From Nitzschia sp. pyKryTriq1 (lineage: Eukaryota > Bacillariophyta > Bacillariophyceae > Bacillariales > Bacillariaceae), in contig OY101122.1 in assembly GCA_956465555.1 (NCBI GenBank), forward strand, positions 1,127,001-1,191,000: 64,000 nt of DNA. The letters run 5' to 3'. The notes below the pieces were generated by a model. The model searched no databases. It was not told the DNA's origin and was given only the letters and a program-made list of their open reading frames with translations. A program made the position numbers and the translations under genes. Positions within the stretch are counted from its first letter, which is position 1. Every line of letters starts with the position of its first letter. Of this stretch, positions 1 through 64,000 are shown one piece after another.

Positions 1-202
1 GGGGCTGTCGAAAAAAGGTTGAGATGATTCGAAAGGAGTTCAGGTCACTAAAGGAGGCACCATCTGGTGTGATCACAGTAAGGAGATGAGATCTAATAGC
101 CGTCATTGGAATAGGCGGTCATTCTTGCTACAGCTATATATCCCGTAATATTTTTAAAAGTGCAAGCGACATACAAGGATTTCTTGCTAACACCACCAAT
201 CA

Positions 203-1072
203 TCAACCGAAAGAAAAAAAAGATTTCTCCGGCGCCTTTGCCGCTGGCTCTTCTCCAGTTTTTCCCGAGGAGTCGTCATTCGGCTTTCCCCCGGTGAACA
301 AAGTCACGAAATCACTCAAAAGACCTTTGATATTTTTCACCAACTCTTCGTTCTGAGCACCCAACACGATTCCGAATCCGCTAGATGCCACCAACGCTCG
401 ACGAGCAGTGGTGATGGCTTGAGAGGCAGCATAGAAAGGGTTGCTGGCACCCGAGCCGAACCATTGGGCAGCTCTTGTGTACCAATCAAGGCTGCACAAC
501 AGCGCCTCCAGCTCTGCAATCTGGAAATACCGTGCTTCCACATACAAATCACGCACAGCCTCCTTCTTCTCTGGAAGTTGAATGAGGACATCCTTTTTCC
601 TAAAAATTGTCTTCGCCCTGTCTGGCATGGCCCTGGAAAATATCGCGTACTTATTAGAGGACTGAAAGCTGCGAGGGTAGTGCATCATATCTGCTCGGTT
701 TCGTAGGTGTTGGAGAATGAGGTGGAAATACGTTGGATCTCGGTCGATAAAGACAGCACCTTTGGTGAATTCTTGATTGGCTTCTGCTTGCAAGACTCGG
801 TTGTACAGTACTTGATTGTCCTGAATGGTCGACCTCAAGGTAATGAACTCCTTACCCCCTACATTGAGAGTGATGACACCATCTCCTTCTCCGTGGCGTG
901 GCACGAGGATTTTCTCCTCTGCCTTGATAATTGATTCTCTCGCTGCCTCGATTTCGGACGACGACAGTAGGCGACGGCCGGCAGCATATCTTTGTTTTCC
1001 AGTGGACAGCCGAGGTGCACAGCAACTGTACGCCCGCAACGCCAAGTTCGACGCGGCTCGGTGAAGACTCAT
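203..1072 (-). CDS. BTB/POZ (KCTD-type T1) protein with mitochondrial-like presequence
   Basis: The protein is 289 aa from the chosen ATG. Residues about 66-195 form a K+-channel-tetramerisation-type BTB fold. The hallmark VITLNVGGKEFITLRSTI is followed by the FIDRDPTYFHLILQHLRN core and a late helix around YVEARYFQIAELEALL. Such domains oligomerise and often serve as Cullin-3 adaptors, but no partner is visible here. A loop of about 35 residues (130-165) interrupts the usual BTB core. The frame stays open for 42 more codons upstream, but I chose the internal ATG. From it the protein starts MSLHRAASNLALRAY and continues with Arg/Ser-rich sequence to RRLLSSSE, which looks like a cleavable mitochondrial presequence; the upstream part looks like 5' UTR. 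The domain call is firm; the mitochondrial location is inference. Confidence 0.8.
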   Translation of the reverse strand: MSLHRAASNLALRAYSCCAPRLSTGKQRYAAGRRLLSSSEIEAARESIIKAEEKILVPRHGEGDGVITLNVGGKEFITLRSTIQDNQVLYNRVLQAEANQEFTKGAVFIDRDPTYFHLILQHLRNRADMMHYPRSFQSSNKYAIFSRAMPDRAKTIFRKKDVLIQLPEKKEAVRDLYVEARYFQIAELEALLCSLDWYTRAAQWFGSGASNPFYAASQAITTARRALVASSGFGIVLGAQNEELVKNIKGLLSDFVTLFTGGKPNDDSSGKTGEEPAAKAPEKSFFSFG

Positions 1073-1507
1073 TTTCTGTTTTGATCGTCGGGTGCGTAGC
1101 GGTACCGTAGTGAGACTGGCTAGACTGGAAACAAACAAAAAATGATGAAACTGCTGGGAAAGAGAACAGAGAACAAAAATAGGATGGATGTTATGCATTA
1201 ATCACTACGGTAGAGTACTAGTAGTGGTATGGACAACAGACAAGTGACAACGCCCAACGCGGGACACGGCAACAAAAGATCCCCGCATTCGAATTCTGTT
1301 CTCATCGCCTTCTCGCCGCGGGAGCGCCCGGGCACCCCACCCCCTATGTTACACGCACGTACAGTACGATGTACTCTACCGGTACTCTACGGTAGTAGTA
1401 CAGCACAGTACAGTAAGCAGTGACGTCAGATTTCTTGTCGTCACTGCTCGACTCATTTGACTTCTCCTGCCAAGATCTAATCTCTCTCTACTACTAAGTG
1501 CATACTG

Positions 1508-1542
<35 letters not shown>

Positions 1543-1755
1543 TAAGATGTAGACCTGTTCTTCTACTATTTTTCCAAAACTATATGATGTTAGTGTATTT
1601 GTTTGTTCAAAAGGCCGATGTCTTAATATAAATCATGTGCAGAGTCCGTGAACTGTTGCGATCTAGCGAAGCTACGGCTGCTCCTCTTCTGCGGGCCATT
1701 CAAATCAGGGCTGTCTCTCGTGCCGCCGATAAGGATGCTTTTGGTCCATGTTTCT
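1073..1755. other. Intergenic region between two minus-strand genes
   Basis: No supported gene. It holds the probable promoter and 5' UTR of the BTB gene, a TACCGGTA palindrome near 1377, a GA microsatellite and the 3' flank of the coiled-coil gene. Confidence 0.6.
1510..1539. repeat. (GA)n microsatellite
   Basis: About 15 uninterrupted GA units in the intergenic DNA upstream of the BTB gene. Confidence 0.95.
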
Positions 1756-4700
1756 TTAGATCATGAACCGGGTGGCTTCAACGGAGTCGCTTCGGGAATG
1801 TTCACTGCCGTACGAGCGACGATCCGACGTGCGTTCTTGCCTGGCGGAATTGGATAGGTGCTGCTCATGCATCTGCTTTCGTTCAGAAAGCCTTCTCAAC
1901 TTCTTCGTCAGCTTCTCCACTTCAAATTTCAGCGACGCGTTGCGGTCGCGAAGCACCTGCATCGACTTGGAGGAACCCTTGTCCGTGACAATATCACGCA
2001 TCCTCTCCTCGGCTCCCTTGAGGGCCAAGTTCGCGTCACGAAGTCTTTGTCGAAGTTCGTTGTTCTCAAACTGTAGCTCTGGGGTCTTCTCTCCATTTAC
2101 GACCGTCAAGCTTTGGCTCGCTAGTTGCTGGGACAGCTCACGTACCCGCTTACGGAGCTTGTCCATCTCATCCTTTCGGTAGTTGCCGTCTTCCAACTGG
2201 ACCTTGAGGGTCTGGACCTCCCGAGCTTGATTGGCGGCCCGAGTACTCATCTCCATTAGCTCACTCTGGAGTTCATCAATTTCACCCCGTCGCGAACTTG
2301 TCATGTCATTCATAGTAAGAACAAGCTGTTCCTTTTCCTTTGTGAGACGCTCAATAAACCCTTCTTTTTCCCCCAAGGCTTTTCTCATCTCTATCAAGGC
2401 TTCTTCTTTCGATGCTAGACCCTTCCTGGAGTCTTCTTGCACCGTGTTCATTGTGTTTTCTAGAGATTTCAGTTTCTTCTCCGTTTCAGATTTTGCTAGG
2501 CGCGTACGAGTGAGCTCCTTTTGTAGCTTGGTAATTTGAGAGTCAAGTGAGTACTGATTCTCCCGTTGGAGGCTTTCAATCGTTTCCTCGACTTCTTCCT
2601 TTTCCTGGAGATTTGACTGCAAGTCTTGGACCGCGGCCAGACTATTGTGAAGATCCCTCTCCAACGACTGGACTTGCTTTTGAAGACGGGAAATTTCCTC
2701 CTTGTCAGCGACATGAATTCTTTCAAATTCGTTCACTTTTCCATCAATTTCAGCACGAAGCGAGTCGAATTTGCAATGATGAATTCGGTTTTGTTCCTGA
2801 ACCTCGTCGCGTTCTTCTTCCACTCGCCGAAGTTGCTCGGAGAGAGAATCCACTTGCACAGTCAGACTCGAAATCTTCTCCTCGCTTTGTAGCATGAGTT
2901 GTCGTTTCAATGTGTCTCGCTCATCCGAAACCTGTTGCAACTCCTCGGACAAAGAGACTATTTGTTTGTTCAACTGCTCGACTTGCTCCGTGGATTGCGC
3001 CTCGACCTTTTCGCGCTTCTCCCTGATATGCTCCAACTCATACTGAAGAGAGTTGACTTGTGTCGTGAGACTTTCAATCTTTCCAGTATGATGGATTCTG
3101 CAGTTCGTTTCCATTTCGTCTCGCTGTCCATTCGCTTGCTTTAGCTCTCGAGTCAACGATTCTAGTCGCGTAGTGAGTCGTGTACTGTTTTCCTGTTCAG
3201 ATTCCTTCGTCGCAGTAATATCAGCGGAGAGCCTTTCAACCTTCTCTTCCGCCTCCTTCAGGTCCCTCTCCAGCTTTTGTACTAGTGAGTCCAGTTGAGC
3301 AGCAGTTTCCTTCTCCTTCTGAAGAGCGGCTTTCATCGAATCGGTGTTCGCAAGACTAGCTTCCAGTCCTTCGACAAGCGACTTTAGCCCATTGATTTCG
3401 TCCCCTCTGGATGAATAATCCGATTTTATCAGTTGCAGCTTGGCCAATTCCGTCTCAAGTTGTACGGCGCGTGACGCTTCACTTTGCAGTCGCTCAACCT
3501 CCGCCTCGAGTCGCGACACTTGTATTTCTTGGTCTTCGCTTTGTCGTCTCTTCGACTGTTTCTCCTCCTCTAGAGCAACGATCTTCTTCTGAAGTCGTTC
3601 GATTTCTGTTCTACCCCCCACCCTGTCACCCTGGATACGTTGGAGCTCTCGTTGACTCTCCGATAGCTTGTCTTCCAAACGACGGATTTCTACCTTGAGA
3701 CGATCTACTTCTTTTCTATCGTTGACAGAGGAGAGTTCATATCGATCAATTGATGTGCATTTCTCTTCTGCTTTGGAGAGTTTACTTTCCAGTGTAGAAA
3801 CTTCCTCTGTGAGCCTGGCAATTTCCTTAGTGTCCGCATTGACGAACTCGTCGAGACGACCAGAAAGACATGTGTTTTCCTCTTCAGCAGCTTTGAGCTC
3901 CCCCTTCAGCTGTGATACCTCAGAAGTCAATTTCTCAATCTTTTTCCTTTCGTTGCTGGTTCCGACATGGAAAGCATTTACATGGCGAGCTCTTGACGAT
4001 TCAGTGTCCACGGTCAACGACGCAATCTCTTTGAGAAGCGTACAATTGATTTCACACTGCCTAGTGAGCTCATCCTCCAGCTCAAAAACTTGTTGTCTCT
4101 CAAAGTCAAGAGCTTCCTTCAGCTCTTCAACATTTGCTGTGTTCAAGTAGGGAAAGTCTGCCTCGCGTCGCTTCAAATTTTCAAAGGTTTGCACCAAGCC
4201 TCGAACCGGTGTTCTACTAGTAGGAGTTGTATCCCTGTGGAACTCATCTTGCGAATATTTGGACTTGTTTCGAGTTGGGGTACTCGGGTTGGAATTGAGG
4301 AGCGAGGTTTTCCTCTCAGAAATGCTTGGGATCGGTCCTACCTGAGATGCTCTCATCTGTGATACCTCTCGTCGGTAAACATTGGTTTGATCTCTTTCTG
4401 CATCTAGCTTCGTTGTCAAATAATCGATTTCAACTTTCATAGCATCCATTTGATTCTGGTCGGCTTCCGTGGATGCCTTGTTCTTCAGACCGGCGGTCAT
4501 TGCCTTCTTTGTTTGCCCCTCTTTCTTAAGATTTTGTTCAAGTAGGCGGATGATTTGTGTCGTCCTCTTTTCGTGGTCGTTGAATCGCGGTGCTGTATTG
4601 CCGTCCGAATTCTCGCTCTTCACGAGCTCGGCATCATTGTTGCGTGAACTGGACTGTCGTTCGAAGGGTTTAATTGCATTTGGCAGTGATGCAAGAAGCA

Positions 4701-6225
4701 CTTGGTTTTCTTCTTCAAGCCGATTGGCCTTTTCTGTCAACTCTCGATTGACTTCTTTCATTTTCGTCATTGAGTTGCCATGGTTTTCTTTCTCCACTTC
4801 CAATTCCCTTACAGTCGCCTTCAGGTTTGAGTTTTCATGGTGGAGGAACTTGATTTTTTCCTCACTGGCCGATATCTTTCCGGAAAATTCAGATGCCTGA
4901 GATTCCAACCGACGAATTTCGCTTGTTTTCTCGCTCAGCTCCGTGTCACGAGAATTGAGTCGCTCCTTCAGAATTCGAGTCTCGCTTTCATACTTCTTTG
5001 TCAGCTCCTGGTTCGACCTCTCCAAACGCATCGTGACGAGTCCTTGTTGCATCTTCTCAGCCTCCAGTTTTTGAATAGAATCCTTCAAGTTCGACTTCTC
5101 TTCCTCAAAGACCTTGGAACGGTCGAAAGCTACCGAGGATTTGCTGGACATTTCCTTGATTTGCGCTTCCAGACGGCGAATAGTACTTGTCTTGGCGCTT
5201 AGTTCCTCATCACGAGATCGGAGCCTATCCTGGAGAATATGGCTTGTGCTATCGGGAGACTTAGAGAGTTGGTCGCGTTCTGCTTCATCGAGTCGTTTTT
5301 GCATCGACTTGAGTTGTTGTGCGAGCTCGTCACGAGATGCTTCTATCCCAGTCATCTGACTTAAGACTCGTTCGAGCTCAGCTTTGGTAGCGGAATCAAC
5401 ACTGTTTTGACTAGTCTTGAAAGAGTCAATTTCTGCTTGTTTCATGCGTAGGCTTGTCTTTGAGTCCACAAGTTCTGCAACGACCTGCTCATGAGATTCC
5501 CTTAGCTTTGCGAGTTCCCTCAACGTTTCTTCAAGTTTAGCCTCCCTAGACGTCAGCTCCGACTTGATGGAATCAATTTCGGCATCTTTCGAAGCGAGAT
5601 TTGCTTGAGCTTTCAGGAGATCATTCATAAGTTTATCACGAATCGATTGTAAGTCATCGAGCTGGCGACGAATCTTTTCAAGCTCCACCTTGCTAGCCCC
5701 ACCACCCTCCGAAGCTTGTTTCGACTTTAACGACTTGATTTCATTCTCCTTCATAGTTAGGCTCAGTTTTGCCTCATCGAATGCCTCCACAAGTTGATCA
5801 CGAGATTCCATAAGCTTTGCGAGCTGTTGCCGTGTCTTTGCAATCTCGAGTTTGTTTGCGTCAATCGTCGTCGCAAGGTCTTTTCGGTGCTGCGCTTCCA
5901 GAGCTTCGATTTCCTTTTCCACCATTTCACGCGAAGGAGATGCCTTTAACCGATCACTCAGTGCCCGATTAACATTGGTACTTTCTGCAAGTCGACCTTC
6001 TAGTTCTTCCAATTTCAAGGCGTTTTCCCTGGCGACCCCCGTGAGCTGGTTCATAAAGTCAAGCTCCAACTGAGACTTTTGTTCCAACGAGGCGACGCGC
6101 AACTTGCTCAACTCTTTTCGCAGCTTTTCATTATCTGCTTCTGCCGTTTCCAGAGCAACAACCTTTTTACGTAACGCCGCCACTTCTTCCCTCAAAGAGG
6201 CATGGAGTGAATGGTTCAACGTCAT
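1756..6225 (-). CDS. Large coiled-coil protein (1489 aa), unknown function
   Basis: One uninterrupted frame encodes a protein that is almost all charged heptad sequence from end to end (E, K, L, Q, S, R rich). Only short non-coil breaks occur, such as a Ser/Thr/Pro stretch around PSISERKTSLLNSN near residue 650. No catalytic motif, signal peptide or membrane segment is seen. Internal duplication is clear: residues about 331-410 and 419-499 are two copies of an 80-residue unit (SRDEELSAKTS..IRRLEAQ against SRDTELSEKTS..IRRLESQ). A second related pair lies at about 131-200 and 235-301. The C-terminus is Arg/Ser rich. This architecture fits a cytoskeletal, centrosomal or tethering scaffold, but the family cannot be named. 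The start is the first ATG, with no open frame upstream. Confidence 0.85.
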   Translation of the reverse strand: MTLNHSLHASLREEVAALRKKVVALETAEADNEKLRKELSKLRVASLEQKSQLELDFMNQLTGVARENALKLEELEGRLAESTNVNRALSDRLKASPSREMVEKEIEALEAQHRKDLATTIDANKLEIAKTRQQLAKLMESRDQLVEAFDEAKLSLTMKENEIKSLKSKQASEGGGASKVELEKIRRQLDDLQSIRDKLMNDLLKAQANLASKDAEIDSIKSELTSREAKLEETLRELAKLRESHEQVVAELVDSKTSLRMKQAEIDSFKTSQNSVDSATKAELERVLSQMTGIEASRDELAQQLKSMQKRLDEAERDQLSKSPDSTSHILQDRLRSRDEELSAKTSTIRRLEAQIKEMSSKSSVAFDRSKVFEEEKSNLKDSIQKLEAEKMQQGLVTMRLERSNQELTKKYESETRILKERLNSRDTELSEKTSEIRRLESQASEFSGKISASEEKIKFLHHENSNLKATVRELEVEKENHGNSMTKMKEVNRELTEKANRLEEENQVLLASLPNAIKPFERQSSSRNNDAELVKSENSDGNTAPRFNDHEKRTTQIIRLLEQNLKKEGQTKKAMTAGLKNKASTEADQNQMDAMKVEIDYLTTKLDAERDQTNVYRREVSQMRASQVGPIPSISERKTSLLNSNPSTPTRNKSKYSQDEFHRDTTPTSRTPVRGLVQTFENLKRREADFPYLNTANVEELKEALDFERQQVFELEDELTRQCEINCTLLKEIASLTVDTESSRARHVNAFHVGTSNERKKIEKLTSEVSQLKGELKAAEEENTCLSGRLDEFVNADTKEIARLTEEVSTLESKLSKAEEKCTSIDRYELSSVNDRKEVDRLKVEIRRLEDKLSESQRELQRIQGDRVGGRTEIERLQKKIVALEEEKQSKRRQSEDQEIQVSRLEAEVERLQSEASRAVQLETELAKLQLIKSDYSSRGDEINGLKSLVEGLEASLANTDSMKAALQKEKETAAQLDSLVQKLERDLKEAEEKVERLSADITATKESEQENSTRLTTRLESLTRELKQANGQRDEMETNCRIHHTGKIESLTTQVNSLQYELEHIREKREKVEAQSTEQVEQLNKQIVSLSEELQQVSDERDTLKRQLMLQSEEKISSLTVQVDSLSEQLRRVEEERDEVQEQNRIHHCKFDSLRAEIDGKVNEFERIHVADKEEISRLQKQVQSLERDLHNSLAAVQDLQSNLQEKEEVEETIESLQRENQYSLDSQITKLQKELTRTRLAKSETEKKLKSLENTMNTVQEDSRKGLASKEEALIEMRKALGEKEGFIERLTKEKEQLVLTMNDMTSSRRGEIDELQSELMEMSTRAANQAREVQTLKVQLEDGNYRKDEMDKLRKRVRELSQQLASQSLTVVNGEKTPELQFENNELRQRLRDANLALKGAEERMRDIVTDKGSSKSMQVLRDRNASLKFEVEKLTKKLRRLSERKQMHEQHLSNSARQERTSDRRSYGSEHSRSDSVEATRFMI

Positions 6226-7178
6226 GGTTCGTGATATTATTATGAACTATCAACTAACACCAGCGTCCTTGCGATCGATGATTCCAAAACGCCTCGACCC
6301 TCGTACGATTTGATTGACAGCGCAACTAAACCCCGCTACGTAGTTTCTGCCTCTTACAACGGTGAAGAAGTGAAGTCTTGGCGGCTTGGCCCGTTTGATA
6401 ATAGTTTGACGGAAAAGGTACAGTAGACTATGTATGGTATGTTTTCCTAACACAAACCCATTTCCATCACACTCTAGAGTAGAGTACAACAAATCCCGTA
6501 TGCGAGTTGTACCGGACTACAGTACTTAGTACTGTACTGGTAGATGTCATGAGAGGAACGATGCGGCAAGGCTAGATTTGAATTTCGGCGAGAGTGGGCG
6601 AGAAAAGCGATCTGCACCAGAATATACGCGCTATTTAACCGATTTACCGACATTTTTTTTAAGAAAATGTATACACATATAATGATCGCAAGTGGCTGTC
6701 GGTCGTGCGAGCTATGTACAGTAAATTTCCATCACAGACAAAGGAGCGGGCAGCGCGCGAATGCGCGAGGCCGGCTCTGTCCTCCGCCCTCCGCCTGCCT
6801 GCCCTTTGCTGCCCTGTCTATCTGATGAAAGAGGACGACTCATACGACCAGTGTGTTTTGGTTTCAGAGTTCGCGCCATTTTTTTTTCTGCCTCCATTCA
6901 TCAAGCCGCGCGGAAATACCGTGCTTGGAGTGGTTCTGCGTAGATATCTACGTAGAAAAAGTACTGAAGCATCCCGCTCTGGCTCGGCCAGCGCTCTTCC
7001 GGGCGCTCTCCTCTCGCATTGCTTTTCATCCCGAGGCATCTCAACCCCAACCCCGAACACCACATGCATCACTATCACTATCACTTATCACTAACTACAA
7101 CTACAACTACAACTACAACTACAGAACCTTCTCTCTACTATAGCTATTAGCCCCATCAAATAATAGTAATACAATACC
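6226..7178. other. Divergent intergenic region between the coiled-coil gene and Sld5
   Basis: About 950 bp likely holding two divergent promoters. Short antisense frames here overlap each other and have no family signature. The end nearest Sld5 is a simple-sequence leader. Confidence 0.6.
7094..7123. repeat. (CTACAA)n simple repeat in the Sld5 5' leader
   Basis: Five near-perfect ACTACA/CTACAA units, preceded by CACTAT units, 55-85 bp upstream of the Sld5 ATG. Confidence 0.9.
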
Positions 7179-8132
7179 ATGGCGGATCTCAATAACTTGC
7201 TAGGAGAACTGGAAGAAGAAACTCAAGAGTTCAATGCTCTCGCCGGTGGCGATGGCGATGACGATGACTACGAAAAAGATGCTGCCCCAGGCCGTCCTTC
7301 GGTCGAAACGGCTGCCACGGAACTCATGACGGGGGAGGATTGGGATTCCCCCAGCGCTCCCCGCCGTCATATTGCCATTCCAACGGCACTTCAAGAGGCG
7401 AAACGACGCCGGGAGGAAGACTATCATCATTATGGTGGTGCTGCCGACGATTATAACAAAAAGAATAACGGCGAAGGGGAAGCGGGGAATTTGGACTATT
7501 TGATGATGTCGGGGGAGACAGACGCGCAGGAGGAAGACCAGATGAACGAATTGTACAGCAAGTTGCATCATTTCTGGCAGCAAGAGAAAAATTGTCCAGA
7601 ATTGCTTGAGTACGACAACGAAATGGTGGAACAAGTGAAGGAGCAAATCGAGGCTCGCCAAGAGTGGATCGATCAGCTGCTCGAAGACATCACCACCGCA
7701 GGTCTGAATGCTGGCGAGGCTTCGGTGCAGAATCTCCTAGCGACCTTGGCTCAGGTAGATCTGGATCGAGTCAAGTACGTTTTGGCAAACTGGTTGGCGC
7801 AGCGTTTGTCCAAGATCGAAGCGCATCCGTTGCACATGAGGGAGCGCGTCGACCACATGAGCGATGCAGAATTGGCGTATCTGAAAGAGTATGGATCCCT
7901 GTTGGAAGATCACTTACGCCAGACTGTTTTGGACCACATCCCCGAGGCCTGGCAAGGCCTAGATGAAGCACACATGATCGACCAACCCGATTATGAAGGC
8001 TACCATTTTTGGCTAGTAAATGAGCCGATCGAGGCCGATGAGGTGGAGCAAGATGAAGGGAGCTGTCTGGTTGCCAAATATAGTGCCATGCGTGAATTCA
8101 TGAGAGAAGGCAAGGTTGAAATGCAACTATAG
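7179..8132 (+). CDS. SLD5: DNA replication complex GINS subunit Sld5
   Basis: 317 aa. The C-terminal two thirds match Sld5, a subunit of the GINS tetramer (Sld5-Psf1-Psf2-Psf3) that forms the CMG helicase with Cdc45 and MCM2-7 in the nucleus. Diagnostic sequence is the A-domain helix DLDRVKYVLANWLAQRL followed by SKIEAHPLHM and the helix AELAYLKEYGSLLEDHL. The B domain ends in a strand pair (CLVAKYSAMREFM). The N-terminal 110 residues are an acidic, low-complexity extension (DDDDYEKDAA, EEEDQM) longer than in yeast or animals. The start ATG has a CCATGG context, and no intron is needed. Confidence 0.93.
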   Translation: MADLNNLLGELEEETQEFNALAGGDGDDDDYEKDAAPGRPSVETAATELMTGEDWDSPSAPRRHIAIPTALQEAKRRREEDYHHYGGAADDYNKKNNGEGEAGNLDYLMMSGETDAQEEDQMNELYSKLHHFWQQEKNCPELLEYDNEMVEQVKEQIEARQEWIDQLLEDITTAGLNAGEASVQNLLATLAQVDLDRVKYVLANWLAQRLSKIEAHPLHMRERVDHMSDAELAYLKEYGSLLEDHLRQTVLDHIPEAWQGLDEAHMIDQPDYEGYHFWLVNEPIEADEVEQDEGSCLVAKYSAMREFMREGKVEMQL

Positions 8133-8260
8133 ACGACGATGTTGATGCTGTAAGAGGCTTAACGTGGCATAGGAATCATGAGTTCTAATCGTACAGTATC
8201 TTTTCGCGCGCACGTGTGAAATTACATCAGGCCTAGAACCAAATCAGGTTTGAATACCTG

Positions 8261-9406
8261 CTATTTACTCGTTCTGCAGAACAAACCAAGCGGCGGCCCC
8301 TGTTGCTCGATATCGGATGCGTCGCTGTCATCGTCTCCGGCAGGGATATCTCGGATATCCCGCAAATTCTTAAGAAAGCGAAAGTTGGTATCTGCATCAT
8401 CCTTCTTTGGCTCAGCCGCGGCTACTTTACAAACCAGTTCCATATACGCTTGCTTGGGATTGCGACCCTCTGGAATGCCGGGCCGTTGTCGGACTCCTCT
8501 CGGCGGAATTATGTTCATGAGCGATGACCGAATCATATTCCACTGCCGTTGACAATGCTGCCAATTTCCAGTATCCTTTTCTCGTTTCCAAAAGTCACGA
8601 GACGGAGCCCCTTCTAACCAAGTCTCGTGCTCTGGAATTAGTAGGGAATCATATAGAGTGTGTCGACCTTTTAGGTGGTGTCGAATAGCAGCTCCAGTCA
8701 AGGCTCGCAACACCATGTACTCCCAATATTCTTTCAAGGAAGGAGACTTGGATTCACGCATGGCAATCATCCCGTATACATCCCAGCAAAAGAACTTTGT
8801 CGGCGTCATAGTCTTGGCGTTAAATTCCACGTTGTCAAACCCCACGGGAAGAGAGAACAAATTGAAAAGTTTGATATCAAAGAATTCACCACTCCGTTTC
8901 ACAAAGCTTTCCCCAAAGACGTTGCCCTGAAATTTCGCCTTACAAGAGACCTTTCCCTCCAGTACTAAGTACAATGAACTGGCACAATTCGGGACGGCAG
9001 TGTTGGGTGGCAATTCTAAAAATTGACCATTCGAGAGAATTTCTTTGAATTGCAGTGCCGTCAGGCCACACCGAGACTGAAAGAATCGAAAGAGAGCTAT
9101 TTCTTCCTCGTTCAGTGACTTTGAGTAAAAAGGTCTTTCATCTCGGATCAACCTCATACAAATATAGAAGTTCAGTGAAAACAGAAGCATGTTGACAAAC
9201 ATTGGAATATCATAAATTCCATCGGACAAGGGAATGTTGGAAAAAGATCCATCCGACGAGTGGCCGCTGAGGGACGCCAGAATGAGAAAGAAAAAGCCAC
9301 CAGTCAAGGAGAATCGAATGAAAAGGAGATCAGAGGAAATCGCAGAACAGGTGAAGAATGTCGCGGAGCAGTAGATATAAGGACTGATTTGTGCAATTTC
9401 GCCCAT
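8261..9406 (-). CDS. Popeye-domain-like membrane protein
   Basis: 381 aa. The first ~85 residues contain three hydrophobic segments (around SATFFTCSAISSDLLFIRF, LTGGFFFLILASL, FVNMLLFSLNFYICM). A cyclic-nucleotide-binding-like beta domain follows. The order matches animal POPDC proteins: FFQSRCGLTALQFKEIL against the Popeye helix, LYLVLEGKVSC against the central strand, SGEFFDIKLF at the position of the cAMP-contacting LDSPE loop, TPTKFFCWDVYGM, and LTGAAIRHHLKGRHTLYDS at the end. The animal DSPE and FQVT cAMP motifs are not conserved, so ligand binding is uncertain. The C-terminal ~100 residues are polar and unassigned. Popeye proteins bind cAMP and modulate membrane channels in animals; a role here is inference. 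Confidence 0.7.
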   Translation of the reverse strand: MGEIAQISPYIYCSATFFTCSAISSDLLFIRFSLTGGFFFLILASLSGHSSDGSFSNIPLSDGIYDIPMFVNMLLFSLNFYICMRLIRDERPFYSKSLNEEEIALFRFFQSRCGLTALQFKEILSNGQFLELPPNTAVPNCASSLYLVLEGKVSCKAKFQGNVFGESFVKRSGEFFDIKLFNLFSLPVGFDNVEFNAKTMTPTKFFCWDVYGMIAMRESKSPSLKEYWEYMVLRALTGAAIRHHLKGRHTLYDSLLIPEHETWLEGAPSRDFWKREKDTGNWQHCQRQWNMIRSSLMNIIPPRGVRQRPGIPEGRNPKQAYMELVCKVAAAEPKKDDADTNFRFLKNLRDIRDIPAGDDDSDASDIEQQGPPLGLFCRTSK

Positions 9407-10510
9407 GGTTCGTGGTTGTGGGGTGTGCTTGTACTATCACAACAAACGTGGCGCACTGACTGTAAAATTGTGTTCGAGGGTTTCTTCTATAAAGCAAATC
9501 TTCCTTTCTTCCGTATCAGGTGTCGGCGTCTTCTCCAGCAATATCAACAGAACGAGTTTGCAGTTTGTGAACTATGGAGGCCGTCTTCAGTCTGCTTCGC
9601 AACACCCTCCATTGTGCGTTTGTGTTCTTTCGCATTTTGCATTTTCTCTCGGGGTTCGGGGTTCGGGGTCGCCTCTCCGAGCAGCTTTATCATTTATTAG
9701 TCAAAGGAGTCGTCGAAAAGGTATCCGCCGCACGGACTAGGGGCCTTCAGAATGTCCGAGTGTGGTTTGGCGCTGGCAGCGCGAGATTGCGTAAGTCATG
9801 CATGGGAGTGCAGCACGGTGCACGCGATAATACCGAATCAATGGTATCTCAATGGAATCTCACCAAAGGAAGCTGTCAACTGAAAACATGAAACATTTAA
9901 ATTGTAGCGCATGTCAATAAGAAATAAAAATATATCAATTTAATATAAAATCGCCCCGATTAATGTAAGGAAATATATCATTTAACAATCTTTCATTGAG
10001 GAAACTATGTAAAAACACCCGTATTAATATTGCAATTCATTTTTTTTTCCCAATTTGTCCTCCGGAGCTTTTCCTTAAGATGAAAGAATTATAAAACTTA
10101 GCCACTGGAGCGCGATGGTGGGGCCGCTGCCCACACGCGCGTATCTGCGCAGCCTTGGGGGAGAATTTTGGGATTGAAGGGGCGCCTGACGAGAAATAAT
10201 TGTACACTACGAAGTACACGTACAAGTACAGTACGAGTAGTTCGAAAAAGCGCGTGTGGATGAACAAGAAGAGAACGAGAACGGAACGGGCGCGCAAGCA
10301 GAGAGAGCGATAACACTCACGCTACCGGTACCGGTATGGCTTTGCACGTTGCAGCAACGATACAGTAACGGGGTATGTAGCAGTACAAGTACGGTAGATA
10401 CTTCGCACTCCTATCTTTCAACAACTCAGTCGCATTACTTCCCACAATTGACGATCGAATCAAGCAAGCAAGCAATCATCAATCGGACGCTACCCAAAAG
10501 AGATTCAAAA
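9407..10510. other. Intergenic region, no supported gene
   Basis: About 1.1 kb between divergent genes. A plus-strand frame at 9574-9891 (105 codons) starts with a hydrophobic stretch but resembles nothing and ends in low-quality sequence, so I do not call it. The part at 9900-10000 is AT-rich. Near 10321 is a doubled TACCGGTACCGGTA palindrome within a 19-bp string repeated exactly at 32743. Confidence 0.55.
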
Positions 10511-11128
10511 ATGAAAAATTATCATCCTAATAATGTGATGATCCTCGCGTCGTTCGTTGTTCTGGCATTTTCTCTCCACGACTCGATGGTACTCGCGCAT
10601 CATCGTGCCGCTTTGGAAGATGAAAACGTTGACGTCTCCAACAACCCCTTTCGCTGCACCGTTTCTGCAAACGACAAACAATATTGCGTCCTACTCGAGC
10701 GCTGTGTGTGGTGTCAAGGAGAGGGACTGCCTGGAATTTGTGTCTCGGAGAAGCAAGAAAAGGCGTTGATTCACAAGATCCCACACGTCAAGTGCTTTCG
10801 AGACGACGATGATGATGAGCACCATTTTTACGACGACGAAAAGGCCGCATTTCTACGAGGAAGACAAGAAGCTAATGATGGTGCCCCATTCGATTCCCAA
10901 TGCTTGAATGCTCCATCGAACGGATCCCTCCTGGATGACGACCAGGATGGCGACCCAAGAAAGATTTGTGATGCTACCACAGACTCGCAAGGGGAAATGT
11001 GCAGCTGGTGTGATGCGGCGGGTGTCTTTCAACTATGTTTGAGTAATGAGCAGGCCAAGCTAGCTTCTCTATATCTACAGTGTGACCTGGCAGAGGAGGC
11101 CAAGATGACGGACGTGACGGTCTACTAG
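10511..11128 (+). CDS. Secreted Cys-rich protein with two related modules
   Basis: 205 aa from the chosen ATG. It starts with a signal peptide (NNVMILASFVVLAFSL, hydrophobic core at 9-24). Two modules share the pattern Cys...C-x-W-C-x3-G-x4-C-x-S-x2-Q-x3-L. Module one is around residues 50-95 (RCVWCQGEGLPGICVSEKQ) and module two around 150-190 (MCSWCDAAGVFQLCLSNEQ). They are separated by an Asp-rich linker (DDDDDEHHFYDDE). This looks like an extracellular or vesicular disulphide-bonded protein; no enzyme motif is seen and I cannot name the family. The frame is open further upstream, but the upstream Met lacks a signal peptide and the ATG used follows an A-rich leader (TCAAAAATGA). Confidence 0.75.
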   Translation: MKNYHPNNVMILASFVVLAFSLHDSMVLAHHRAALEDENVDVSNNPFRCTVSANDKQYCVLLERCVWCQGEGLPGICVSEKQEKALIHKIPHVKCFRDDDDDEHHFYDDEKAAFLRGRQEANDGAPFDSQCLNAPSNGSLLDDDQDGDPRKICDATTDSQGEMCSWCDAAGVFQLCLSNEQAKLASLYLQCDLAEEAKMTDVTVY

Positions 11129-11201
11129 GTACGATTGATGGTAGATGGTTGCAACACGATACTAGTAGTGGCTAGAAAAATGGATCGCATTAACATTCTA
11201 G

Positions 11202-13283
11202 CTAATAATCTTGTGAACATTCTTTGTCTTCACCACGAACACGACAGACCAATCGTCTTAGCATCCAGACATGGCTCACAAAGCCGGAAGATCGGTTGGG
11301 ATCTCCCGTGGCAAGAGAGTCACCTATCCGTAGCATTGGTGTGGACGGTCCAAAGAGACCACCCTTCATTTTGCCGTTCATGTAGATGTATGGTCGGTGC
11401 TGAAAGACGGAGATGATAGGTGGGTCCATGTCGTCGTCAACTTCTGCCAGTCCCTCAAGGCCTTTCAGTAGCAAGGTGCCCTTAAAGACAGGGTCTTCTG
11501 CCATTTCTGATAGTGGAAGAAGGCTCATCGGCATACCAACCGGATCTTGTGAATACCCCTGCTCTTCAATGATTTCCAGCAATCGCTTCGCCTCACGACC
11601 AACGAGCGCAACATTGGCCCCCCGGGTAGCGAACCATACGCTTGACTCATCCAGCTCCATCCTTTCGGCGATATCTCGCCTGTAGTTACTGCCGGATTCG
11701 AAAAAATTGTTGGGGGAGCAAAACTTTTGGCATGTGGCATTTCCGTGCTTTCTATGGATGAGTTCCGGTATCTTGGCAGTGCAGGCTTTGCAGAGTTCCG
11801 AGTTGCTAGACGTGTGGCCCCAGAAGTACTCCATATCATATTCATTCTGATCACTTGGAATTTCGTGGACGTGGAGCCACCATGTCGCATAGGGTATCCC
11901 GTCTTTGCTCACAGGGTATAGTAGATTACCCTTTTGAGCAATGTTGACCACAGAGTTGTACTCTTTGACAATTTCGTAGTCGCTTTCTTTCAAATAGTAC
12001 CAGTCCTGCGACGTTTCCAGTGGTGTCCAGGTCTTGATAATTTCCTCAGCGCCCATGGTTGTTGGCTCGATGCCAGGGGTGAGATCGGGTTTTGGACAAT
12101 TGCTTCCTCGTACAAGACCATCTAGACGATGTCCAGTTGCATCAAATACCAAGAGGTTGGGCTGGGTCGATAGGAACGGAGTGTAGTCAGTCAAATTTCC
12201 GTAGAGGAATTTAACACCCAGATCCCGGGTGGAAAGAAGCAGCAGCGTCTCGATGGCATTGAGAGGTAGTGCAAAATGTGCAGAATCTGTGATTTCTGCA
12301 AAGATCTTACCCACTCTTGGGTCAATCACAGACGCCATCCCCTCTACCTGAGGTATGGTTTGCCAATTCCGAACAAAGCCTTGTTTGACTCCTACCGCTT
12401 CGACGCGATTCTCGATAATTGTTACTCGGACTTCAGGTTTCCAAGCACCGCCCTTGAAACTATTACCATGAGCAAGCGCATTTGCCAAGAAAAGACCAGT
12501 GGGTCCCGACCCTACGACGACAACATTGAGTGTATCCATGGCGAAGTGTCCATCCAGAATGCTCTCTATGTCAGACTTTGCCGACATAATATCGGGCACC
12601 TGCTCCTCTTTGCACGAAATTCTCGAATCAAATCTGGTTGTGCAGCGTGGTGTATAGATCAAATCTTCCAGGTAGTCCCAACAGTCTCCCTTGAAGCGCG
12701 GATCAAAAGCATTTCTGGAGCAGCCCTCAAGTAGTTCTTCCAAATAATCAGGAATATCAGATTCATCATCCCACTCGAATTCTTCCAGCACTTCTTCTGG
12801 CAACGTTTGTGGGCCCGACCGAATCTTTTGCCTCACTATGGGACAGGAACCCATGGTGGTTTCGTCTACGGCTTCGTATTCCGCCACATAATTCCAGGAC
12901 TCCGTGTGGCCAACGATAACTTCGGATAATATGTCACCATAGGACTCGACCACATGATCCACGTATCCAGCAAGTGGGCTTTTCGTAAGTGTCATGGTAT
13001 CTTGTTGTTGTGTCTGAACCACTTTTGCAGCCTCTTCTTCTGTGGTTGCCGATGAGGTGCAAACATCATGAGAATCGTCACCAGTTCTTATCGTAGCTAC
13101 TCGTACTGGCACGTGTACCGTATCCAGTCGAAGAAGTTCACTCTGCTGGTCTAGAAGAGATTTCAACGATGCGAGGCCAGAAGAAAATTCATCATATTTT
13201 CCACTGAGATGCAAGAAGAGGAAGGAATAGCTAGCTCCAAATAGAGACGCAAGGGACCAAAACAATGACTGATTGGCACCCAT
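11202..13283 (-). CDS. FAD-dependent oxidoreductase/monooxygenase-like protein
   Basis: 693 aa. A Rossmann FAD-binding motif begins at about residue 253 (LNVVVVGSGPTGLFLANAL), followed by the acidic end of beta-2 (VTIIENRVEAVG). Downstream LLVFDATGHRLDGL resembles the second FAD-contact region of aromatic-hydroxylase-type monooxygenases. The ~240 residues before the Rossmann motif are unusual for the family and acidic (LEEFEWDDESDIPDYLEELL). The N-terminus reads MGANQS, which fits the MGxxxS N-myristoylation consensus, and is followed by a hydrophobic stretch (FWSLASLFGASYSFLFLHL) that could instead be a signal anchor. The substrate is unknown. The stop lies 70 bp past the convergent Cys-rich gene, so the two 3' UTRs probably abut. 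Confidence 0.72.
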   Translation of the reverse strand: MGANQSLFWSLASLFGASYSFLFLHLSGKYDEFSSGLASLKSLLDQQSELLRLDTVHVPVRVATIRTGDDSHDVCTSSATTEEEAAKVVQTQQQDTMTLTKSPLAGYVDHVVESYGDILSEVIVGHTESWNYVAEYEAVDETTMGSCPIVRQKIRSGPQTLPEEVLEEFEWDDESDIPDYLEELLEGCSRNAFDPRFKGDCWDYLEDLIYTPRCTTRFDSRISCKEEQVPDIMSAKSDIESILDGHFAMDTLNVVVVGSGPTGLFLANALAHGNSFKGGAWKPEVRVTIIENRVEAVGVKQGFVRNWQTIPQVEGMASVIDPRVGKIFAEITDSAHFALPLNAIETLLLLSTRDLGVKFLYGNLTDYTPFLSTQPNLLVFDATGHRLDGLVRGSNCPKPDLTPGIEPTTMGAEEIIKTWTPLETSQDWYYLKESDYEIVKEYNSVVNIAQKGNLLYPVSKDGIPYATWWLHVHEIPSDQNEYDMEYFWGHTSSNSELCKACTAKIPELIHRKHGNATCQKFCSPNNFFESGSNYRRDIAERMELDESSVWFATRGANVALVGREAKRLLEIIEEQGYSQDPVGMPMSLLPLSEMAEDPVFKGTLLLKGLEGLAEVDDDMDPPIISVFQHRPYIYMNGKMKGGLFGPSTPMLRIGDSLATGDPNRSSGFVSHVWMLRRLVCRVRGEDKECSQDY

Positions 13284-14231
13284 GGTTGCTGGCCTTGTGT
13301 TCGTAGCAACACTGTAGTTGTTTGGAGATGTTGCAAGTTAACCCTCCGCAATATTGAAAACGGAATGCCGTGTACAGTACTTGTACACACAAAGAATGTT
13401 GAGCAGGTGCATGGGCGAGATGATCAACACAAGTGCAGATAGATAGATTTCGTGTCCGAGGACTTTTCATCGTTTGGTCAATTGGGGAGGTTTGGATTCT
13501 GTCGGCATTTGGAACAGATGTATGTACAAAGATTATGTGAAGGCTGGATTGGCGGGAGGTCGCGGGATGTCAGATGCATGCATGGGAGAGGCTCCGCCCA
13601 AAAATTCAAACACGAATGAGTGCGCAGGCATGCTCGCTTTTCGACTATTATTCATTCTTCACAACTAAACGAATGAAGAATAGCAGTGTTCGAATAATAA
13701 CCTACAACGGACAGACGCGAGTCCCTTTACCATATGAGATCCGTGAATGAACAAGTGAAGACTATTCCATGAACGAACACTACCCACTATACTCTCTCCA
13801 TTGCATCTTGAAGTATCCTAATCTTGAAGCATATCCTGGATCCAAGATGTTTGCTCTTCACCCTCAAAATCATTTCACTCCTAGATGTAAAGCTTATAAT
13901 TTTCATTTACTGGAATTTGTCATCGCTACCTAGAGTAGTTAATCTCTACTGGATCTGACCGAAGTGGAACGAGACTGGACACCTCGTCTGTACGTCATCG
14001 GATTCATCAGAGTACGAGCTACGAAGACTCTACGCTCTGAGTGGAGGGTTCTCATTCCGCCCTGCCGCTCCCCCGTATCTACTGTACGTGTGTATGGGTG
14101 CGAAGCCTGGGATATGGGGGCGGTGCGTGCCGATCCCTTCGATGACCGATGACATGATTGATGATTGTTGATCGAGCCATAACAATCATCGCATCACCAA
14201 TTACAATTGTATCGATTCATTGCAGAGCACC
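13284..14231. other. Intergenic region, no supported gene
   Basis: About 950 bp between divergent genes. Only short unsupported frames are present. A pair of similar ATTC-rich stretches near 13640-13700 is the only visible local structure. Confidence 0.55.
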
Positions 14232-15491
14232 ATGGTATCCACTCCTCAAATCTTGCTTCAGCTGGCTCTAGTGGTGGCGTTTGGGGTGGCAGTTGTCTGT
14301 GCCGCCGGACTGAAGGAGCATGAACGGGTGGCCGAGTACCACAAACGGAATTACACTTGGCCGCTCGATCGCTTCGTGCCGGACACTCCTGGCTGGCGAC
14401 GTCTTAACGAACATCGACTGCGGCAGATTGCCGAAATCCCAAATCAAAAGGATCGCTATGAAGGTTACATGCAGGCTATCAATATGGCCTTGGTGGCGCC
14501 CAACTTTACCGAATTCGGTTTTGGATTGGCGCGGGCACCGGACGATTTAATGGAGGCTTTGCGGCAGGGCATTCGCGATGGATTGGAAAAAGGTCCCCGA
14601 GTTGAAAAAGAGATCGAGGTCATTGATACGGCCGAGCCATCCTGGTTCATCGATCGGCCCGACTTGACACAGAGAGTGCTGAAGGAACTGCAACTGTATC
14701 CCGAAACTTGGGCAAAGACCGAATTGACCCCTTGGGGAGGTGCGTCTTCAACGACAAATTCAAATCTTGAATGGAATCCCTATTATACTCACTCCTTTTG
14801 TTTTCCATCAATGTATGTATGTATCTCAGCATACGGTTTTCGGTTGTATCGGAATAATTCCAAGCTGCAAATGCACGTCGATAAAAGTTCCACTCATATT
14901 ATCAGTTTCATTTTGCATATCGACTCTTCGGAGGATGCGGAACCTTGGCCCATTGTAATCGAAGACTTTCATGGGAACACTCACGAAGTTATTTTAACTT
15001 CAGGGGATATGCTGTTGTACGAATCTTCCAAATGCTTGCACGGTCGCCCACGTAGATTCCGTGGATCTTGGTACAGTAGTGTGTTCGTTCACTACTACCC
15101 CAAGTATGGTTGGACCAATGTGGATCACATGTTAGAGAAGCATTATGCAATACCGCCACAATGGTCGGAGGATCCCACTACCCAGTACGAAATTCCATTG
15201 AAAATGCTGGGGACGGGAATGATGGAACCGACCTGTCCTAACGAATGGTGTCAAACGAAGTACTCCATCAAATGGAGCGGTCCGGGTAAGAAAGGAATCT
15301 TGATGACGCCAGATGGAGAAAATGACCCCTTTGAGCCGAAAGCCATCCCTTGTGTAGACAAAAACGAGAAATGTCCCGAATGGGCAAGTTGGGAAACAAA
15401 GGAATGCGAGCGGAATCCCAAATACATGTTGGACGTGTGCAAGAAGAGCTGCGGCCATTGTACGACGGGAATGGGAGTTACAGAAGAATAA
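14232..15491 (+). CDS. Secreted 2OG-Fe(II) dioxygenase-like protein with ShKT domain (copy A)
   Basis: Two exons, 14232-14739 and 14830-15491, give 389 aa. The 90-nt GT-AG intron contains no stop and keeps the frame, but removing it restores ELTPWGAYGFRLYRN, which aligns exactly with ELTPHFAYGFRLYRN of copy B. A signal peptide occupies residues 1-24. The double-stranded beta-helix region (about 165-260) has the metal motif HVD (H185, D187), a distal His (H240 in KCLHGRP) and nearby Arg residues for 2-oxoglutarate. This is the prolyl-4-hydroxylase-like layout; the substrate is not known. A six-Cys ShKT domain (about 344-380, ending CKKSCGHC) closes the protein. The C-terminus TEE is not an ER-retention signal. 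The start ATG sits in CACCATGG; upstream in-frame codons contain no other ATG. Confidence 0.85.
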   Translation: MVSTPQILLQLALVVAFGVAVVCAAGLKEHERVAEYHKRNYTWPLDRFVPDTPGWRRLNEHRLRQIAEIPNQKDRYEGYMQAINMALVAPNFTEFGFGLARAPDDLMEALRQGIRDGLEKGPRVEKEIEVIDTAEPSWFIDRPDLTQRVLKELQLYPETWAKTELTPWGGASSTTNSNLEWNPYYTHSFCFPSMYVCISAYGFRLYRNNSKLQMHVDKSSTHIISFILHIDSSEDAEPWPIVIEDFHGNTHEVILTSGDMLLYESSKCLHGRPRRFRGSWYSSVFVHYYPKYGWTNVDHMLEKHYAIPPQWSEDPTTQYEIPLKMLGTGMMEPTCPNEWCQTKYSIKWSGPGKKGILMTPDGENDPFEPKAIPCVDKNEKCPEWASWETKECERNPKYMLDVCKKSCGHCTTGMGVTEE

Positions 15492-16303
15492 TTGCACACT
15501 ATCGACCGATTGGATAAAGATAGCACGATATTATACAGATCGTCAATAGTACGTAAAGATTGTTCATATACAAAAAATTGTACTACTCGACTACACTCTG
15601 GTGGTAGATGACTTAATTGGATGAGTCATGGCGTGAGTTTGATGTTGTCATTGGTGGTGGGGCACCGCATTTCGTTACTGTGAGGAGTAGAGGAGCGGTC
15701 GTGGTTGTCCCGGTAGCTCTAGACCCTACGACGAAGTGCATACAGTACAGTAGAACTGCTTGTACCGGTATGAGACTACCCTACTACTACCTACGGTACT
15801 ACTACCTACTAATATCTACTCTAGTAGTAGTACTACCTGGTACACACTACCGGTACTACGAATACTAGTATTCCGAACGTCGTGGAAAACTGACATCATG
15901 ATTCTGTGCTTTGTGGACTATTTTGCTCTCTCTAGTAGAGTGCCTCTCAGCTGGCAGTACAAGGTAGTCTACGATGAGTTGAGGGAGATTGAGTTTCATA
16001 GAGTACGTAGACTACTATAGCTATTACTAGAGTAGGGACGAGAGTCAGAGGATGCGAGCGAGGAGAGGGGATAGTACCTAGTCGTCGTTGTCGTCTCGTC
16101 GTACGAGCGGCAGGCAGATATGGCGCACTAGCCCCGCGCTCTGCGATGCGAGGAATGCGGTCGCGGTGGATGCGGAGCGAGGAGAGAGAGAGTGAAGAGA
16201 GAGTTTGAGTTCGACAAAAGCGTAGGAACAACGAAGAACACGATTGAAATCGGGTGCACGTTTGGAACTATACCCATCACCGATCTCACAAATTCACGGA
16301 ACT
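15492..16303. other. Intergenic region rich in CTAGTA/GTAC motifs
   Basis: About 800 bp without a supported gene. It holds TACCGGTA at about 15765 and 15845 and many TACTA, CTAGTAG and GTAC-type repeats, then a GAGAGA-rich leader before the DUF6824 gene. Confidence 0.55.
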
Positions 16304-17029
16304 ATGGATTGGGAACCAATTGCCACCAACGAGTACAACAATGCTCAATGGAAGAACCCCAGTTATTTCTCTCTTTCTGAATCGACGACTCTGGATGTGA
16401 TTGGGGAAGAAAACCAAAGTATCCAGCAGCAGGGTGAAATACTAGGAAAAACGGGCCTAGGGAAAGGCCACTCATCGCACAACATGGCATCGGACGCCGA
16501 ACTGGCCATGATTGCCACACTCCACCCTGCCGATGTTATTCTTATCGAAGGGACTCGCAACAGAGTACTATCTAAGTATATTAAAGGAAATGTGCTTTAT
16601 AGGACCTTAGTAGCCGGGTGGCGCACCAGGTTTCTCGAAATACCACGAGAACCCTCTATGCAACTCCAAATCGTCCATTCAATAATGGAGTCTATATGGG
16701 CTCATGAAGGACGCTTCCTTAAATATGATTTATCTTTAGGAAACATTACACTTCTCTCCAATGAGGACTCCGCCAGAGCTATTGGTCGGGATCTCTTGCG
16801 AGGAATCAAGGACACTAATGCGAAGAGTCAACAAAATAGGAAAAAAATGAAGCGACGGAATGCTATAGGCCGTAGAGCGATCAAACATCCCAAAACAATG
16901 AAATCACATCTCAAGAATAATGAAACACGCCTCCAACACAAGGCTGAGGACGTTATTATCAAACAAAATGGCCAGAGCACCAAGAAGAAGAAAACGAAGA
17001 ACAAGAAAACACTCAAGGCCAGGGCCTGA
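16304..17029 (+). CDS. DUF6824-domain protein
   Basis: 241 aa from the first ATG of the frame. Residues about 72-140 match the DUF6824 domain common in diatoms: DVILIEGTRNRVLSKYIKGN (the D-V-L-x-G...N-x-x-x-GN signature, partly diverged), then LYRTLVAGWRTRFLE and a final GRFLKYD. The C-terminal 60 residues are extremely basic (QQNRKKMKRRN, KKKKTKNKKTLKARA) and look like nuclear or nucleolar targeting. The canonical CGRG is replaced by IEGT, so this is a divergent member. The function of the domain is unknown; nuclear location is inference. The gene is convergent with copy B, about 190 bp away. Confidence 0.75.
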   Translation: MDWEPIATNEYNNAQWKNPSYFSLSESTTLDVIGEENQSIQQQGEILGKTGLGKGHSSHNMASDAELAMIATLHPADVILIEGTRNRVLSKYIKGNVLYRTLVAGWRTRFLEIPREPSMQLQIVHSIMESIWAHEGRFLKYDLSLGNITLLSNEDSARAIGRDLLRGIKDTNAKSQQNRKKMKRRNAIGRRAIKHPKTMKSHLKNNETRLQHKAEDVIIKQNGQSTKKKKTKNKKTLKARA

Positions 17030-17164
17030 ACTACAATGCGATCGTAACGGAGCCGCCATATACCAAAAATCATACTACGAGCTCACAGTACTCAGTACCG
17101 TCCTTCATAGACCATCTTTCAAATACAATGAAAATAATGCTTCACAGCCACAAAATCATGAAAT

Positions 17165-18405
17165 AGATGACTGTAATTTAAAAAAGTAGAATCGTCGTAC
17201 CGGTACTGTAGTCGACTCCTCAGAGTTCGTCATGATCACCTGGAGTGGGACAGGCTTGGCAACTTTTGGCACAATTCTTAAGCATATAGCCGGGATTCAT
17301 ACCACATTCCTCGCTGTTTCGTGCTAGGTATTGAGAACATGCATGGTCCTTGTCTACGCATGCGGGGAGGGGTTCGAACGGGAATTTCGCCCCCGTCGGG
17401 TCGATGAAATAACCGTGCTCTGCAGGTCCACTCCACTTTTTAGAATACTCGGTAGCACACCATCCATTTGGACACTCCGGCTCCTCAAAGGAGGGGCCAT
17501 GCATCTGCAGGGCGGTTTCGAAGTGTGTAGTCGGCTTGTGAACCCAATGCGGTGGAACAGGGTAAAAATGCGCATATCTATCAAAGTCCTCCTGGTAGTT
17601 GTATTTCGGATAGTAGTGAACAAAGACGCTACTGTACCAGGAGCCAATAAAGGTGCGAGGGCGTCCGTGAAAGCATTTGGAAGATTCGTAAAACAATATA
17701 TCCCCCGATGTCAAAATAACTTCGTGTGAATTTCCGTGAAAGTCTTCAATGAGAATTGGCCAAGGTTCAGCATCTTCCGAGGAATCAATGTGCAAAATGA
17801 AGCTAATCACATGCGTCTCTGGCTTGTCCACATGCACATGAAGGCGAGATTCGTTTCTGTACAAGCGAAAGCCGTAAGCAAAATGGGGTGTCAACTCGAC
17901 ACCAGCCCATTCTTCAGGAAAATGATGCAATTCGTTCAGAACGCGCTGAGTCAAGTCAGGACGATCAATAAACCACGGACGCAAGCCCTCGATAGCATCG
18001 ATGTAGGTCTCTTCTCTTGGTCCCTTGGCCAAGCCATCGCGAATGCCGTCTCGTAGCGCCTCCAATAAGTCGTCGGGAGCTCGAGCCAGCCCAAAGCCGT
18101 ACTCAGTAAAATTCGGTTGGGTCACACCAGCAGCCATCATCTGAATATACCCTTCCCAGCGATCCTGTCGATCTTCGATTTCTCCTACTTGGGCAAGTCG
18201 ATGTCGCATCAATTTGTCCCACCCAGGAGTGTTAGGCTGGAACTCACGAACCGGCCAGGTATAATTTCTGGAATGAAATTGTTCTAATCGCTCGACTTCG
18301 GTGGGGGCACCAGCAGTTGCACCCACAAAGAAGGAGAGAATCGCTAACAGTACCAAATAGGACAGGGTAGCCTTCATGATAGATTTCTCACGTAAAGAGC
18401 CATTG
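17165..18405 (-). repeat. Inverted duplication unit, arm 1 (contains copy B)
   Basis: This arm is similar to 26950-28190 in opposite orientation. Similarity starts about 30 bp before the ATG (CGTGAGAAATCTATCATGAA in both) and continues about 50 bp past the stop, including GTCGACTACAGTACCGGTAC. Outside these limits the flanks are unrelated. Confidence 0.85.
17220..18377 (-). CDS. ER-type 2OG-Fe(II) dioxygenase-like protein with ShKT domain and HDEL tail (copy B)
   Basis: Single exon, 385 aa. It has a signal peptide (residues 1-23) and a dioxygenase fold with HVD (H182, D184), distal H237 in KCFHGRP and R239. The ShKT domain follows (CVDKDHAC...CAKSCQAC), and the protein ends in GDHDEL. HDEL is a classical KDEL-receptor ER-retrieval signal, so the enzyme is predicted to work in the ER lumen, as prolyl-4-hydroxylases do. 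Several N-x-S/T sites (NYT, NFT, NES) are present. Unlike copy A it has no intron. It differs from copy D at roughly two dozen of 385 residues, so the two are a recent duplication. It is divergent from copy C, with a 413-bp shared upstream region. Hydroxylation of a particular protein is inference. Confidence 0.88.
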   Translation of the reverse strand: MKATLSYLVLLAILSFFVGATAGAPTEVERLEQFHSRNYTWPVREFQPNTPGWDKLMRHRLAQVGEIEDRQDRWEGYIQMMAAGVTQPNFTEYGFGLARAPDDLLEALRDGIRDGLAKGPREETYIDAIEGLRPWFIDRPDLTQRVLNELHHFPEEWAGVELTPHFAYGFRLYRNESRLHVHVDKPETHVISFILHIDSSEDAEPWPILIEDFHGNSHEVILTSGDILFYESSKCFHGRPRTFIGSWYSSVFVHYYPKYNYQEDFDRYAHFYPVPPHWVHKPTTHFETALQMHGPSFEEPECPNGWCATEYSKKWSGPAEHGYFIDPTGAKFPFEPLPACVDKDHACSQYLARNSEECGMNPGYMLKNCAKSCQACPTPGDHDEL

Positions 18406-18790
18406 GTGACAAGACTACATACCGGTAGAGGACAGGAGGAGAGTGGAGGAGGATGTCATGTCTCGTGTTTCGTTTGTGGCTTGTTACTGTGTACTGGTAC
18501 TCTGGGTCATTATTTCGAGAGTTCGGAGTGGTCAGACAGATACACGGTATGATAATAATGTTGTCGGAGGGGCGAGTTCTTTCAGGATAACGCCTCGCCT
18601 CTTCCTGAGAAGTCCGATTAGTCTGCCAAACGAAGACAATGAGCAATATAAAAGGCGGTTGTTTCCTACCGGTCGTCTACGGTCTATACGGTAATGTGAT
18701 ACAGTACAGTACTTACGACCGGCTATCGGTATTATGTACAGACACAATCCTAATGCCGCGAATGTTGAATGTTTCATTTCACGCCCAACC
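18378..18790. other. Shared divergent upstream region of copies B and C
   Basis: 413 bp between two head-to-head paralogues, probably a bidirectional promoter. It contains TACCGGTA near 18420 and TACCGGTC near 18669. No gene is seen. Confidence 0.6.
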
Positions 18791-20069
18791 ATGCTCTCAA
18801 GAAAGCTCATTTGGTGTCTGGCATTCTTTTTGTCCGATGTTGTCGCTGTGAGCGGCGAAGAGCGGGTCGCCCCACCCTACACCGAAGAACAACGAAGAGC
18901 CGAATACGTTAAACGAGGGCACACATGGCCGCCCAAGATTCACCCTGACAGTGCAGGTTGGAAGCGGATTCTGAATGAGCGCTTTTCTCAGATCCGAGCT
19001 TTGGATAATAATCAAATGAAATGGGATGGATTCATTCAGACCCTCAGTGCCTCTCTGATGAAGAGTGAGTATACACAGAACGTTTAGAATCGGGCTATCA
19101 AAGATCACTTACTTCGTAAGCTCATCGGCCCATTTTGGTTCTTAGACTATACAGAGTTCGGCTGGGGATTGACTCGGGCTCCCGAGGAGCTGACGGATGA
19201 TATTCGAGAGGCTATCTTTGAGGGTCTGCCAACAGCACGCTTGGAGGGAGAAATCGAAGTTATAGATGGACCAGTACCTCTCTTTATCGATCGACCAGAT
19301 TTGACGGCACGAGTAAGTATTGACGTGATCATGTGATCTCTGATAAACTTCCATTCTCATTCAGTACTCGCATCGCGCTGTAAGGCGTCCAAAGAACTCC
19401 AACCTATTTTGGAGATGTGGTCGGGCATGGAATTGATTCCTTCCATCGCGTATGGGTTCCGGCTGTATAGAAATGAATCGAGTAAGCACATTCAAGAGAA
19501 AATTCGTTGCCTTGCTATTGGATGAACATATCTTGACTCACGAGCAACCATTCCTTCCGCTCGAAGGGCTTTGGATGCATGTTGACAGAACGCAGACTCA
19601 CGTGATATCATGTATATATCATATTGCAAGTAGCGAAGATGCCGAACCATGGCCCATTGTCATTGAAGATTATTCCGGCAAGACCAACTCGGTTGTGCTC
19701 CAACCTGGCGATGTACTTTTATACGAGAGTGCCAAAAATTTCCACGGCCGACCAAACTATTTCAGAGGATCTTGGTACACATCCTTGTTCGTTCATTTTT
19801 ATCCGAAAGACCCCAATTGGAAGAATACCAACCATGATTTAGAATCCCACTACGCTGTCCCACCCGATTGGTATGAGACCTTGCCTTCGCATTTCCCGAA
19901 AGTTACGATCCATGGTACCTCTTTCGTGATGCCGGATTGCCCTGATTCCTGGTGTCCACTTTTGCACGCGGAACAATACGAAGGACCGGGCGAGTTTGGA
20001 AAGGTGATGACTGGAGGTGGGAAAAAGTATTCGCTTGAATCCGGGGACGAAGAGGCTGAAGAATTGTAA
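18791..20069 (+). CDS. Secreted 2OG-Fe(II) dioxygenase-like protein without ShKT domain (copy C)
   Basis: Four exons, 18791-19064, 19146-19312, 19385-19481 and 19567-20069, give 346 aa. The introns are 81, 72 and 85 nt, all GT-AG, and the exon sum keeps frame. Each junction was placed by alignment with copies A and B: LMK|NYTEFGWG, DLTAR|ASKELQ, RNES|RLWMHVD. A signal peptide (MLSRKLIWCLAFFLSDVVAV) starts the protein. The metal motif HVD and the distal His in KNFHGRP are kept, so it may be active. The C-terminus ends SGDEEAEEL: the six-Cys ShKT domain and the HDEL tail are both absent. It is the most divergent of the four copies. Its stop is 28 bp from the stop of the convergent GxGD protease gene. 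Confidence 0.85.
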
Positions 20070-20097
20070 ATGAAAAGCCTGCAATAAAGTTTAGAAC

Positions 20098-21660
20098 TTA
20101 AATTTTCTCATTCTTGGGATCAAATTTGACTAATTCCTCAAGTTCACCTGAGATGGCACTCGCAAGGACCACAGACCCCAACATGAATGGAACAATAAAG
20201 ACAAGCGCGGGAAGCCCGGAAGTCGAAATCAATGGAGCAAATTCACAGGCTACACACCCAAGTAAATACCCTATCATGGATACCGTGAAGAGGGATAATC
20301 GATCGTCTTGAGCAGTTTTTGATTCATCGAAGCGTTTGGCAAAGTTGGCAAGTAGCGATGGAAAGACGGCGTCGCCCAATCCCAGACTTCCACCCAGGCT
20401 ATTGCCAATCTTTGTCACTAGTAAACCAGGCTGGAAGGTGGCAGAACTCAGTCTTTGGATGGCTACCGATCCCATTGCAGAACCAGAAGCGGTCGATTCC
20501 GACGCCAAATTCATCGTACTGGAAGCCAATACTCCACCGTGCTGCACAAGAGCCTCGGACGCCCCCGCCGCTGGAATCAAGAATACAGAACTAGCATCAT
20601 AGAGAGTAAGCAAGCTCAGCGCACCAACCACTGCTTGGAAGCTATCCAGTTGAATGGCTCTTGCCACGAGCACGGCCAGAGACATGTTGACGAAATTCTG
20701 AGCTGGCCAGAGTTGGGCCAAGCAGGCAAGGCCGGTTACCAACACCGCTGCTCCCCATTCAAAGACAGCCGAATCCGGAATGTATTTTATTTCAAAACCG
20801 AGTCTTCGAAACTCTGACCGCGTAAACAAAGCCAATAGACCCACGTTCCACACTTGATTGACTGTTGGAAGCACTTTCGACAGAAGTTCTCGTATTTCAG
20901 ATCCAAAAGGACTGATACTATTATCGGTAATCTGAGGAGCTCCTGACCAGAGAGGGAGGAGGAAAATGGAAAGGGCCAAGAGAAATGAAACCAAAAGCGG
21001 TAAAATGAGGGCCTGTGTCTCTGATGAGACCTGGTCTAGGCTTTTTTCAAGTCCGCTGTCTGTGAGAGACCGAATGAGGGAGGGCCTCTCCATTGGCTCT
21101 TGGTCGGTTGAGCCATCCGTCATTTCCTGATAGGCTACTCGGTCTAACGATGGCCGATACATCAATTCTTCGGTCAGGTCCGTGACGCGACTCCCCAATT
21201 GAAGCGCATCGTTCGACCCTCTTACTCCAGCAAGACCCACAATGGTAGCACCCATCCAATATAAATATGCGCGGTTCGAAACAAAAAGTGCTGTCACCGC
21301 AGCGAATTGCTCGGAAGAATTGGGTGGCAAGGATCGTGCTAGCTGCAAAAGCACTGGAAATATCACACTTGCCACTGGGATCAGTAGCATACTGATGGAC
21401 AGCAGCGTCGGTGGCTGGGCATTAATATTCATCGAAGACCGATTCTTGTCATCTGCAGTAGACATCTGCAACAACGCACGTCTCCGCAATCGTTGGTCAA
21501 AATATCTCGATTGCGGCGGCCTCATGTTTGGATGTGCCACCTTGTCGGCCCCCTTTCCATTCAACGATGAACTTTTTGAAAATTGACTGGACATTGGAAA
21601 TGCATCACATCGCACCCCCATCACAAGTGCTGCCACCACGCTTTTTCCCCAGGATCTCAT
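20098..21660 (-). CDS. Plastid-type presenilin/signal-peptide-peptidase-like GxGD intramembrane protease
   Basis: 520 aa. All three hallmarks of family A22 aspartic intramembrane proteases are present in order: the first catalytic Asp in a membrane helix (LTLYDASSVF, D355), the second in SLGLGDAVFPSLLANF (GLGD, D430), and the C-terminal PAL motif (GLPALVFIVP, 484-486). About nine hydrophobic segments are spread from residue 85 to 505. The N-terminus MRSWGKSVVAALVMGV followed by CDAFPMSS and a Ser/Lys/Arg-rich stretch resembles the bipartite signal plus transit peptide of secondary plastids, with Phe at +1 of the predicted cleavage site. A long hydrophilic loop (about 150-210) is unusual. Membrane-embedded proteolysis is known for the family; plastid location and substrates are inference. 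Confidence 0.82.
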   Translation of the reverse strand: MRSWGKSVVAALVMGVRCDAFPMSSQFSKSSSLNGKGADKVAHPNMRPPQSRYFDQRLRRRALLQMSTADDKNRSSMNINAQPPTLLSISMLLIPVASVIFPVLLQLARSLPPNSSEQFAAVTALFVSNRAYLYWMGATIVGLAGVRGSNDALQLGSRVTDLTEELMYRPSLDRVAYQEMTDGSTDQEPMERPSLIRSLTDSGLEKSLDQVSSETQALILPLLVSFLLALSIFLLPLWSGAPQITDNSISPFGSEIRELLSKVLPTVNQVWNVGLLALFTRSEFRRLGFEIKYIPDSAVFEWGAAVLVTGLACLAQLWPAQNFVNMSLAVLVARAIQLDSFQAVVGALSLLTLYDASSVFLIPAAGASEALVQHGGVLASSTMNLASESTASGSAMGSVAIQRLSSATFQPGLLVTKIGNSLGGSLGLGDAVFPSLLANFAKRFDESKTAQDDRLSLFTVSMIGYLLGCVACEFAPLISTSGLPALVFIVPFMLGSVVLASAISGELEELVKFDPKNEKI

Positions 21661-21746
21661 CGTTTCTATTCCTGTACTTGTTGTTAGTCTACCGAATATC
21701 GAACCTACACTTCGACGTAAAGACCTTGTTATTTATCATCACCTCA

Positions 21747-21819
21747 GTTCGTTCGTTCGTTCGTTCGTTCGTTCGTTCGCACGCGTTCGTTCGTTCGTTC
21801 GTTCGTTCGTTCGTTCGTT
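21747..21819. repeat. (TTCG)n microsatellite
   Basis: About 18 TTCG units broken once by GCACGCG near 21779. On the minus strand it reads NERT repeats, which creates false open frames. Confidence 0.95.
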
Positions 21820-22013
21820 GAAAAGGCCGTTTCCATCGCCCCATCGTCCATCGTCGTACCGGTATGCACAATGATTGATGATGGATGATGAGAGATGAGT
21901 TGATGACGATGATCCTTCTTCAACGACCACACGTATTCTACCAGTACGTCCATTCTCGTACGGTGCTCCTGTAGTCGAAATTCGCTTTTGGCGCATCACA
22001 AAAAGCATCGCTC

Positions 22014-22191
22014 AGGTACCAGGTACATACCGTACAAGTACCAGGTACAGTACATTCGCCAGTGGTACAGGTACTGGCGGTACCGTTACCGTAGACTGTA
22101 CCCGGTACCGTACACAGTACATACTGTACAGCACCGGAACGGTACAAGTGTGTAAGTACAGGTCGATCCGTACCGTACCGTATCCACGACT
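22014..22191. repeat. GTAC/GGTACC-rich island
   Basis: About 180 bp made largely of overlapping GTAC, GGTACC, GTACCG and TACAGTAC elements, many palindromic, able to form many small hairpins. Confidence 0.8.
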
Positions 22192-22723
22192 GGTGAGATG
22201 ACGCGGGACGATGACGACCAGCGAGAAGGAAGAAGTGCGACAAGGCTGTTGCCATCTGCCTGGTCGTCGCGCTTGCGCGTGCCAAAAGCATGTTGATGAC
22301 GTCATGTGACCAATCAAGCGAGGAAAGGCATTCGTTGAAGGCTTGCCAGGCGTGTTTGGCAACAGAACAACCATCGTTGATGAAAGTTCCGCGTTCCGAG
22401 CTCTCTACCAGGTACCGATACCGGTATTTATTTACCTGTATCGAGCGCCTCGCGCTCCTTGTTCCTGCTCTCACGGAACAATTCAGTTTCTGATTTCTGC
22501 TTGATGGCAATAACTGTCAAGCAATCAGTTACAATTTCAACAAGAAGTCATTGGTATCTGAAACGCTTTGGTTGGAGCTCAAAAAGACTACTCCTCGCCA
22601 CTCTCCACTAGCAAATCTCTCCATACTACTTCTCTTCGGACCCAGTCCTTTCGCGCCTCCCAGCGATCCCAAGATACTCTTCACATCTTCGAGCCGATAT
22701 CACACAAGTATCCAATAACCAAC

Positions 22724-23425
22724 ATGCTCAGCAGAATTCAATTTCGTTTGAGTCTCCTCTTCCTTGCGGCCTGGAGCTTCCAATCATCACAGGCTTTCAC
22801 TACTCCCGGTGATATCCCTGGCGTCACGAACCACGCCGACCAGTTGCGTAGGCAGTGGATTGAAAAATCCGTCGACTACTACTCCAAAGTAATGAGAGAA
22901 GAGCGAAGGAAAAATATGGGGCAACTATCCGACGAAATGTTCGAGTCAGTTCAATACCAAGAAGACTTTCGACAACTTGCCAAAAAGCACTACTTTGCGC
23001 TCCGCAAGATAAAGGACGGCCAACACCGACACGCCGAAATGATCTACCGAAGAATCATAGACGAGATCATGAACGAAGAAGAAGAAGATGGTCATTGTGA
23101 CCATGCCAAGCTTGCCGTCACGACTTTATTGCTGGCACTTCACTGCCAAAGGATGGGAGATATCAAGAAGGCGCGGTCTGTCTTTATCAACTTCTTCCGT
23201 GTCGTGGTAGTGATGAACGGTGAAGAAGATCTCTCTGAGTGTGCCTGTTCCGCCAAGGTACTCGGTGCCTACGCCCTCTTTGAAATGAAGCAAGGCCACA
23301 TGAACAAAAGCCTGGAGATTGCGCAAAAAGCGGTGCAATTCGACCAAGCACTAGGCCCTGTCCTGAACTGGAAGCAATTTCGGGAGGCTCAAAGTCGTCG
23401 AAATAATTCTCGATTGAAGCCCTAG
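22724..23425 (+). CDS. Plastid-type helical-repeat (TPR-like) protein
   Basis: 233 aa from the only ATG that gives a targeting signal. MLSRIQFRLSLLFLAAWSF is a signal peptide, and SSQAFTTPG supplies the A-F cleavage motif typical of diatom plastid presequences. The mature part is all helical. The segments at about 125-145 (HRHAEMIYRRIIDEI), 155-185 (LAVTTLLLALHCQRMGDIKKARSVFINFF) and 195-225 (VLGAYALFEMKQGHMNKSLEIAQKAVQF) have the spacing of TPR helix pairs. No enzyme motif is present. A role as a scaffold or assembly factor in the plastid is inference. The upstream frame stays open but begins with a non-ATG codon. Confidence 0.7.
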   Translation: MLSRIQFRLSLLFLAAWSFQSSQAFTTPGDIPGVTNHADQLRRQWIEKSVDYYSKVMREERRKNMGQLSDEMFESVQYQEDFRQLAKKHYFALRKIKDGQHRHAEMIYRRIIDEIMNEEEEDGHCDHAKLAVTTLLLALHCQRMGDIKKARSVFINFFRVVVVMNGEEDLSECACSAKVLGAYALFEMKQGHMNKSLEIAQKAVQFDQALGPVLNWKQFREAQSRRNNSRLKP

Positions 23426-23870
23426 CAATAGTATTGTCCAGGCGGTGACTCTTCAACAACGCATGCGACTGTACCCGCAAGAGCGTTGCACTGGCTGTCT
23501 CACATCGATTTTGAAATAATGAGACATCATAATATTACTAGAATATAGATACAGGATTAAGCAATCTGTCGGTACCGGTATGGTTTACTCGTCTTCTTGA
23601 AGATCATGCAGACGAGGGATCTTCCCTGGCTCTGGTACTACTAGAGAGTAGAAGAACCATTGTCTTGGCTCCATAAGATACTCCTCTCTCCCGACCGTTA
23701 CTCTCTACTAGAGTCGGTACTGCTGTTACTTCGCCAAGTTGATTCTCGTAAGCTACTTGTAATTAGCTGAAGCAATTCTCTCTCTCTACTAGTAGGGACA
23801 CTGCTTTTGTAGTTTCCTGCGAAGTATGCCATCTACTCCTCCTCGTACTCGGAGTACCAACAACAATTAC

Positions 23871-23971
23871 GGTACCAGGTACGGAACAGTACTTGTGTAC
23901 AGTGCCGGTACCTTGCCGGTACCCCCAGGTACCGGTACATTTTGTACCAGTACTGTACCAGTACCAGTACT
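23871..23971. repeat. GTACC/CCGGTAC-rich island
   Basis: About 100 bp of overlapping GGTACC, CCGGTACC, GTACCAGTAC and GTACTG elements, similar in character to the island at 22014. Confidence 0.8.
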
Positions 23972-24126
23972 GTCAAAATATGGCATTTATGGCCCCAACA
24001 TCGCGCTCCAACAATGGCTAAGTTTTATGATTCTTGTTTTACAGAAGAATAAAATATCGCTTAAAATCACGTAAAAAATATACAAATAATATGAATACTG
24101 TTATTGTTTTGATGACTACTAGTCTA

Positions 24127-24385
24127 CTAATGTAAGTTCGGATGCCCCCCAGTGCACCGATCTCGGATCATGAAATTGATAATTTTAGTAACACTACATC
24201 GATGACCATAAGCAGTACGAATCTTGCTTGCAGCTACTTGTGGTGTGTCTCCACCTCCAAGAACTAGACGGTCTAATAGGCATTCCCACACCACATCTCT
24301 TTGGTAGTATTTTTGCTTCAATCCATATGCTGGATTATTGCGTTCTCTGGTAGTAGTGAACTGTTCCGCTGGTTTTCAGCCATCA
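24127..24385 (-). other. Open fragment, possibly from a dispersed repetitive ORF
   Basis: A minus-strand frame of about 85 codons without its own ATG reads ERNNPAYGLKQKYYQRDVVW and then RTAYGHRCSVTKIINFMIRD with GGHPNL at the end. It has protein-like composition with no low complexity. It resembles multicopy, probably transposon-associated proteins that I remember from diatom genomes, but I cannot name the family. It could equally be an exon of an unrecognised gene. Confidence 0.3.
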
Positions 24386-24799
24386 ATCCCATGTTTATAC
24401 TCTCGCCAAAGTTCCATACTCTCTCAGGTAGTACTCCTCCTCCTCCTTGACTACCGAGATCTCAAGCTTCTTCACGAGTGAAAAACTCGAGCTTGAAAGT
24501 TTCAAGCCTGGGGGTCATTCTACGACATCTTGGCAAGAATGAAAAACCGCGACGAGCGCGCGCCCCGATTTTGGAGTCTTGCCCTTTTTTAGATTTTATA
24601 CAGGTATGATACGTACCGCTATGATACTGTATTATTTTTTGTCCGTCGTCGTCGTCATCGTCGTCGTCTCTGTCGTCATTCGTCATTCTCATCATCACTG
24701 CATACTCGTATTGCCAAACCAGTGCACTGTTGTTTGCAAGATTCCAGAGATCAGGATCAATTCCATTCCTCCCACTACTATCCAACCAACAACGCCACG

Positions 24800-25627
24800 A
24801 TGCCGACCGCCGATGAACTTGCCCGCCTCAGAATCGAGGAAGAGGCCAAAAAGGTGATTTCGACCACCAGCCGAATGCGCAAACTGAAACAACGAGAATT
24901 GGTCGGAGAGGAAGCGGAAGAAATCAGTCTACGCAAAGACCATGTGGAAGATGCTAAGAAACACTGGAGCGTTAAGGGAACAGAGGGACAGACTCATGGA
25001 AGCGAAACAATCGAACAAAATCTTTCCAGCAAAGCCAAACAAGCCTATGAAGAGAATTTGAAAAAGTTCGGCGAAAAGGGTAAATCGGAACCCCTTTCTG
25101 CGGGGCATGTGCCAGAAGACTTGAAAAAGAAATTCGACAAGCCAACGGATGCGCCGAGTCTATTCAGTAAATCCAGTATCAAGCAACCGAAAGACTCGAC
25201 ACAGTCGAATAACACGGCATACTCCGATGGATTCGCAAAGATTGAAAAGCAGGAAGAGAAAATGGTGGGCACTGCCAAACACATTACTACGACGGGGATT
25301 GATGCGGCAGGACGACGAGTGACCAAGACGAAAATTATCCTGCCAGAGCAAGTTGGGGAAACTAAGGCTCAGCACCAGCAAGGGGCGCAAAAGAATAACT
25401 CGGCCGAAAGCAGCAACAACCTGATGCCACCCACCTGGGATGGAGAATACTACTCGTTGACGGACATCCGACAGAGAAAAGTAGACGGAGTGATCGACAA
25501 GAACAATAGAGAGCAGTATTTATCGCCAGAAGACTTTGAGGCAACTTTCAAAATGTCTAAGGAGGCCTTTTCCAAGCAACCCAAATGGAAGCGTGACAAC
25601 ATGAAACGAGATTTGCATCTCTTCTAA
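24800..25627 (+). CDS. Villin-headpiece domain protein
   Basis: 275 aa. The C-terminal ~63 residues are a villin headpiece, an F-actin-binding three-helix domain. YYSLTDIRQRKVDGVIDKNN leads into REQYLSPEDFEATFKMSKEA and ends WKRDNMKRDLHLF. The hydrophobic core Phe residues, the KWKRDNMK helix and the terminal Phe all match. The rest is charged and probably disordered, with a coiled-coil-like N-terminus (MPTADELARLRIEEEAKKV). No gelsolin repeats are present, so unlike villin this carries the headpiece alone, as in some dematin-like and plant proteins. Actin binding is expected from the family. The start is the ATG in CCACGATGCC; the open frame upstream lacks an ATG. Confidence 0.85.
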   Translation: MPTADELARLRIEEEAKKVISTTSRMRKLKQRELVGEEAEEISLRKDHVEDAKKHWSVKGTEGQTHGSETIEQNLSSKAKQAYEENLKKFGEKGKSEPLSAGHVPEDLKKKFDKPTDAPSLFSKSSIKQPKDSTQSNNTAYSDGFAKIEKQEEKMVGTAKHITTTGIDAAGRRVTKTKIILPEQVGETKAQHQQGAQKNNSAESSNNLMPPTWDGEYYSLTDIRQRKVDGVIDKNNREQYLSPEDFEATFKMSKEAFSKQPKWKRDNMKRDLHLF

Positions 25628-25958
25628 TACGATTCCTGCCCACGAACATAACTTTTGGGAATCTTCCGGAAAAAGCATTGAGCCGTCAATTTATTATAAG
25701 TGGAAACGGTGTCGAAGTCACCTACTCTTTGATAGGTGCAAGAATGTGCGAGCAAACTTGTCAATTATTGTCAAAACGAGAAAAAGCGACACAGGCAGCT
25801 GTTGGTCGAGACTCGAGTATGCAGTAGACTGTGTTTCACTCGCCGGTTTATATTTGTAACTGCAACCATAGTTCTAAGGTATTTGAATGTAATTTGGCTC
25901 GGTATTCCCGACTCACCCAGGCCCATGCGACAGTCTTCTACCGGTTGTCGTACTTAGA
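25628..25958. other. Convergent intergenic region
   Basis: About 330 bp of 3' flanking sequence between two convergent genes; nothing else is seen. Confidence 0.6.
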
Positions 25959-26432
25959 CTACTTCTTGGGTGGAAAGATAGGTGCAAAGTAATGGCCAGG
26001 CCGTTCGTCTCGCAGCCGCACCAAGGCATCTCGCCATACAGTCGATCCACATGGAATGATTGTGCCGTGCGAGAGCAGTGCAGCATCTTTGGAGTAGGTA
26101 CCATAGCCTGACTCGATTTTCTTGCGAAGGGCGGACGCGGCCGCCGAATCATTCACGGAATTCTTGTCGTATTTCGAATGAATGTTGGGATCAAGTCGAG
26201 TCACGTCGACAATTATCATGGGCTCTGAAGGTGTCGCCGATTTGGTAGGTAGAATTACTTTTTCTGCACTTTTGGGTGGCTCCGCTTTGGTTGGTTCCAC
26301 CTTCCAATAGTCCTCGTCGTTCTTGCCAGCTTCGTCCGGCTCATCCTCTTGTGCCGCCAAATCGGTGGTTGGTATCACGAGCTCTTCCATTCCCCACTCA
26401 TCAGAGCCATCGGAGTCCTCCCCATCAGCCAT
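25959..26432 (-). CDS. Small conserved-looking protein of unknown function
   Basis: 157 aa. The N-terminal half is acidic and disordered (MADGEDSDGSDEWGMEELVI, DEAGKNDEDYWKVEP). The C-terminal half looks folded: MIIVDVTRLDPNIHSKYDKN, a helix with SAAASALRKKIESGYGTYSK, and WRDALVRLRDERPGHYFAPI. No known motif is recognised. The composition contrast, ATG context and good codon content support a real gene. It has no predicted targeting signal and is likely cytosolic or nuclear. Confidence 0.6.
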   Translation of the reverse strand: MADGEDSDGSDEWGMEELVIPTTDLAAQEDEPDEAGKNDEDYWKVEPTKAEPPKSAEKVILPTKSATPSEPMIIVDVTRLDPNIHSKYDKNSVNDSAAASALRKKIESGYGTYSKDAALLSHGTIIPCGSTVWRDALVRLRDERPGHYFAPIFPPKK

Positions 26433-26976
26433 GATTTTTGTATCTCGTACTTGTATTCCACCAGAACTTTGGCGCCTTGCCTTTTGATGCGTGTACTGTA
26501 CGACTTGGTACCAGTACGAGAATATAGTAGTAATCAGTAATAATCGTGTGTTGCGGTTTGCTTACTGTGGTGGCAAATCTTTACTGTAGATTTTTGGGCT
26601 AGATTTTTTTGGATCCTCGATTTTCCCCCCGAAAGCATGCGCGTGCCAAGCGCAACCGCCGCTTTCCCGTTCCACACCCTGCGCCTCGCGCCAAAGTTGT
26701 TTATTCATCCCTGGCCGCGCCCCCCCCCCACCCCCCACCGGGCCCGCTCTCTGCACAAGCTTCTGTACGCTGGTACTCGCCGTACAGTACAGTACCGGTA
26801 CAGAATACACGCGTACCTGGTAAAGGTATGCGGTACCATACTACCGAATGACTGGGATCTCGATGACACAAAGAATATCTTCTTGTACTTTCGAGGCCGC
26901 GAACATCCCCCACAGTCATTGTCATTGTCCCTCTCCTCGTTTCATCTCGAAGGGCCCTTTCCGTGAGAAATCTATC
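26433..26976. other. Intergenic region upstream of copy D
   Basis: About 540 bp. It contains a C-run stretch (26726-26750, CCCCCCCCC and CCCCCC) that could form a G-quadruplex on the minus strand, then a GTAC/TACCGGTAC cluster at 26770-26840. No gene is seen. Confidence 0.6.
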
Positions 26977-28190
26977 ATGAAGGCTACCCTGTCCTATTTG
27001 GCACTGTTAGCGATTTCCTCCTTCTTTGTGGGTGCAACTGCCGGTGCCCCCACCGAAGTCGAGCGATTGGAACAATTTAATGCGAGAAATTATACCTGGC
27101 CGGTTCGTGAGTTCCAGCCTAACACTCCTGGGTGGGACAAATTGATGCGACATCGACTTCGCCAAGTAGAAGAAATCGAAGATCGACAGAGTCGTTGGGA
27201 AGGTTATATTCAGATTATGGCTGCTGGTGTGACCCAACCGAATTTTACTGAGTACGGCTTTGGGCTGGCTCGAGCTCCCGACGACTTAATGGAGGCGCTA
27301 CGAGACGGCATTCGCGATGGCTTGGCCAAGGGACCAAGAGAAGAGTACTACATTGAAGCTATCGAGGGCTTGCGTCCGTGGTTTATTGATCGTCCTGACT
27401 TGACTCAGCGCGTTCTGAACGAATTGCATCGTTTCCCTGAAGAATGGGCTGGTGTCGAGTTGACACCCCATATCGCTTACGGCTTTCGCTTGTACAGAAA
27501 CGAATCTCGCCTTCATGTGCATGTGGACAAGCCAGAGACGCATGTGATTAGCTTCATTTTGCACATTGATTCCTCGGAAGATGCTGAACCTTGGCCAATT
27601 CTCATTGAAGACTTTCACGGAAATTCACACGAAGTTATTTTAACATCGGGGGATATATTGTTTTACGAATCTTCCAAATGCTTTCACGGACGCCCTCGCA
27701 CCTTTATTGGCTCCTGGTACAGTAGCGTCTTTGTTCACTACTATCCGAAATACAACTACCAAGAGAACTTTGATAAATATGCGCATCTTTACCCTGTTCC
27801 ACCGCATTGGGTTCACGAGCCGACTACACACTTTGAAATTCCTATGCGGATGCATGGTACCTCCTATGAGGAGCCGGAGTGTCCAAATGGATGGTGTGCT
27901 ACCGAGTATTCTAAAAAGTGGAGTGGACCTGCAGAGCACGGTTATTTCATCGACCCGACGGGGGCGAAAATCCCGTTCGAACCCCTCCCCGCATGCGTAG
28001 ACAAGGACCATGCATGTTCTCAATACCTAGCACGAAACAGCGAGGAATGTGGTGTGAATCCCGGCTATATGCTTAAGAATTGTGCCAAAAGTTGCCAAGC
28101 CTGTCCCACTCCAGGTGATCATGACGAACTCTGAGGAGTCGACTACAGTACCGGTACGACGATTCTACTTGTTTTAAATTACAACTGATA
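26950..28190 (+). repeat. Inverted duplication unit, arm 2 (contains copy D)
   Basis: Partner of 17165-18405 in opposite orientation. The last shared block runs about 50 bp past the stop and includes the same TACCGGTACGACGATTC string. Confidence 0.85.
26977..28134 (+). CDS. ER-type 2OG-Fe(II) dioxygenase-like protein with ShKT domain and HDEL tail (copy D)
   Basis: Single exon, 385 aa, the same length as copy B. Differences are scattered (for example HSRNYT to NARNYT, DRWEGYIQM to SRWEGYIQI, THFETALQM to THFEIPMRM) and spare the metal motif HVD, the distal HGRP, all six ShKT cysteines and the HDEL end. That pattern suggests both copies are under constraint and functional. The signal peptide is MKATLSYLALLAISSFFVGA. 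The frame is open 43 codons upstream, but the chosen ATG matches copy B and gives a signal peptide. As for copy B, an ER-lumen prolyl-4-hydroxylase-like activity is predicted and the substrate is unknown. Confidence 0.88.
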   Translation: MKATLSYLALLAISSFFVGATAGAPTEVERLEQFNARNYTWPVREFQPNTPGWDKLMRHRLRQVEEIEDRQSRWEGYIQIMAAGVTQPNFTEYGFGLARAPDDLMEALRDGIRDGLAKGPREEYYIEAIEGLRPWFIDRPDLTQRVLNELHRFPEEWAGVELTPHIAYGFRLYRNESRLHVHVDKPETHVISFILHIDSSEDAEPWPILIEDFHGNSHEVILTSGDILFYESSKCFHGRPRTFIGSWYSSVFVHYYPKYNYQENFDKYAHLYPVPPHWVHEPTTHFEIPMRMHGTSYEEPECPNGWCATEYSKKWSGPAEHGYFIDPTGAKIPFEPLPACVDKDHACSQYLARNSEECGVNPGYMLKNCAKSCQACPTPGDHDEL

Positions 28191-28433
28191 CAATACTACC
28201 GCTAGGGAGACCCTTTGACAACTAAATTGAAAACACTGGCCCTGCTTCTTTTTCGCTACTTTGTAGGCATAAGGGGAGTAGGCGACTACTGTAGCATGTG
28301 ATTGGTGTTGCCTATCGATAGTACCGGCAGAGAGTCTCTGCTAGAGGTTCCTATCATATACCGGTTGACTACCAGAGCCGTGACTTATTGATTTCTTGAG
28401 TATTTGCACCAACAAAGTGCAAGTGGTATGTTG

Positions 28434-29723
28434 TTACAGGCGGATCGGCACTCCTTTGCTCCATTGACCTTCGTGCCGCAGCGATCCGTCGGCTCGTACT
28501 TCCTTTCCTTGGCCATGGATTTCTCCTTGCATCCATTGTCCCTCGTACCATCCACCGTCAGTCCATGTCATTTTGCCTTGGCCTTCGAAAATATTCATGA
28601 CGGAGTTTCCTTCATATCGGCTGCCGTCGCTGAACTTGTAGACACCCCAACCGTGCTTAAAACAAATACAACATGTGAGAAGCTGTTACAATCACAAGCG
28701 CTTGGAACCACTTCATGACAATTGAAGGAATATACTCACGCGGGCTCCATTGTGTAATTCTCCCAAATATTTTGCACCGTCTGGGAAACTGAGCGTTCCA
28801 TGAATGGGATCATCTTGGTGAAACTTTCCATCGAAGATACGACCGTCAGCATAATATAATCTTCCTTTGCCCTCTCGAAGATCATTTTGCACTTCTCCCT
28901 CATAGACATCTCCATTGGCATTTTGAATTTTTCCTAGACCATGCCAGTGACCAGAGACCCAGTCTCCTTCGTAGCTCCGTCCCTGGTGATGATATTTCAT
29001 TCGGCCTCGTCCATGTGGCATTTGTTCAGACCGTGAAACAGAGCCAGTGTACAATCCTCTTGCGTTGTATGCATCTCTCATTTCCTCGGATTCCAAATGA
29101 TAAGTTGGCATATTATCGTCAATGGAGTATCTGGTCACGTCGTCATCGTCGCTGTTGAAAATAGAGAGTTCACGTGGCAGCGCTTTGATGGCTCCCTTGG
29201 TTTTGTTGAGACATCGGCGGCTACTGCTGTTCCCTTCGTCGTCGTCACTTGCTTCTTCTTCGCCTGTTTCAATAATCGACTCGGTAATAAGTGTGCCAAC
29301 GCCAGATTCTAGTACATCCGCTCGATTGAGTAACCGGGGAGTGTCCTTTACGGACCTGGGTGCCGGAAGGGGCGAAGCCATTTCTACACTGCTGCGGGTA
29401 GGAGGATCCAAGGAAGGCCTTCGACTGGTGCGACCGGTGTGTGGCGGCAGTGTGGATTCATCGTCGTCGTCGTCCGTATGACGTCGAGAAGATGGGGGTC
29501 TGTGATTCGGAGCCTTGGGAGGCAACTCTGATCGCGGCTTGGCGGCGTCAGCTGAGCCCTTCCGACCCGCTAAGATGTCTCCGTCCTTGATGAGACTCTT
29601 AATCTGTGCTTCCAGAGACGCAATCAACGCATCCTTCTGAGAAAGCTCTCTGCGAAGTTGCTGGACTTGGCTCTTGAGTTCTCGGTTCTCGTCTTCCAAC
29701 AGCGCTTTGCTGCTTCCACTCAT
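28434..29723 (-). CDS. MORN-repeat protein with N-terminal coiled coil
   Basis: Two exons on the minus strand, 29723-28740 and 28655-28434, with an 84-nt intron (GTGAGT...TTTTAAG), give 401 aa. Splicing joins LHNGAR to HGWGVYKFSDGSRYEG and completes a MORN unit, which supports the junction. The N-terminal 45 residues are a coiled coil (ENRELKSQVQQLRRELSQKD). A long Ser/Asp/Arg-rich linker follows. From about residue 225 to the end run some seven MORN motifs (YEGDWVSGHWHGLGKI, YEGEVQNDLREGKGRLYY, YEGQWMQGEIHGQGK). MORN arrays are linked to membrane-associated or cytoskeletal scaffolds and sometimes lipid kinases; no kinase domain is present. The partner is unknown. Confidence 0.88.
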
Positions 29724-31395
29724 TGGGAACTTGAAACAGATATCAGGTGTGGAGGCACTGAGTGGCTTTGCTTGTTGTCACAAATGGAAAATACGAAATG
29801 ATGATTGTATTATGTCCACCAACAACGTACAGTCTGCCTTCGAAAGATCACAACAAGCCATCGATCCAACAGCCTGGATAATTTTGTTTGTTCTCTGCAT
29901 GCATCAAGCATGACGCATGCATGACCCGAAAACGTCGCGGTACGCGCAGGACATTCAAGTACAAATTATGCCCTACGAACACGCATGCCCTCCTCCCTTG
30001 TCTATGTAATGAGTTATACATCCTTCATTTCTGAATATAACAACACAACACGTTCGTGGTGTTGTGGATGGTGTTGCCTCCGTCCAACCAGCATACCGGT
30101 ACCGGTACCGGTACCTGGTACCGGTAGCAAGGAGGTCCAAGATCAAGCAACACAAATAAAAAAGATGCGTTGACGACTTCTTGAAAACTTGATACCTCGT
30201 CTTCTCGGCATCATCATTTTCATTGTTTCATTGTTGTTGTCTCCCGAAAGTATCGCACGTGTAGATTAGACTACAAGTACGGTACGGTACTATGCAAAGT
30301 ATTGTGTACAAACCGGTATGTCGGGACTAGTTGAGGTACCGTTCGACCTTGCTGCACGGTGAATGCAACGTTCAACGCACAGCAATTATCTTCCAACGTT
30401 TTCGGGTAAATGTCGATTCAATTGCAAACAATGAATCCGTCGTTATAACGATGATATGACCTTGGATCAATAGAATGAGCTACGCGTGGTGTCAGCTGGT
30501 GAGTCGTCGTCATCGTCGCATAAATCCCTCGCTGGAGAACGAACATCGTGTCATCCATGAAGAGAGTTATTTACTGCTACAACAACCTGCTCGGATCAAA
30601 ACACACATACGAATCGGAAATGCCACCCTCGAGTACCCAACCAAGGTTTTGGGTATGGCCCTTGGGCGTAACCCGGACTTTTTTGTGGGCGCCTTCAACC
30701 CCAACTGTTCTTCCAGGAACTGTGGATTCCTTGTGGTGGCTGTGAAACCTTAGATTCCCTTTGGAGGATCAGTTGCCGTGGATCCCTGTTGCCACAACGA
30801 ACGAAAGAATGACTCTTGGTCATTATTTCTTTTGCTGTTGGCAGTGTCCTGCCTCCCCCCCCCTTTATATCATGGTTCTCTCGCATTTTCCTTGGTGGCG
30901 ATTCGGTTTTGAGCAATGACGCATTTTGGGAACTGTAGAGGTCTCTTTCCAAGTTGGTTTTCTTTCGGGGGAACCCCAGTAGGGAACGGCTCGCAGTGCT
31001 GTCCGGTCATTTCCAGCCCAATGGATCTGGGATGGCGTCGAGACCATTTGTTGTTTCATATGGCGCTGTTCCTACTGTTGGGTGACTGGCACGGCCCGGG
31101 TATTCAACGTCCCTGAGAGCTGCGTGCTCGGCTTGGAAGGCCTCATTTATGGTTTCTAGAAGACAAAGACGAGGAACAACTCTGAGATGTCCTTTGAAAC
31201 GCTGTGTCCATTTTGTTCGATCCTGTTGGTAGGCGTTTCTAATCTTGTTTTGTCTCATTCTGTTTTATTATGATTAATCAATTCAATGGTGGGCACATTG
31301 TTCGATGGTGTCCAACGACAATCTTTCCCTTCATCACTACTTCGTTCATTCGGCTTGTCCGATCAGTGCAAGTTACCGAGGTTCTTTCTGGATTC
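29724..31395. other. Intergenic region, 1.7 kb, no confident gene
   Basis: Contains a run of TACCGGTA units and a poly-C tract near 30855. On the minus strand around 30865-31258 there are protein-like patches in more than one frame, including a HCSKPNRHQGKC motif, but no continuous gene can be built from them. They may be decayed coding or repeat DNA. Confidence 0.45.
30093..30127. repeat. Tandem TACCGG hexamer tract
   Basis: Three head-to-tail ACCGGT units, then CTGG and a further ACCGGTAG: the longest tandem of the palindromic element in the window. Confidence 0.9.
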
Positions 31396-32403
31396 TCAAA
31401 CAGCAGCACGATCTTGGCGGTTGAATCTTTTCCAGATCATTGCAAAAGGAGAAGCCATGGAGGCAAACCGCGTTCGTTCTCCCGAGTCACCAACTGCGAT
31501 TCGAACTTGACGTCGCACTAGCCTTTTCCAACGTCGGCGTAGCAGGAAACGGAAGAAACGGTGACCGACTCTCTTTCTAGGTGCAGATGCAGCGTCAATG
31601 GTCAAGATATCTTCCTCTTGTGGTTTAGGCTTTGATGCGGCGATTATATCTTTGATTGTTTGCGATATCTTGTCGGGCTTGATGACTCTTGAACTTTTCC
31701 CTTCAACTGAGTAGACTTGAAAGTACGTGTTGTTGCGGGAAGTTGCTCTCATAATATCAATACTTGCGAGGACTTCCTTGTCGTCCCTGAGGATCAGACA
31801 TGCACCTGCATCGGTTGTGAATTTGAAGCGAAGGGTCCCATTCTTGTTGTGCCCCGGCTCGATCACCCATACAACTGGCGAATGGCGCGCCTTTTGAATT
31901 TTCTCAGAGCGATGATGGTGTTTCTTCTTCTTCTTGAATCTTTTGGAGCGAAGTTTCTTCTTGGGTTCCTCCACCGGGCGTTCGATTTCGGTATTTTCCT
32001 TGTTCGATTCTTGCTCGGCAACTCGACTCTCTTCTTCACGGGATAGGAGTTCCACGTCGAGAAACGATTCCAGTCGCTCTCTCAAACCGAGACGTGATGT
32101 CGTCTGCTTTTCGGGGTTCTTTTGTTCTCCCTCCTTTGACGTGAGAGCTCCGAGATCTCGGCAAGCTCGCGGTTTCTTGGTGTCGTCGGTCATTGCGCTG
32201 GGCGACGATGAAACGGAGGTGCTGATGGCGATTTCATCTAAGATGGAGTCCAAGTCTTCGAGAAAGTTGTCGCACCCATCCAAGAGATCATCTCTATCAA
32301 TCGCTGGAAGCGGGATCGGATTGCTGTCGGAGACGTTGACCACTTCCCCGAACTTGGAGCATGGAGTATTCGAAGACAGGTTGGAATGCATTGTCAGATT
32401 CAT
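31396..32403 (-). CDS. Hypothetical basic protein, 335 aa
   Basis: Not recognised. The N-terminal ~110 residues are acidic or Ser-rich (DRDDLLDGCDNFLEDLDSIL). A lysine/histidine block (KKKLRSKRFKKKKKHHHRSE, about 148-167) looks like a nuclear localisation signal. Residues about 175-255 read as a compact beta-rich unit (HSPVVWVIEPGHNKNGTLRF, GACLILRDDKEVLASIDIM, NNTYFQVYSVEGKSSRVI). The C-terminus is strongly basic (RFFRFLLRRRWKRLVRRQVR). The beta unit may be a small ligand-binding domain, but no family can be named. The start is the first ATG (MNLTMHSN); a second Met follows four codons later. Confidence 0.55.
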   Translation of the reverse strand: MNLTMHSNLSSNTPCSKFGEVVNVSDSNPIPLPAIDRDDLLDGCDNFLEDLDSILDEIAISTSVSSSPSAMTDDTKKPRACRDLGALTSKEGEQKNPEKQTTSRLGLRERLESFLDVELLSREEESRVAEQESNKENTEIERPVEEPKKKLRSKRFKKKKKHHHRSEKIQKARHSPVVWVIEPGHNKNGTLRFKFTTDAGACLILRDDKEVLASIDIMRATSRNNTYFQVYSVEGKSSRVIKPDKISQTIKDIIAASKPKPQEEDILTIDAASAPRKRVGHRFFRFLLRRRWKRLVRRQVRIAVGDSGERTRFASMASPFAMIWKRFNRQDRAAV

Positions 32404-33160
32404 TCAGACCACTGGAGTCCGTAGCGTCACCTCGGCGACAAGAATGAATCAATATCGAAGGAGACTCCTCAGTTTGGTGGGGATTCTTTTTGAGACGATT
32501 CTTCGTTGGAACCGATGAGGATGAGGCAGGGTGATTGATTTTCGGCGATGACTTTCTGTTCTGAAACGTTTTTGAAAACCTTCGAAACGGTCATTCTCTT
32601 GCGTGCACGGAGCACACATTAATGGTAACGTGACATCAAAAGACAAATCATCTCGAAAAATCGTTGAACTAACTTGCACAAGTAGTACCGATGATAGATG
32701 ATATCCTTCTTTATGTAGAGAGTATAGAGACCACTTTATCTAGCTACCGGTACCGGTATGGAAGGAGCCACCGAAACCTCAGTCCCGCCAACAAGATTTT
32801 GAAATTTGGGGGCTGTTCTCCTCGATCCCCCGAACCACGTGCCAATGACTGCATGATCTGGCGACGATGGGATCGAGGATCGATTGAAAATTGAAATACT
32901 GTCTATCTACCGGTACAAGAACATGTATTGCATACGGCGGGCATCCCTCTACCGGTCGGTATCGAGCACGGGGACGGAACGTTTTTATTTTCTGCCCATG
33001 CATGGGTTCAGGTCACTCCGTGCATACTGGTGTTGAATTCCCCAAAGTACAGAACACATGGTTTAGATGCTCACCGAAAGCAAGTCATAGAATTGAAAGT
33101 GTTAGATTGTGCATGATCTTTTGAATCGGCGCCGGCCGGTGAATGAACGTCAAGAGTTAG
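32404..33160. other. Divergent intergenic region
   Basis: About 760 bp, no gene. It contains the doubled TACCGGTACCGGTA element at 32745 inside a 19-bp string identical to 10321-10339, and single ACCGGTA copies near 32910. Confidence 0.6.
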
Positions 33161-34399
33161 ATGACTGTACCCAACAAAGAAACTGCCAGAGGCCGTGGGG
33201 CCCAACGACGTACAGCAGGAAAGCGCACTAAGACCGAGCTAGTTGGTCTTCTTCTTCTTCTTTGCTTGGCGATCTCAATTCTCGTCTCTGTGCGGAAAAC
33301 ACAGGAGATCACTGACCATCATGATACGCATGTGGCACAGAATGACGAGCACGCCATGGAGTTTTCAATCCGTAAAGTGGGGGCCGATCCATTGGAGCAC
33401 GAAGAAATCTTCTCGGCAACCATCAAAAGCTGCTTGCCGGAGAAGAACAAACATTGCAAACTCTTCATTCCAGAACACACGACAGCACAACGAATCGGCG
33501 TGCTGGCGCCTCCTGGGAATATTGAAAAGGCCTTCCTCCGTCTTCTTGAGGTAGTCGTGGGAAGAGCTCGCCGAAAGAAGAAAGTAGATATTGAGTTGGT
33601 GTCTACTACTCATATACCACCCTATGGATACGGGAAGACTCAGTGAGTAGTCGTGATCTTCGATATTCTCGTCCGAACTCCAACGGAATGCTAGTCCACG
33701 ATCTAACCCTCAACAACCCCTCCTTTCAACAACAGTGGATGGACCAGGATCATTCGAATAGTGCCTCAACCGCTTATACTTGGAGCCACAAGTGCATTGA
33801 TAGCAAATATGGAAGTGGGGCAAACCTTACACAGCATCACAGTAGATGATCTCAGGGCGAGCCTTCGTCAACAGATTCGGTATCACTGCCGAGCTAGTCA
33901 TGTCGCGGCTCATACAGCTTTGTGGAGTATTGACCTTAAGACTTTGTTTGACCTTTCTATCGATGACCTGATTCAACAAATTCAAATCTTCCTCGGATTG
34001 GAGAAGGACGATTTTCATGACGAGATCAAGGAATCAAAACACGGTGCTGCCGAAGACGGCTTGGTTCCGCCAGAGAATATGGAAAGCCTGATCTCTGTAA
34101 TGTCTTCCAAAGGTGCCTCTTTATTGACTCATGCGCAAATCGCATTACAGGGTAGCATTTTGAAGGAGCTGGATGACGTTTTAATGGAGGAGATGCGAAT
34201 TTCAAAGAATCTAACAGCCTGGCCATGCGAGAGCCTTTGGACAGTCGGTGATCGGGCCAAGGACCCGCTCGAAATTTCGCCACTTGTCGCACGGATAGCC
34301 CAATCTATGAGTCCGAACTGCACTGCACCCTTTACGTCATGTTTTGTCAAACGAGATCTCTGCGAGGCTAAGGGAGATGGACAATGTCGCGGGAAGTAG
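33161..34399 (+). CDS. Type II membrane protein of unknown function
   Basis: Two exons, 33161-33642 and 33736-34399, with a 93-nt GT-AG intron, give 381 aa. The junction produces YGYGKTHGWTRIIRIVPQPL, a smooth segment, and the sum of exons keeps frame. A basic N-terminus (ARGRGAQRRTAGKRTKTE) precedes one hydrophobic helix (LVGLLLLLCLAISILVSV, about 28-45), so the bulk of the protein would be in the ER/Golgi lumen or outside. Cysteines are spaced in pairs near the C-terminus (CESLW, SPNCTAPFTSCF, DLCEAKGDGQC), consistent with lumenal disulphides. I do not recognise the family. Confidence 0.75.
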
Positions 34400-34801
34400 G
34401 GGACCTTCTCAGATGATGATTCTCGGCATCCGGCGATTTTGCATACCTAGTCCTCCAATGAGATGCTGTCGCAGTCCAGATGAAAAAGTCAAGATGAAAT
34501 AGCACGTACAAATAGTAGTTTGGGGGAACTAATTCTAAGATTGCAATCTTTCGAACCAATGATTAGAGAAGCTGCTACCGCCTACAGCCTTCCATCGACT
34601 ATTAGCTATCTTCTCCGTGGTCGAAAGCATCTTGCGATCACCCCCCTCGCAATCAGAAGCCACAGAATTCCCGCACTCAGGTTCCTAAGTTCACGAATAT
34701 TTCGCTGCCAGCCATCCCAGTTTTCATCTTGTTGTTGCCATGGCTCCTGAAGGCGACTGATCAAAGGACTCAGTCGGCGGTGCACGCACAAAACTCGAGT
34801 C
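34400..34801. other. Convergent intergenic region
   Basis: About 400 bp of 3' flanks; no gene seen. Confidence 0.6.
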
Positions 34802-35202
34802 TTATTTCCCTGCGGGGGCATTTTCTTTTCTGGCGGCATCTTGCAGTAATTCCGTATCAACGTGCTCTGGTGGGATTTGAATATATCTCACTACGCTACC
34901 GCGAACAAAACAGTTTTGTAGGGCAACCAATTGTGGGTATTTGTCAGGGTTGATGATTTTCACGTTGAGTAGTTTCACATTAAGATATTGATCGACACTG
35001 TGCAGAGTCCCTGTCAGTACCACATCGTTTTTAAGCTCTACCGCGATTTCTTTTCCGACCAACGTCTTGAAAAACGATAGAAAAATCTGTAGTGATTATG
35101 AAAGATAAGGTAAGATTGTGGTACTTCTAAGCAGCACCTTATGGGCGGCGACGCCCCCCTTTTCAATTCACGCGACGTAATGTTTATCTTCACACTTACC
35201 AT
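34802..35202 (-). CDS. LSM2: U6 snRNA-associated Sm-like protein LSm2
   Basis: Two coding exons: the ATG alone (35202-35200), a 113-nt intron (GTAAGTG...ACTACAG, 35199-35087), then 35086-34802. The product is 95 aa, the same length as LSm2 in animals. Splicing gives M followed by IFLSFFKTLVGKEIAVEL, which matches the family start MLFYSFFKTLVGK. Downstream GTLHSVDQYLNVKLLNVKI is Sm motif 1 and CFVRGSVVRYIQIP is Sm motif 2. LSm2 belongs to the LSm2-8 ring that binds the U6 snRNA 3' end in the nucleus and to the LSm1-7 ring in mRNA decapping. The internal Met in other readings would truncate the first strand, so the split start is preferred. Confidence 0.92.
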
Positions 35203-35506
35203 GACGGCGAAAAGATCAATTCGTACACAATTCTACTCGCTTCTCTGGTTGCCAATGTACTGCAAGATTTCGAGGTGGACTGACGATGACGACCTGGTAG
35301 TATGATAGCAATAATGACAATGGATCGTTTGCTTTTGCGTTTTGATTTTTTGTTGGGGGTGTTTTGCTCGTTCCGATCGAGGGCTGAAGCACAAAGAGGC
35401 GCGAGATAACGTGAAAAGTTCAACTGTGTATTGTTCGAATAACATAACATTTCCCACGCTAATCGGTGTCGTCGCAAGGTTCGGCCATCCAATTTTTTAG
35501 CTTATC

Positions 35507-35516
35507 TTTATATACC
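35507..35516 (+). promoter_or_regulatory. TATA-like element upstream of the permuted tRNA
   Basis: TTTATATACC lies about 25-33 nt before the leader helix that should start the precursor. Position and composition fit an upstream TATA element used with Pol III in some algae and plants. Inference only. Confidence 0.4.
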
Positions 35517-35554
35517 ATTTTTTTTGCCTTTCTGGCTGACTCCGGCCTCAAGTC

Positions 35555-35633
35555 AGCCCTTGGTCGTGGGTTCGAACCCCACCTGGAGCACTCTATGCTC
35601 CCGTAACTCAGTGGTTAGAGTGGGGGTCTTATG
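35555..35633 (+). tRNA. Circularly permuted tRNA-Ile (anticodon UAU)
   Basis: The 3' half (35555-35590: A38, anticodon-stem 3' strand GCCCT, variable loop TGGTC, T arm GTGGG-TTCGAAC-CCCAC, acceptor 3' strand CTGGAGC, discriminator A) lies upstream of the 5' half (35597-35633: acceptor GCTCCCG, D arm ACTC-AGTGGTTA-GAGT, anticodon stem GGGGT, loop CTTATG). Six bases, CTCTAT, separate them. Joining 37 to 38 gives exactly 73 nt with all stems formed. Exceptions are one C6-U67 mismatch and two G-U pairs in the anticodon stem. The anticodon TAT is at 35630-35632. Leader CTCCGG (35540-35545) pairs with trailer CCGGAG (35639-35644), and three-base bulges TCA and TGA place both cuts at 37/38, a bulge-helix-bulge-like splice site. 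No CCA is encoded. Residue 37 is G where A is usual. Confidence 0.85.
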
Positions 35634-35648
35634 AACGCCCGGAGACAA

Positions 35649-35652
35649 TTTT
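35649..35652 (+). terminator. Possible Pol III terminator of the permuted tRNA
   Basis: TTTT 5 nt after the trailer helix, followed within 25 nt by further TTTT runs. Confidence 0.5.
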
Positions 35653-36723
35653 GTTTCGAGGAGGTGATGTTGTTTTATTTTGTCTACTAGCTAGTAGTAC
35701 ATTGTAGTAAGTTGTCATTATCTTTTTCTTATTTTTCAAATAAATGCAGGGTTGTCTCCTCTTTTTGCTGCTCTTTTTTTGCATAATTTTGCTTGTTTGT
35801 ATCTTGTACTCCTACAGGCTCCAGGAACATTGTACCTGTGAATGAGGGAAACGTGACCAAAAAGCTTTGTGGTAATGATATGGTTTACAAGATATAGTTT
35901 TCTATTTAGTCTAGTCTCAACGAGCAGGAGGACAACAACGACTTTTTTACTACGAGTACTCGCAGTACATACCGGTACCTGCCGCGGTCGTACCGTACCT
36001 CGTACCGGTACCTCTCGCTACTACCGTACGAGTATTGGAGAGCTCTATTTTAGAGTCTCGCTCGACGGCGGCAGCAAGCGGCTGGGCTCCACTTGTAACA
36101 ACATCGGGGTTCGCGTCTGGCGTCTCGTGCGTCAGGTCCAGTGGTCAGCTTGTGCGCGCGTTCGCCATCGAAAACAGAACACATCAAAAAAGCGATGGCA
36201 AGATTATTTTTTGGCCGTGCGTCTACGGATGATCATGGAACAAAAGCAACACATCAATATTGTAGTAACACTGAACAATCCACGACCATTTCATGAGTGA
36301 ATGATCTCACAAATTGTAGAGGCCTCTTTATATTATAGGCCCGTATTGATTATCTTGGCCAGCGAGAAAATCCATTGTAGATTGATTGCCATCGCTCCGA
36401 GAATACCAGAAGCGAGAATTATTTGTGATTTTGAGAGATCGGGGGCAGCCAAAAGCACCCGGAGGTTGAACACGTACCGTTGGATTTGTCATCAGATTCT
36501 TCCTTCTTCGCCCGCGTGTTATCGCCGACACGCAACACAGCGACGGCCAACTAACATCAAAACTCAAAACCAGCTGCGCCCTCTCTCCCTCGCTTGTTCT
36601 CGCGATTGAATCATTAGACATTGCTTTCATCTTCGATTTGCTTTATCGTTGCACACAAGTGGTTCACAATTTTGATTCAATCATACACCACACTTAGTAT
36701 TGATAAAGCGCAACGATTCAGTG

Positions 36724-38988
36724 ATGAGAGCTATATTTCCTTCAGCCCCTTTGATAATGACCGCAATATCGTTAACGGTATTTTTGACGAGACGATCACA
36801 AGCTTTACAGAACCCGATAACAAATATTCAACAGCGTGGTTCTTCCGCAACTAAGCTGGCTGCCTTGGACTCTCGCCAGTTGAGATTCTATGGGAGCTAT
36901 AAGAATGGCTACTCAGAGAGTAGCGGTAACAACACAAATGGGGGCTTTACTGCTTTCTTCGAGAGCATTACCCGATCATTTCTGCCAGCCTCCATTGTTG
37001 CAGCCACCGAGCCTTTGCTTTCCCAGATAATAGTGGGAGACAACTTACGATCTACGCACATACAAACTCAGGAAAAACCACCAGTGCCATCTTCATTTCT
37101 GGCTTCAACGTCAATTCCCCAGGCAGCGGCGAAGCGCAGCTATGGGCCCTATATTGATCTCTCTGCAGAAGAGAGAGATCTTTTTCGGCTTCTGCGACGG
37201 GCAAGAGAAGAAACGGAATTGAGTACCACACTTCGAGTAGCTGGCGGCTGGGTTCGAGACAAATTACTCTCTACGCCTGAGTTTTCACGACCACATCATG
37301 ATCGGATTCGCTTGACATCCAAGTACAAGCAAGGAAGTATGGGTCGCCAAGGTACCAAGATTCTGAATAGTGATCTGAACCAACCAGTCGATATTGACAT
37401 TGCATTAGACGATATGCTCGGCAGGGAATTCGCTGAGCACTTGAATGAATATCTTGCACAGGTTGGAGAAGAAACTCATAGTGTTGGAGTTGTATTAAAG
37501 AACCCCGAGAAATCAAAGCACTTGGAAACCGCGACAATGAAAGTTGGTACCTTCTGGATTGATTTCGTTAACCTAAGAGCTGAAGAATATACTCAGGACA
37601 GCCGAATCCCAGACTTGATGCGTATTGGGACTCCGGCTGAGGATGCTTTTCGACGAGACCTTACTATCAATGCTCTTTTCTATAATATCAACAACGGCCA
37701 GGTCGAGGATTGGACTGGGCGGGGTTTCGATGATCTAAGGCGAGGGATTGTCGCCACCCCGCTTGCTCCCCTCACAACCTTGTTAGATGATCCCTTGCGG
37801 GCACTCCGTTCTGTGCGATTTGCAGCTCGGTTACGATTCACCATGGACGACGCTTTGGTCGAGGCGGCCATGGATAGGCGTGTCCGGCAAGCGTTGGCCG
37901 AAAAGGTGTCGAGGGAACGAATTGGCGGAGAAGTCGATTTGATGCTTCGATCTCCCGATCCAGTCGGGGCTATGCGTCTCCTGATTAATTTGCAGTTGGC
38001 GGATACTGTTTTCCCTCTGGAGAATTGTATTGATGATGCCGAATGTGCGTCTTCTCTCTTTGATCATGGACTTGAGCTTCTATCAGAAACGCACGAGCAT
38101 CTGACAGACTGCAGAGCATTCCCTCCCAGCTGGTGCCAGAAATCTGGCACGTATACCACGCATGGTGTCGATGAGCTGACCCTGCGTGAAGACGATGAGT
38201 CGCGTCGTTTTCTTTGGTACGCATCCTTTTTGAAGCCCATTCATGATCACTCGAAAATGCTAGCGAAAAACAAAAAGAGTGTGCGACAAGGAAAGAAGGC
38301 GAACCGTTCAACAATTTGTAGATTACTTGTCGATGAATTGAAACGACCAGTCCGGGAATCAGAAGCTGTCGAGAGAATAATAAGTGGGGCCAATGCATTT
38401 ACGCGTCTCATCGACAGTGGCTGCGATATTTCGGCCATTTCAGTCCTACTCAGCGATATCCGCGTCGAGGACGGCGACTCATCGAGTGGCACAAAGTTGA
38501 AGTGCTACATGAATGGCAAACGAATTTTCAGTGCCTCAGAAGAAGACCCGGTATGGCAGCATGCAATGGAGTTCCGATTGCTATGCGCCAAGGTGGTGAA
38601 AAAAGTCGGTCCGCTATGGCGTGCCGCGCTCTTCCTAAGCTTGTCTGAGCGTATGACAGAGGGCTTTCTTGGAGATTTGGAGTACGCCATCGAAGGGGAC
38701 GTGATCGACGAGAGCCAGGAAGAGCGTCGATTAGGCGAAATCGAACGGTATGATGCATTTGCAACAGCGATGCAACGGATAGGAGTTGTTGGTATCTGGG
38801 ATGAGAAGCCAATCATGGACGGCAAAACTATCAAAGAGATCCTACCAGCCATTCCGGTCGGCCCAGCATTTCGAGATGTCATGGAAGAGCAAGAAAATTG
38901 GATGATCGTTCATCCGGGAGCGGGAGAAGAGTTTCTTGTAAAACATATGATGGAGAAATTTCCGGAATATACCGGAGGCAGCAGCTAA
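36724..38988 (+). CDS. CCA-adding tRNA nucleotidyltransferase
   Basis: 754 aa. It belongs to the class II nucleotidyltransferase family that adds CCA to tRNA 3' ends. Motifs in order: motif A GGWVRDKLL; the metal-binding DxD in VDIDIALDD; motif B RRDLTINALFYNINN with VEDWTGRGFDDLRRGIV; motif C/D DDPLRALRSVRFAARLRF; and the helical neck/body (REREIGGEVDLML-like region RERIGGEVDLML). The first ~150 residues precede the catalytic core and include a hydrophobic stretch (PLIMTAISLTVFL) that could be an organelle or ER-type signal, so one gene may serve several compartments. An insert of about 70 residues follows the first half (SWCQKSGTYTTHGVDEL). The nearest upstream gene is the permuted tRNA, which would need CCA addition. 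The start is the first ATG after a non-ATG open stretch. Confidence 0.9.
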   Translation: MRAIFPSAPLIMTAISLTVFLTRRSQALQNPITNIQQRGSSATKLAALDSRQLRFYGSYKNGYSESSGNNTNGGFTAFFESITRSFLPASIVAATEPLLSQIIVGDNLRSTHIQTQEKPPVPSSFLASTSIPQAAAKRSYGPYIDLSAEERDLFRLLRRAREETELSTTLRVAGGWVRDKLLSTPEFSRPHHDRIRLTSKYKQGSMGRQGTKILNSDLNQPVDIDIALDDMLGREFAEHLNEYLAQVGEETHSVGVVLKNPEKSKHLETATMKVGTFWIDFVNLRAEEYTQDSRIPDLMRIGTPAEDAFRRDLTINALFYNINNGQVEDWTGRGFDDLRRGIVATPLAPLTTLLDDPLRALRSVRFAARLRFTMDDALVEAAMDRRVRQALAEKVSRERIGGEVDLMLRSPDPVGAMRLLINLQLADTVFPLENCIDDAECASSLFDHGLELLSETHEHLTDCRAFPPSWCQKSGTYTTHGVDELTLREDDESRRFLWYASFLKPIHDHSKMLAKNKKSVRQGKKANRSTICRLLVDELKRPVRESEAVERIISGANAFTRLIDSGCDISAISVLLSDIRVEDGDSSSGTKLKCYMNGKRIFSASEEDPVWQHAMEFRLLCAKVVKKVGPLWRAALFLSLSERMTEGFLGDLEYAIEGDVIDESQEERRLGEIERYDAFATAMQRIGVVGIWDEKPIMDGKTIKEILPAIPVGPAFRDVMEEQENWMIVHPGAGEEFLVKHMMEKFPEYTGGSS

Positions 38989-39125
38989 ATCAATAGTCAA
39001 AAATTATGTATTTTTAAATGCGATGTGACTATATGACTGGCGAGTGCACTGATTGCAGGTCAGCGAGGAAGAGCAGTCTATGTCAGCGAGTAAGAGCAGT
39101 CTATTGTATGAATATTCTCAAGCCT

Positions 39126-41005
39126 TTAAGCGACTCGCTGAGGTGTAAGGCAAGAAGGTTCGGGGTGCGCGTTTCGATACGTGCCGTCGGCATTCTCGCA
39201 CTTGATTCTACCATGCCATGGATAGTGCTTCTCGTGGAACGGCCATTTTCCAAGCCATACTTTTTCTTTCGACTCTGTAACCACCAAATCTTCAATAACA
39301 ATGTTCTTCATGGGGAACGTCTTGTTCCCCTTGATGACAGCCGGAGAAATGACGGGATTCCTAATTTCGATATTTCTCAGAGTGATATTTTCCACTCGAA
39401 CGCATCCGGGAACAGGACAATGCTGTTCGATGGGCCAGGTTAGTCCACACTTCCTATTAAGCTTCGAATTCGGTTGATGCTGTTGTTGTGGACCAACCCA
39501 GATGGCCCACCAGAATGGTTCGTATAGCTTGATGTCTTCATACAGCACGTTGGTAAGCTGTCCTGTCTGATTGTTGCAATCGTCTTTGCCCCAATCGGAT
39601 TTTACATAGATACCTAGAAATGGATGAGAGTTTTCAAGTCAAGCACAGCACAGCAATGTCTTAGTCCATTTCAGCTCGATGTCACGATTTGTCCTCCGCT
39701 AGAGGGTAGGGACAGAACAGCGCCAACTTACCTTTACCGGTACCAGGCATTGTGATATTTCGAAAGGTCACATTGTCCAGGCATCTATGAAAGTCGTGGG
39801 GTGCTACGGACCCTATCGAAGCCCCAAAGCCCGTAAGAACCATATCCTCTACAGTAATATTGCGGGTGCAGTCACCGATCCTCGACGGGTCTCGTCCTCC
39901 ATGGCTTGGCTTGACAGCCACGCTATCATCCGCATTTTGAATAATGCAATCGTGAACCCAAATATTTTGTCCGGTGGGATCGATTCCATCCGTGTTAAGA
40001 TCTTGTGGCTGCCGGAACTTGCGACCAATCCAATCCGGCAGATCATCAATTGGAAAGGGAATATCCAAAGAACCCAGGCGCCTTGCAATGTCGACTAGAT
40101 AGTCCTGGTCTGGCGGGGGGTCGGACTGATACTTTCGGTCGACCAGGACGTTGACATATCGCACTTCTGAATCGATGGTCTCCATTGTTAGGGTCCAGAA
40201 GGGTGAATTCAGCAATGTCAGATTTTCAACAAGCATATTTCCAGATTCCATCACATGAATAAGTCGGGGTCGGTGATCCTCGTGCTTTCCAGTGATAACA
40301 TCGTCCCACCACTGCTTCCCGTTTCCGTTGATGATGCCGCCAAAGTATTCGTAGGAGCGAACTAAACTGACCGCATTCTTCCGATAGTCGACCTTCACTC
40401 TCGCCCTTGTGAGAGAAGAAGATGTTAAGGTGACACCAGTACAATTGAAGATGGCGATTGCAGGATCATATCCTTTGGTGTTGGTGAGTGTGGAGTTGGG
40501 CACTGTATGGATGGGCCATATTTCGGTGACAGGTAAGAAATGGGAAGACCCCGCAAAATCGATGACAATATCTTCTTTATCTTTCGCCAGGATGCCTCCA
40601 GTAAAAGAAAAAGATTTCCCATCCGGTATCATAACTGTATCTCCGGGTTGAGCAGCGTCAATAGCCAAGTTGAAAGCTAGTGTATTGTTGATGGCAACTC
40701 CGTCGTCCCATTCTTGGGGAGGACCTTGGGAGTCCCAAAAGGCAGAGCTCTCGGGATCTTCCTCATCCTCCAAGTTTTTGAATGACCATTGTATTGCTGA
40801 TCTATCCGCGATTGCTGTAGGAAAATGTTAGAGAGGCATTACATATCATATTTCCATTAAAACCCTGTTGTGACTCACCACCAAACTCTTCTATCGAGAT
40901 AATTCTTCCTGGGACGGGTGCCTCTCGCAGATGCGCCTGGGTGCTCCATCCAGACCGGGAAACTACAGGTACCAGACCAAGTAAAATTGTTTGCCATTCC
41001 TTCAT
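39126..41005 (-). CDS. GH28-like (polygalacturonase-fold) secreted protein
   Basis: Three exons on the minus strand, 41005-40879, 40814-39732 and 39613-39126 (introns 64 and 118 nt, GT-AG), give 565 aa in frame. The N-terminus MKEWQTILLGLVPVVSRSGW can act as a signal peptide. The right-handed beta-helix shows GH28 landmarks: NTDGIDPTGQNIWVHDCIIQ, then NADDSVAVKP (the DD pair), GFGASIGSV where polygalacturonases have GHG, and GIYVKSD where they have RIK. The catalytic-site His is therefore Phe and the Arg of RIK is missing, so classic pectin hydrolysis is doubtful. The alternative is a lyase- or epimerase-like or xylogalacturonan-type enzyme. Several N-glycosylation sites (NNT, NST, NCT, NIT) fit secretion. 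Confidence 0.85.
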
Positions 41006-41706
41006 TATTGGGTAAAGTGAGTGCGGTAGACTCTGATTTGGACCTATCGTACAACCATAGATTGTCGTGCCGTTCGATGGCTTGTTTTGGTTGTCTTGTA
41101 AAGAAAAGACTGGAAAGTGGAAGCAAGAATTTCTTCCACGAAATGTTGGGATGTGTGAGCGTTGGGCGTGATTGCGTGACTTGACGCCGGTGACGTCGAG
41201 TTACGGCCGCCGGCCAGCCCTTCCTTCTGTCGAAAGACGTACGACAGAAAGACCCAATGACAAATTAGCATGGTGACATCATCGTCGGCAATAATTCGAT
41301 TCCTTTGTTTATTTAGACAGTACGCACGTCACGTACTGGTACGTACAGTGCTTGTACCTGGTACTTCTACAGTACCAGGTACAGAGCTTGTACTGCAGAT
41401 CGTACGAACATGGCCACTCGCGGGCGGGCGCGGGCGGGCGGGGGCGCAGCTGTTTCGCAAATGAGCGATAAAGGGCAGGAAGGCCGACATTTCCAAACAA
41501 ATTCGCGCGCATAACGGCTTCGAGTTTTTCTTCCACCTCCCGAGTAAACAAAGCTTCCACCACCTCTCTCTCTTGTGGCAGGCCGATGAGATAACAGAAA
41601 CAACCCCCCAGCACCTCTTGTCGAACCTACCCTCTATCCACCTTGTACGGTTATCCAAGCCGCAACTTATAACTACTTCCACGCACTGCTAAAAGAATAG
41701 GAAAAA
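41006..41706. other. Intergenic region with GTAC cluster and G-rich tract
   Basis: About 700 bp between divergent genes. GTACGT, GTACC and GTACCAGGTAC elements fill 41331-41402 and precede the G tract. Confidence 0.6.
41422..41444 (+). promoter_or_regulatory. Potential G-quadruplex
   Basis: Five G runs (GGG C GGG CGC GGG C GGG C GGGGG) with 1-3-nt loops, about 265 bp upstream of the TLC-like gene. The fold is predicted from pattern only. Confidence 0.5.
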
Positions 41707-42809
41707 ATGGCTCCGCGGCAACGAACGTTCACAACGCCGCCAACCGAAGATGACAGTGCAGAGTCCACGACATTACTAGCAGATCAATCGAAGGGTATCC
41801 GGAGGAAAGCGAAATTGTTGAATCAGACAGAGGCTGATATTGCTAGAGACTGGCATGATTATTTCAATTTGGTGGCATTGGTAAGCATTTTGAAGTGTTG
41901 AGATTCGTTCCGAGTCCAGCTGGAATGGAATCTGGCGATTTTGGCTCGGAGTCGTGTTGTTGGAATGTCCTTGGTACATGGACCTCAATGAGTCGTTTTT
42001 GCTCCTTCACCGCATTTCTGGACGTGATTTCTACAGGTTTTTATTATCGGTACTACAGCAATAAACTATGACATTAGTTTACTCAATCTGAAAATGTCCT
42101 GGACCGGAAACCACTTTTGGTTGAATTGGGCGGTAAGTTTACACGCAGCTTGCTTCGACTTTCAGGTGATGGATGGTCAGTGCTCAATTTCATCTGTTGC
42201 TTGTTCTCCCATCTTCAGACGACCCTTGTGTACTTTATGGTGGATCTGGTGTGGGTGGCTATGGTGCCTATATGTGTAAAAAGTCCAGGAGTTATCATCA
42301 AGGTACGAAGAAGAAATCGTCGGTGAAGTCTCGTTTTCTTTGGCGCAAAAATGGAGTCTCAGCGAATCTCTACTTATTTCCCATAGCATCACTTGCTGGC
42401 AATGGTGTATTTGACGGCTCCTATCTACTGGCCGGAATATCGTTGGTTTATGGGTTCTATCTTATCGGTCGAAGTAAACACTTGGTTTTTGATTATGCGG
42501 AGGGTGGTCTTTAAAACATCCTCTCCCGTTCCTCCAGCAGTGGCGCAAGGCGTCTCGGCCATGTTTTACTTGACATGGATCTGGATTCGTTGTGTTATCT
42601 ACCCTGGTGTGCTTGTGACATTTTTCCAAATGGCGGCGGAACGTATTCAAGAGACGGGTGTCTATTTTCATTGGCCCATGATGTTCATTCCTGCACATGC
42701 GGCACTTTGTGCATTGAATCTCAAGTGGACGTACGATTTGTTCGAGCCCATTGTAAAGCGATGGTTGGGAATTGGTCCTAAACCCATGGTGGTTCAAAAT
42801 GGGTTGTAG
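41707..42809 (+). CDS. TLC-like multi-pass membrane protein (paralogue 1, four exons)
   Basis: Exons 41707-41880, 42037-42132, 42219-42302 and 42387-42809 (introns 156, 86 and 84 nt, all GT-AG, all phase 0) give 258 aa. Junctions were fixed by alignment with the intronless paralogue at 50976-51956: WTGNHFWLNWA|TTLVYFMVDL and CVKSPGVIIK|HHLLAMVYL. The HH pair after the second helix, the long hydrophobic helices and SVEVNTWFLIMRRV with LTWIWIRCVIYP are TRAM-LAG1-CLN8 (TLC)-like. TLC proteins act in ceramide synthesis or lipid sensing at the ER; the ceramide-synthase Lag1 motif itself is not evident. The function is unassigned. Confidence 0.8.
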
Positions 42810-43803
42810 AAACTTACGGTGAGCGTACTGGTAGCGTGGCGGCAAAATGCTGGATGTAAATGGTGGTGTTCTTGCGTGGACGGATAGTCAAAATGTGTAC
42901 TTGTTGCGAGGGGAAGAATCGGATACCAGTTTTTGATGGTGGGCACGGGGGATAGGATAAGGAACGATCCCTTTTCAAAGAAGAGACTTTGTGGTTCAGT
43001 CAAAGTGCACTTATGTATCTTCCAACAGCCACAAAAGCGATGCAGATAGCTTTAAAATCATCAACATTTTCGTCTACATACCCGTGGGAATAACCACATC
43101 CCTCATCACTAAAACAACTGGTAATCCTCTGAAAGAAAGCGACGACGAACGACGCCACTCTACTATTCTACGGGTAGAGGAGATCCAGATCAACCAGCCA
43201 CGTATATGTTTCTCCTTTGATCCCATATCCCATATCGATCAGCCGACTGCCGACTGCTAGCTCTTTTGTACAACCTCCTCTTTCCTTTTGTAGTCGTATT
43301 TGCTAACACGTTCTTGGAAAAAAGAAAAGATCGATGATGTTGTACGGTAGTCAAGCCTTGCTAGCTGGGCGGCTCGGCTGGCGTGGGAACTGCCGGCGTG
43401 AAGTTACCGTGGTCGTCGTCGTCGTCGTGGTCGTCAGTACCGGTGCTTTATCGCACAGTACTCGTACGTGTACTGTACCAGGTACACGTTCGATTGGTCA
43501 TTTTTCGCAGTCGTATAAGTCGAGAATTATGAAGTCACGATTTTGACGTCATGCGTTTCAGTCTCGCGCCAGAAATCCTCGTCATTGTTGCAGTTGTTGG
43601 CACCTCTCACCTCTCCCTCCACCCTGCGCCTCTCAGCAACATTATCCTCTATCCCCCCCCCCCTCCACATAAAGTTTGTTATAGGTACGGTACGTACCAT
43701 TCGATCCATCACAAAGAGAGAAAGAGCCTTTCCTCTTGTTCTTCTAAACAGTACAATACGGCACAGCACTAGCACTACCGGTAGAGTAGACAACAAGTAG
43801 ACC
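42810..43803. other. Intergenic region upstream of gamma-tubulin
   Basis: About 1 kb. It contains a GTC run, a poly-C tract near 43655 and TACCGGTA at about 43774, 30 bp before the gamma-tubulin ATG. No gene seen. Confidence 0.6.
43412..43435. repeat. (GTC)n trinucleotide repeat
   Basis: Six consecutive GTC units with a short imperfect extension. Confidence 0.85.
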
Positions 43804-45417
43804 ATGCCTCGCGAAATTATCACACTCCAAGTCGGCCAGTGTGGAAACCAGATCGGCGGAGAGTTCTGGAAGCAATTGTGCCTCGAACATGGAATCACTC
43901 CCGATGGTACCTTGCGAGATCCGTGGGAGTATAATCCCGGCCTGGGTCTGACACCGCGCAATCAGCAGCAGCAGCCGACTCCGGGGGTAGTGAGAGACCA
44001 CCGCATGAATGTCAATGTGGGAGCGACTCCTACGAGTGCGGCAGGGACCCAGTGGAGCAGTACGAGCGCAGCAGCAGTGGACGATCGCAAAGATGTCTTT
44101 TTCTATCAAAGCGATGACGATCATTATATTCCACGAGCCTTATTGATTGATTTGGAGCCGCGAGTAGTCAACAAGCTGGCCCACATGGGTGCTTACCGAA
44201 AGCTATTCAACCCGGAGAACTTGTTTGTAGCACAAGAAGGAGGGGGTGCGGGTAATAATTGGGCGAGTGGGTATCGGCAGGGAGAGGAACACTATGAACA
44301 AGTACTGGATATGATCGATCGAGAGAGCGATAATAGTGATTCGTTGGAGGGTTTTGTGTTGTGCCATTCCATTGCGGGTGGGACAGGAAGTGGAATGGGC
44401 TCGTACCTCTTGGAGAGACTCAACGATCACTTCCCGAAAAAGCTGGTGCAGACCTACTCCGTCTTTCCCAGCTGGACGGACCAGTCGGACGTAGTTGTGC
44501 AGCCGTATAACTCTTTGTTGACAATGAAGCGTTTGACTCTCAATGCTGATGCAACAGTCGTCCTGGACAACACGGCTTTGAATAGGATTGCTACGGACCG
44601 TCTTAGGATTGAGAATCCTTCAGTCGATCACATCAACTCGCTAGTCGCCACAATCATGGCAGCCAGTACAACGACTCTTCGATATCCTGGTTACATGAAC
44701 AATGACTGGATCGGGCTCTTGGCATCTCTGATCCCTACACCAAGATGCCACTTTTTGATGACGGGCTACACTCCCCTCAGCTTACCGGGAGATCAATCGT
44801 CAACGATGCCAACGAGCGTCACTGGGGAACCAGACCAAGGTATTCGAAAGACAACCGTCTTGGATGTTATGCGTCGATTGACACAACCGAAGAATATTAT
44901 GGTTTCCGCCAACACACGATCAGGTAGTGGATGCTATATTTCCATTCTCAATATCATACAAGGCAATCACATTGACCCGACTCAAATTCACAAGGCATTG
45001 CAACGAATCCGAGAAAAACGACACGTCGAAATTCCATTCATTCCGTGGGGTCCCGCCAGTATTCAAGTCGCCTTGGCGCGCAAGTCTCCGTATCTTCCGC
45101 ATCGTCACAAAGTTAGTGGCTTCATGTTGGCAAATCACACTAGTATGGCCGAACTCTTTGAACGACTCTTGAAACAGTATGATCGAATCAAATCGCGAAA
45201 TGCCTTTTTGGACAACTATCGAAAGGAGGCAGTATTCCAAGATTCGCTAGAAGAGTTTGATGACGCCCGAGAAGTTGTGGCCAATTTGATTGATGAGTAT
45301 CATGCGATGGAAGGTCCTGACTATATGCAGTTTCGAACGGAACCATCACCCGGCAGCGGTGGGATCCCTTCGACTGTGGGAGTGGGCTCTCCAGCGACAG
45401 CCATGGCAGGAAGGTGA
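43804..45417 (+). CDS. TUBG: Gamma-tubulin
   Basis: 537 aa, single exon. It starts [20 protein letters not shown] as in all gamma-tubulins, and the GTP-binding tubulin signature is [17 protein letters not shown]. Other family sequence includes [40 protein letters not shown] and the FDxF-like C-terminal region ([18 protein letters not shown]). It nucleates microtubules within gamma-TuRC at the microtubule-organising centre. Compared with the usual ~455 residues it is long. One insertion of about 50 residues lies between [10 protein letters not shown] and [10 protein letters not shown] (Gln/Pro- and Ser/Thr-rich), and a second shorter Ser/Thr-rich loop follows [11 protein letters not shown]. 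Both fall in surface loops. The ATG sits in an ACCATGC context. Confidence 0.96.
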
Positions 45418-45579
45418 TACTATACAATACGACGGCATCGGGACCCTGGAAAACAAATTCATCAAATCAGGAATCTAATAGATGCAAAGTTGGTACTACT
45501 AGACCAAAAGGATATTTTCTACTACGGTATGTCATCCTGGTTTAGTTTGTATGTAGGTAGGTCGGGTCGTCTAGCTAGT

Positions 45580-48500
45580 CTAGTCCATGGGAAAGTCAAA
45601 ATCTTTTCCAGGACCACAGCACAATCTGTCGACACAGTGAGAACCCATCACATCCAGGAAGTCTTTTGCCACACTGAAAGTAGTTGTCGATGCTCCTGAA
45701 AATACCGAAGTATGGTCGGTGGCATACGTAATTCGACCGCTTTGGCTTTCAGCGTCTTCGGGGATATCGTTTTGGGACGGCTCTATTACCACGACTGGGG
45801 CCGTCTCCGAAAATGTAACATTTTTGGGTTGGGGATCCTTGTTCTTCTCGAAATCCTTCTTGGATGACCACATGTCCGTCCAAGATGGGGCATCAGGTTC
45901 TACAACAGAAGACTCGTCTTCTGCATGCGCCGCCAATGATAGATGTTCTGGCACACTTAGTGGAAGTTTGTCGTCAATCAATCCGTCTAGTTCACCAGAA
46001 AGTACAGTACTCCGGTATCGAAGGCCACAGCCCGGGGTGGCACACAGGTTTAAGCCCTCCCCTTGTACTGGCTTCTTTCCATAGTTCAACCACCGTAGTT
46101 GTGCCGTGCCCGAAGTAGCAGCCTGAATACTGGCAGTAGCTGATGGTGGGAGCCAAAGGTTCTTCCTCAACGTCCCCAACATTTGCATCGTTTCAAAAAC
46201 AACGCTTTTGGTTTCATCGCACGAAACGCCTGTATCTCTGTTTCCACAGAGCAGCGATGGTCCAAAGTCCGTCAAAGAAAGGCCTTCCAGTCTGCGCAAA
46301 TACTCTTCCTCGTTTACTCGATCAACAAAGCTGTTGGTTTCGGCACACGACGAAAGTGATGAAGCGACATAGTGACGCGCTTGCCCTTTCCAGACTGAGG
46401 ACGATCGAAGGGTGGCAGAAAGTTTCTCAGCCTCATTGGCGTAAGCGAATGCCTTCGCGGTAAGGATATCTACCTCCCTCGCGTCGTCTTGCATCGTAGA
46501 CGCGGCCCTTCTCAAAAGCTCCTGCGTTTCAAGAATGTATTTTTTTATTCTATTGAGTGCCTTTTTGTCATCGTAGGAAAGAAGCTCATACGGATCAACT
46601 TCTGCGGCCGTCGATCCATTGTCATCATCGAACGAATTGTTGCTTTCTTCCCTTTGTCGACTGGGCTTGCTCTCTTTTGCGGGTTTTGCCTTGGCTCGAT
46701 TGCGTGAAAGTTTGCCTTTTAAAATGTTTCGAATGGATCTAGTAGTAGATAGTTTGACGCTGGCCTTCCCAGTAATATAGGAATCATCATCGTCGTCGTC
46801 ATGGTTTCTCGATTGGCCTTTCTTTGGGCGACGGGGATGTTCAGGCGCGTTCTGAGAAATGCGGGTCATCGCATGGTCTGACCTACGAATCTTCTGGGAA
46901 TTGATCGGATCGAGACTTCTAACAGGAGCTGGAGTTGTCTCCTGTGGTACGGGTGATGGTACAGCTCGATCGATTGCGTAGTTGTCTTCTTTTCTCTGGT
47001 TTAGACGACCAGTAGTGCCTTCCTTGGTCGCAACCTTTGTCTCGTTCGGCCTTGAAGTTGTCTTTAGACAGCTTCGAAAGGAGGGGTCTTCGTCTTCCAC
47101 AGGAGTTTCGCTCTGTTCTCCTGTGAGCGTGATACTGGATAGCAAACAGTTTACTACGTCGTTCGTTGGTTTGCTTAAGGCTGCCTTTGAATCGTAATTC
47201 GGTTGTTGAGCAGTGATCTGATTTCGTTTCTCTTGTGATCGCATTGAAGAGGTCCGTGAAATGTTCACCGTGTCTCCTTGTTTCAAGTTTACTTCTTTTG
47301 CAAGAGCAGCGATCGTCCCTTTCCCTTTTTGTGGCTGGGATTTCAGTTCGGTTTCAAGAGATGCAATTTTCCCATTCCCTTTCTCTTCCGGGGACTTCAT
47401 TTCTTGCGCCAGAGCTGCAATCGTTCCATTCCCTTTTCTTAGCCTGGAGACTGGTACTACTTGTCTTTTCTCTGAATATATTACGTTTATAGGGGAAGCG
47501 CGGATGGGAATGTCCGCTGGTAGCGGAAGCTTCTTCACTGGCTTGTCGATTATTGGTGGGAGATTTGCATTTGAATGTACTTGTTCTCTTTCGACATCTA
47601 TGAACTTCCCCCTGGAAGATTGAGCATTCCTACCTTCTTGGTCAGGCCCTTTGGTGCCTTTATACCAGCCCAATCTCGAGCTATTCTTGACAAATTCAAT
47701 CGGTTTCAGGAATTTGCTCTTTAAGCCATTGAACTCGTCGTCGTTGCTTTGTTTTTTGGATTTGTCAGCAGATACACTACGATTTTGCATGGCCGCATTC
47801 TTGGAAGATGCGCTTCTCCCTCGTGAGCGTGATCTCGATCTTGAGCGTGAGCGGGACCGTCTGAATGACAGTCGGGATGGCGAATTTATTTTTTCTCGCC
47901 TCGATCTTCCTCGGAAGGACGACGATGTTTCGTTTTCTTCCGTCCCTTCACTGATCTCAGATGCATCGTCAACTTTAGAATTGGCTGGACTAACGGACAA
48001 GGATTTTTCCTCCAATGGGGCATCTTCTTGCATAGCATCCTCCTCGGTACGTTTATCTTCTCTTGTACTAATACTTATCGCATCATGGGACCATCGTTTC
48101 TTTGACAACTTTTTCCGAGGGGTCCTGTCCGAACTCAAAACACGGTCAGAACGAGCTGGTGCTGTCCGATTGGTAAGACGCGACCGGTCGTCTCCTAATT
48201 CATTCCTTAGTGTATTTTTTGCTTCAGAGGTCTCTGCTCGACTGAAGCTTGTACTTCGTTCCAATCGCGATATGCGAGTCAATTTCGTGACCATTGATGA
48301 TTCTTTCGCTGGAGCAGTACGAGGTGTGGTTGTTTTGGTGGATTCTCTCAACCAATTACTCGAATTCGCCTTTTTCTGCTCATCGAGAGCATCTTCTCTT
48401 GATTCTACCGGCAAATCTTCAAATTTGGTTGGCGGTGGTCGTGGTGGTAATTTCAAGGCCTCTCGTCGCCCCCGCAAATTCTCGCAAACATCTTGGAAGC

Positions 48501-48699
48501 TATCACGACTTTTCGAGTGCGGAACATACGTGAGAATTTCTGCTTTCGAGTCTTCCATATGAGTAGTCATCCTCAATTGTACACTCCTTGTGTCTCTTTC
48601 ACTTTTGCGGTGATTTTGTCGTAGAAAGCAATGTAAGGAATCCTCCGATACGCCTCTACTCTGCAGCCCCCGAAATGGAAATGGCTTGAGCTTCGACAT
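45580..48699 (-). CDS. Large Ser/Arg/Lys-rich protein (1039 aa), unknown function
   Basis: One open frame, not recognised. Most of it is charged and likely disordered. An RS tract (FRRSRSRSRSRSRSRGRS, about 279-297) resembles those of splicing factors. Residues about 421-475 hold three copies of a unit reading KGNGTIAALAQEMKS, KGNGKIASLETELKS and KGKGTIAALAKEV. A folded-looking helical region at about 740-900 includes AYELLSYDDKKALNRIKKYI-type sequence (DPYELLSYDDKKALNRIKKY) and ATLRSSSVWKGQARHYVASS. Close to the C-terminus are LNLCATPGCGLRYRS and an acidic stretch. The absence of RRM motifs argues against a classical SR protein. It converges on gamma-tubulin (162 bp between stops). Confidence 0.75.
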   Translation of the reverse strand: MSKLKPFPFRGLQSRGVSEDSLHCFLRQNHRKSERDTRSVQLRMTTHMEDSKAEILTYVPHSKSRDSFQDVCENLRGRREALKLPPRPPPTKFEDLPVESREDALDEQKKANSSNWLRESTKTTTPRTAPAKESSMVTKLTRISRLERSTSFSRAETSEAKNTLRNELGDDRSRLTNRTAPARSDRVLSSDRTPRKKLSKKRWSHDAISISTREDKRTEEDAMQEDAPLEEKSLSVSPANSKVDDASEISEGTEENETSSSFRGRSRREKINSPSRLSFRRSRSRSRSRSRSRGRSASSKNAAMQNRSVSADKSKKQSNDDEFNGLKSKFLKPIEFVKNSSRLGWYKGTKGPDQEGRNAQSSRGKFIDVEREQVHSNANLPPIIDKPVKKLPLPADIPIRASPINVIYSEKRQVVPVSRLRKGNGTIAALAQEMKSPEEKGNGKIASLETELKSQPQKGKGTIAALAKEVNLKQGDTVNISRTSSMRSQEKRNQITAQQPNYDSKAALSKPTNDVVNCLLSSITLTGEQSETPVEDEDPSFRSCLKTTSRPNETKVATKEGTTGRLNQRKEDNYAIDRAVPSPVPQETTPAPVRSLDPINSQKIRRSDHAMTRISQNAPEHPRRPKKGQSRNHDDDDDDSYITGKASVKLSTTRSIRNILKGKLSRNRAKAKPAKESKPSRQREESNNSFDDDNGSTAAEVDPYELLSYDDKKALNRIKKYILETQELLRRAASTMQDDAREVDILTAKAFAYANEAEKLSATLRSSSVWKGQARHYVASSLSSCAETNSFVDRVNEEEYLRRLEGLSLTDFGPSLLCGNRDTGVSCDETKSVVFETMQMLGTLRKNLWLPPSATASIQAATSGTAQLRWLNYGKKPVQGEGLNLCATPGCGLRYRSTVLSGELDGLIDDKLPLSVPEHLSLAAHAEDESSVVEPDAPSWTDMWSSKKDFEKNKDPQPKNVTFSETAPVVVIEPSQNDIPEDAESQSGRITYATDHTSVFSGASTTTFSVAKDFLDVMGSHCVDRLCCGPGKDFDFPMD

Positions 48700-49130
48700 T
48701 GACAGAGAGATGCTGTAGCGGAGAGAGGCTCATCTCAAAAATCTTCAACACTATATGGATACTGTAATTTGGTGACCGCCCGGCGGATCCACACCCTAAT
48801 GTAAAATAAAATATAAGATTCGTTTTGGATATAATCATTGGAATACTGATATGCCCTATGTTGTAAGTAACCATCGCCAGTAGGAAATCCTGTTTCCGTT
48901 GACCCGTTGGGTCAGATAAAGATCGAAGTGGTCAAATAATGTCCACGACGACTGACTGCAAGACGAAAACTTCCAGCCACCGAAATTAAAAAGTGAGGCA
49001 CAAAAACCCTACGAGTACCGCGGTAAAGGAGCTTTCTTCTTTGAACGACAAAGGACAATCTGGGACGGGGCGTTGATGGTTACATTCATCTTGTACAAAG
49101 CAAGCACAATTTTTCTCTTGAGTATCTATA
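48700..49130. other. Divergent promoter region
   Basis: About 430 bp between the 1039-aa gene and WDR18; no gene seen. Confidence 0.6.
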
Positions 49131-50831
49131 ATGCCTATCGATAAACAGGTCATATGTGTTTCCACTACCAAACCAACAACTTCGCTCTCTCCAACTGGAG
49201 GCGGGGGAACGATGACGGTAGTGGATCCCATGACCGGCGCCTGCCTGTCTTCTCTCCGAGTGACGGCGGACATGTCTGGCAAAAATGCAATAGGGATTTC
49301 GTCTGCCTCGGCCTTCCCATCTTCATTTATGGTTGCGACAAATAACGCCAATAATCGGTTGGCGATTGCCTATGGGAGCAACAAGGCGAAAAAAGGCGAC
49401 ACGTACGCCATGTTGCTTTCGATCCGTTCAGCGTCTTCTCCGCCGATAATACACTGGAAGTGCCGTTTGCCCGAAGCCGATTTAACTGGAGGCCTTTCTG
49501 TATCACCATGTGGACACTATGTTGTTGGTGGAGGTGCCAGTGGCACGTGTTTCGTTTGGAGTTCACTGGGAGGTGGAGACTTGCTTCGAACTTTCAAGGC
49601 CCACTATCGATCCGTCACGTGCTTGGCATGGAGTGACTGCGGGCGATACTTGGTGACGGGTGGAGCCGATGGTATGGTACATTTATACTCGCTGATGGAA
49701 CTAGTGGACAAATCGGGTCGTAGCTCGAAAAGAGCCATCACACCACTTCACACGTGGTCCCTCCATCATTTCCCTGTGACTTGCCTGACTCCAATGGATA
49801 GTGGACGGATGGCATCTAGTGCTGAAGATGGGCACATTGTCATCATGGAATTATTTTCCAAGTTGACAGTGTCAACAATCAAAGTCCCAGATGGAGTCAC
49901 ATGTCTCACATACCACGATAGCAGGTTATTTGCGGGAACGAACGGTGGGAGAATTTTTTCTATGGATTTGGATGCCTACGCCATGCACCAGACAGAGAAG
50001 CAAGGTGCCATGATAAGTCAAATTGAACGCAAGAAGCAAGAAGAATTTCTCACAGCACAAGAACAAGTATTCGGCAAACCAAACGAGGACGAGAGTGCTT
50101 CTACTCGCCTCTTTCAATCAGAATGGATTGGTCATGAACGTTCTGTCTCGTCCATTGCCTTTTTAGTTGAGGGTTATGAAGAACGCCTCATCAGCGGCGA
50201 CCAGCAAGGCCAGCTTCGGATCTGGGATGTAGAGTCAAGGACCTGTCTCAAGGTGTTGCAGCCATGGTCCAATACTCATGCATCTATGGCTACTAGTGCA
50301 GCTGAAAAAACGAGCAAATCTTCCGAGGGTGGAAGCCACCCGATTTCATCCATAATGATCGTTGCTCAGCCCCAAGATGCTTCATCGAGTGTTGCCTCTT
50401 CTGGGATGTTTGCGGTGCCGGCCGCTTCTCATCAAAAGAGCCAGCTCGGAATTGCAACTCTAATTCCGCCGCTGCAAAGGTATACACAGGAACAACAACA
50501 AACCAACTCGGCCGCAAATGCAGCTGGTGCCTCGGCGTCCTGCGCGACGACTGTTCCATTCCTCAAATGCAATCGAAAAACGGAATCATTGGATTTCTGG
50601 CAAGCCCGGACAATTCCTCGCAAGCGAAAGAGAAGCTCTAGAGCCAGCGATATTATTAGTTATGAATCTGTCGAAGGAGCAGGTAAAGGACAAGGCGAGG
50701 CCAAACTTCTTGAGGAGGCTCGAGCCAAAATTGCCCAACTGGAGAAAGATCTTGCAACAAAGGGAGTGGAAGTAGCACGATGGGAGAAGGTGAACAACAA
50801 GCTCGTCGCCAAGCTAAAAACTAGCAATTGA
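49131..50831 (+). CDS. WDR18: WD40 protein WDR18/Ipi3 (Rix1/PELP1 complex)
   Basis: 566 aa. WD40 repeats occupy about residues 30-390. The most diagnostic segment is GGLSVSPCGHYVVGGGASGTCFVWSS, then LLRTFKAHYRSVTCLAWSDC and VTGGADGMVHLYSLMELV, as in WDR18 and yeast Ipi3. A later blade reads EERLISGDQQGQLRIWDVES. The C-terminus is a coiled coil (EARAKIAQLEKDLATKGVEV), also a feature of WDR18. The protein is part of the Rix1/PELP1-TEX10-WDR18 complex that works with Midasin in late 60S maturation. An insert of about 110 low-complexity Ser/Ala/Gln residues (390-500) separates propeller and coil. Single exon; the ATG is the first in frame. Confidence 0.85.
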   Translation: MPIDKQVICVSTTKPTTSLSPTGGGGTMTVVDPMTGACLSSLRVTADMSGKNAIGISSASAFPSSFMVATNNANNRLAIAYGSNKAKKGDTYAMLLSIRSASSPPIIHWKCRLPEADLTGGLSVSPCGHYVVGGGASGTCFVWSSLGGGDLLRTFKAHYRSVTCLAWSDCGRYLVTGGADGMVHLYSLMELVDKSGRSSKRAITPLHTWSLHHFPVTCLTPMDSGRMASSAEDGHIVIMELFSKLTVSTIKVPDGVTCLTYHDSRLFAGTNGGRIFSMDLDAYAMHQTEKQGAMISQIERKKQEEFLTAQEQVFGKPNEDESASTRLFQSEWIGHERSVSSIAFLVEGYEERLISGDQQGQLRIWDVESRTCLKVLQPWSNTHASMATSAAEKTSKSSEGGSHPISSIMIVAQPQDASSSVASSGMFAVPAASHQKSQLGIATLIPPLQRYTQEQQQTNSAANAAGASASCATTVPFLKCNRKTESLDFWQARTIPRKRKRSSRASDIISYESVEGAGKGQGEAKLLEEARAKIAQLEKDLATKGVEVARWEKVNNKLVAKLKTSN

Positions 50832-50975
50832 GAGCTATGTAAAATTATAATATGATTTTGTCTCGTGGACAGTTTCGTTCCTGTTGCTGTGGAGGAATTC
50901 AAATGTTGCGAGGGAAGCGGCCAATTCCCAGGATATTATAAGGTGGTTGTAGAGAGTGATGGCCACCAAGTTCTG

Positions 50976-51956
50976 CTATAGCCCCTTGGACACCTTGCTT
51001 TCGTCCCAACCGCCCTTATTTTGATACAGAGCGCGTCTCTTGTAATATCGAATCTTGGACATGAGGAGGTCGTAAGTCCACTTGAAGTTGAGAATGCAAA
51101 ACGATGAATGCAAAACGGGGCTGATGAGCTCAATGTTCAGATAGGTTCCACTTTTGGCGGATTCCACCCTCCACCGATTGACAATGTAGCCCATCATCAC
51201 CGGATACAGTATACACCGAATGCCGATCCATGTGATGTAAAAGCAGATTGAAATAAGTTTGACTCGAACCGACACGAAACTCAGATCAATGATCCAGGGT
51301 GGGAAACCAGCTTTGTTAAAAACTCTTCGAGCGATCAAGAACCAAGTGTTGATTTCGACACTCATGCAAGCTCCCATGCACCATCGCAACTCTGGCTTAT
51401 AGTAAGGAACCATAATATAAAGCAAGGTAACAAGATGGTGTTGCATGATGGTAGAGGGGCTTTTGACGCATTTTGGAATGACAAGAATCCACAGTAAATC
51501 GACCAAAAAATACATGGATGTGCAGCCGAAGAAAACATCAAACCATTCTCCTGTCCAGGCATCGGCAATGGTCTGCTTCTTTTTTAAACGAAACATCAGA
51601 TCCCAATTCCAGTTCATCACATTCAATACTATGATGGGAATCAATACAATCAGGTTGAAGAAATCGTGGGTATCTCTGTACCAGTCCTCTTCGTGAGTTG
51701 GAACACCTGGAAGGACGATTTTGCGTTCCGCGTCGACTCGAAAGTGATGCTCGAGGAGCGGTGTACGTAGCTTAGGAGGAGCTGATCGAGCTCTTCTCCG
51801 CCGAAATCGCCTCAGCGATTGGAATGGGCTGCGAAATCCCATGCCCGTCCTGGTGCTGGGCTGGTCCTTTTGTGGGGGCGTCGATGGACATTCATCATGA
51901 GATGATTGTTGTCCTGGCATAACTTGGAATGTAGTGGATCGTTGAGCGCTGGACAT
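50976..51956 (-). CDS. TLC-like multi-pass membrane protein (paralogue 2, intronless)
   Basis: 326 aa, single exon. It is a clear paralogue of the gene at 41707-42809: DFFNLIVLIPIIVLNVMNWN, CVKSPSTIMQHHLVTLLYIM, SVEINTWFLIARRVF and ITWIGIRCILYP all have counterparts. Five to six hydrophobic helices lie between residues 95 and 300. The N-terminal ~80 residues are a basic extension (PFQSLRRFRRRRARSAPPKL) absent from paralogue 1 and likely cytosolic. A TLC-type role in ER lipid metabolism is possible but unproven. It converges on WDR18, with 144 bp between the stops. Confidence 0.78.
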   Translation of the reverse strand: MSSAQRSTTFQVMPGQQSSHDECPSTPPQKDQPSTRTGMGFRSPFQSLRRFRRRRARSAPPKLRTPLLEHHFRVDAERKIVLPGVPTHEEDWYRDTHDFFNLIVLIPIIVLNVMNWNWDLMFRLKKKQTIADAWTGEWFDVFFGCTSMYFLVDLLWILVIPKCVKSPSTIMQHHLVTLLYIMVPYYKPELRWCMGACMSVEINTWFLIARRVFNKAGFPPWIIDLSFVSVRVKLISICFYITWIGIRCILYPVMMGYIVNRWRVESAKSGTYLNIELISPVLHSSFCILNFKWTYDLLMSKIRYYKRRALYQNKGGWDESKVSKGL

Positions 51957-52885
51957 ATCGAGTGCTTGTTATTGTAAGGAGCAAGCGAGGTTACTGGTGC
52001 TGAAACAATATCAATAAGGGAATCTGAAGATTCTTGTGGCGGCGCTTCGGATTCGGAATTCGGGCAGTCAAGTCGTACGTACTCGATGACACGCCTAAAC
52101 TGCACTTTTTACGGGCACGGCGGCGATTGAGCAAGGAAACCACAGCTCGAAAGGGGATGCGACAATTGAAGAGGTAGCTGCCAATTCAAAAGTAGTGAAT
52201 AGAGAGGAGAGGACCTTGGCGTTGTCTTCCAACTGAAATGAAACGATGGGAAGGCTTCCGGTTGGAGGTTGTGTTTCAAAAAAATCGCTCGCCCGTGGAT
52301 TTTGATTTTGTGTCGTTGAAGTTCTGGCGGCGGCGCGCGGGCGCTCTCCTCTACCGGTAGAGCGGCTTCTGTTCTTTTGACTTTTGACTGAGCGCGTCGG
52401 CCGGCACACAGCGCCATGCCACTCCATCGGCCCCCCCCTCGCTCGTACACGTACCGCCCCGGCCCCCATCACCAAGACATGTCGTGTGTCGTGTCCTGGT
52501 CGTGTCGCGTTTACTTCTGGTCGAACTAATCAATGTGAGAACAACGCGCGCGAAAAACGAAGGAGAAACAACCACAACAGAGGAGGGAGGAGGAGGAGGA
52601 GGAGGAGTCGTGTCAGCGAAGATGCGAGCGGGCAAAAGTACCGGTACGAGGTACCGTACGAGGTATGAAGCATTACTGTATGTACTGCTACCGGTACAGT
52701 AGATCTTTGACCTTGGCGATGATGGATCCGACGACGATAAACCCGATGCCCGATCAATGACCCGAGACGAGACTTCTCGTTCCCCATCACACCACTCATT
52801 CCGTTTCCAAATTTGCCTCATACCCATACTTCGCAAGCGAAGAACCTAATTCTCACTAGTTGTGCTACGACAAAAGACACAAACA
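51957..52885. other. Divergent intergenic region
   Basis: About 930 bp, no gene. It holds a GGA repeat at 52580-52607 and TACCGGTA copies near 52350, 52641 and 52690. Confidence 0.6.
52580..52607. repeat. (GGA)n trinucleotide tract
   Basis: AGGAGGGAGGAGGAGGAGGA run in the intergenic DNA upstream of the DUF866 gene. Confidence 0.85.
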
Positions 52886-53518
52886 ATGGTAGTGTACATT
52901 TTGTCGATCCAAGCAGATTTGGAGGGGGTGGCGTCGTTGACGCTGAAGCCTGACGCTGATCTGTGCTTCTCCGTCCGCCACCCCATCGACCAGTCCGAAG
53001 TTCGCGAACGGATCGTCATCGATAGGACCGCTTACGAAGAGCCGGTGGATGGGGGAGCGAATATCACCTCAACAAGCGATAGTCGTGTTCACCACCATGC
53101 ACACGGGCGCACGAACAAGCATCACCATCCCAAACACGCCGAAGCACCGTGCCACTTTGCCCTGAAATGGCCAGGAGCGACGCAGCGTTCGACGATTCGA
53201 GTGATCGATCCTGCTGTGGAATCGGTCGAGGATCACGGGAAGAAGTCCAAAAAGAAAATGCCAGACTTGGCACTTCAGATCACCGCGGATGACAGTGGTC
53301 GGCGTGTGGCTCTTCTAGCCTTGGATTGCGAAGACATCGAACCATTTGCGTTTCATCTTTTGGGCAACGAATTGGTCGTGACCAACACGGCTGGCGAAAC
53401 GTTTGATTCAGATTTGGAATGGACATCAACTGGTAAAGATACAATGGAATGGAGCGCCTATGATCTAGCCAGCGGTACGACTCGAATCACCGACTTTCGA
53501 GCGACCATTGATCATTAG
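52886..53518 (+). CDS. DUF866/CZIB-family protein lacking both CXXC motifs
   Basis: 210 aa. The start MVVYILSIQADLEGVASLTL and the end LDCEDIEPFAFHLLGNELVV with EWSAYDLASGTTRITDF align with the DUF866 (C1orf123/CZIB) family along its whole length. In that family two CXXC pairs bind zinc. Here the first pair position reads RHPI (CFSVRHPIDQSEV) and the second WPGA (LKWPGATQRSTIRV), so all four ligands are lost. Between them sits an insertion with a His cluster (RVHHHAHGRTNKHHHPKH) that could bind metal another way. The ATG chosen matches the family start; the upstream codons are non-ATG. Function unknown, cytosolic. Confidence 0.75.
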   Translation: MVVYILSIQADLEGVASLTLKPDADLCFSVRHPIDQSEVRERIVIDRTAYEEPVDGGANITSTSDSRVHHHAHGRTNKHHHPKHAEAPCHFALKWPGATQRSTIRVIDPAVESVEDHGKKSKKKMPDLALQITADDSGRRVALLALDCEDIEPFAFHLLGNELVVTNTAGETFDSDLEWTSTGKDTMEWSAYDLASGTTRITDFRATIDH

Positions 53519-53785
53519 AGGTACTGTAGAAGCAGAGAAACAAGGCGTGGTGAATTAGACATCCAATGTTTGGCTTTTGACTTGTTTTTTGTGCTAGAGT
53601 AGAGTAGGGTACACATGTTACACTTCAAGCGGAAAAAATGCAATACTTGGGAGTCTTTCTCTGAAAAGAAATCGATTTGAATCACACACGTTCTCTTCGA
53701 TTCAAAACTCTATGTTCGAACATCAGAGATAAGAAGCCGCCATCATGCCAAAGCTTCGTAGTGCTTTTCTTGGAAGGTTGGCCGG

Positions 53786-54703
53786 TTATTGCAAATCGCC
53801 ACGGCCCGATCCATCCTCCTTCATGCTGAACATGAGGAAGTGGGCCACCTCTCCATTTTCCGTAGCTTCCACTCCGGTTGCCTTCACTTCCAGTGGGGTA
53901 CCATCTCCATGGATCTCAGCTCCGTCGTGCTTTGCCAAACTTTTGCCGTTCACTTCCAATGTTCCCTCAACGCACAGCAAGTAAGCTTGACGGCCATTTG
54001 CCAAGTCCAAAGGGACAGATTTGCCCAATTCCAATTCTGCAGCATATGTGTCGACGTCTTGGTTGACTTTCACAGGGGTATCGACAGCATCATTGCTAGT
54101 ATCCGAGGCCAAATATTGTACTTCATTCTTCTTTGCCTCACAGTTCGTGGATGCATTATATGAACCATAGTTGGGTGCAAGCCCCCTCGAACGGGGAACA
54201 ATCCAAGTCTGAATGAAGCGCAAGGGCTTCTCAGAATGGTTGTACTCCGAATGCTGAACACCAGTACCAGCAGTCATGAACTGGATGCTTCCACGTCCCA
54301 GCGACTCTTTTGATCCCATATTGTCTTGATGAGTCAGGTCTCCGTGGACGATGTAGGTAATGATTTCCATGTCTCGATGAGGGTGGGCACCAAAGCCACG
54401 CTTCGGTTGGACGAGATCGTCATTCATGACTCGCATAATCCCAAAGCTGCTATTCAAAGGGTTGTGATATTCAGCAAACGAAAAGTGGAATCTTGACTTG
54501 AGCCAGTTTCCGTTGGTCCAGGCAGGATCGAAGCCAGGGTTAGGACCGTTGCCGAACCAGGACGGATTGGGCTCGGAGATGAAGAGTTTTTCGTTCGGGA
54601 CGACTTTGATGCGAGGAGCCATGGTGCTTTGTGTCCGTTTTATGATGCTTTTGGATGGTGAAAATGTGTTGCTAAAGAGTACTTGTAGTTGCTTGGCAAT
54701 CAT
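53786..54703 (-). CDS. Pirin-family protein
   Basis: 305 aa from the chosen ATG. It is a bicupin of the pirin family (metal-dependent; members are transcription cofactors or quercetinase-like dioxygenases). The metal ligands are visible: HPHRDMEIITY (two His), then GVQHSEYNHSE (His and Glu). The preceding motif GFGAHPHRD and the QTWIVPRSRGLAPNY segment are typical. The start could be MAPRIKVV, but the 27 residues from MIAKQLQVLFSNTFSPSKSI to KRTQST are basic and hydroxylated like a mitochondrial presequence, so I chose that ATG. A still longer reading to 54868 has no signal character. The gene converges on the DUF866 gene. Confidence 0.88.
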   Translation of the reverse strand: MIAKQLQVLFSNTFSPSKSIIKRTQSTMAPRIKVVPNEKLFISEPNPSWFGNGPNPGFDPAWTNGNWLKSRFHFSFAEYHNPLNSSFGIMRVMNDDLVQPKRGFGAHPHRDMEIITYIVHGDLTHQDNMGSKESLGRGSIQFMTAGTGVQHSEYNHSEKPLRFIQTWIVPRSRGLAPNYGSYNASTNCEAKKNEVQYLASDTSNDAVDTPVKVNQDVDTYAAELELGKSVPLDLANGRQAYLLCVEGTLEVNGKSLAKHDGAEIHGDGTPLEVKATGVEATENGEVAHFLMFSMKEDGSGRGDLQ

Positions 54704-55304
54704 ACCGGAACCTTTCTCAGATTTCAATTTATGATCCTGCCACTGCGACGGATGACGGATGCAACATGCAGCATGTTGCTCTCTCGAGAATTCTAACGAA
54801 TGTTGTGCAGAAAGGCTGACCGCGTCGCGGGTTTTTAAAGAAGTCGGAGGAGTCGTCCCAGTTCTCATGGCGGGCGGCGGCGGTATGCAAGAATAGTACG
54901 AATACTTGTACCTGGTACCGGTAGTCTCAAATGATTGCGTTTCGATGTTTCGCTCCTCTACTTTCGGTACTTCTACTATTACTACAGGCTATCCCTCTCT
55001 ACTAGCTAGTAGAGTAAGCTGTTACGAGGGTTTTTTTTTCACTTTTAGTTGCATTGGAAAGTCCATACCGGTAGTTTTTTAAAGAGCATCAAAGAGACAA
55101 CATACAGTTTGAGATAGGCGCTGTAAATCTCGCCTATGGAAAAGTCTGCCTTATCCCCGAAAACTTGTTGCCCCTTGACGATCAAGTGAAAGACAGAGAC
55201 GTACACAATTTTTTATTTCTATTTTTTGTGTTATATCAGCAGCGATATCAGGTGCTGTTCGGTTGAGGCTCTCCTCATCATATAGTTCTACGCGAGTTAG
55301 TCAC
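54704..55304. other. Intergenic region
   Basis: About 600 bp, with TACCGGTA near 54918 and 55067 and CTACTAGCTAGTAG near 55000; no gene. Confidence 0.6.
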
Positions 55305-57695
55305 TCAACTTGGCGATGGCGTCAAAACTTCGACTGTCAACACCCAGAACTTAGTGCCCACATGAAGACTGTAGGGATTAGCCGCCGTCCCCGTTTCGCC
55401 TGCAACTAGTTCCTCTTGGTAAACGATACGCCCAAGGACATAATCTGGATTCCCCTTGATGTTGTCGGTAGAAAGGTATCGATGAGGGCAATTCGTGTGA
55501 AATGCCAAATAGGTACGCTTGCCACCCGATCCCCGACCAGTTGGCATGAACAGCCCAACGTCTCCAATTTCAAAGCTGGAATGGCTGATCTTGTCGCTTT
55601 CTTTTGGGTTATCTTTCTTCGCTTCAATCAACATGTCCTGCGCAGACTTTGCCTGAGCCCTTGCCTCTTCGAGTTCCTTCCTCAGAGCAACCATTTCTTC
55701 TGAGGCAACATCCTTCGCTCGAGCTTCTGCAATATATGTCTTTGGGGCCTTCCCACCCATCCTCTCCAGGGTCTGACGCAGTATTGCATTCTCGTATGCC
55801 AGCGTTTTTCGCTCAGCATCATCCGCACCGGTCCCTGGGTCCATGATAACATCGTCATTGCCCGAGTTCTCATCTGCGCTAACGATGAGCTGGTCTTGCT
55901 GGGCAGAGGCAGTTGCCATGGCATCCTCAGAAGTAGTAGGAGCCCTGTCTTGTTGGACAGGGTGACTGTCTGCAGTCAGGGAGGATGCAGTACTGATTCC
56001 ACCAACATCAGTTACTCCCTGCATCGAGGCATCTGGAAGATCAGCTGGGCCCACATCTGGAAGGGTATCCAGTTCCACCAAAGCCGGCAATTGGGGAGTG
56101 AACAGTGGTGGAGGGGTGGCAAGTGTAGGTACAAAGATTTCGAAGAAAGGTGGCATCAAATGTCTTCCAGGGCCTCGCAGAAATCGTTCTCTTGCCCGAA
56201 CTTCGTCACTCCGCATCACGGCCAGGCGCTCCATCATGGTTGCAGAATTCGAGGAAACTGCCTGACCGTAAGCTCGTCGCCTGCGCAACTCGGATAAAAA
56301 GTCCCGGTAGGAGTTGGATAGCTCTGCAACATGCTCCAAGTGGACCACGTTATCACACTGTTGCGTCAAGGCTGCCTTCAGCACACTCACACTGGAAAGG
56401 ACGCGTTGGATGGAAGACTGGGCTACACTGACGTCTCGCAGCCTGATTTTCATCCGCTTCATAGCTTCAGTCTTCGCATCAGCGACTTTCTGCATCAACT
56501 CCTTCATTGCCTTGTCATCAGCTTCCATATCGGGTACTACATCTTTCGAGTCATTTGATATCTGTCGTAGTGGAGTGAAAGCCTTTTGGACCTCGTCTTC
56601 TTTGCCTTGCTCTGTCTCTGCGTTTATAGCATCCATAATGATTTTGACTACCGTCCCGTGGTCGGCCGTAAGCTTCTCCAGTCGCTTCGCCTGGCGGTCT
56701 CGGATCTTCTGTGCCACATCAAATACTTCGTCACTGAGTTTTTGAATCTCCTGTTCGTTGATAAGGTCCTGTCTTGTTTCACCTTCACGTGACGATGGTG
56801 ATCCGATTCTGCTAAAGGCTGTATCGAGTTCCGAAAATAGACCCAACAGGCGATCGTGCGAAGTCTGACATTGATGTGCCCACTGTCTCTCTCGCTCTAC
56901 TGGAACAGTATCTAGAAGGGTCTGCATCATTCTTCCAGAGCCCCGAGCAATGGTGACAAGGGACGGGTGCAGAGGAACGTTTCCCAAACTACTCAGAATG
57001 GGTTCAAACCGCTGCAACAAGGATGAGTGCGCAGCGGTTTTAGTTTGAAAAAGGGCAGTGAATTCGCTCCTCGTTCTGGTAGCACCATTGAAGTGGTCAG
57101 AAAGATTGGAAACGGCCGCCCGAAGCGCTCGTGCCATCACAGCCTGCTCTTGGACACACTGACGGCATGCTTGGAGTCTCATGTCTGCTCCGTCCGCCAG
57201 GACGCGACCCTGACATAAATACAGCATGAATTGTCGCTCATAAGCAGACAAAGCTTGATGCAACGGTTGCGAGGCTATCGTGGACTGTGTCATATTAAGT
57301 GGGGAGGAGCCCGGAGCATCAGTGGGTAAATGCAGGTCCATGGGCTGTAAGCGGCAGGCGGGCGGGTCTGGCGCATTTTCAGACAGTGCCTGTTTCGAAA
57401 ACAGGAAGAGGCGACGAGCACCGGAACGCTCTGTTGTGGATAAAATGGAAGGGGGATGTGATCGTGATTGATCCTCGGAGTCCCCCGACATGGATGATTC
57501 GATGACTAGGGTTGGATCATCTTCCCTATCGCCAAGACGAAGAGAGTTTAAAATTTCCTCAGATTGTAAAGTGGTGTCCTTAGGGACCTTGTAAGGCGGT
57601 CCCAGCAAAAGAATTTGATCGGATGTAGGTATTGCTGCAGCTAGATGGTTTCGGATATTTGCCACACTGTGGTTTTCGAGCAGACACAGATAAAC
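55305..57695 (-). CDS. ATG11: Autophagy scaffold ATG11/FIP200 (first exon not resolved)
   Basis: 796 codons from the inferred acceptor CTAACAG (exon starts at 57695). The exon opens with VYLCLLENHSVANIRNHLAA, the second half of the N-terminal ubiquitin-like fold. RRLFLFSKQALSENAPDPPA is characteristic of ATG11. Long helices and a coiled coil follow (about 140-480 and 650-700). The C-terminal ~85 residues are the claw domain (GDVGLFMPTGRG, YLAFHTNCPHRYLS, NPYSLHVGTKFWVLTVEVL). ATG11/FIP200 scaffolds the Atg1/ULK1 kinase complex and binds cargo receptors through the claw. About 15-20 residues of N-terminus should lie in an upstream exon between 57700 and 58000, but I could not fit a start and donor in phase. 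The protein is compact compared with plant and animal orthologues. Confidence 0.82.
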   Translation of the reverse strand, partial: VYLCLLENHSVANIRNHLAAAIPTSDQILLLGPPYKVPKDTTLQSEEILNSLRLGDREDDPTLVIESSMSGDSEDQSRSHPPSILSTTERSGARRLFLFSKQALSENAPDPPACRLQPMDLHLPTDAPGSSPLNMTQSTIASQPLHQALSAYERQFMLYLCQGRVLADGADMRLQACRQCVQEQAVMARALRAAVSNLSDHFNGATRTRSEFTALFQTKTAAHSSLLQRFEPILSSLGNVPLHPSLVTIARGSGRMMQTLLDTVPVERERQWAHQCQTSHDRLLGLFSELDTAFSRIGSPSSREGETRQDLINEQEIQKLSDEVFDVAQKIRDRQAKRLEKLTADHGTVVKIIMDAINAETEQGKEDEVQKAFTPLRQISNDSKDVVPDMEADDKAMKELMQKVADAKTEAMKRMKIRLRDVSVAQSSIQRVLSSVSVLKAALTQQCDNVVHLEHVAELSNSYRDFLSELRRRRAYGQAVSSNSATMMERLAVMRSDEVRARERFLRGPGRHLMPPFFEIFVPTLATPPPLFTPQLPALVELDTLPDVGPADLPDASMQGVTDVGGISTASSLTADSHPVQQDRAPTTSEDAMATASAQQDQLIVSADENSGNDDVIMDPGTGADDAERKTLAYENAILRQTLERMGGKAPKTYIAEARAKDVASEEMVALRKELEEARAQAKSAQDMLIEAKKDNPKESDKISHSSFEIGDVGLFMPTGRGSGGKRTYLAFHTNCPHRYLSTDNIKGNPDYVLGRIVYQEELVAGETGTAANPYSLHVGTKFWVLTVEVLTPSPS

Positions 57696-58730
57696 CTGTT
57701 AGAGCGAGGATTCTCATCGTGCAAACCCGGGCCATCACTTGTGACGAGTGATCAACGCAGTAAAATAACACCAGATGGAGCTAGATCAGCTCCCAAATCC
57801 CTCGTTTCCGTCGAAGACCACCTCCACAATATAAAATACAGTTCATTGTACCACTTAACACGCTCCAAGAAGCCAAATTACACCATACATCATCAAAGAA
57901 CACGACCTTCAACGAAACTTCTGCCGCAATGCCCGACTTACGTAAGTTCCGAAGGATGAAGTGAGATTCTATAACTGACGCCTGTGCTTGCTGCAAGCAC
58001 TCGGATTGTCACTGATTGAGATGAAGAGGATGTTGGTATAGAAGTCATTTTTTTACATGATGGCAGCGCCTATGAGCGCTGAAATGGGTCTTGGGTCTTG
58101 TCAATAAAAGGGAGCGAGACGATGAAGCAGGGCTTCTTCGCGCTGATGATGGGACAATGAAGAGGCTTTGCACTTAGCACACTACTTTTACTCTCGAACT
58201 CCGCCGGCGGGTTTCATTCTGCGTTCGTGCGTCGCAATTTTTCGCAGAAGAAGAATTTCGCGCAGTTGAATCTTGTAACCAAGTCACGAGTCATTTTTCG
58301 TTCGCGATCCACGTCATCCACCTTTTGATCAATCCACCTATTTTAACGTCGATCCTGAGTGTCCACATTTTCACTTTGTTTGTTCTAAATACAAAATAAG
58401 ATAGTAACTAAGAAAGTAACATGAAACAAAGAATTCTTTAGGCACACAGGGACCGACAAAAGGTCGAGTTGGTCGTCCCAGCCTTTTTCGACTGGCAAAT
58501 TTTGCTTTTTCGTTCCCACAACCCACAACCCATAACAATGACAACGGTTCTGAAAGTGATCAAGGAGGAGGAGGAGTCAGTCTCGCGCCCTTGACCCTGG
58601 ATAATTTCTTTAAAATAAAATAGTAAACACAAGACCTATTCCTGCTTGGAGGAAAGGTGGGCCACGCACGGATGGAAAGAATGGTGAACGGAAGAATTGA
58701 GTGAAAAATTCTACACACAGACGTCTTGAA
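57696..58730. other. Intergenic region, probably with the first ATG11 exon
   Basis: About 1 kb between divergent genes. A minus-strand ATG frame at 57996 has a strong donor (TTAC|GTAAGT) but the wrong phase for the ATG11 acceptor. No other gene is seen. Confidence 0.5.
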
Positions 58731-59502
58731 ATGGACCAATCGGCTTCCCCATCGGCAGCTGAAACTGCTCTGGAAGCTCCTTCCGACCAAAGTCTGCGTG
58801 TTCCTTGCTACTGTGAAGAAAATGTATGGAGATTGGCGTACAGGAAACTTCAAAGTATGACTCAGGATGATGACAATGATTCGTCAGGATACTACATTGC
58901 TTTTGTCACGAACCCGCTAAAATGCGTGCCGATGTTTCAGCAGTTGGCAGTGAAGAACCCGTCCAAACCATGTTATTGGGACTATCATGTCATTCTGATA
59001 TCCTACTCGGAAGAAGATGACAACTCGTCGGCTCAGGTCTTTGACATGGACAGTCATTTGCCATATCCCTGTAGCCTGGAGTTTTACCTGGTCAATGTGT
59101 TTCCTTCAGAGATCCCATGGCCGGACGAATATTTGCCATACTTTCGGTAAGTCTCAGGCGATGAGTGGGAGACGCTTTGTTTTCGTTAAGTAGCTTACTG
59201 GGCGTGTTCTCTCTACTGGTACGTACAGACTTGTGGATGCCAAAGTCTTCTTGGAAACGTTCAGCAGTGATAGGATGCATATGTATAACGCCGAAACAAA
59301 AAAGTGGAACGCCACACCTCCGACTTATGCCTGCATTCTTCCATCGAAGAAGAGTAATCTTTTGAAATACATGACTATAGAAGAGGCGGAGGTGGAAAGC
59401 AGCATGGCAAATAGTCGCGACGACAAGCGTCCATTTGGTACGATATACTCCTTGACTGATCTCCGAAAGCGATTCCGAGTCGATCCACCAGACCAAAAAT
59501 GA
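58731..59502 (+). CDS. NTAQ1: Protein N-terminal glutamine amidohydrolase (WDYHV family)
   Basis: Two exons, 58731-59146 and 59229-59502 (82-nt GT-AG intron, phase 2), give 229 aa. The catalytic Cys is in VPCYCEENVWRL, the His in CYWDYHVILI (the family name motif) and the Asp in VFDMDSHLPYPC. The junction reads YLPYFR|LVDAKVFLETFSSDR, matching the family. C-terminal PPTYACI and GTIYSLTDLRKRF are also conserved. The enzyme deamidates N-terminal Gln to Glu so that the arginylation branch of the N-degron pathway can act; it is cytosolic or nuclear. The ATG at 58731 is used because upstream in-frame codons lack one. The gene ends 95 bp from the convergent uridine kinase. Confidence 0.95.
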
Positions 59503-59597
59503 AGCTTGGGTAATGAGACTCTGCAAAAGATCACCAGGTTGTACTTAGCTCAACTTCTATACTGGTACTTTACTGTAGCTCGTCTGTGTGCAGTATT

Positions 59598-60473
59598 CTA
59601 TGCCTCGGCGATCGCTTCTGCCGCTGCGAGGAGTTCAGATTCTACTCGCAGGTGGTTCGTAATCATTTTGACTGCAATATCTACGCTGTGTCCAGTCTCA
59701 CTGTTCACAATGACATCTGCTCTAGCTTTCGAAGGTTCTACAAACTGAGAATGCATCGGTTTGACAGTTGCCTTGTACTGCCCCATGATGGAATCCAGCG
59801 ACCGGCCTCGTTCTACCATATCTCGACTGATTCGCCGTACGGCTCGCGTATCACTTTCGGCATCCTGGAATTTGCATCAGGTTAGACAATGGAAGAATTC
59901 TAGAACGAAGGCAGACAATAATGATGCATGCAAGACTCACCACAAATACTCTGATATCCATCTCGTCGCAGAGGGCCTGATGAGTCAAAACAAGAATTCC
60001 TTCAACGATAATTATTCGTTTGGGGTGGACAAATTGAGTTACCGGTGTCCGTGAGTGGGTGGCAAAGTCATAAGTCGGCAAATTGGCCACCTTCCCCTCC
60101 TTCAGATCCTTCAGGTGTTGCACTAGAAGGTCGGTTTCTAAACTATCAGGGTGGTCGAAATTGGTTTTGGCGCGTTCTTCCAACGTCTTGTGCGATAGAT
60201 CTTTGTAGTAGTGATCATGCGTCAAATATACCACATTTTTCTCCCCACCAAGCTCTTTAAAGACTGCCCGTGCCAGTGTAGTCTTTTGTAGTAAAATGTG
60301 CAAGTGGAGGAAAAAATAGCAGAGTGTACGACGAGATGAGTCAAATAAATACATCGCAGCAAAGTCAGCGCCCTTCAAATTCTGGACTTGTCCCACACGA
60401 TGCAGCCATCGAAGCAGGGACGCACCTTCCCCGCGCCACTTCCACCCGCGATTCCAAGAGTGATAGGCTTCAT
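59598..60473 (-). CDS. Uridine kinase
   Basis: Three exons on the minus strand, 60473-60426, 60282-59941 and 59864-59598 (introns 143 and 76 nt, all phase 0), give 218 aa. Exon 1 encodes only MKPITLGIAGGSGAGK, ending inside the P-loop, and splicing completes GAGKTTLARAV. Further motifs are LTHDHYYKDLSH, FDHPDSLETDLL, IIIVEGILVL and, after the second junction, VFV|DAESDTRAVRRI followed by QFVEPSK. Length and motifs match uridine-cytidine kinase (pyrimidine salvage, UMP from uridine with ATP). A longer unspliced frame exists but breaks the P-loop. The gene is divergent from Bud32. Confidence 0.95.
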
Positions 60474-60973
60474 TGTCTTCGAGATGAATGTGGCCATGAG
60501 CTGAAATGATGGTTCCACTCGCAGTCAAATAAATGAAGATGGGAACGGTGTTGGTAAAAGGCGAGACGCAAGACGCTGTGTCATCATTCGCCATCATTCA
60601 TCACGGTGAAAAAAATATGTAAAAGTTACACACTTTTGCACTTTTGTCATGCATGCGTCGCGCCAAGGTCGCGCAATCGTCGTGGGTCCCGGCATTTTGG
60701 GAGTTTACTGAGTCACGATCTGTCAAACAGGGGAGTAAAACCGACTGCAACCCCCCGTTTCTCCTTCCGTCATCCAGTTGCGGTTGCTGGGGTGCAGTGG
60801 TTGGCGTGATCTGGTTCTGGTGGTTGGCAGTTGGCATGGATTTGCGATTTGAGGCTTTTTACGAAAAAAGGAAAGAACGATGGAACATTGTTCATGTCTG
60901 ATTGCGAAATTGTCCCGACCGAGTGCTAACGAGTTACAGTCAGATTGCATCGGATCTTTGATACTTTGGAAGC
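60474..60973. other. Divergent promoter region of uridine kinase and Bud32
   Basis: 500 bp, no gene supported. Confidence 0.65.
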
Positions 60974-61771
60974 ATGTCAGAAATCAATGAGGAGTCGTCG
61001 TCGTCCTCATCAGCCGTCGTTGGTTTCCAGACGTCCGCGCGAGACCAGTGGACTCTGCTGAGTCAAGGCGCCGAAGCCAGAGTGTGGAAGCTCTCTGCCA
61101 CGGGTATCGGTGGTGATAATTCAAACGGAAGTGCTCGATCAATAATTTGCAAGGAACGATTTTCCAAGGCATACCGGCACCCAGACCTGGACGAACGGTT
61201 GACCAAAAGCCGGTGCCGCTCGGAAGCGAGAGTGTTGGAAAAGTGTGCAAAGAAATCGGATATTCGTGTGCCCGAGGTGGTTCGAGTAGAAGCACCGCTA
61301 TTGTACATCGAATACATAGAAGGACCAAGCCTCAAGTCTTATCTGCTCGACAAGACAAATCAACCAAGGATATCTTTCACACAACTAGCAAAGCTGATGG
61401 GTGAAATGGTCGGGAAATTGCACAATCTGGGAGTGACACATGGAGATCTAACAACATCCAACATGATGGTTATGGAAGAAAATAGAGATGAAAGCTCAGA
61501 GAAATTTCTACAGCTAGTTTTGATCGACTTTGGACTCTCTAAATCAACTTCGAGTGTTGAGGAGCAAGCAGTAGATCTGTATGTCCTCGAACGGGCTCTT
61601 GAGTCGACACACCCAGACCTGCCAGAAAACTTCTTGGAAATGATTCTTGAAGCCTATTCAGAGACAACAAATAGCGAGTCGAAAACTACTGAAAAGAAGC
61701 ATCAACAAACCACGTTGAATCGTCTAGAGCAGGTGCGACAACGTGGGCGAAAGCGAGAGTGCTTTGGATAG
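60974..61771 (+). CDS. BUD32: KEOPS complex atypical kinase/ATPase Bud32 (PRPK)
   Basis: 265 aa. It is a compact protein-kinase fold without the usual activation segment: QGAEARVWKL glycine-loop substitute, ICKERFSKAYRHPDLDERL with the catalytic Lys, RSEARVLEKC (Glu), VTHGDLTTSNMMV catalytic loop, LIDFGLSKS (DFG) and the C-terminal RQRGRKRECFG tail typical of Bud32. Bud32 works in KEOPS with Kae1, Cgi121 and Pcc1 to make t6A37 in ANN-decoding tRNAs. Only the N-terminal Ser-rich 20 residues and a short C-terminal insert (TTNSESKTTEKKH) are extra. The start ATG follows GAAGC. Confidence 0.94.
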   Translation: MSEINEESSSSSSAVVGFQTSARDQWTLLSQGAEARVWKLSATGIGGDNSNGSARSIICKERFSKAYRHPDLDERLTKSRCRSEARVLEKCAKKSDIRVPEVVRVEAPLLYIEYIEGPSLKSYLLDKTNQPRISFTQLAKLMGEMVGKLHNLGVTHGDLTTSNMMVMEENRDESSEKFLQLVLIDFGLSKSTSSVEEQAVDLYVLERALESTHPDLPENFLEMILEAYSETTNSESKTTEKKHQQTTLNRLEQVRQRGRKRECFG

Positions 61772-62221
61772 TGGATAGCATCCCGTAGAAAGGTCTACTA
61801 GACTGATAATTTGTTTTATGATGACTCATCAATAAAGAGAAGGTAATGACAAGGAATCTTTCTTTCTATCTTCTGAGATGAAGATGTGTAGTGCGTACTT
61901 GGAGTTCTGTTAGCTACTCGTATATAGTAGAATAGATGTGATTTTTGAGAATGCACGACGCACGCACAATCACCGTTGCATTGAATAGAGCTATCTTAGC
62001 TCTTTTTCTTCATTCATCTCAGCGTGAAAAATTCCCACAGCCCATGACCATGGGAAAGTTGCATGGGATACTGAAAGGCTTGAGCAGAGACCACAGGCCA
62101 AAGATCTTCTCGGCGACTCGCCGAAACACACAAGGATAAAGTGGATAGTATCGTCAATAAGCCTTGAGCAAGTCCTACGGTACGAATGGAAGGTCAGTAG
62201 TCAAATTCTGAGGTCGGCAAT
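61772..62221. other. Intergenic region
   Basis: 450 bp between co-oriented genes; no gene seen. Confidence 0.6.
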
Positions 62222-63985
62222 ATGGCGTCATCGTCGTATCAGTCGGCGCCGGTAGCAAAAACGGCTTTTGACTCGTTGCAGGCAAAGCAATCAGCTCTTT
62301 CTGTCGGGTATACACCAATGGTGACACGAAATGAAGAGCATTATCAAGATCTTCTTCAACGGGCGACAAGTGATTGGAAAGTCAGGCGGCAAACACCACT
62401 GGTCAACGCGGGATATGCGACAAGGGTGTTGGCGGTTTCGCACGCGATCGATGGCTTTGTTCAGTACCACCAGCACGTCCATCCAGAAACAGAAATACAG
62501 ATTGTCTTTTTCGGATGTGGTGTAGATGTCATCGGGCTTTGGAGCCATTCCTTGGTAGAGAGGAGTGATCGGATCCGAATTCTGGAGCTAGATATGCCAA
62601 GTGTATGTGCCACCAAGAAGGATTTGTTGATCAGCAAGGGTCTAGTTACGGAAATGCCAGGTCCATATGAAACGAAAGAGGAAGGATTAATCGGCCAAAT
62701 AAGAACAGCCCCGCCAAAAAATGAAAGGCTATCGCAGCCAGATTACTTTCTGCTGCCTGTTGATTTGATGGACACTTCAGCTTTGAATCGAATACTGGAC
62801 GAGTCCTTAGTGATGGATCCTTCCAATGCGCCAACTTTGGTCGTATCCGAACTGGTGGTGGCATATTTACGTCCCGAAAATACAGACCAGCTCTTTAGTT
62901 GGTGTGCCTCGAGGCTGATTCGAACCTCTGGAAGCGCCATGTTGCTGTTGGAACCTCTGGGGCATGACGAAACAAAATCTAAACAAGTTACATCGGTTCT
63001 TGAGGGCTACCGACGCAAATATTGCCAAATGTTCCACAGTAAGATGGAGCGAGGCAAGTCGACAAACACACCAAATTCGAAGAATGATATATTGAATGAA
63101 TCCTCGGTATCGTCGTCTTTCTATCCGATCGGTGTGTCGATTAGATCCGTGGAAAAGCGATTTCGGACTGTGGGATTTCAAAGTGCCCATGTGACCACTC
63201 TGGGTTCGGCTGCCGCCCATTCATCCAAGGGATCAGAGTTTCGAATACCAGAAATCTTTGATGAGCATGCAGCCTTGATTCTGCATCTTCAATCTTATGT
63301 GGTTGCCACGGCATTTCCTCATGGTTCTGACGGCCTGCTTTCACGTTTAATGTGTCCAGCAACGTATGCTGGGTCCGAGATTCCGCCTCTACTGGCAGAG
63401 GAGGATAGAGTTGTCTATACTGTTTTGCAACCGAGAGATGAGATTGCCATGAGGGATCTGTTCTTCAAAACGTATGCCAATTTGTTTGATTCGTATCCTG
63501 CCGTTCGAAAAATGGTGAATGGCATTTTGAATCGCGAATTTGCGTTATCTTCAGATGGCGGCGTGGAAAAGGCAGATGATGATTCGTCAGAAATCACGAC
63601 ACGGTACAAAAGTCAGGGAGGCTGCTTCTTTGTGGCCGTCCGGTATGTAGAAGGCAATGACGGCGAACGGGAAGTGATTGGGTGTGTCGGTGTTCGACGC
63701 TGTGAGCGCAAAGATGATCTCAACACTTTGGAAGTTTTTCGTCTGGCAGTTCACGAGAGTTGCCGTGGAAAAGGTATCGGGCGTCATCTCTTGCAGATGG
63801 TCGAGTCCTTTGGCCGGTCCAGGAAGAGTCCAAAGCTCGTTGCCCACACCATCACATGTCTAGAACGAGCTCTTCTCGTCTACGAAGCCTGTGGATACAA
63901 AATTGAAAAGGATAGTCCTCTTGGGGCTTTGACCATGAGAACCTACTTCAAGACGCTGTTGTCTGGTACGCCTACTAAGTCATAG
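62222..63985 (+). CDS. Leucine-carboxyl-methyltransferase-like domain fused to a GNAT acetyltransferase
   Basis: 587 aa, single exon. Residues about 1-350 are an LCM-type class I methyltransferase: AGYATRVLAVSHAIDGF, SAM-binding IVFFGCGVDVIGLWSH, ILELDMPSVCATKKDLL and LVVSELVVAYLRPE correspond in order to LCMT1/TYW4 motifs. Residues about 395-580 are a GNAT domain: CFFVAVRYVE, VIGCVGVRR, then VFRLAVHESCRGKGIGRHLL (acetyl-CoA loop RGKGIG) and a last strand with LVYEACGYKIEK. LCM enzymes methylate the C-terminal Leu of PP2A or the tRNA wybutosine precursor; I cannot tell which, or whether the target differs. The substrate of the GNAT half is unknown. The frame is unbroken across the join, so the fusion is not an artefact of a missed stop. 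Confidence 0.88.
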   Translation: MASSSYQSAPVAKTAFDSLQAKQSALSVGYTPMVTRNEEHYQDLLQRATSDWKVRRQTPLVNAGYATRVLAVSHAIDGFVQYHQHVHPETEIQIVFFGCGVDVIGLWSHSLVERSDRIRILELDMPSVCATKKDLLISKGLVTEMPGPYETKEEGLIGQIRTAPPKNERLSQPDYFLLPVDLMDTSALNRILDESLVMDPSNAPTLVVSELVVAYLRPENTDQLFSWCASRLIRTSGSAMLLLEPLGHDETKSKQVTSVLEGYRRKYCQMFHSKMERGKSTNTPNSKNDILNESSVSSSFYPIGVSIRSVEKRFRTVGFQSAHVTTLGSAAAHSSKGSEFRIPEIFDEHAALILHLQSYVVATAFPHGSDGLLSRLMCPATYAGSEIPPLLAEEDRVVYTVLQPRDEIAMRDLFFKTYANLFDSYPAVRKMVNGILNREFALSSDGGVEKADDDSSEITTRYKSQGGCFFVAVRYVEGNDGEREVIGCVGVRRCERKDDLNTLEVFRLAVHESCRGKGIGRHLLQMVESFGRSRKSPKLVAHTITCLERALLVYEACGYKIEKDSPLGALTMRTYFKTLLSGTPTKS

Positions 63986-64000
63986 TACCGCTCTACAAGC

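Follow-up and report, generated by a model that had tools for sequence, protein, structure and literature searches.

A candidate circularly permuted tRNA-Ile(UAU) gene with a type II junction in a 64-kb window of eukaryotic DNA

We analysed a 64-kb stretch of DNA, referred to here as the window, which is eukaryotic as judged by its gene content (gamma-tubulin, ATG11 and ATG17-like domains, signal peptide peptidase, WD40 and GINS). On its plus strand lies a compact element in which the two halves of a tRNA appear in reversed order. The element is preceded by TATATA (35509-35514), a candidate upstream Pol III promoter element that starts 46 nt 5' of the tRNA 3' half. The leader CTCCGGCCTCAAGTC (35540-35554), whose start is placed from the TATA sequence, is followed by the 3' half (35555-35590), which runs from A38 to A73 and carries the T arm and the 3' acceptor strand. 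A spacer, CTCTAT (35591-35596), then leads directly into the 5' half (35597-35633), which runs from G1 to G37 and carries the 5' acceptor strand, the D arm and the anticodon UAU; both halves were delimited with ARAGORN on the joined sequence and with the strict scan described below. CCA is not encoded at the end of the 3' half, where A73 is the last base. The trailer AACGCCCGGAGACAATTTT (35634-35652) ends in TTTT (35649-35652), a candidate Pol III terminator starting 16 nt 3' of the 5' half, and its CCGGAG segment (35639-35644) is complementary to CTCCGG in the leader (35540-35545).

Joined, the two halves are called by ARAGORN as a 73-nt tRNA-Ile(tat), and the 79-nt segment treated as a circle receives the same call. 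The swapped order with only CTCTAT between the halves, as described in the original prediction, is seen in the sequence and agrees with the call on the joined halves; the complete 73-nt cloverleaf claimed there also holds, with one acceptor mismatch, C6:U67. The joined sequence has U8, G15:C48, G18G19, U33 and U54U55C56, in keeping with the eukaryotic consensus used for permuted genes (U8, R15:Y48, G18G19, U33, U54U55C56; PMC3978253), as well as A35 and U36, and no arm is truncated in either half. It also contains several less regular features, namely the A10:U25 pair in the D stem, two wobbles in the anticodon stem (G27:U43 and U31:G39) and a G at position 37, the position that carries t6A37 in yeast tRNA-Ile(UAU). 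The bare joined RNA scores -26.9 kcal/mol as a cloverleaf versus -29.8 kcal/mol for its minimum-energy fold, so the cloverleaf is not the minimum. The acceptor and T arms resemble what we take to be those of eukaryotic tRNA-Ile(UAU).

Eleven ORF stretches of the window, read stop to stop, contain 65 AUA codons (8.4 per thousand), and since AUA is used there, an AUA-reading tRNA is needed. With its default settings ARAGORN reported no linear tRNA in the window, and none either when introns of up to 1000 nt were permitted at the default threshold. With introns and a lowered threshold it listed 137 linear candidates in the window, which we took as noise.

The flanking signals were compared with random sites. 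TATATA or TATAAA occurs at 12 sites on the plus strand of the window, and the site at 35509 is the only one within 34400-36700. A TATA sequence at -56 to -36 was found at 366 of 100,000 random sites, a comparable T-run at 12,645 of 100,000, and the two together at 74 of 100,000. In most permuted genes of C. merolae a TATA-like sequence precedes the 3' half by at most 50 bp, and a T-stretch follows the 5' half (PMC3978253); the present locus has the same arrangement, with its TATATA 46 nt away. A scan for bacterial promoters and terminators gave no match. About 1 kb downstream, the next long ORF on the same strand (36676-38988, plus strand) combines a PolyA_pol head domain with RNA-binding domains and may encode a CCA-adding enzyme; the presence of such a candidate gene near a permuted tRNA is probably a coincidence.

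We then considered how the outer pieces might be brought together for splicing. It had been proposed that leader and trailer form a helix with three-base bulges exactly at the 37/38 junction. The helix stands, as CTCCGG and CCGGAG can pair. The bulges are not confirmed: a strict BHB would have 3-nt bulges on either side of a 4-bp helix, and the sequence has no such central helix. A 3-bp CUU/AAG helix can be drawn between AUG and UCA, at a cost of 1.9 kcal/mol when added to the outer helix (from -33.2 to -31.3), and the minimum-energy fold pairs UCA with UGA rather than CUU with AAG. In nuclear tRNA introns such motifs are generally relaxed (PMC3978253). Folded without constraint, the predicted transcript (35539-35653; -38.2 kcal/mol) forms the T arm and an acceptor stem closed over the spacer; its outer pieces pair, leader and trailer form their helix, and the D hairpin takes a different register. 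In a longer piece (35528-35660) an 8-bp leader repeat leads to another fold, whose leader hairpin occupies bases of the 3' half; its z is -1.50, and 12 of 200 shuffles were equally good. The difference between the two folds means that the transcript start, which is placed only from the TATA sequence, matters. The repeat, GGCTGACT/AGTCAGCC, is inverted, occupies 35534-35541 and 35551-35558 on the plus strand, and overlaps both the leader and the 3' half. In a transcript that began 5' of it, the repeat would be a competitor of the tRNA fold.

The position of the junction was examined by enumerating joins under a loose filter. Fourteen passed, two of which have a 5/5 anticodon stem; these correspond to junctions at 37/38 and 38/39, which are indistinguishable and give the same RNA because A38 is identical to the first trailer base. 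One of the 14 joins has A37. Its junction is at 36/37, with a CUUAUAG loop and a 4-nt variable loop, and it costs a U:C opposition at 31:39.

To ask how readily such an arrangement arises, we relied on rule-based scans, because the circular mode of ARAGORN wraps too readily to discriminate (with 2800 segments per site, each of five sites gave between 363 and 1017 wraps). The strict rules for a permuted body comprised a 5/5 T stem, a TTCRA loop, at least 6/7 acceptor pairs, U8, a 4/4 D stem, A14, GG and A21. Across both strands of the window they returned one site, so that the element has a single copy there, and they returned none in 1200 Markov resamples scanned on one strand. Under looser body rules 150 resamples gave 18 body matches, all of them lacking an anticodon arm; these 18 are what a chance resemblance has in its favour. 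Holding the body fixed and drawing the outer pieces at random from window flanks, we obtained a 5/5 anticodon stem with U33 in 866 of 200,000 trials, and the same with TAT in 11 of 200,000. Between leader and trailer, a contiguous helix of at least 6 bp occurred in 659 of 20,000 random pairs, and one with at least 5 G/C pairs in 51 of 20,000. Fold energy with the body held was less telling: 79 of 2000 shuffled flanks matched it, as did 125 of 2000 random ones. With no match among the 1200 strict resamples and an anticodon arm on top of the body, we consider the probability that the locus resembles a permuted tRNA by chance to be virtually negligible.

Relatives of the element were sought with DNA patterns. 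Two such searches of viral contigs gave no match, and another pattern matched at least 120 viral loci. Viral matches considered as relatives (L007, L024 and L110 with one pattern, L110 again with another) were rejected, none being recognised as eukaryotic. Two GTDB matches from Clostridiales MAGs (L121 and L122) were likewise set aside, as the T arm that matched was part of a normal linear tRNA-Lys, which is followed by a terminator-like repeat. No relative was confirmed by way of the downstream PolyA_pol-domain protein.

The matched contigs nevertheless served for comparison. Among the matches listed, 122 loci, selected with a pattern for tRNA 3' ends and thus not a random sample, contained permuted bodies in 26 scan rows representing 24 sites. 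Eight of these 24 were two adjacent linear tRNAs, one had a linear call on one side, and 15 had neither; five of the 26 rows also satisfied the anticodon-stem rule. It follows that neither a permuted body nor the stem rule alone proves a tRNA.

The eight neighbouring pairs bear on a reading of our locus as leftovers of two adjacent linear tRNA genes that have lost their outer halves and make no joint product. Permuted genes have been proposed to arise by tandem duplication followed by loss of the outer segments, and ACGCC in the trailer could pair at four of five positions with the 5' anticodon strand. The default ARAGORN search of the window gave no linear tRNA, however, and the two pieces form an anticodon stem with each other, complete with U33 and UAU, so that we regard this reading as extremely unlikely.

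The 15 unexplained bodies instead raise the question of whether the locus encodes a noncoding RNA like YrlA, a bacterial Y RNA with a tRNA-like domain, in which a permuted body mimics a tRNA and is never spliced into one. Among Rfam families, YrlA (RF02553) in fact matched the locus best, with 33.9 bits and E 8.8e-06 when 401 bases were searched, and the five rows that satisfy the stem rule show that permuted bodies can carry such a stem. In the Rfam alignment, YrlA has its T arm, acceptor and D arm permuted within a closing helix, as at our locus, so any permuted tRNA body should score against that model. The locus, in contrast, falls far below the gathering score of 69, has a complete anticodon arm with UAU and sits in a eukaryotic host, and its acceptor and T arms have the presumed likeness to eukaryotic tRNA-Ile(UAU) noted above; a YrlA-like RNA appears very unlikely. 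Among the Pfam matches listed for 19 ORF stretches of the window there was no TROVE (Ro60) domain.

The viral contigs themselves contain permuted tRNA-like bodies (T arm, 3' acceptor, a spacer of 2-19 nt, 5' acceptor and D arm) beyond those explained by two adjacent linear tRNAs. Their T loops start at 6624, 8775, 9787 and 10605 in L055; 3844 and 4050 in L110; 3907 in L048; 7713 and 7886 in L056; 10521 in L020, with a linear call on one side; 2175 in L082; 847 in L024; and, on the minus strand, 3382 and 8790 in L008 and 242 in L030. Against YrlA, L110 scores 43.9 and 27 bits, under the threshold of 69. Leader and trailer can pair in L048, L056 and L020, as ACCAA/TTGGT and GCCAA/TTGGC. The bodies at L020 10521 and L056 7713, which lie in related contigs, have a permuted body in common, with outer pieces CCAGC and GCTGG around TTTCATA, a loop that would read as anticodon UCA with U37. 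These viral bodies are perhaps a family of phage tRNA mimics.

Returning to the window, we think it probable from the sequence features above that the locus is a circularly permuted nuclear tRNA-Ile(UAU) gene of type II, with its junction at 37/38. This is the reading that the original prediction had put forward, and it remains the best one of the sequence, with reservations that the prediction did not raise, namely C6:U67, G37, the imperfect junction motif and the existence of YrlA-type tRNA mimics with a permuted body of their own. Under this reading, Pol III would transcribe an RNA of about 113 nt, which the tRNA-splicing endonuclease would cut at 37/38, releasing leader and trailer. A tRNA ligase would then close the ends into a 79-nt circle, from which RNase P and RNase Z would excise CUCUAU, and after addition of CCA the mature tRNA would decode AUA.

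The same features raise real doubts about whether such a gene would function. The locus may be a permuted tRNA-Ile(UAU) gene that no longer functions, its work being done by a linear gene elsewhere. The C6:U67 mismatch, G37, A10:U25 and the wobble pairs speak for such a loss, as does the lack of a strict BHB, and the pattern searches of viral and GTDB contigs yielded no relatives by which selection could be seen. Loss of function is harder to reconcile with arms that are all untruncated and with the retention of the TATA sequence, the T-run and the leader/trailer pairing, and we judge it unlikely. In a more far-reaching form of the permuted-gene reading, this would be the first permuted tRNA-Ile and the first nuclear tRNA gene of a diatom known to be permuted, and the cell would depend on its product alone to read AUA; position 37 would then be either a G instead of t6A37 or an A restored by a junction at 36/37. 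We put this forward tentatively, as possible and somewhat doubtful.

Permuted tRNA genes illustrate that the tRNA-splicing machinery is able to reassemble an RNA from parts that are encoded out of order. Thirty-four such genes were described from six algal species and one archaeon (PMC3978253), and further cases have since come from Auxenochlorella and from the Amorphochlora nucleomorph, a second chlorarachniophyte nucleomorph. The table of permuted genes in PMC3978253 has no Ile entry and no diatom, and the open-licence literature, as far as its text was available, returned no permuted tRNA from a diatom, one query being swamped by unrelated diatom papers. The locus would probably extend permuted tRNA genes to a new isotype and may extend them to a new lineage. 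The tRNA-Ile(UAU) gene contains an intron in yeast and C. merolae, and a case from a new lineage in this isotype would fit the repeated origin of permuted genes from intron-bearing duplicates. Such a case would demonstrate, too, that tRNA genes escape standard scans, as ARAGORN reported none in the window.

Compared with known systems, the locus shares swapped halves and a short spacer with the permuted genes of the archaeon Thermofilum pendens (PMC3978253), which differ in that their junction is at 59/60, that they have a second intron at 37/38 and that CCA is encoded. The algal type II (37/38) genes of C. merolae, Ostreococcus, Micromonas and the Bigelowiella nucleomorph (PMC3978253) differ from it in that the present locus is an Ile gene with G37 and has the junction motif at most in a relaxed form. 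In common with them it has the 3' half first, a junction in the anticodon loop and no encoded CCA; its 6-bp spacer lies within the 5-64 bp of the type II entries tabulated in that survey, and its upstream TATA and downstream T-run are like those of the C. merolae permuted genes.
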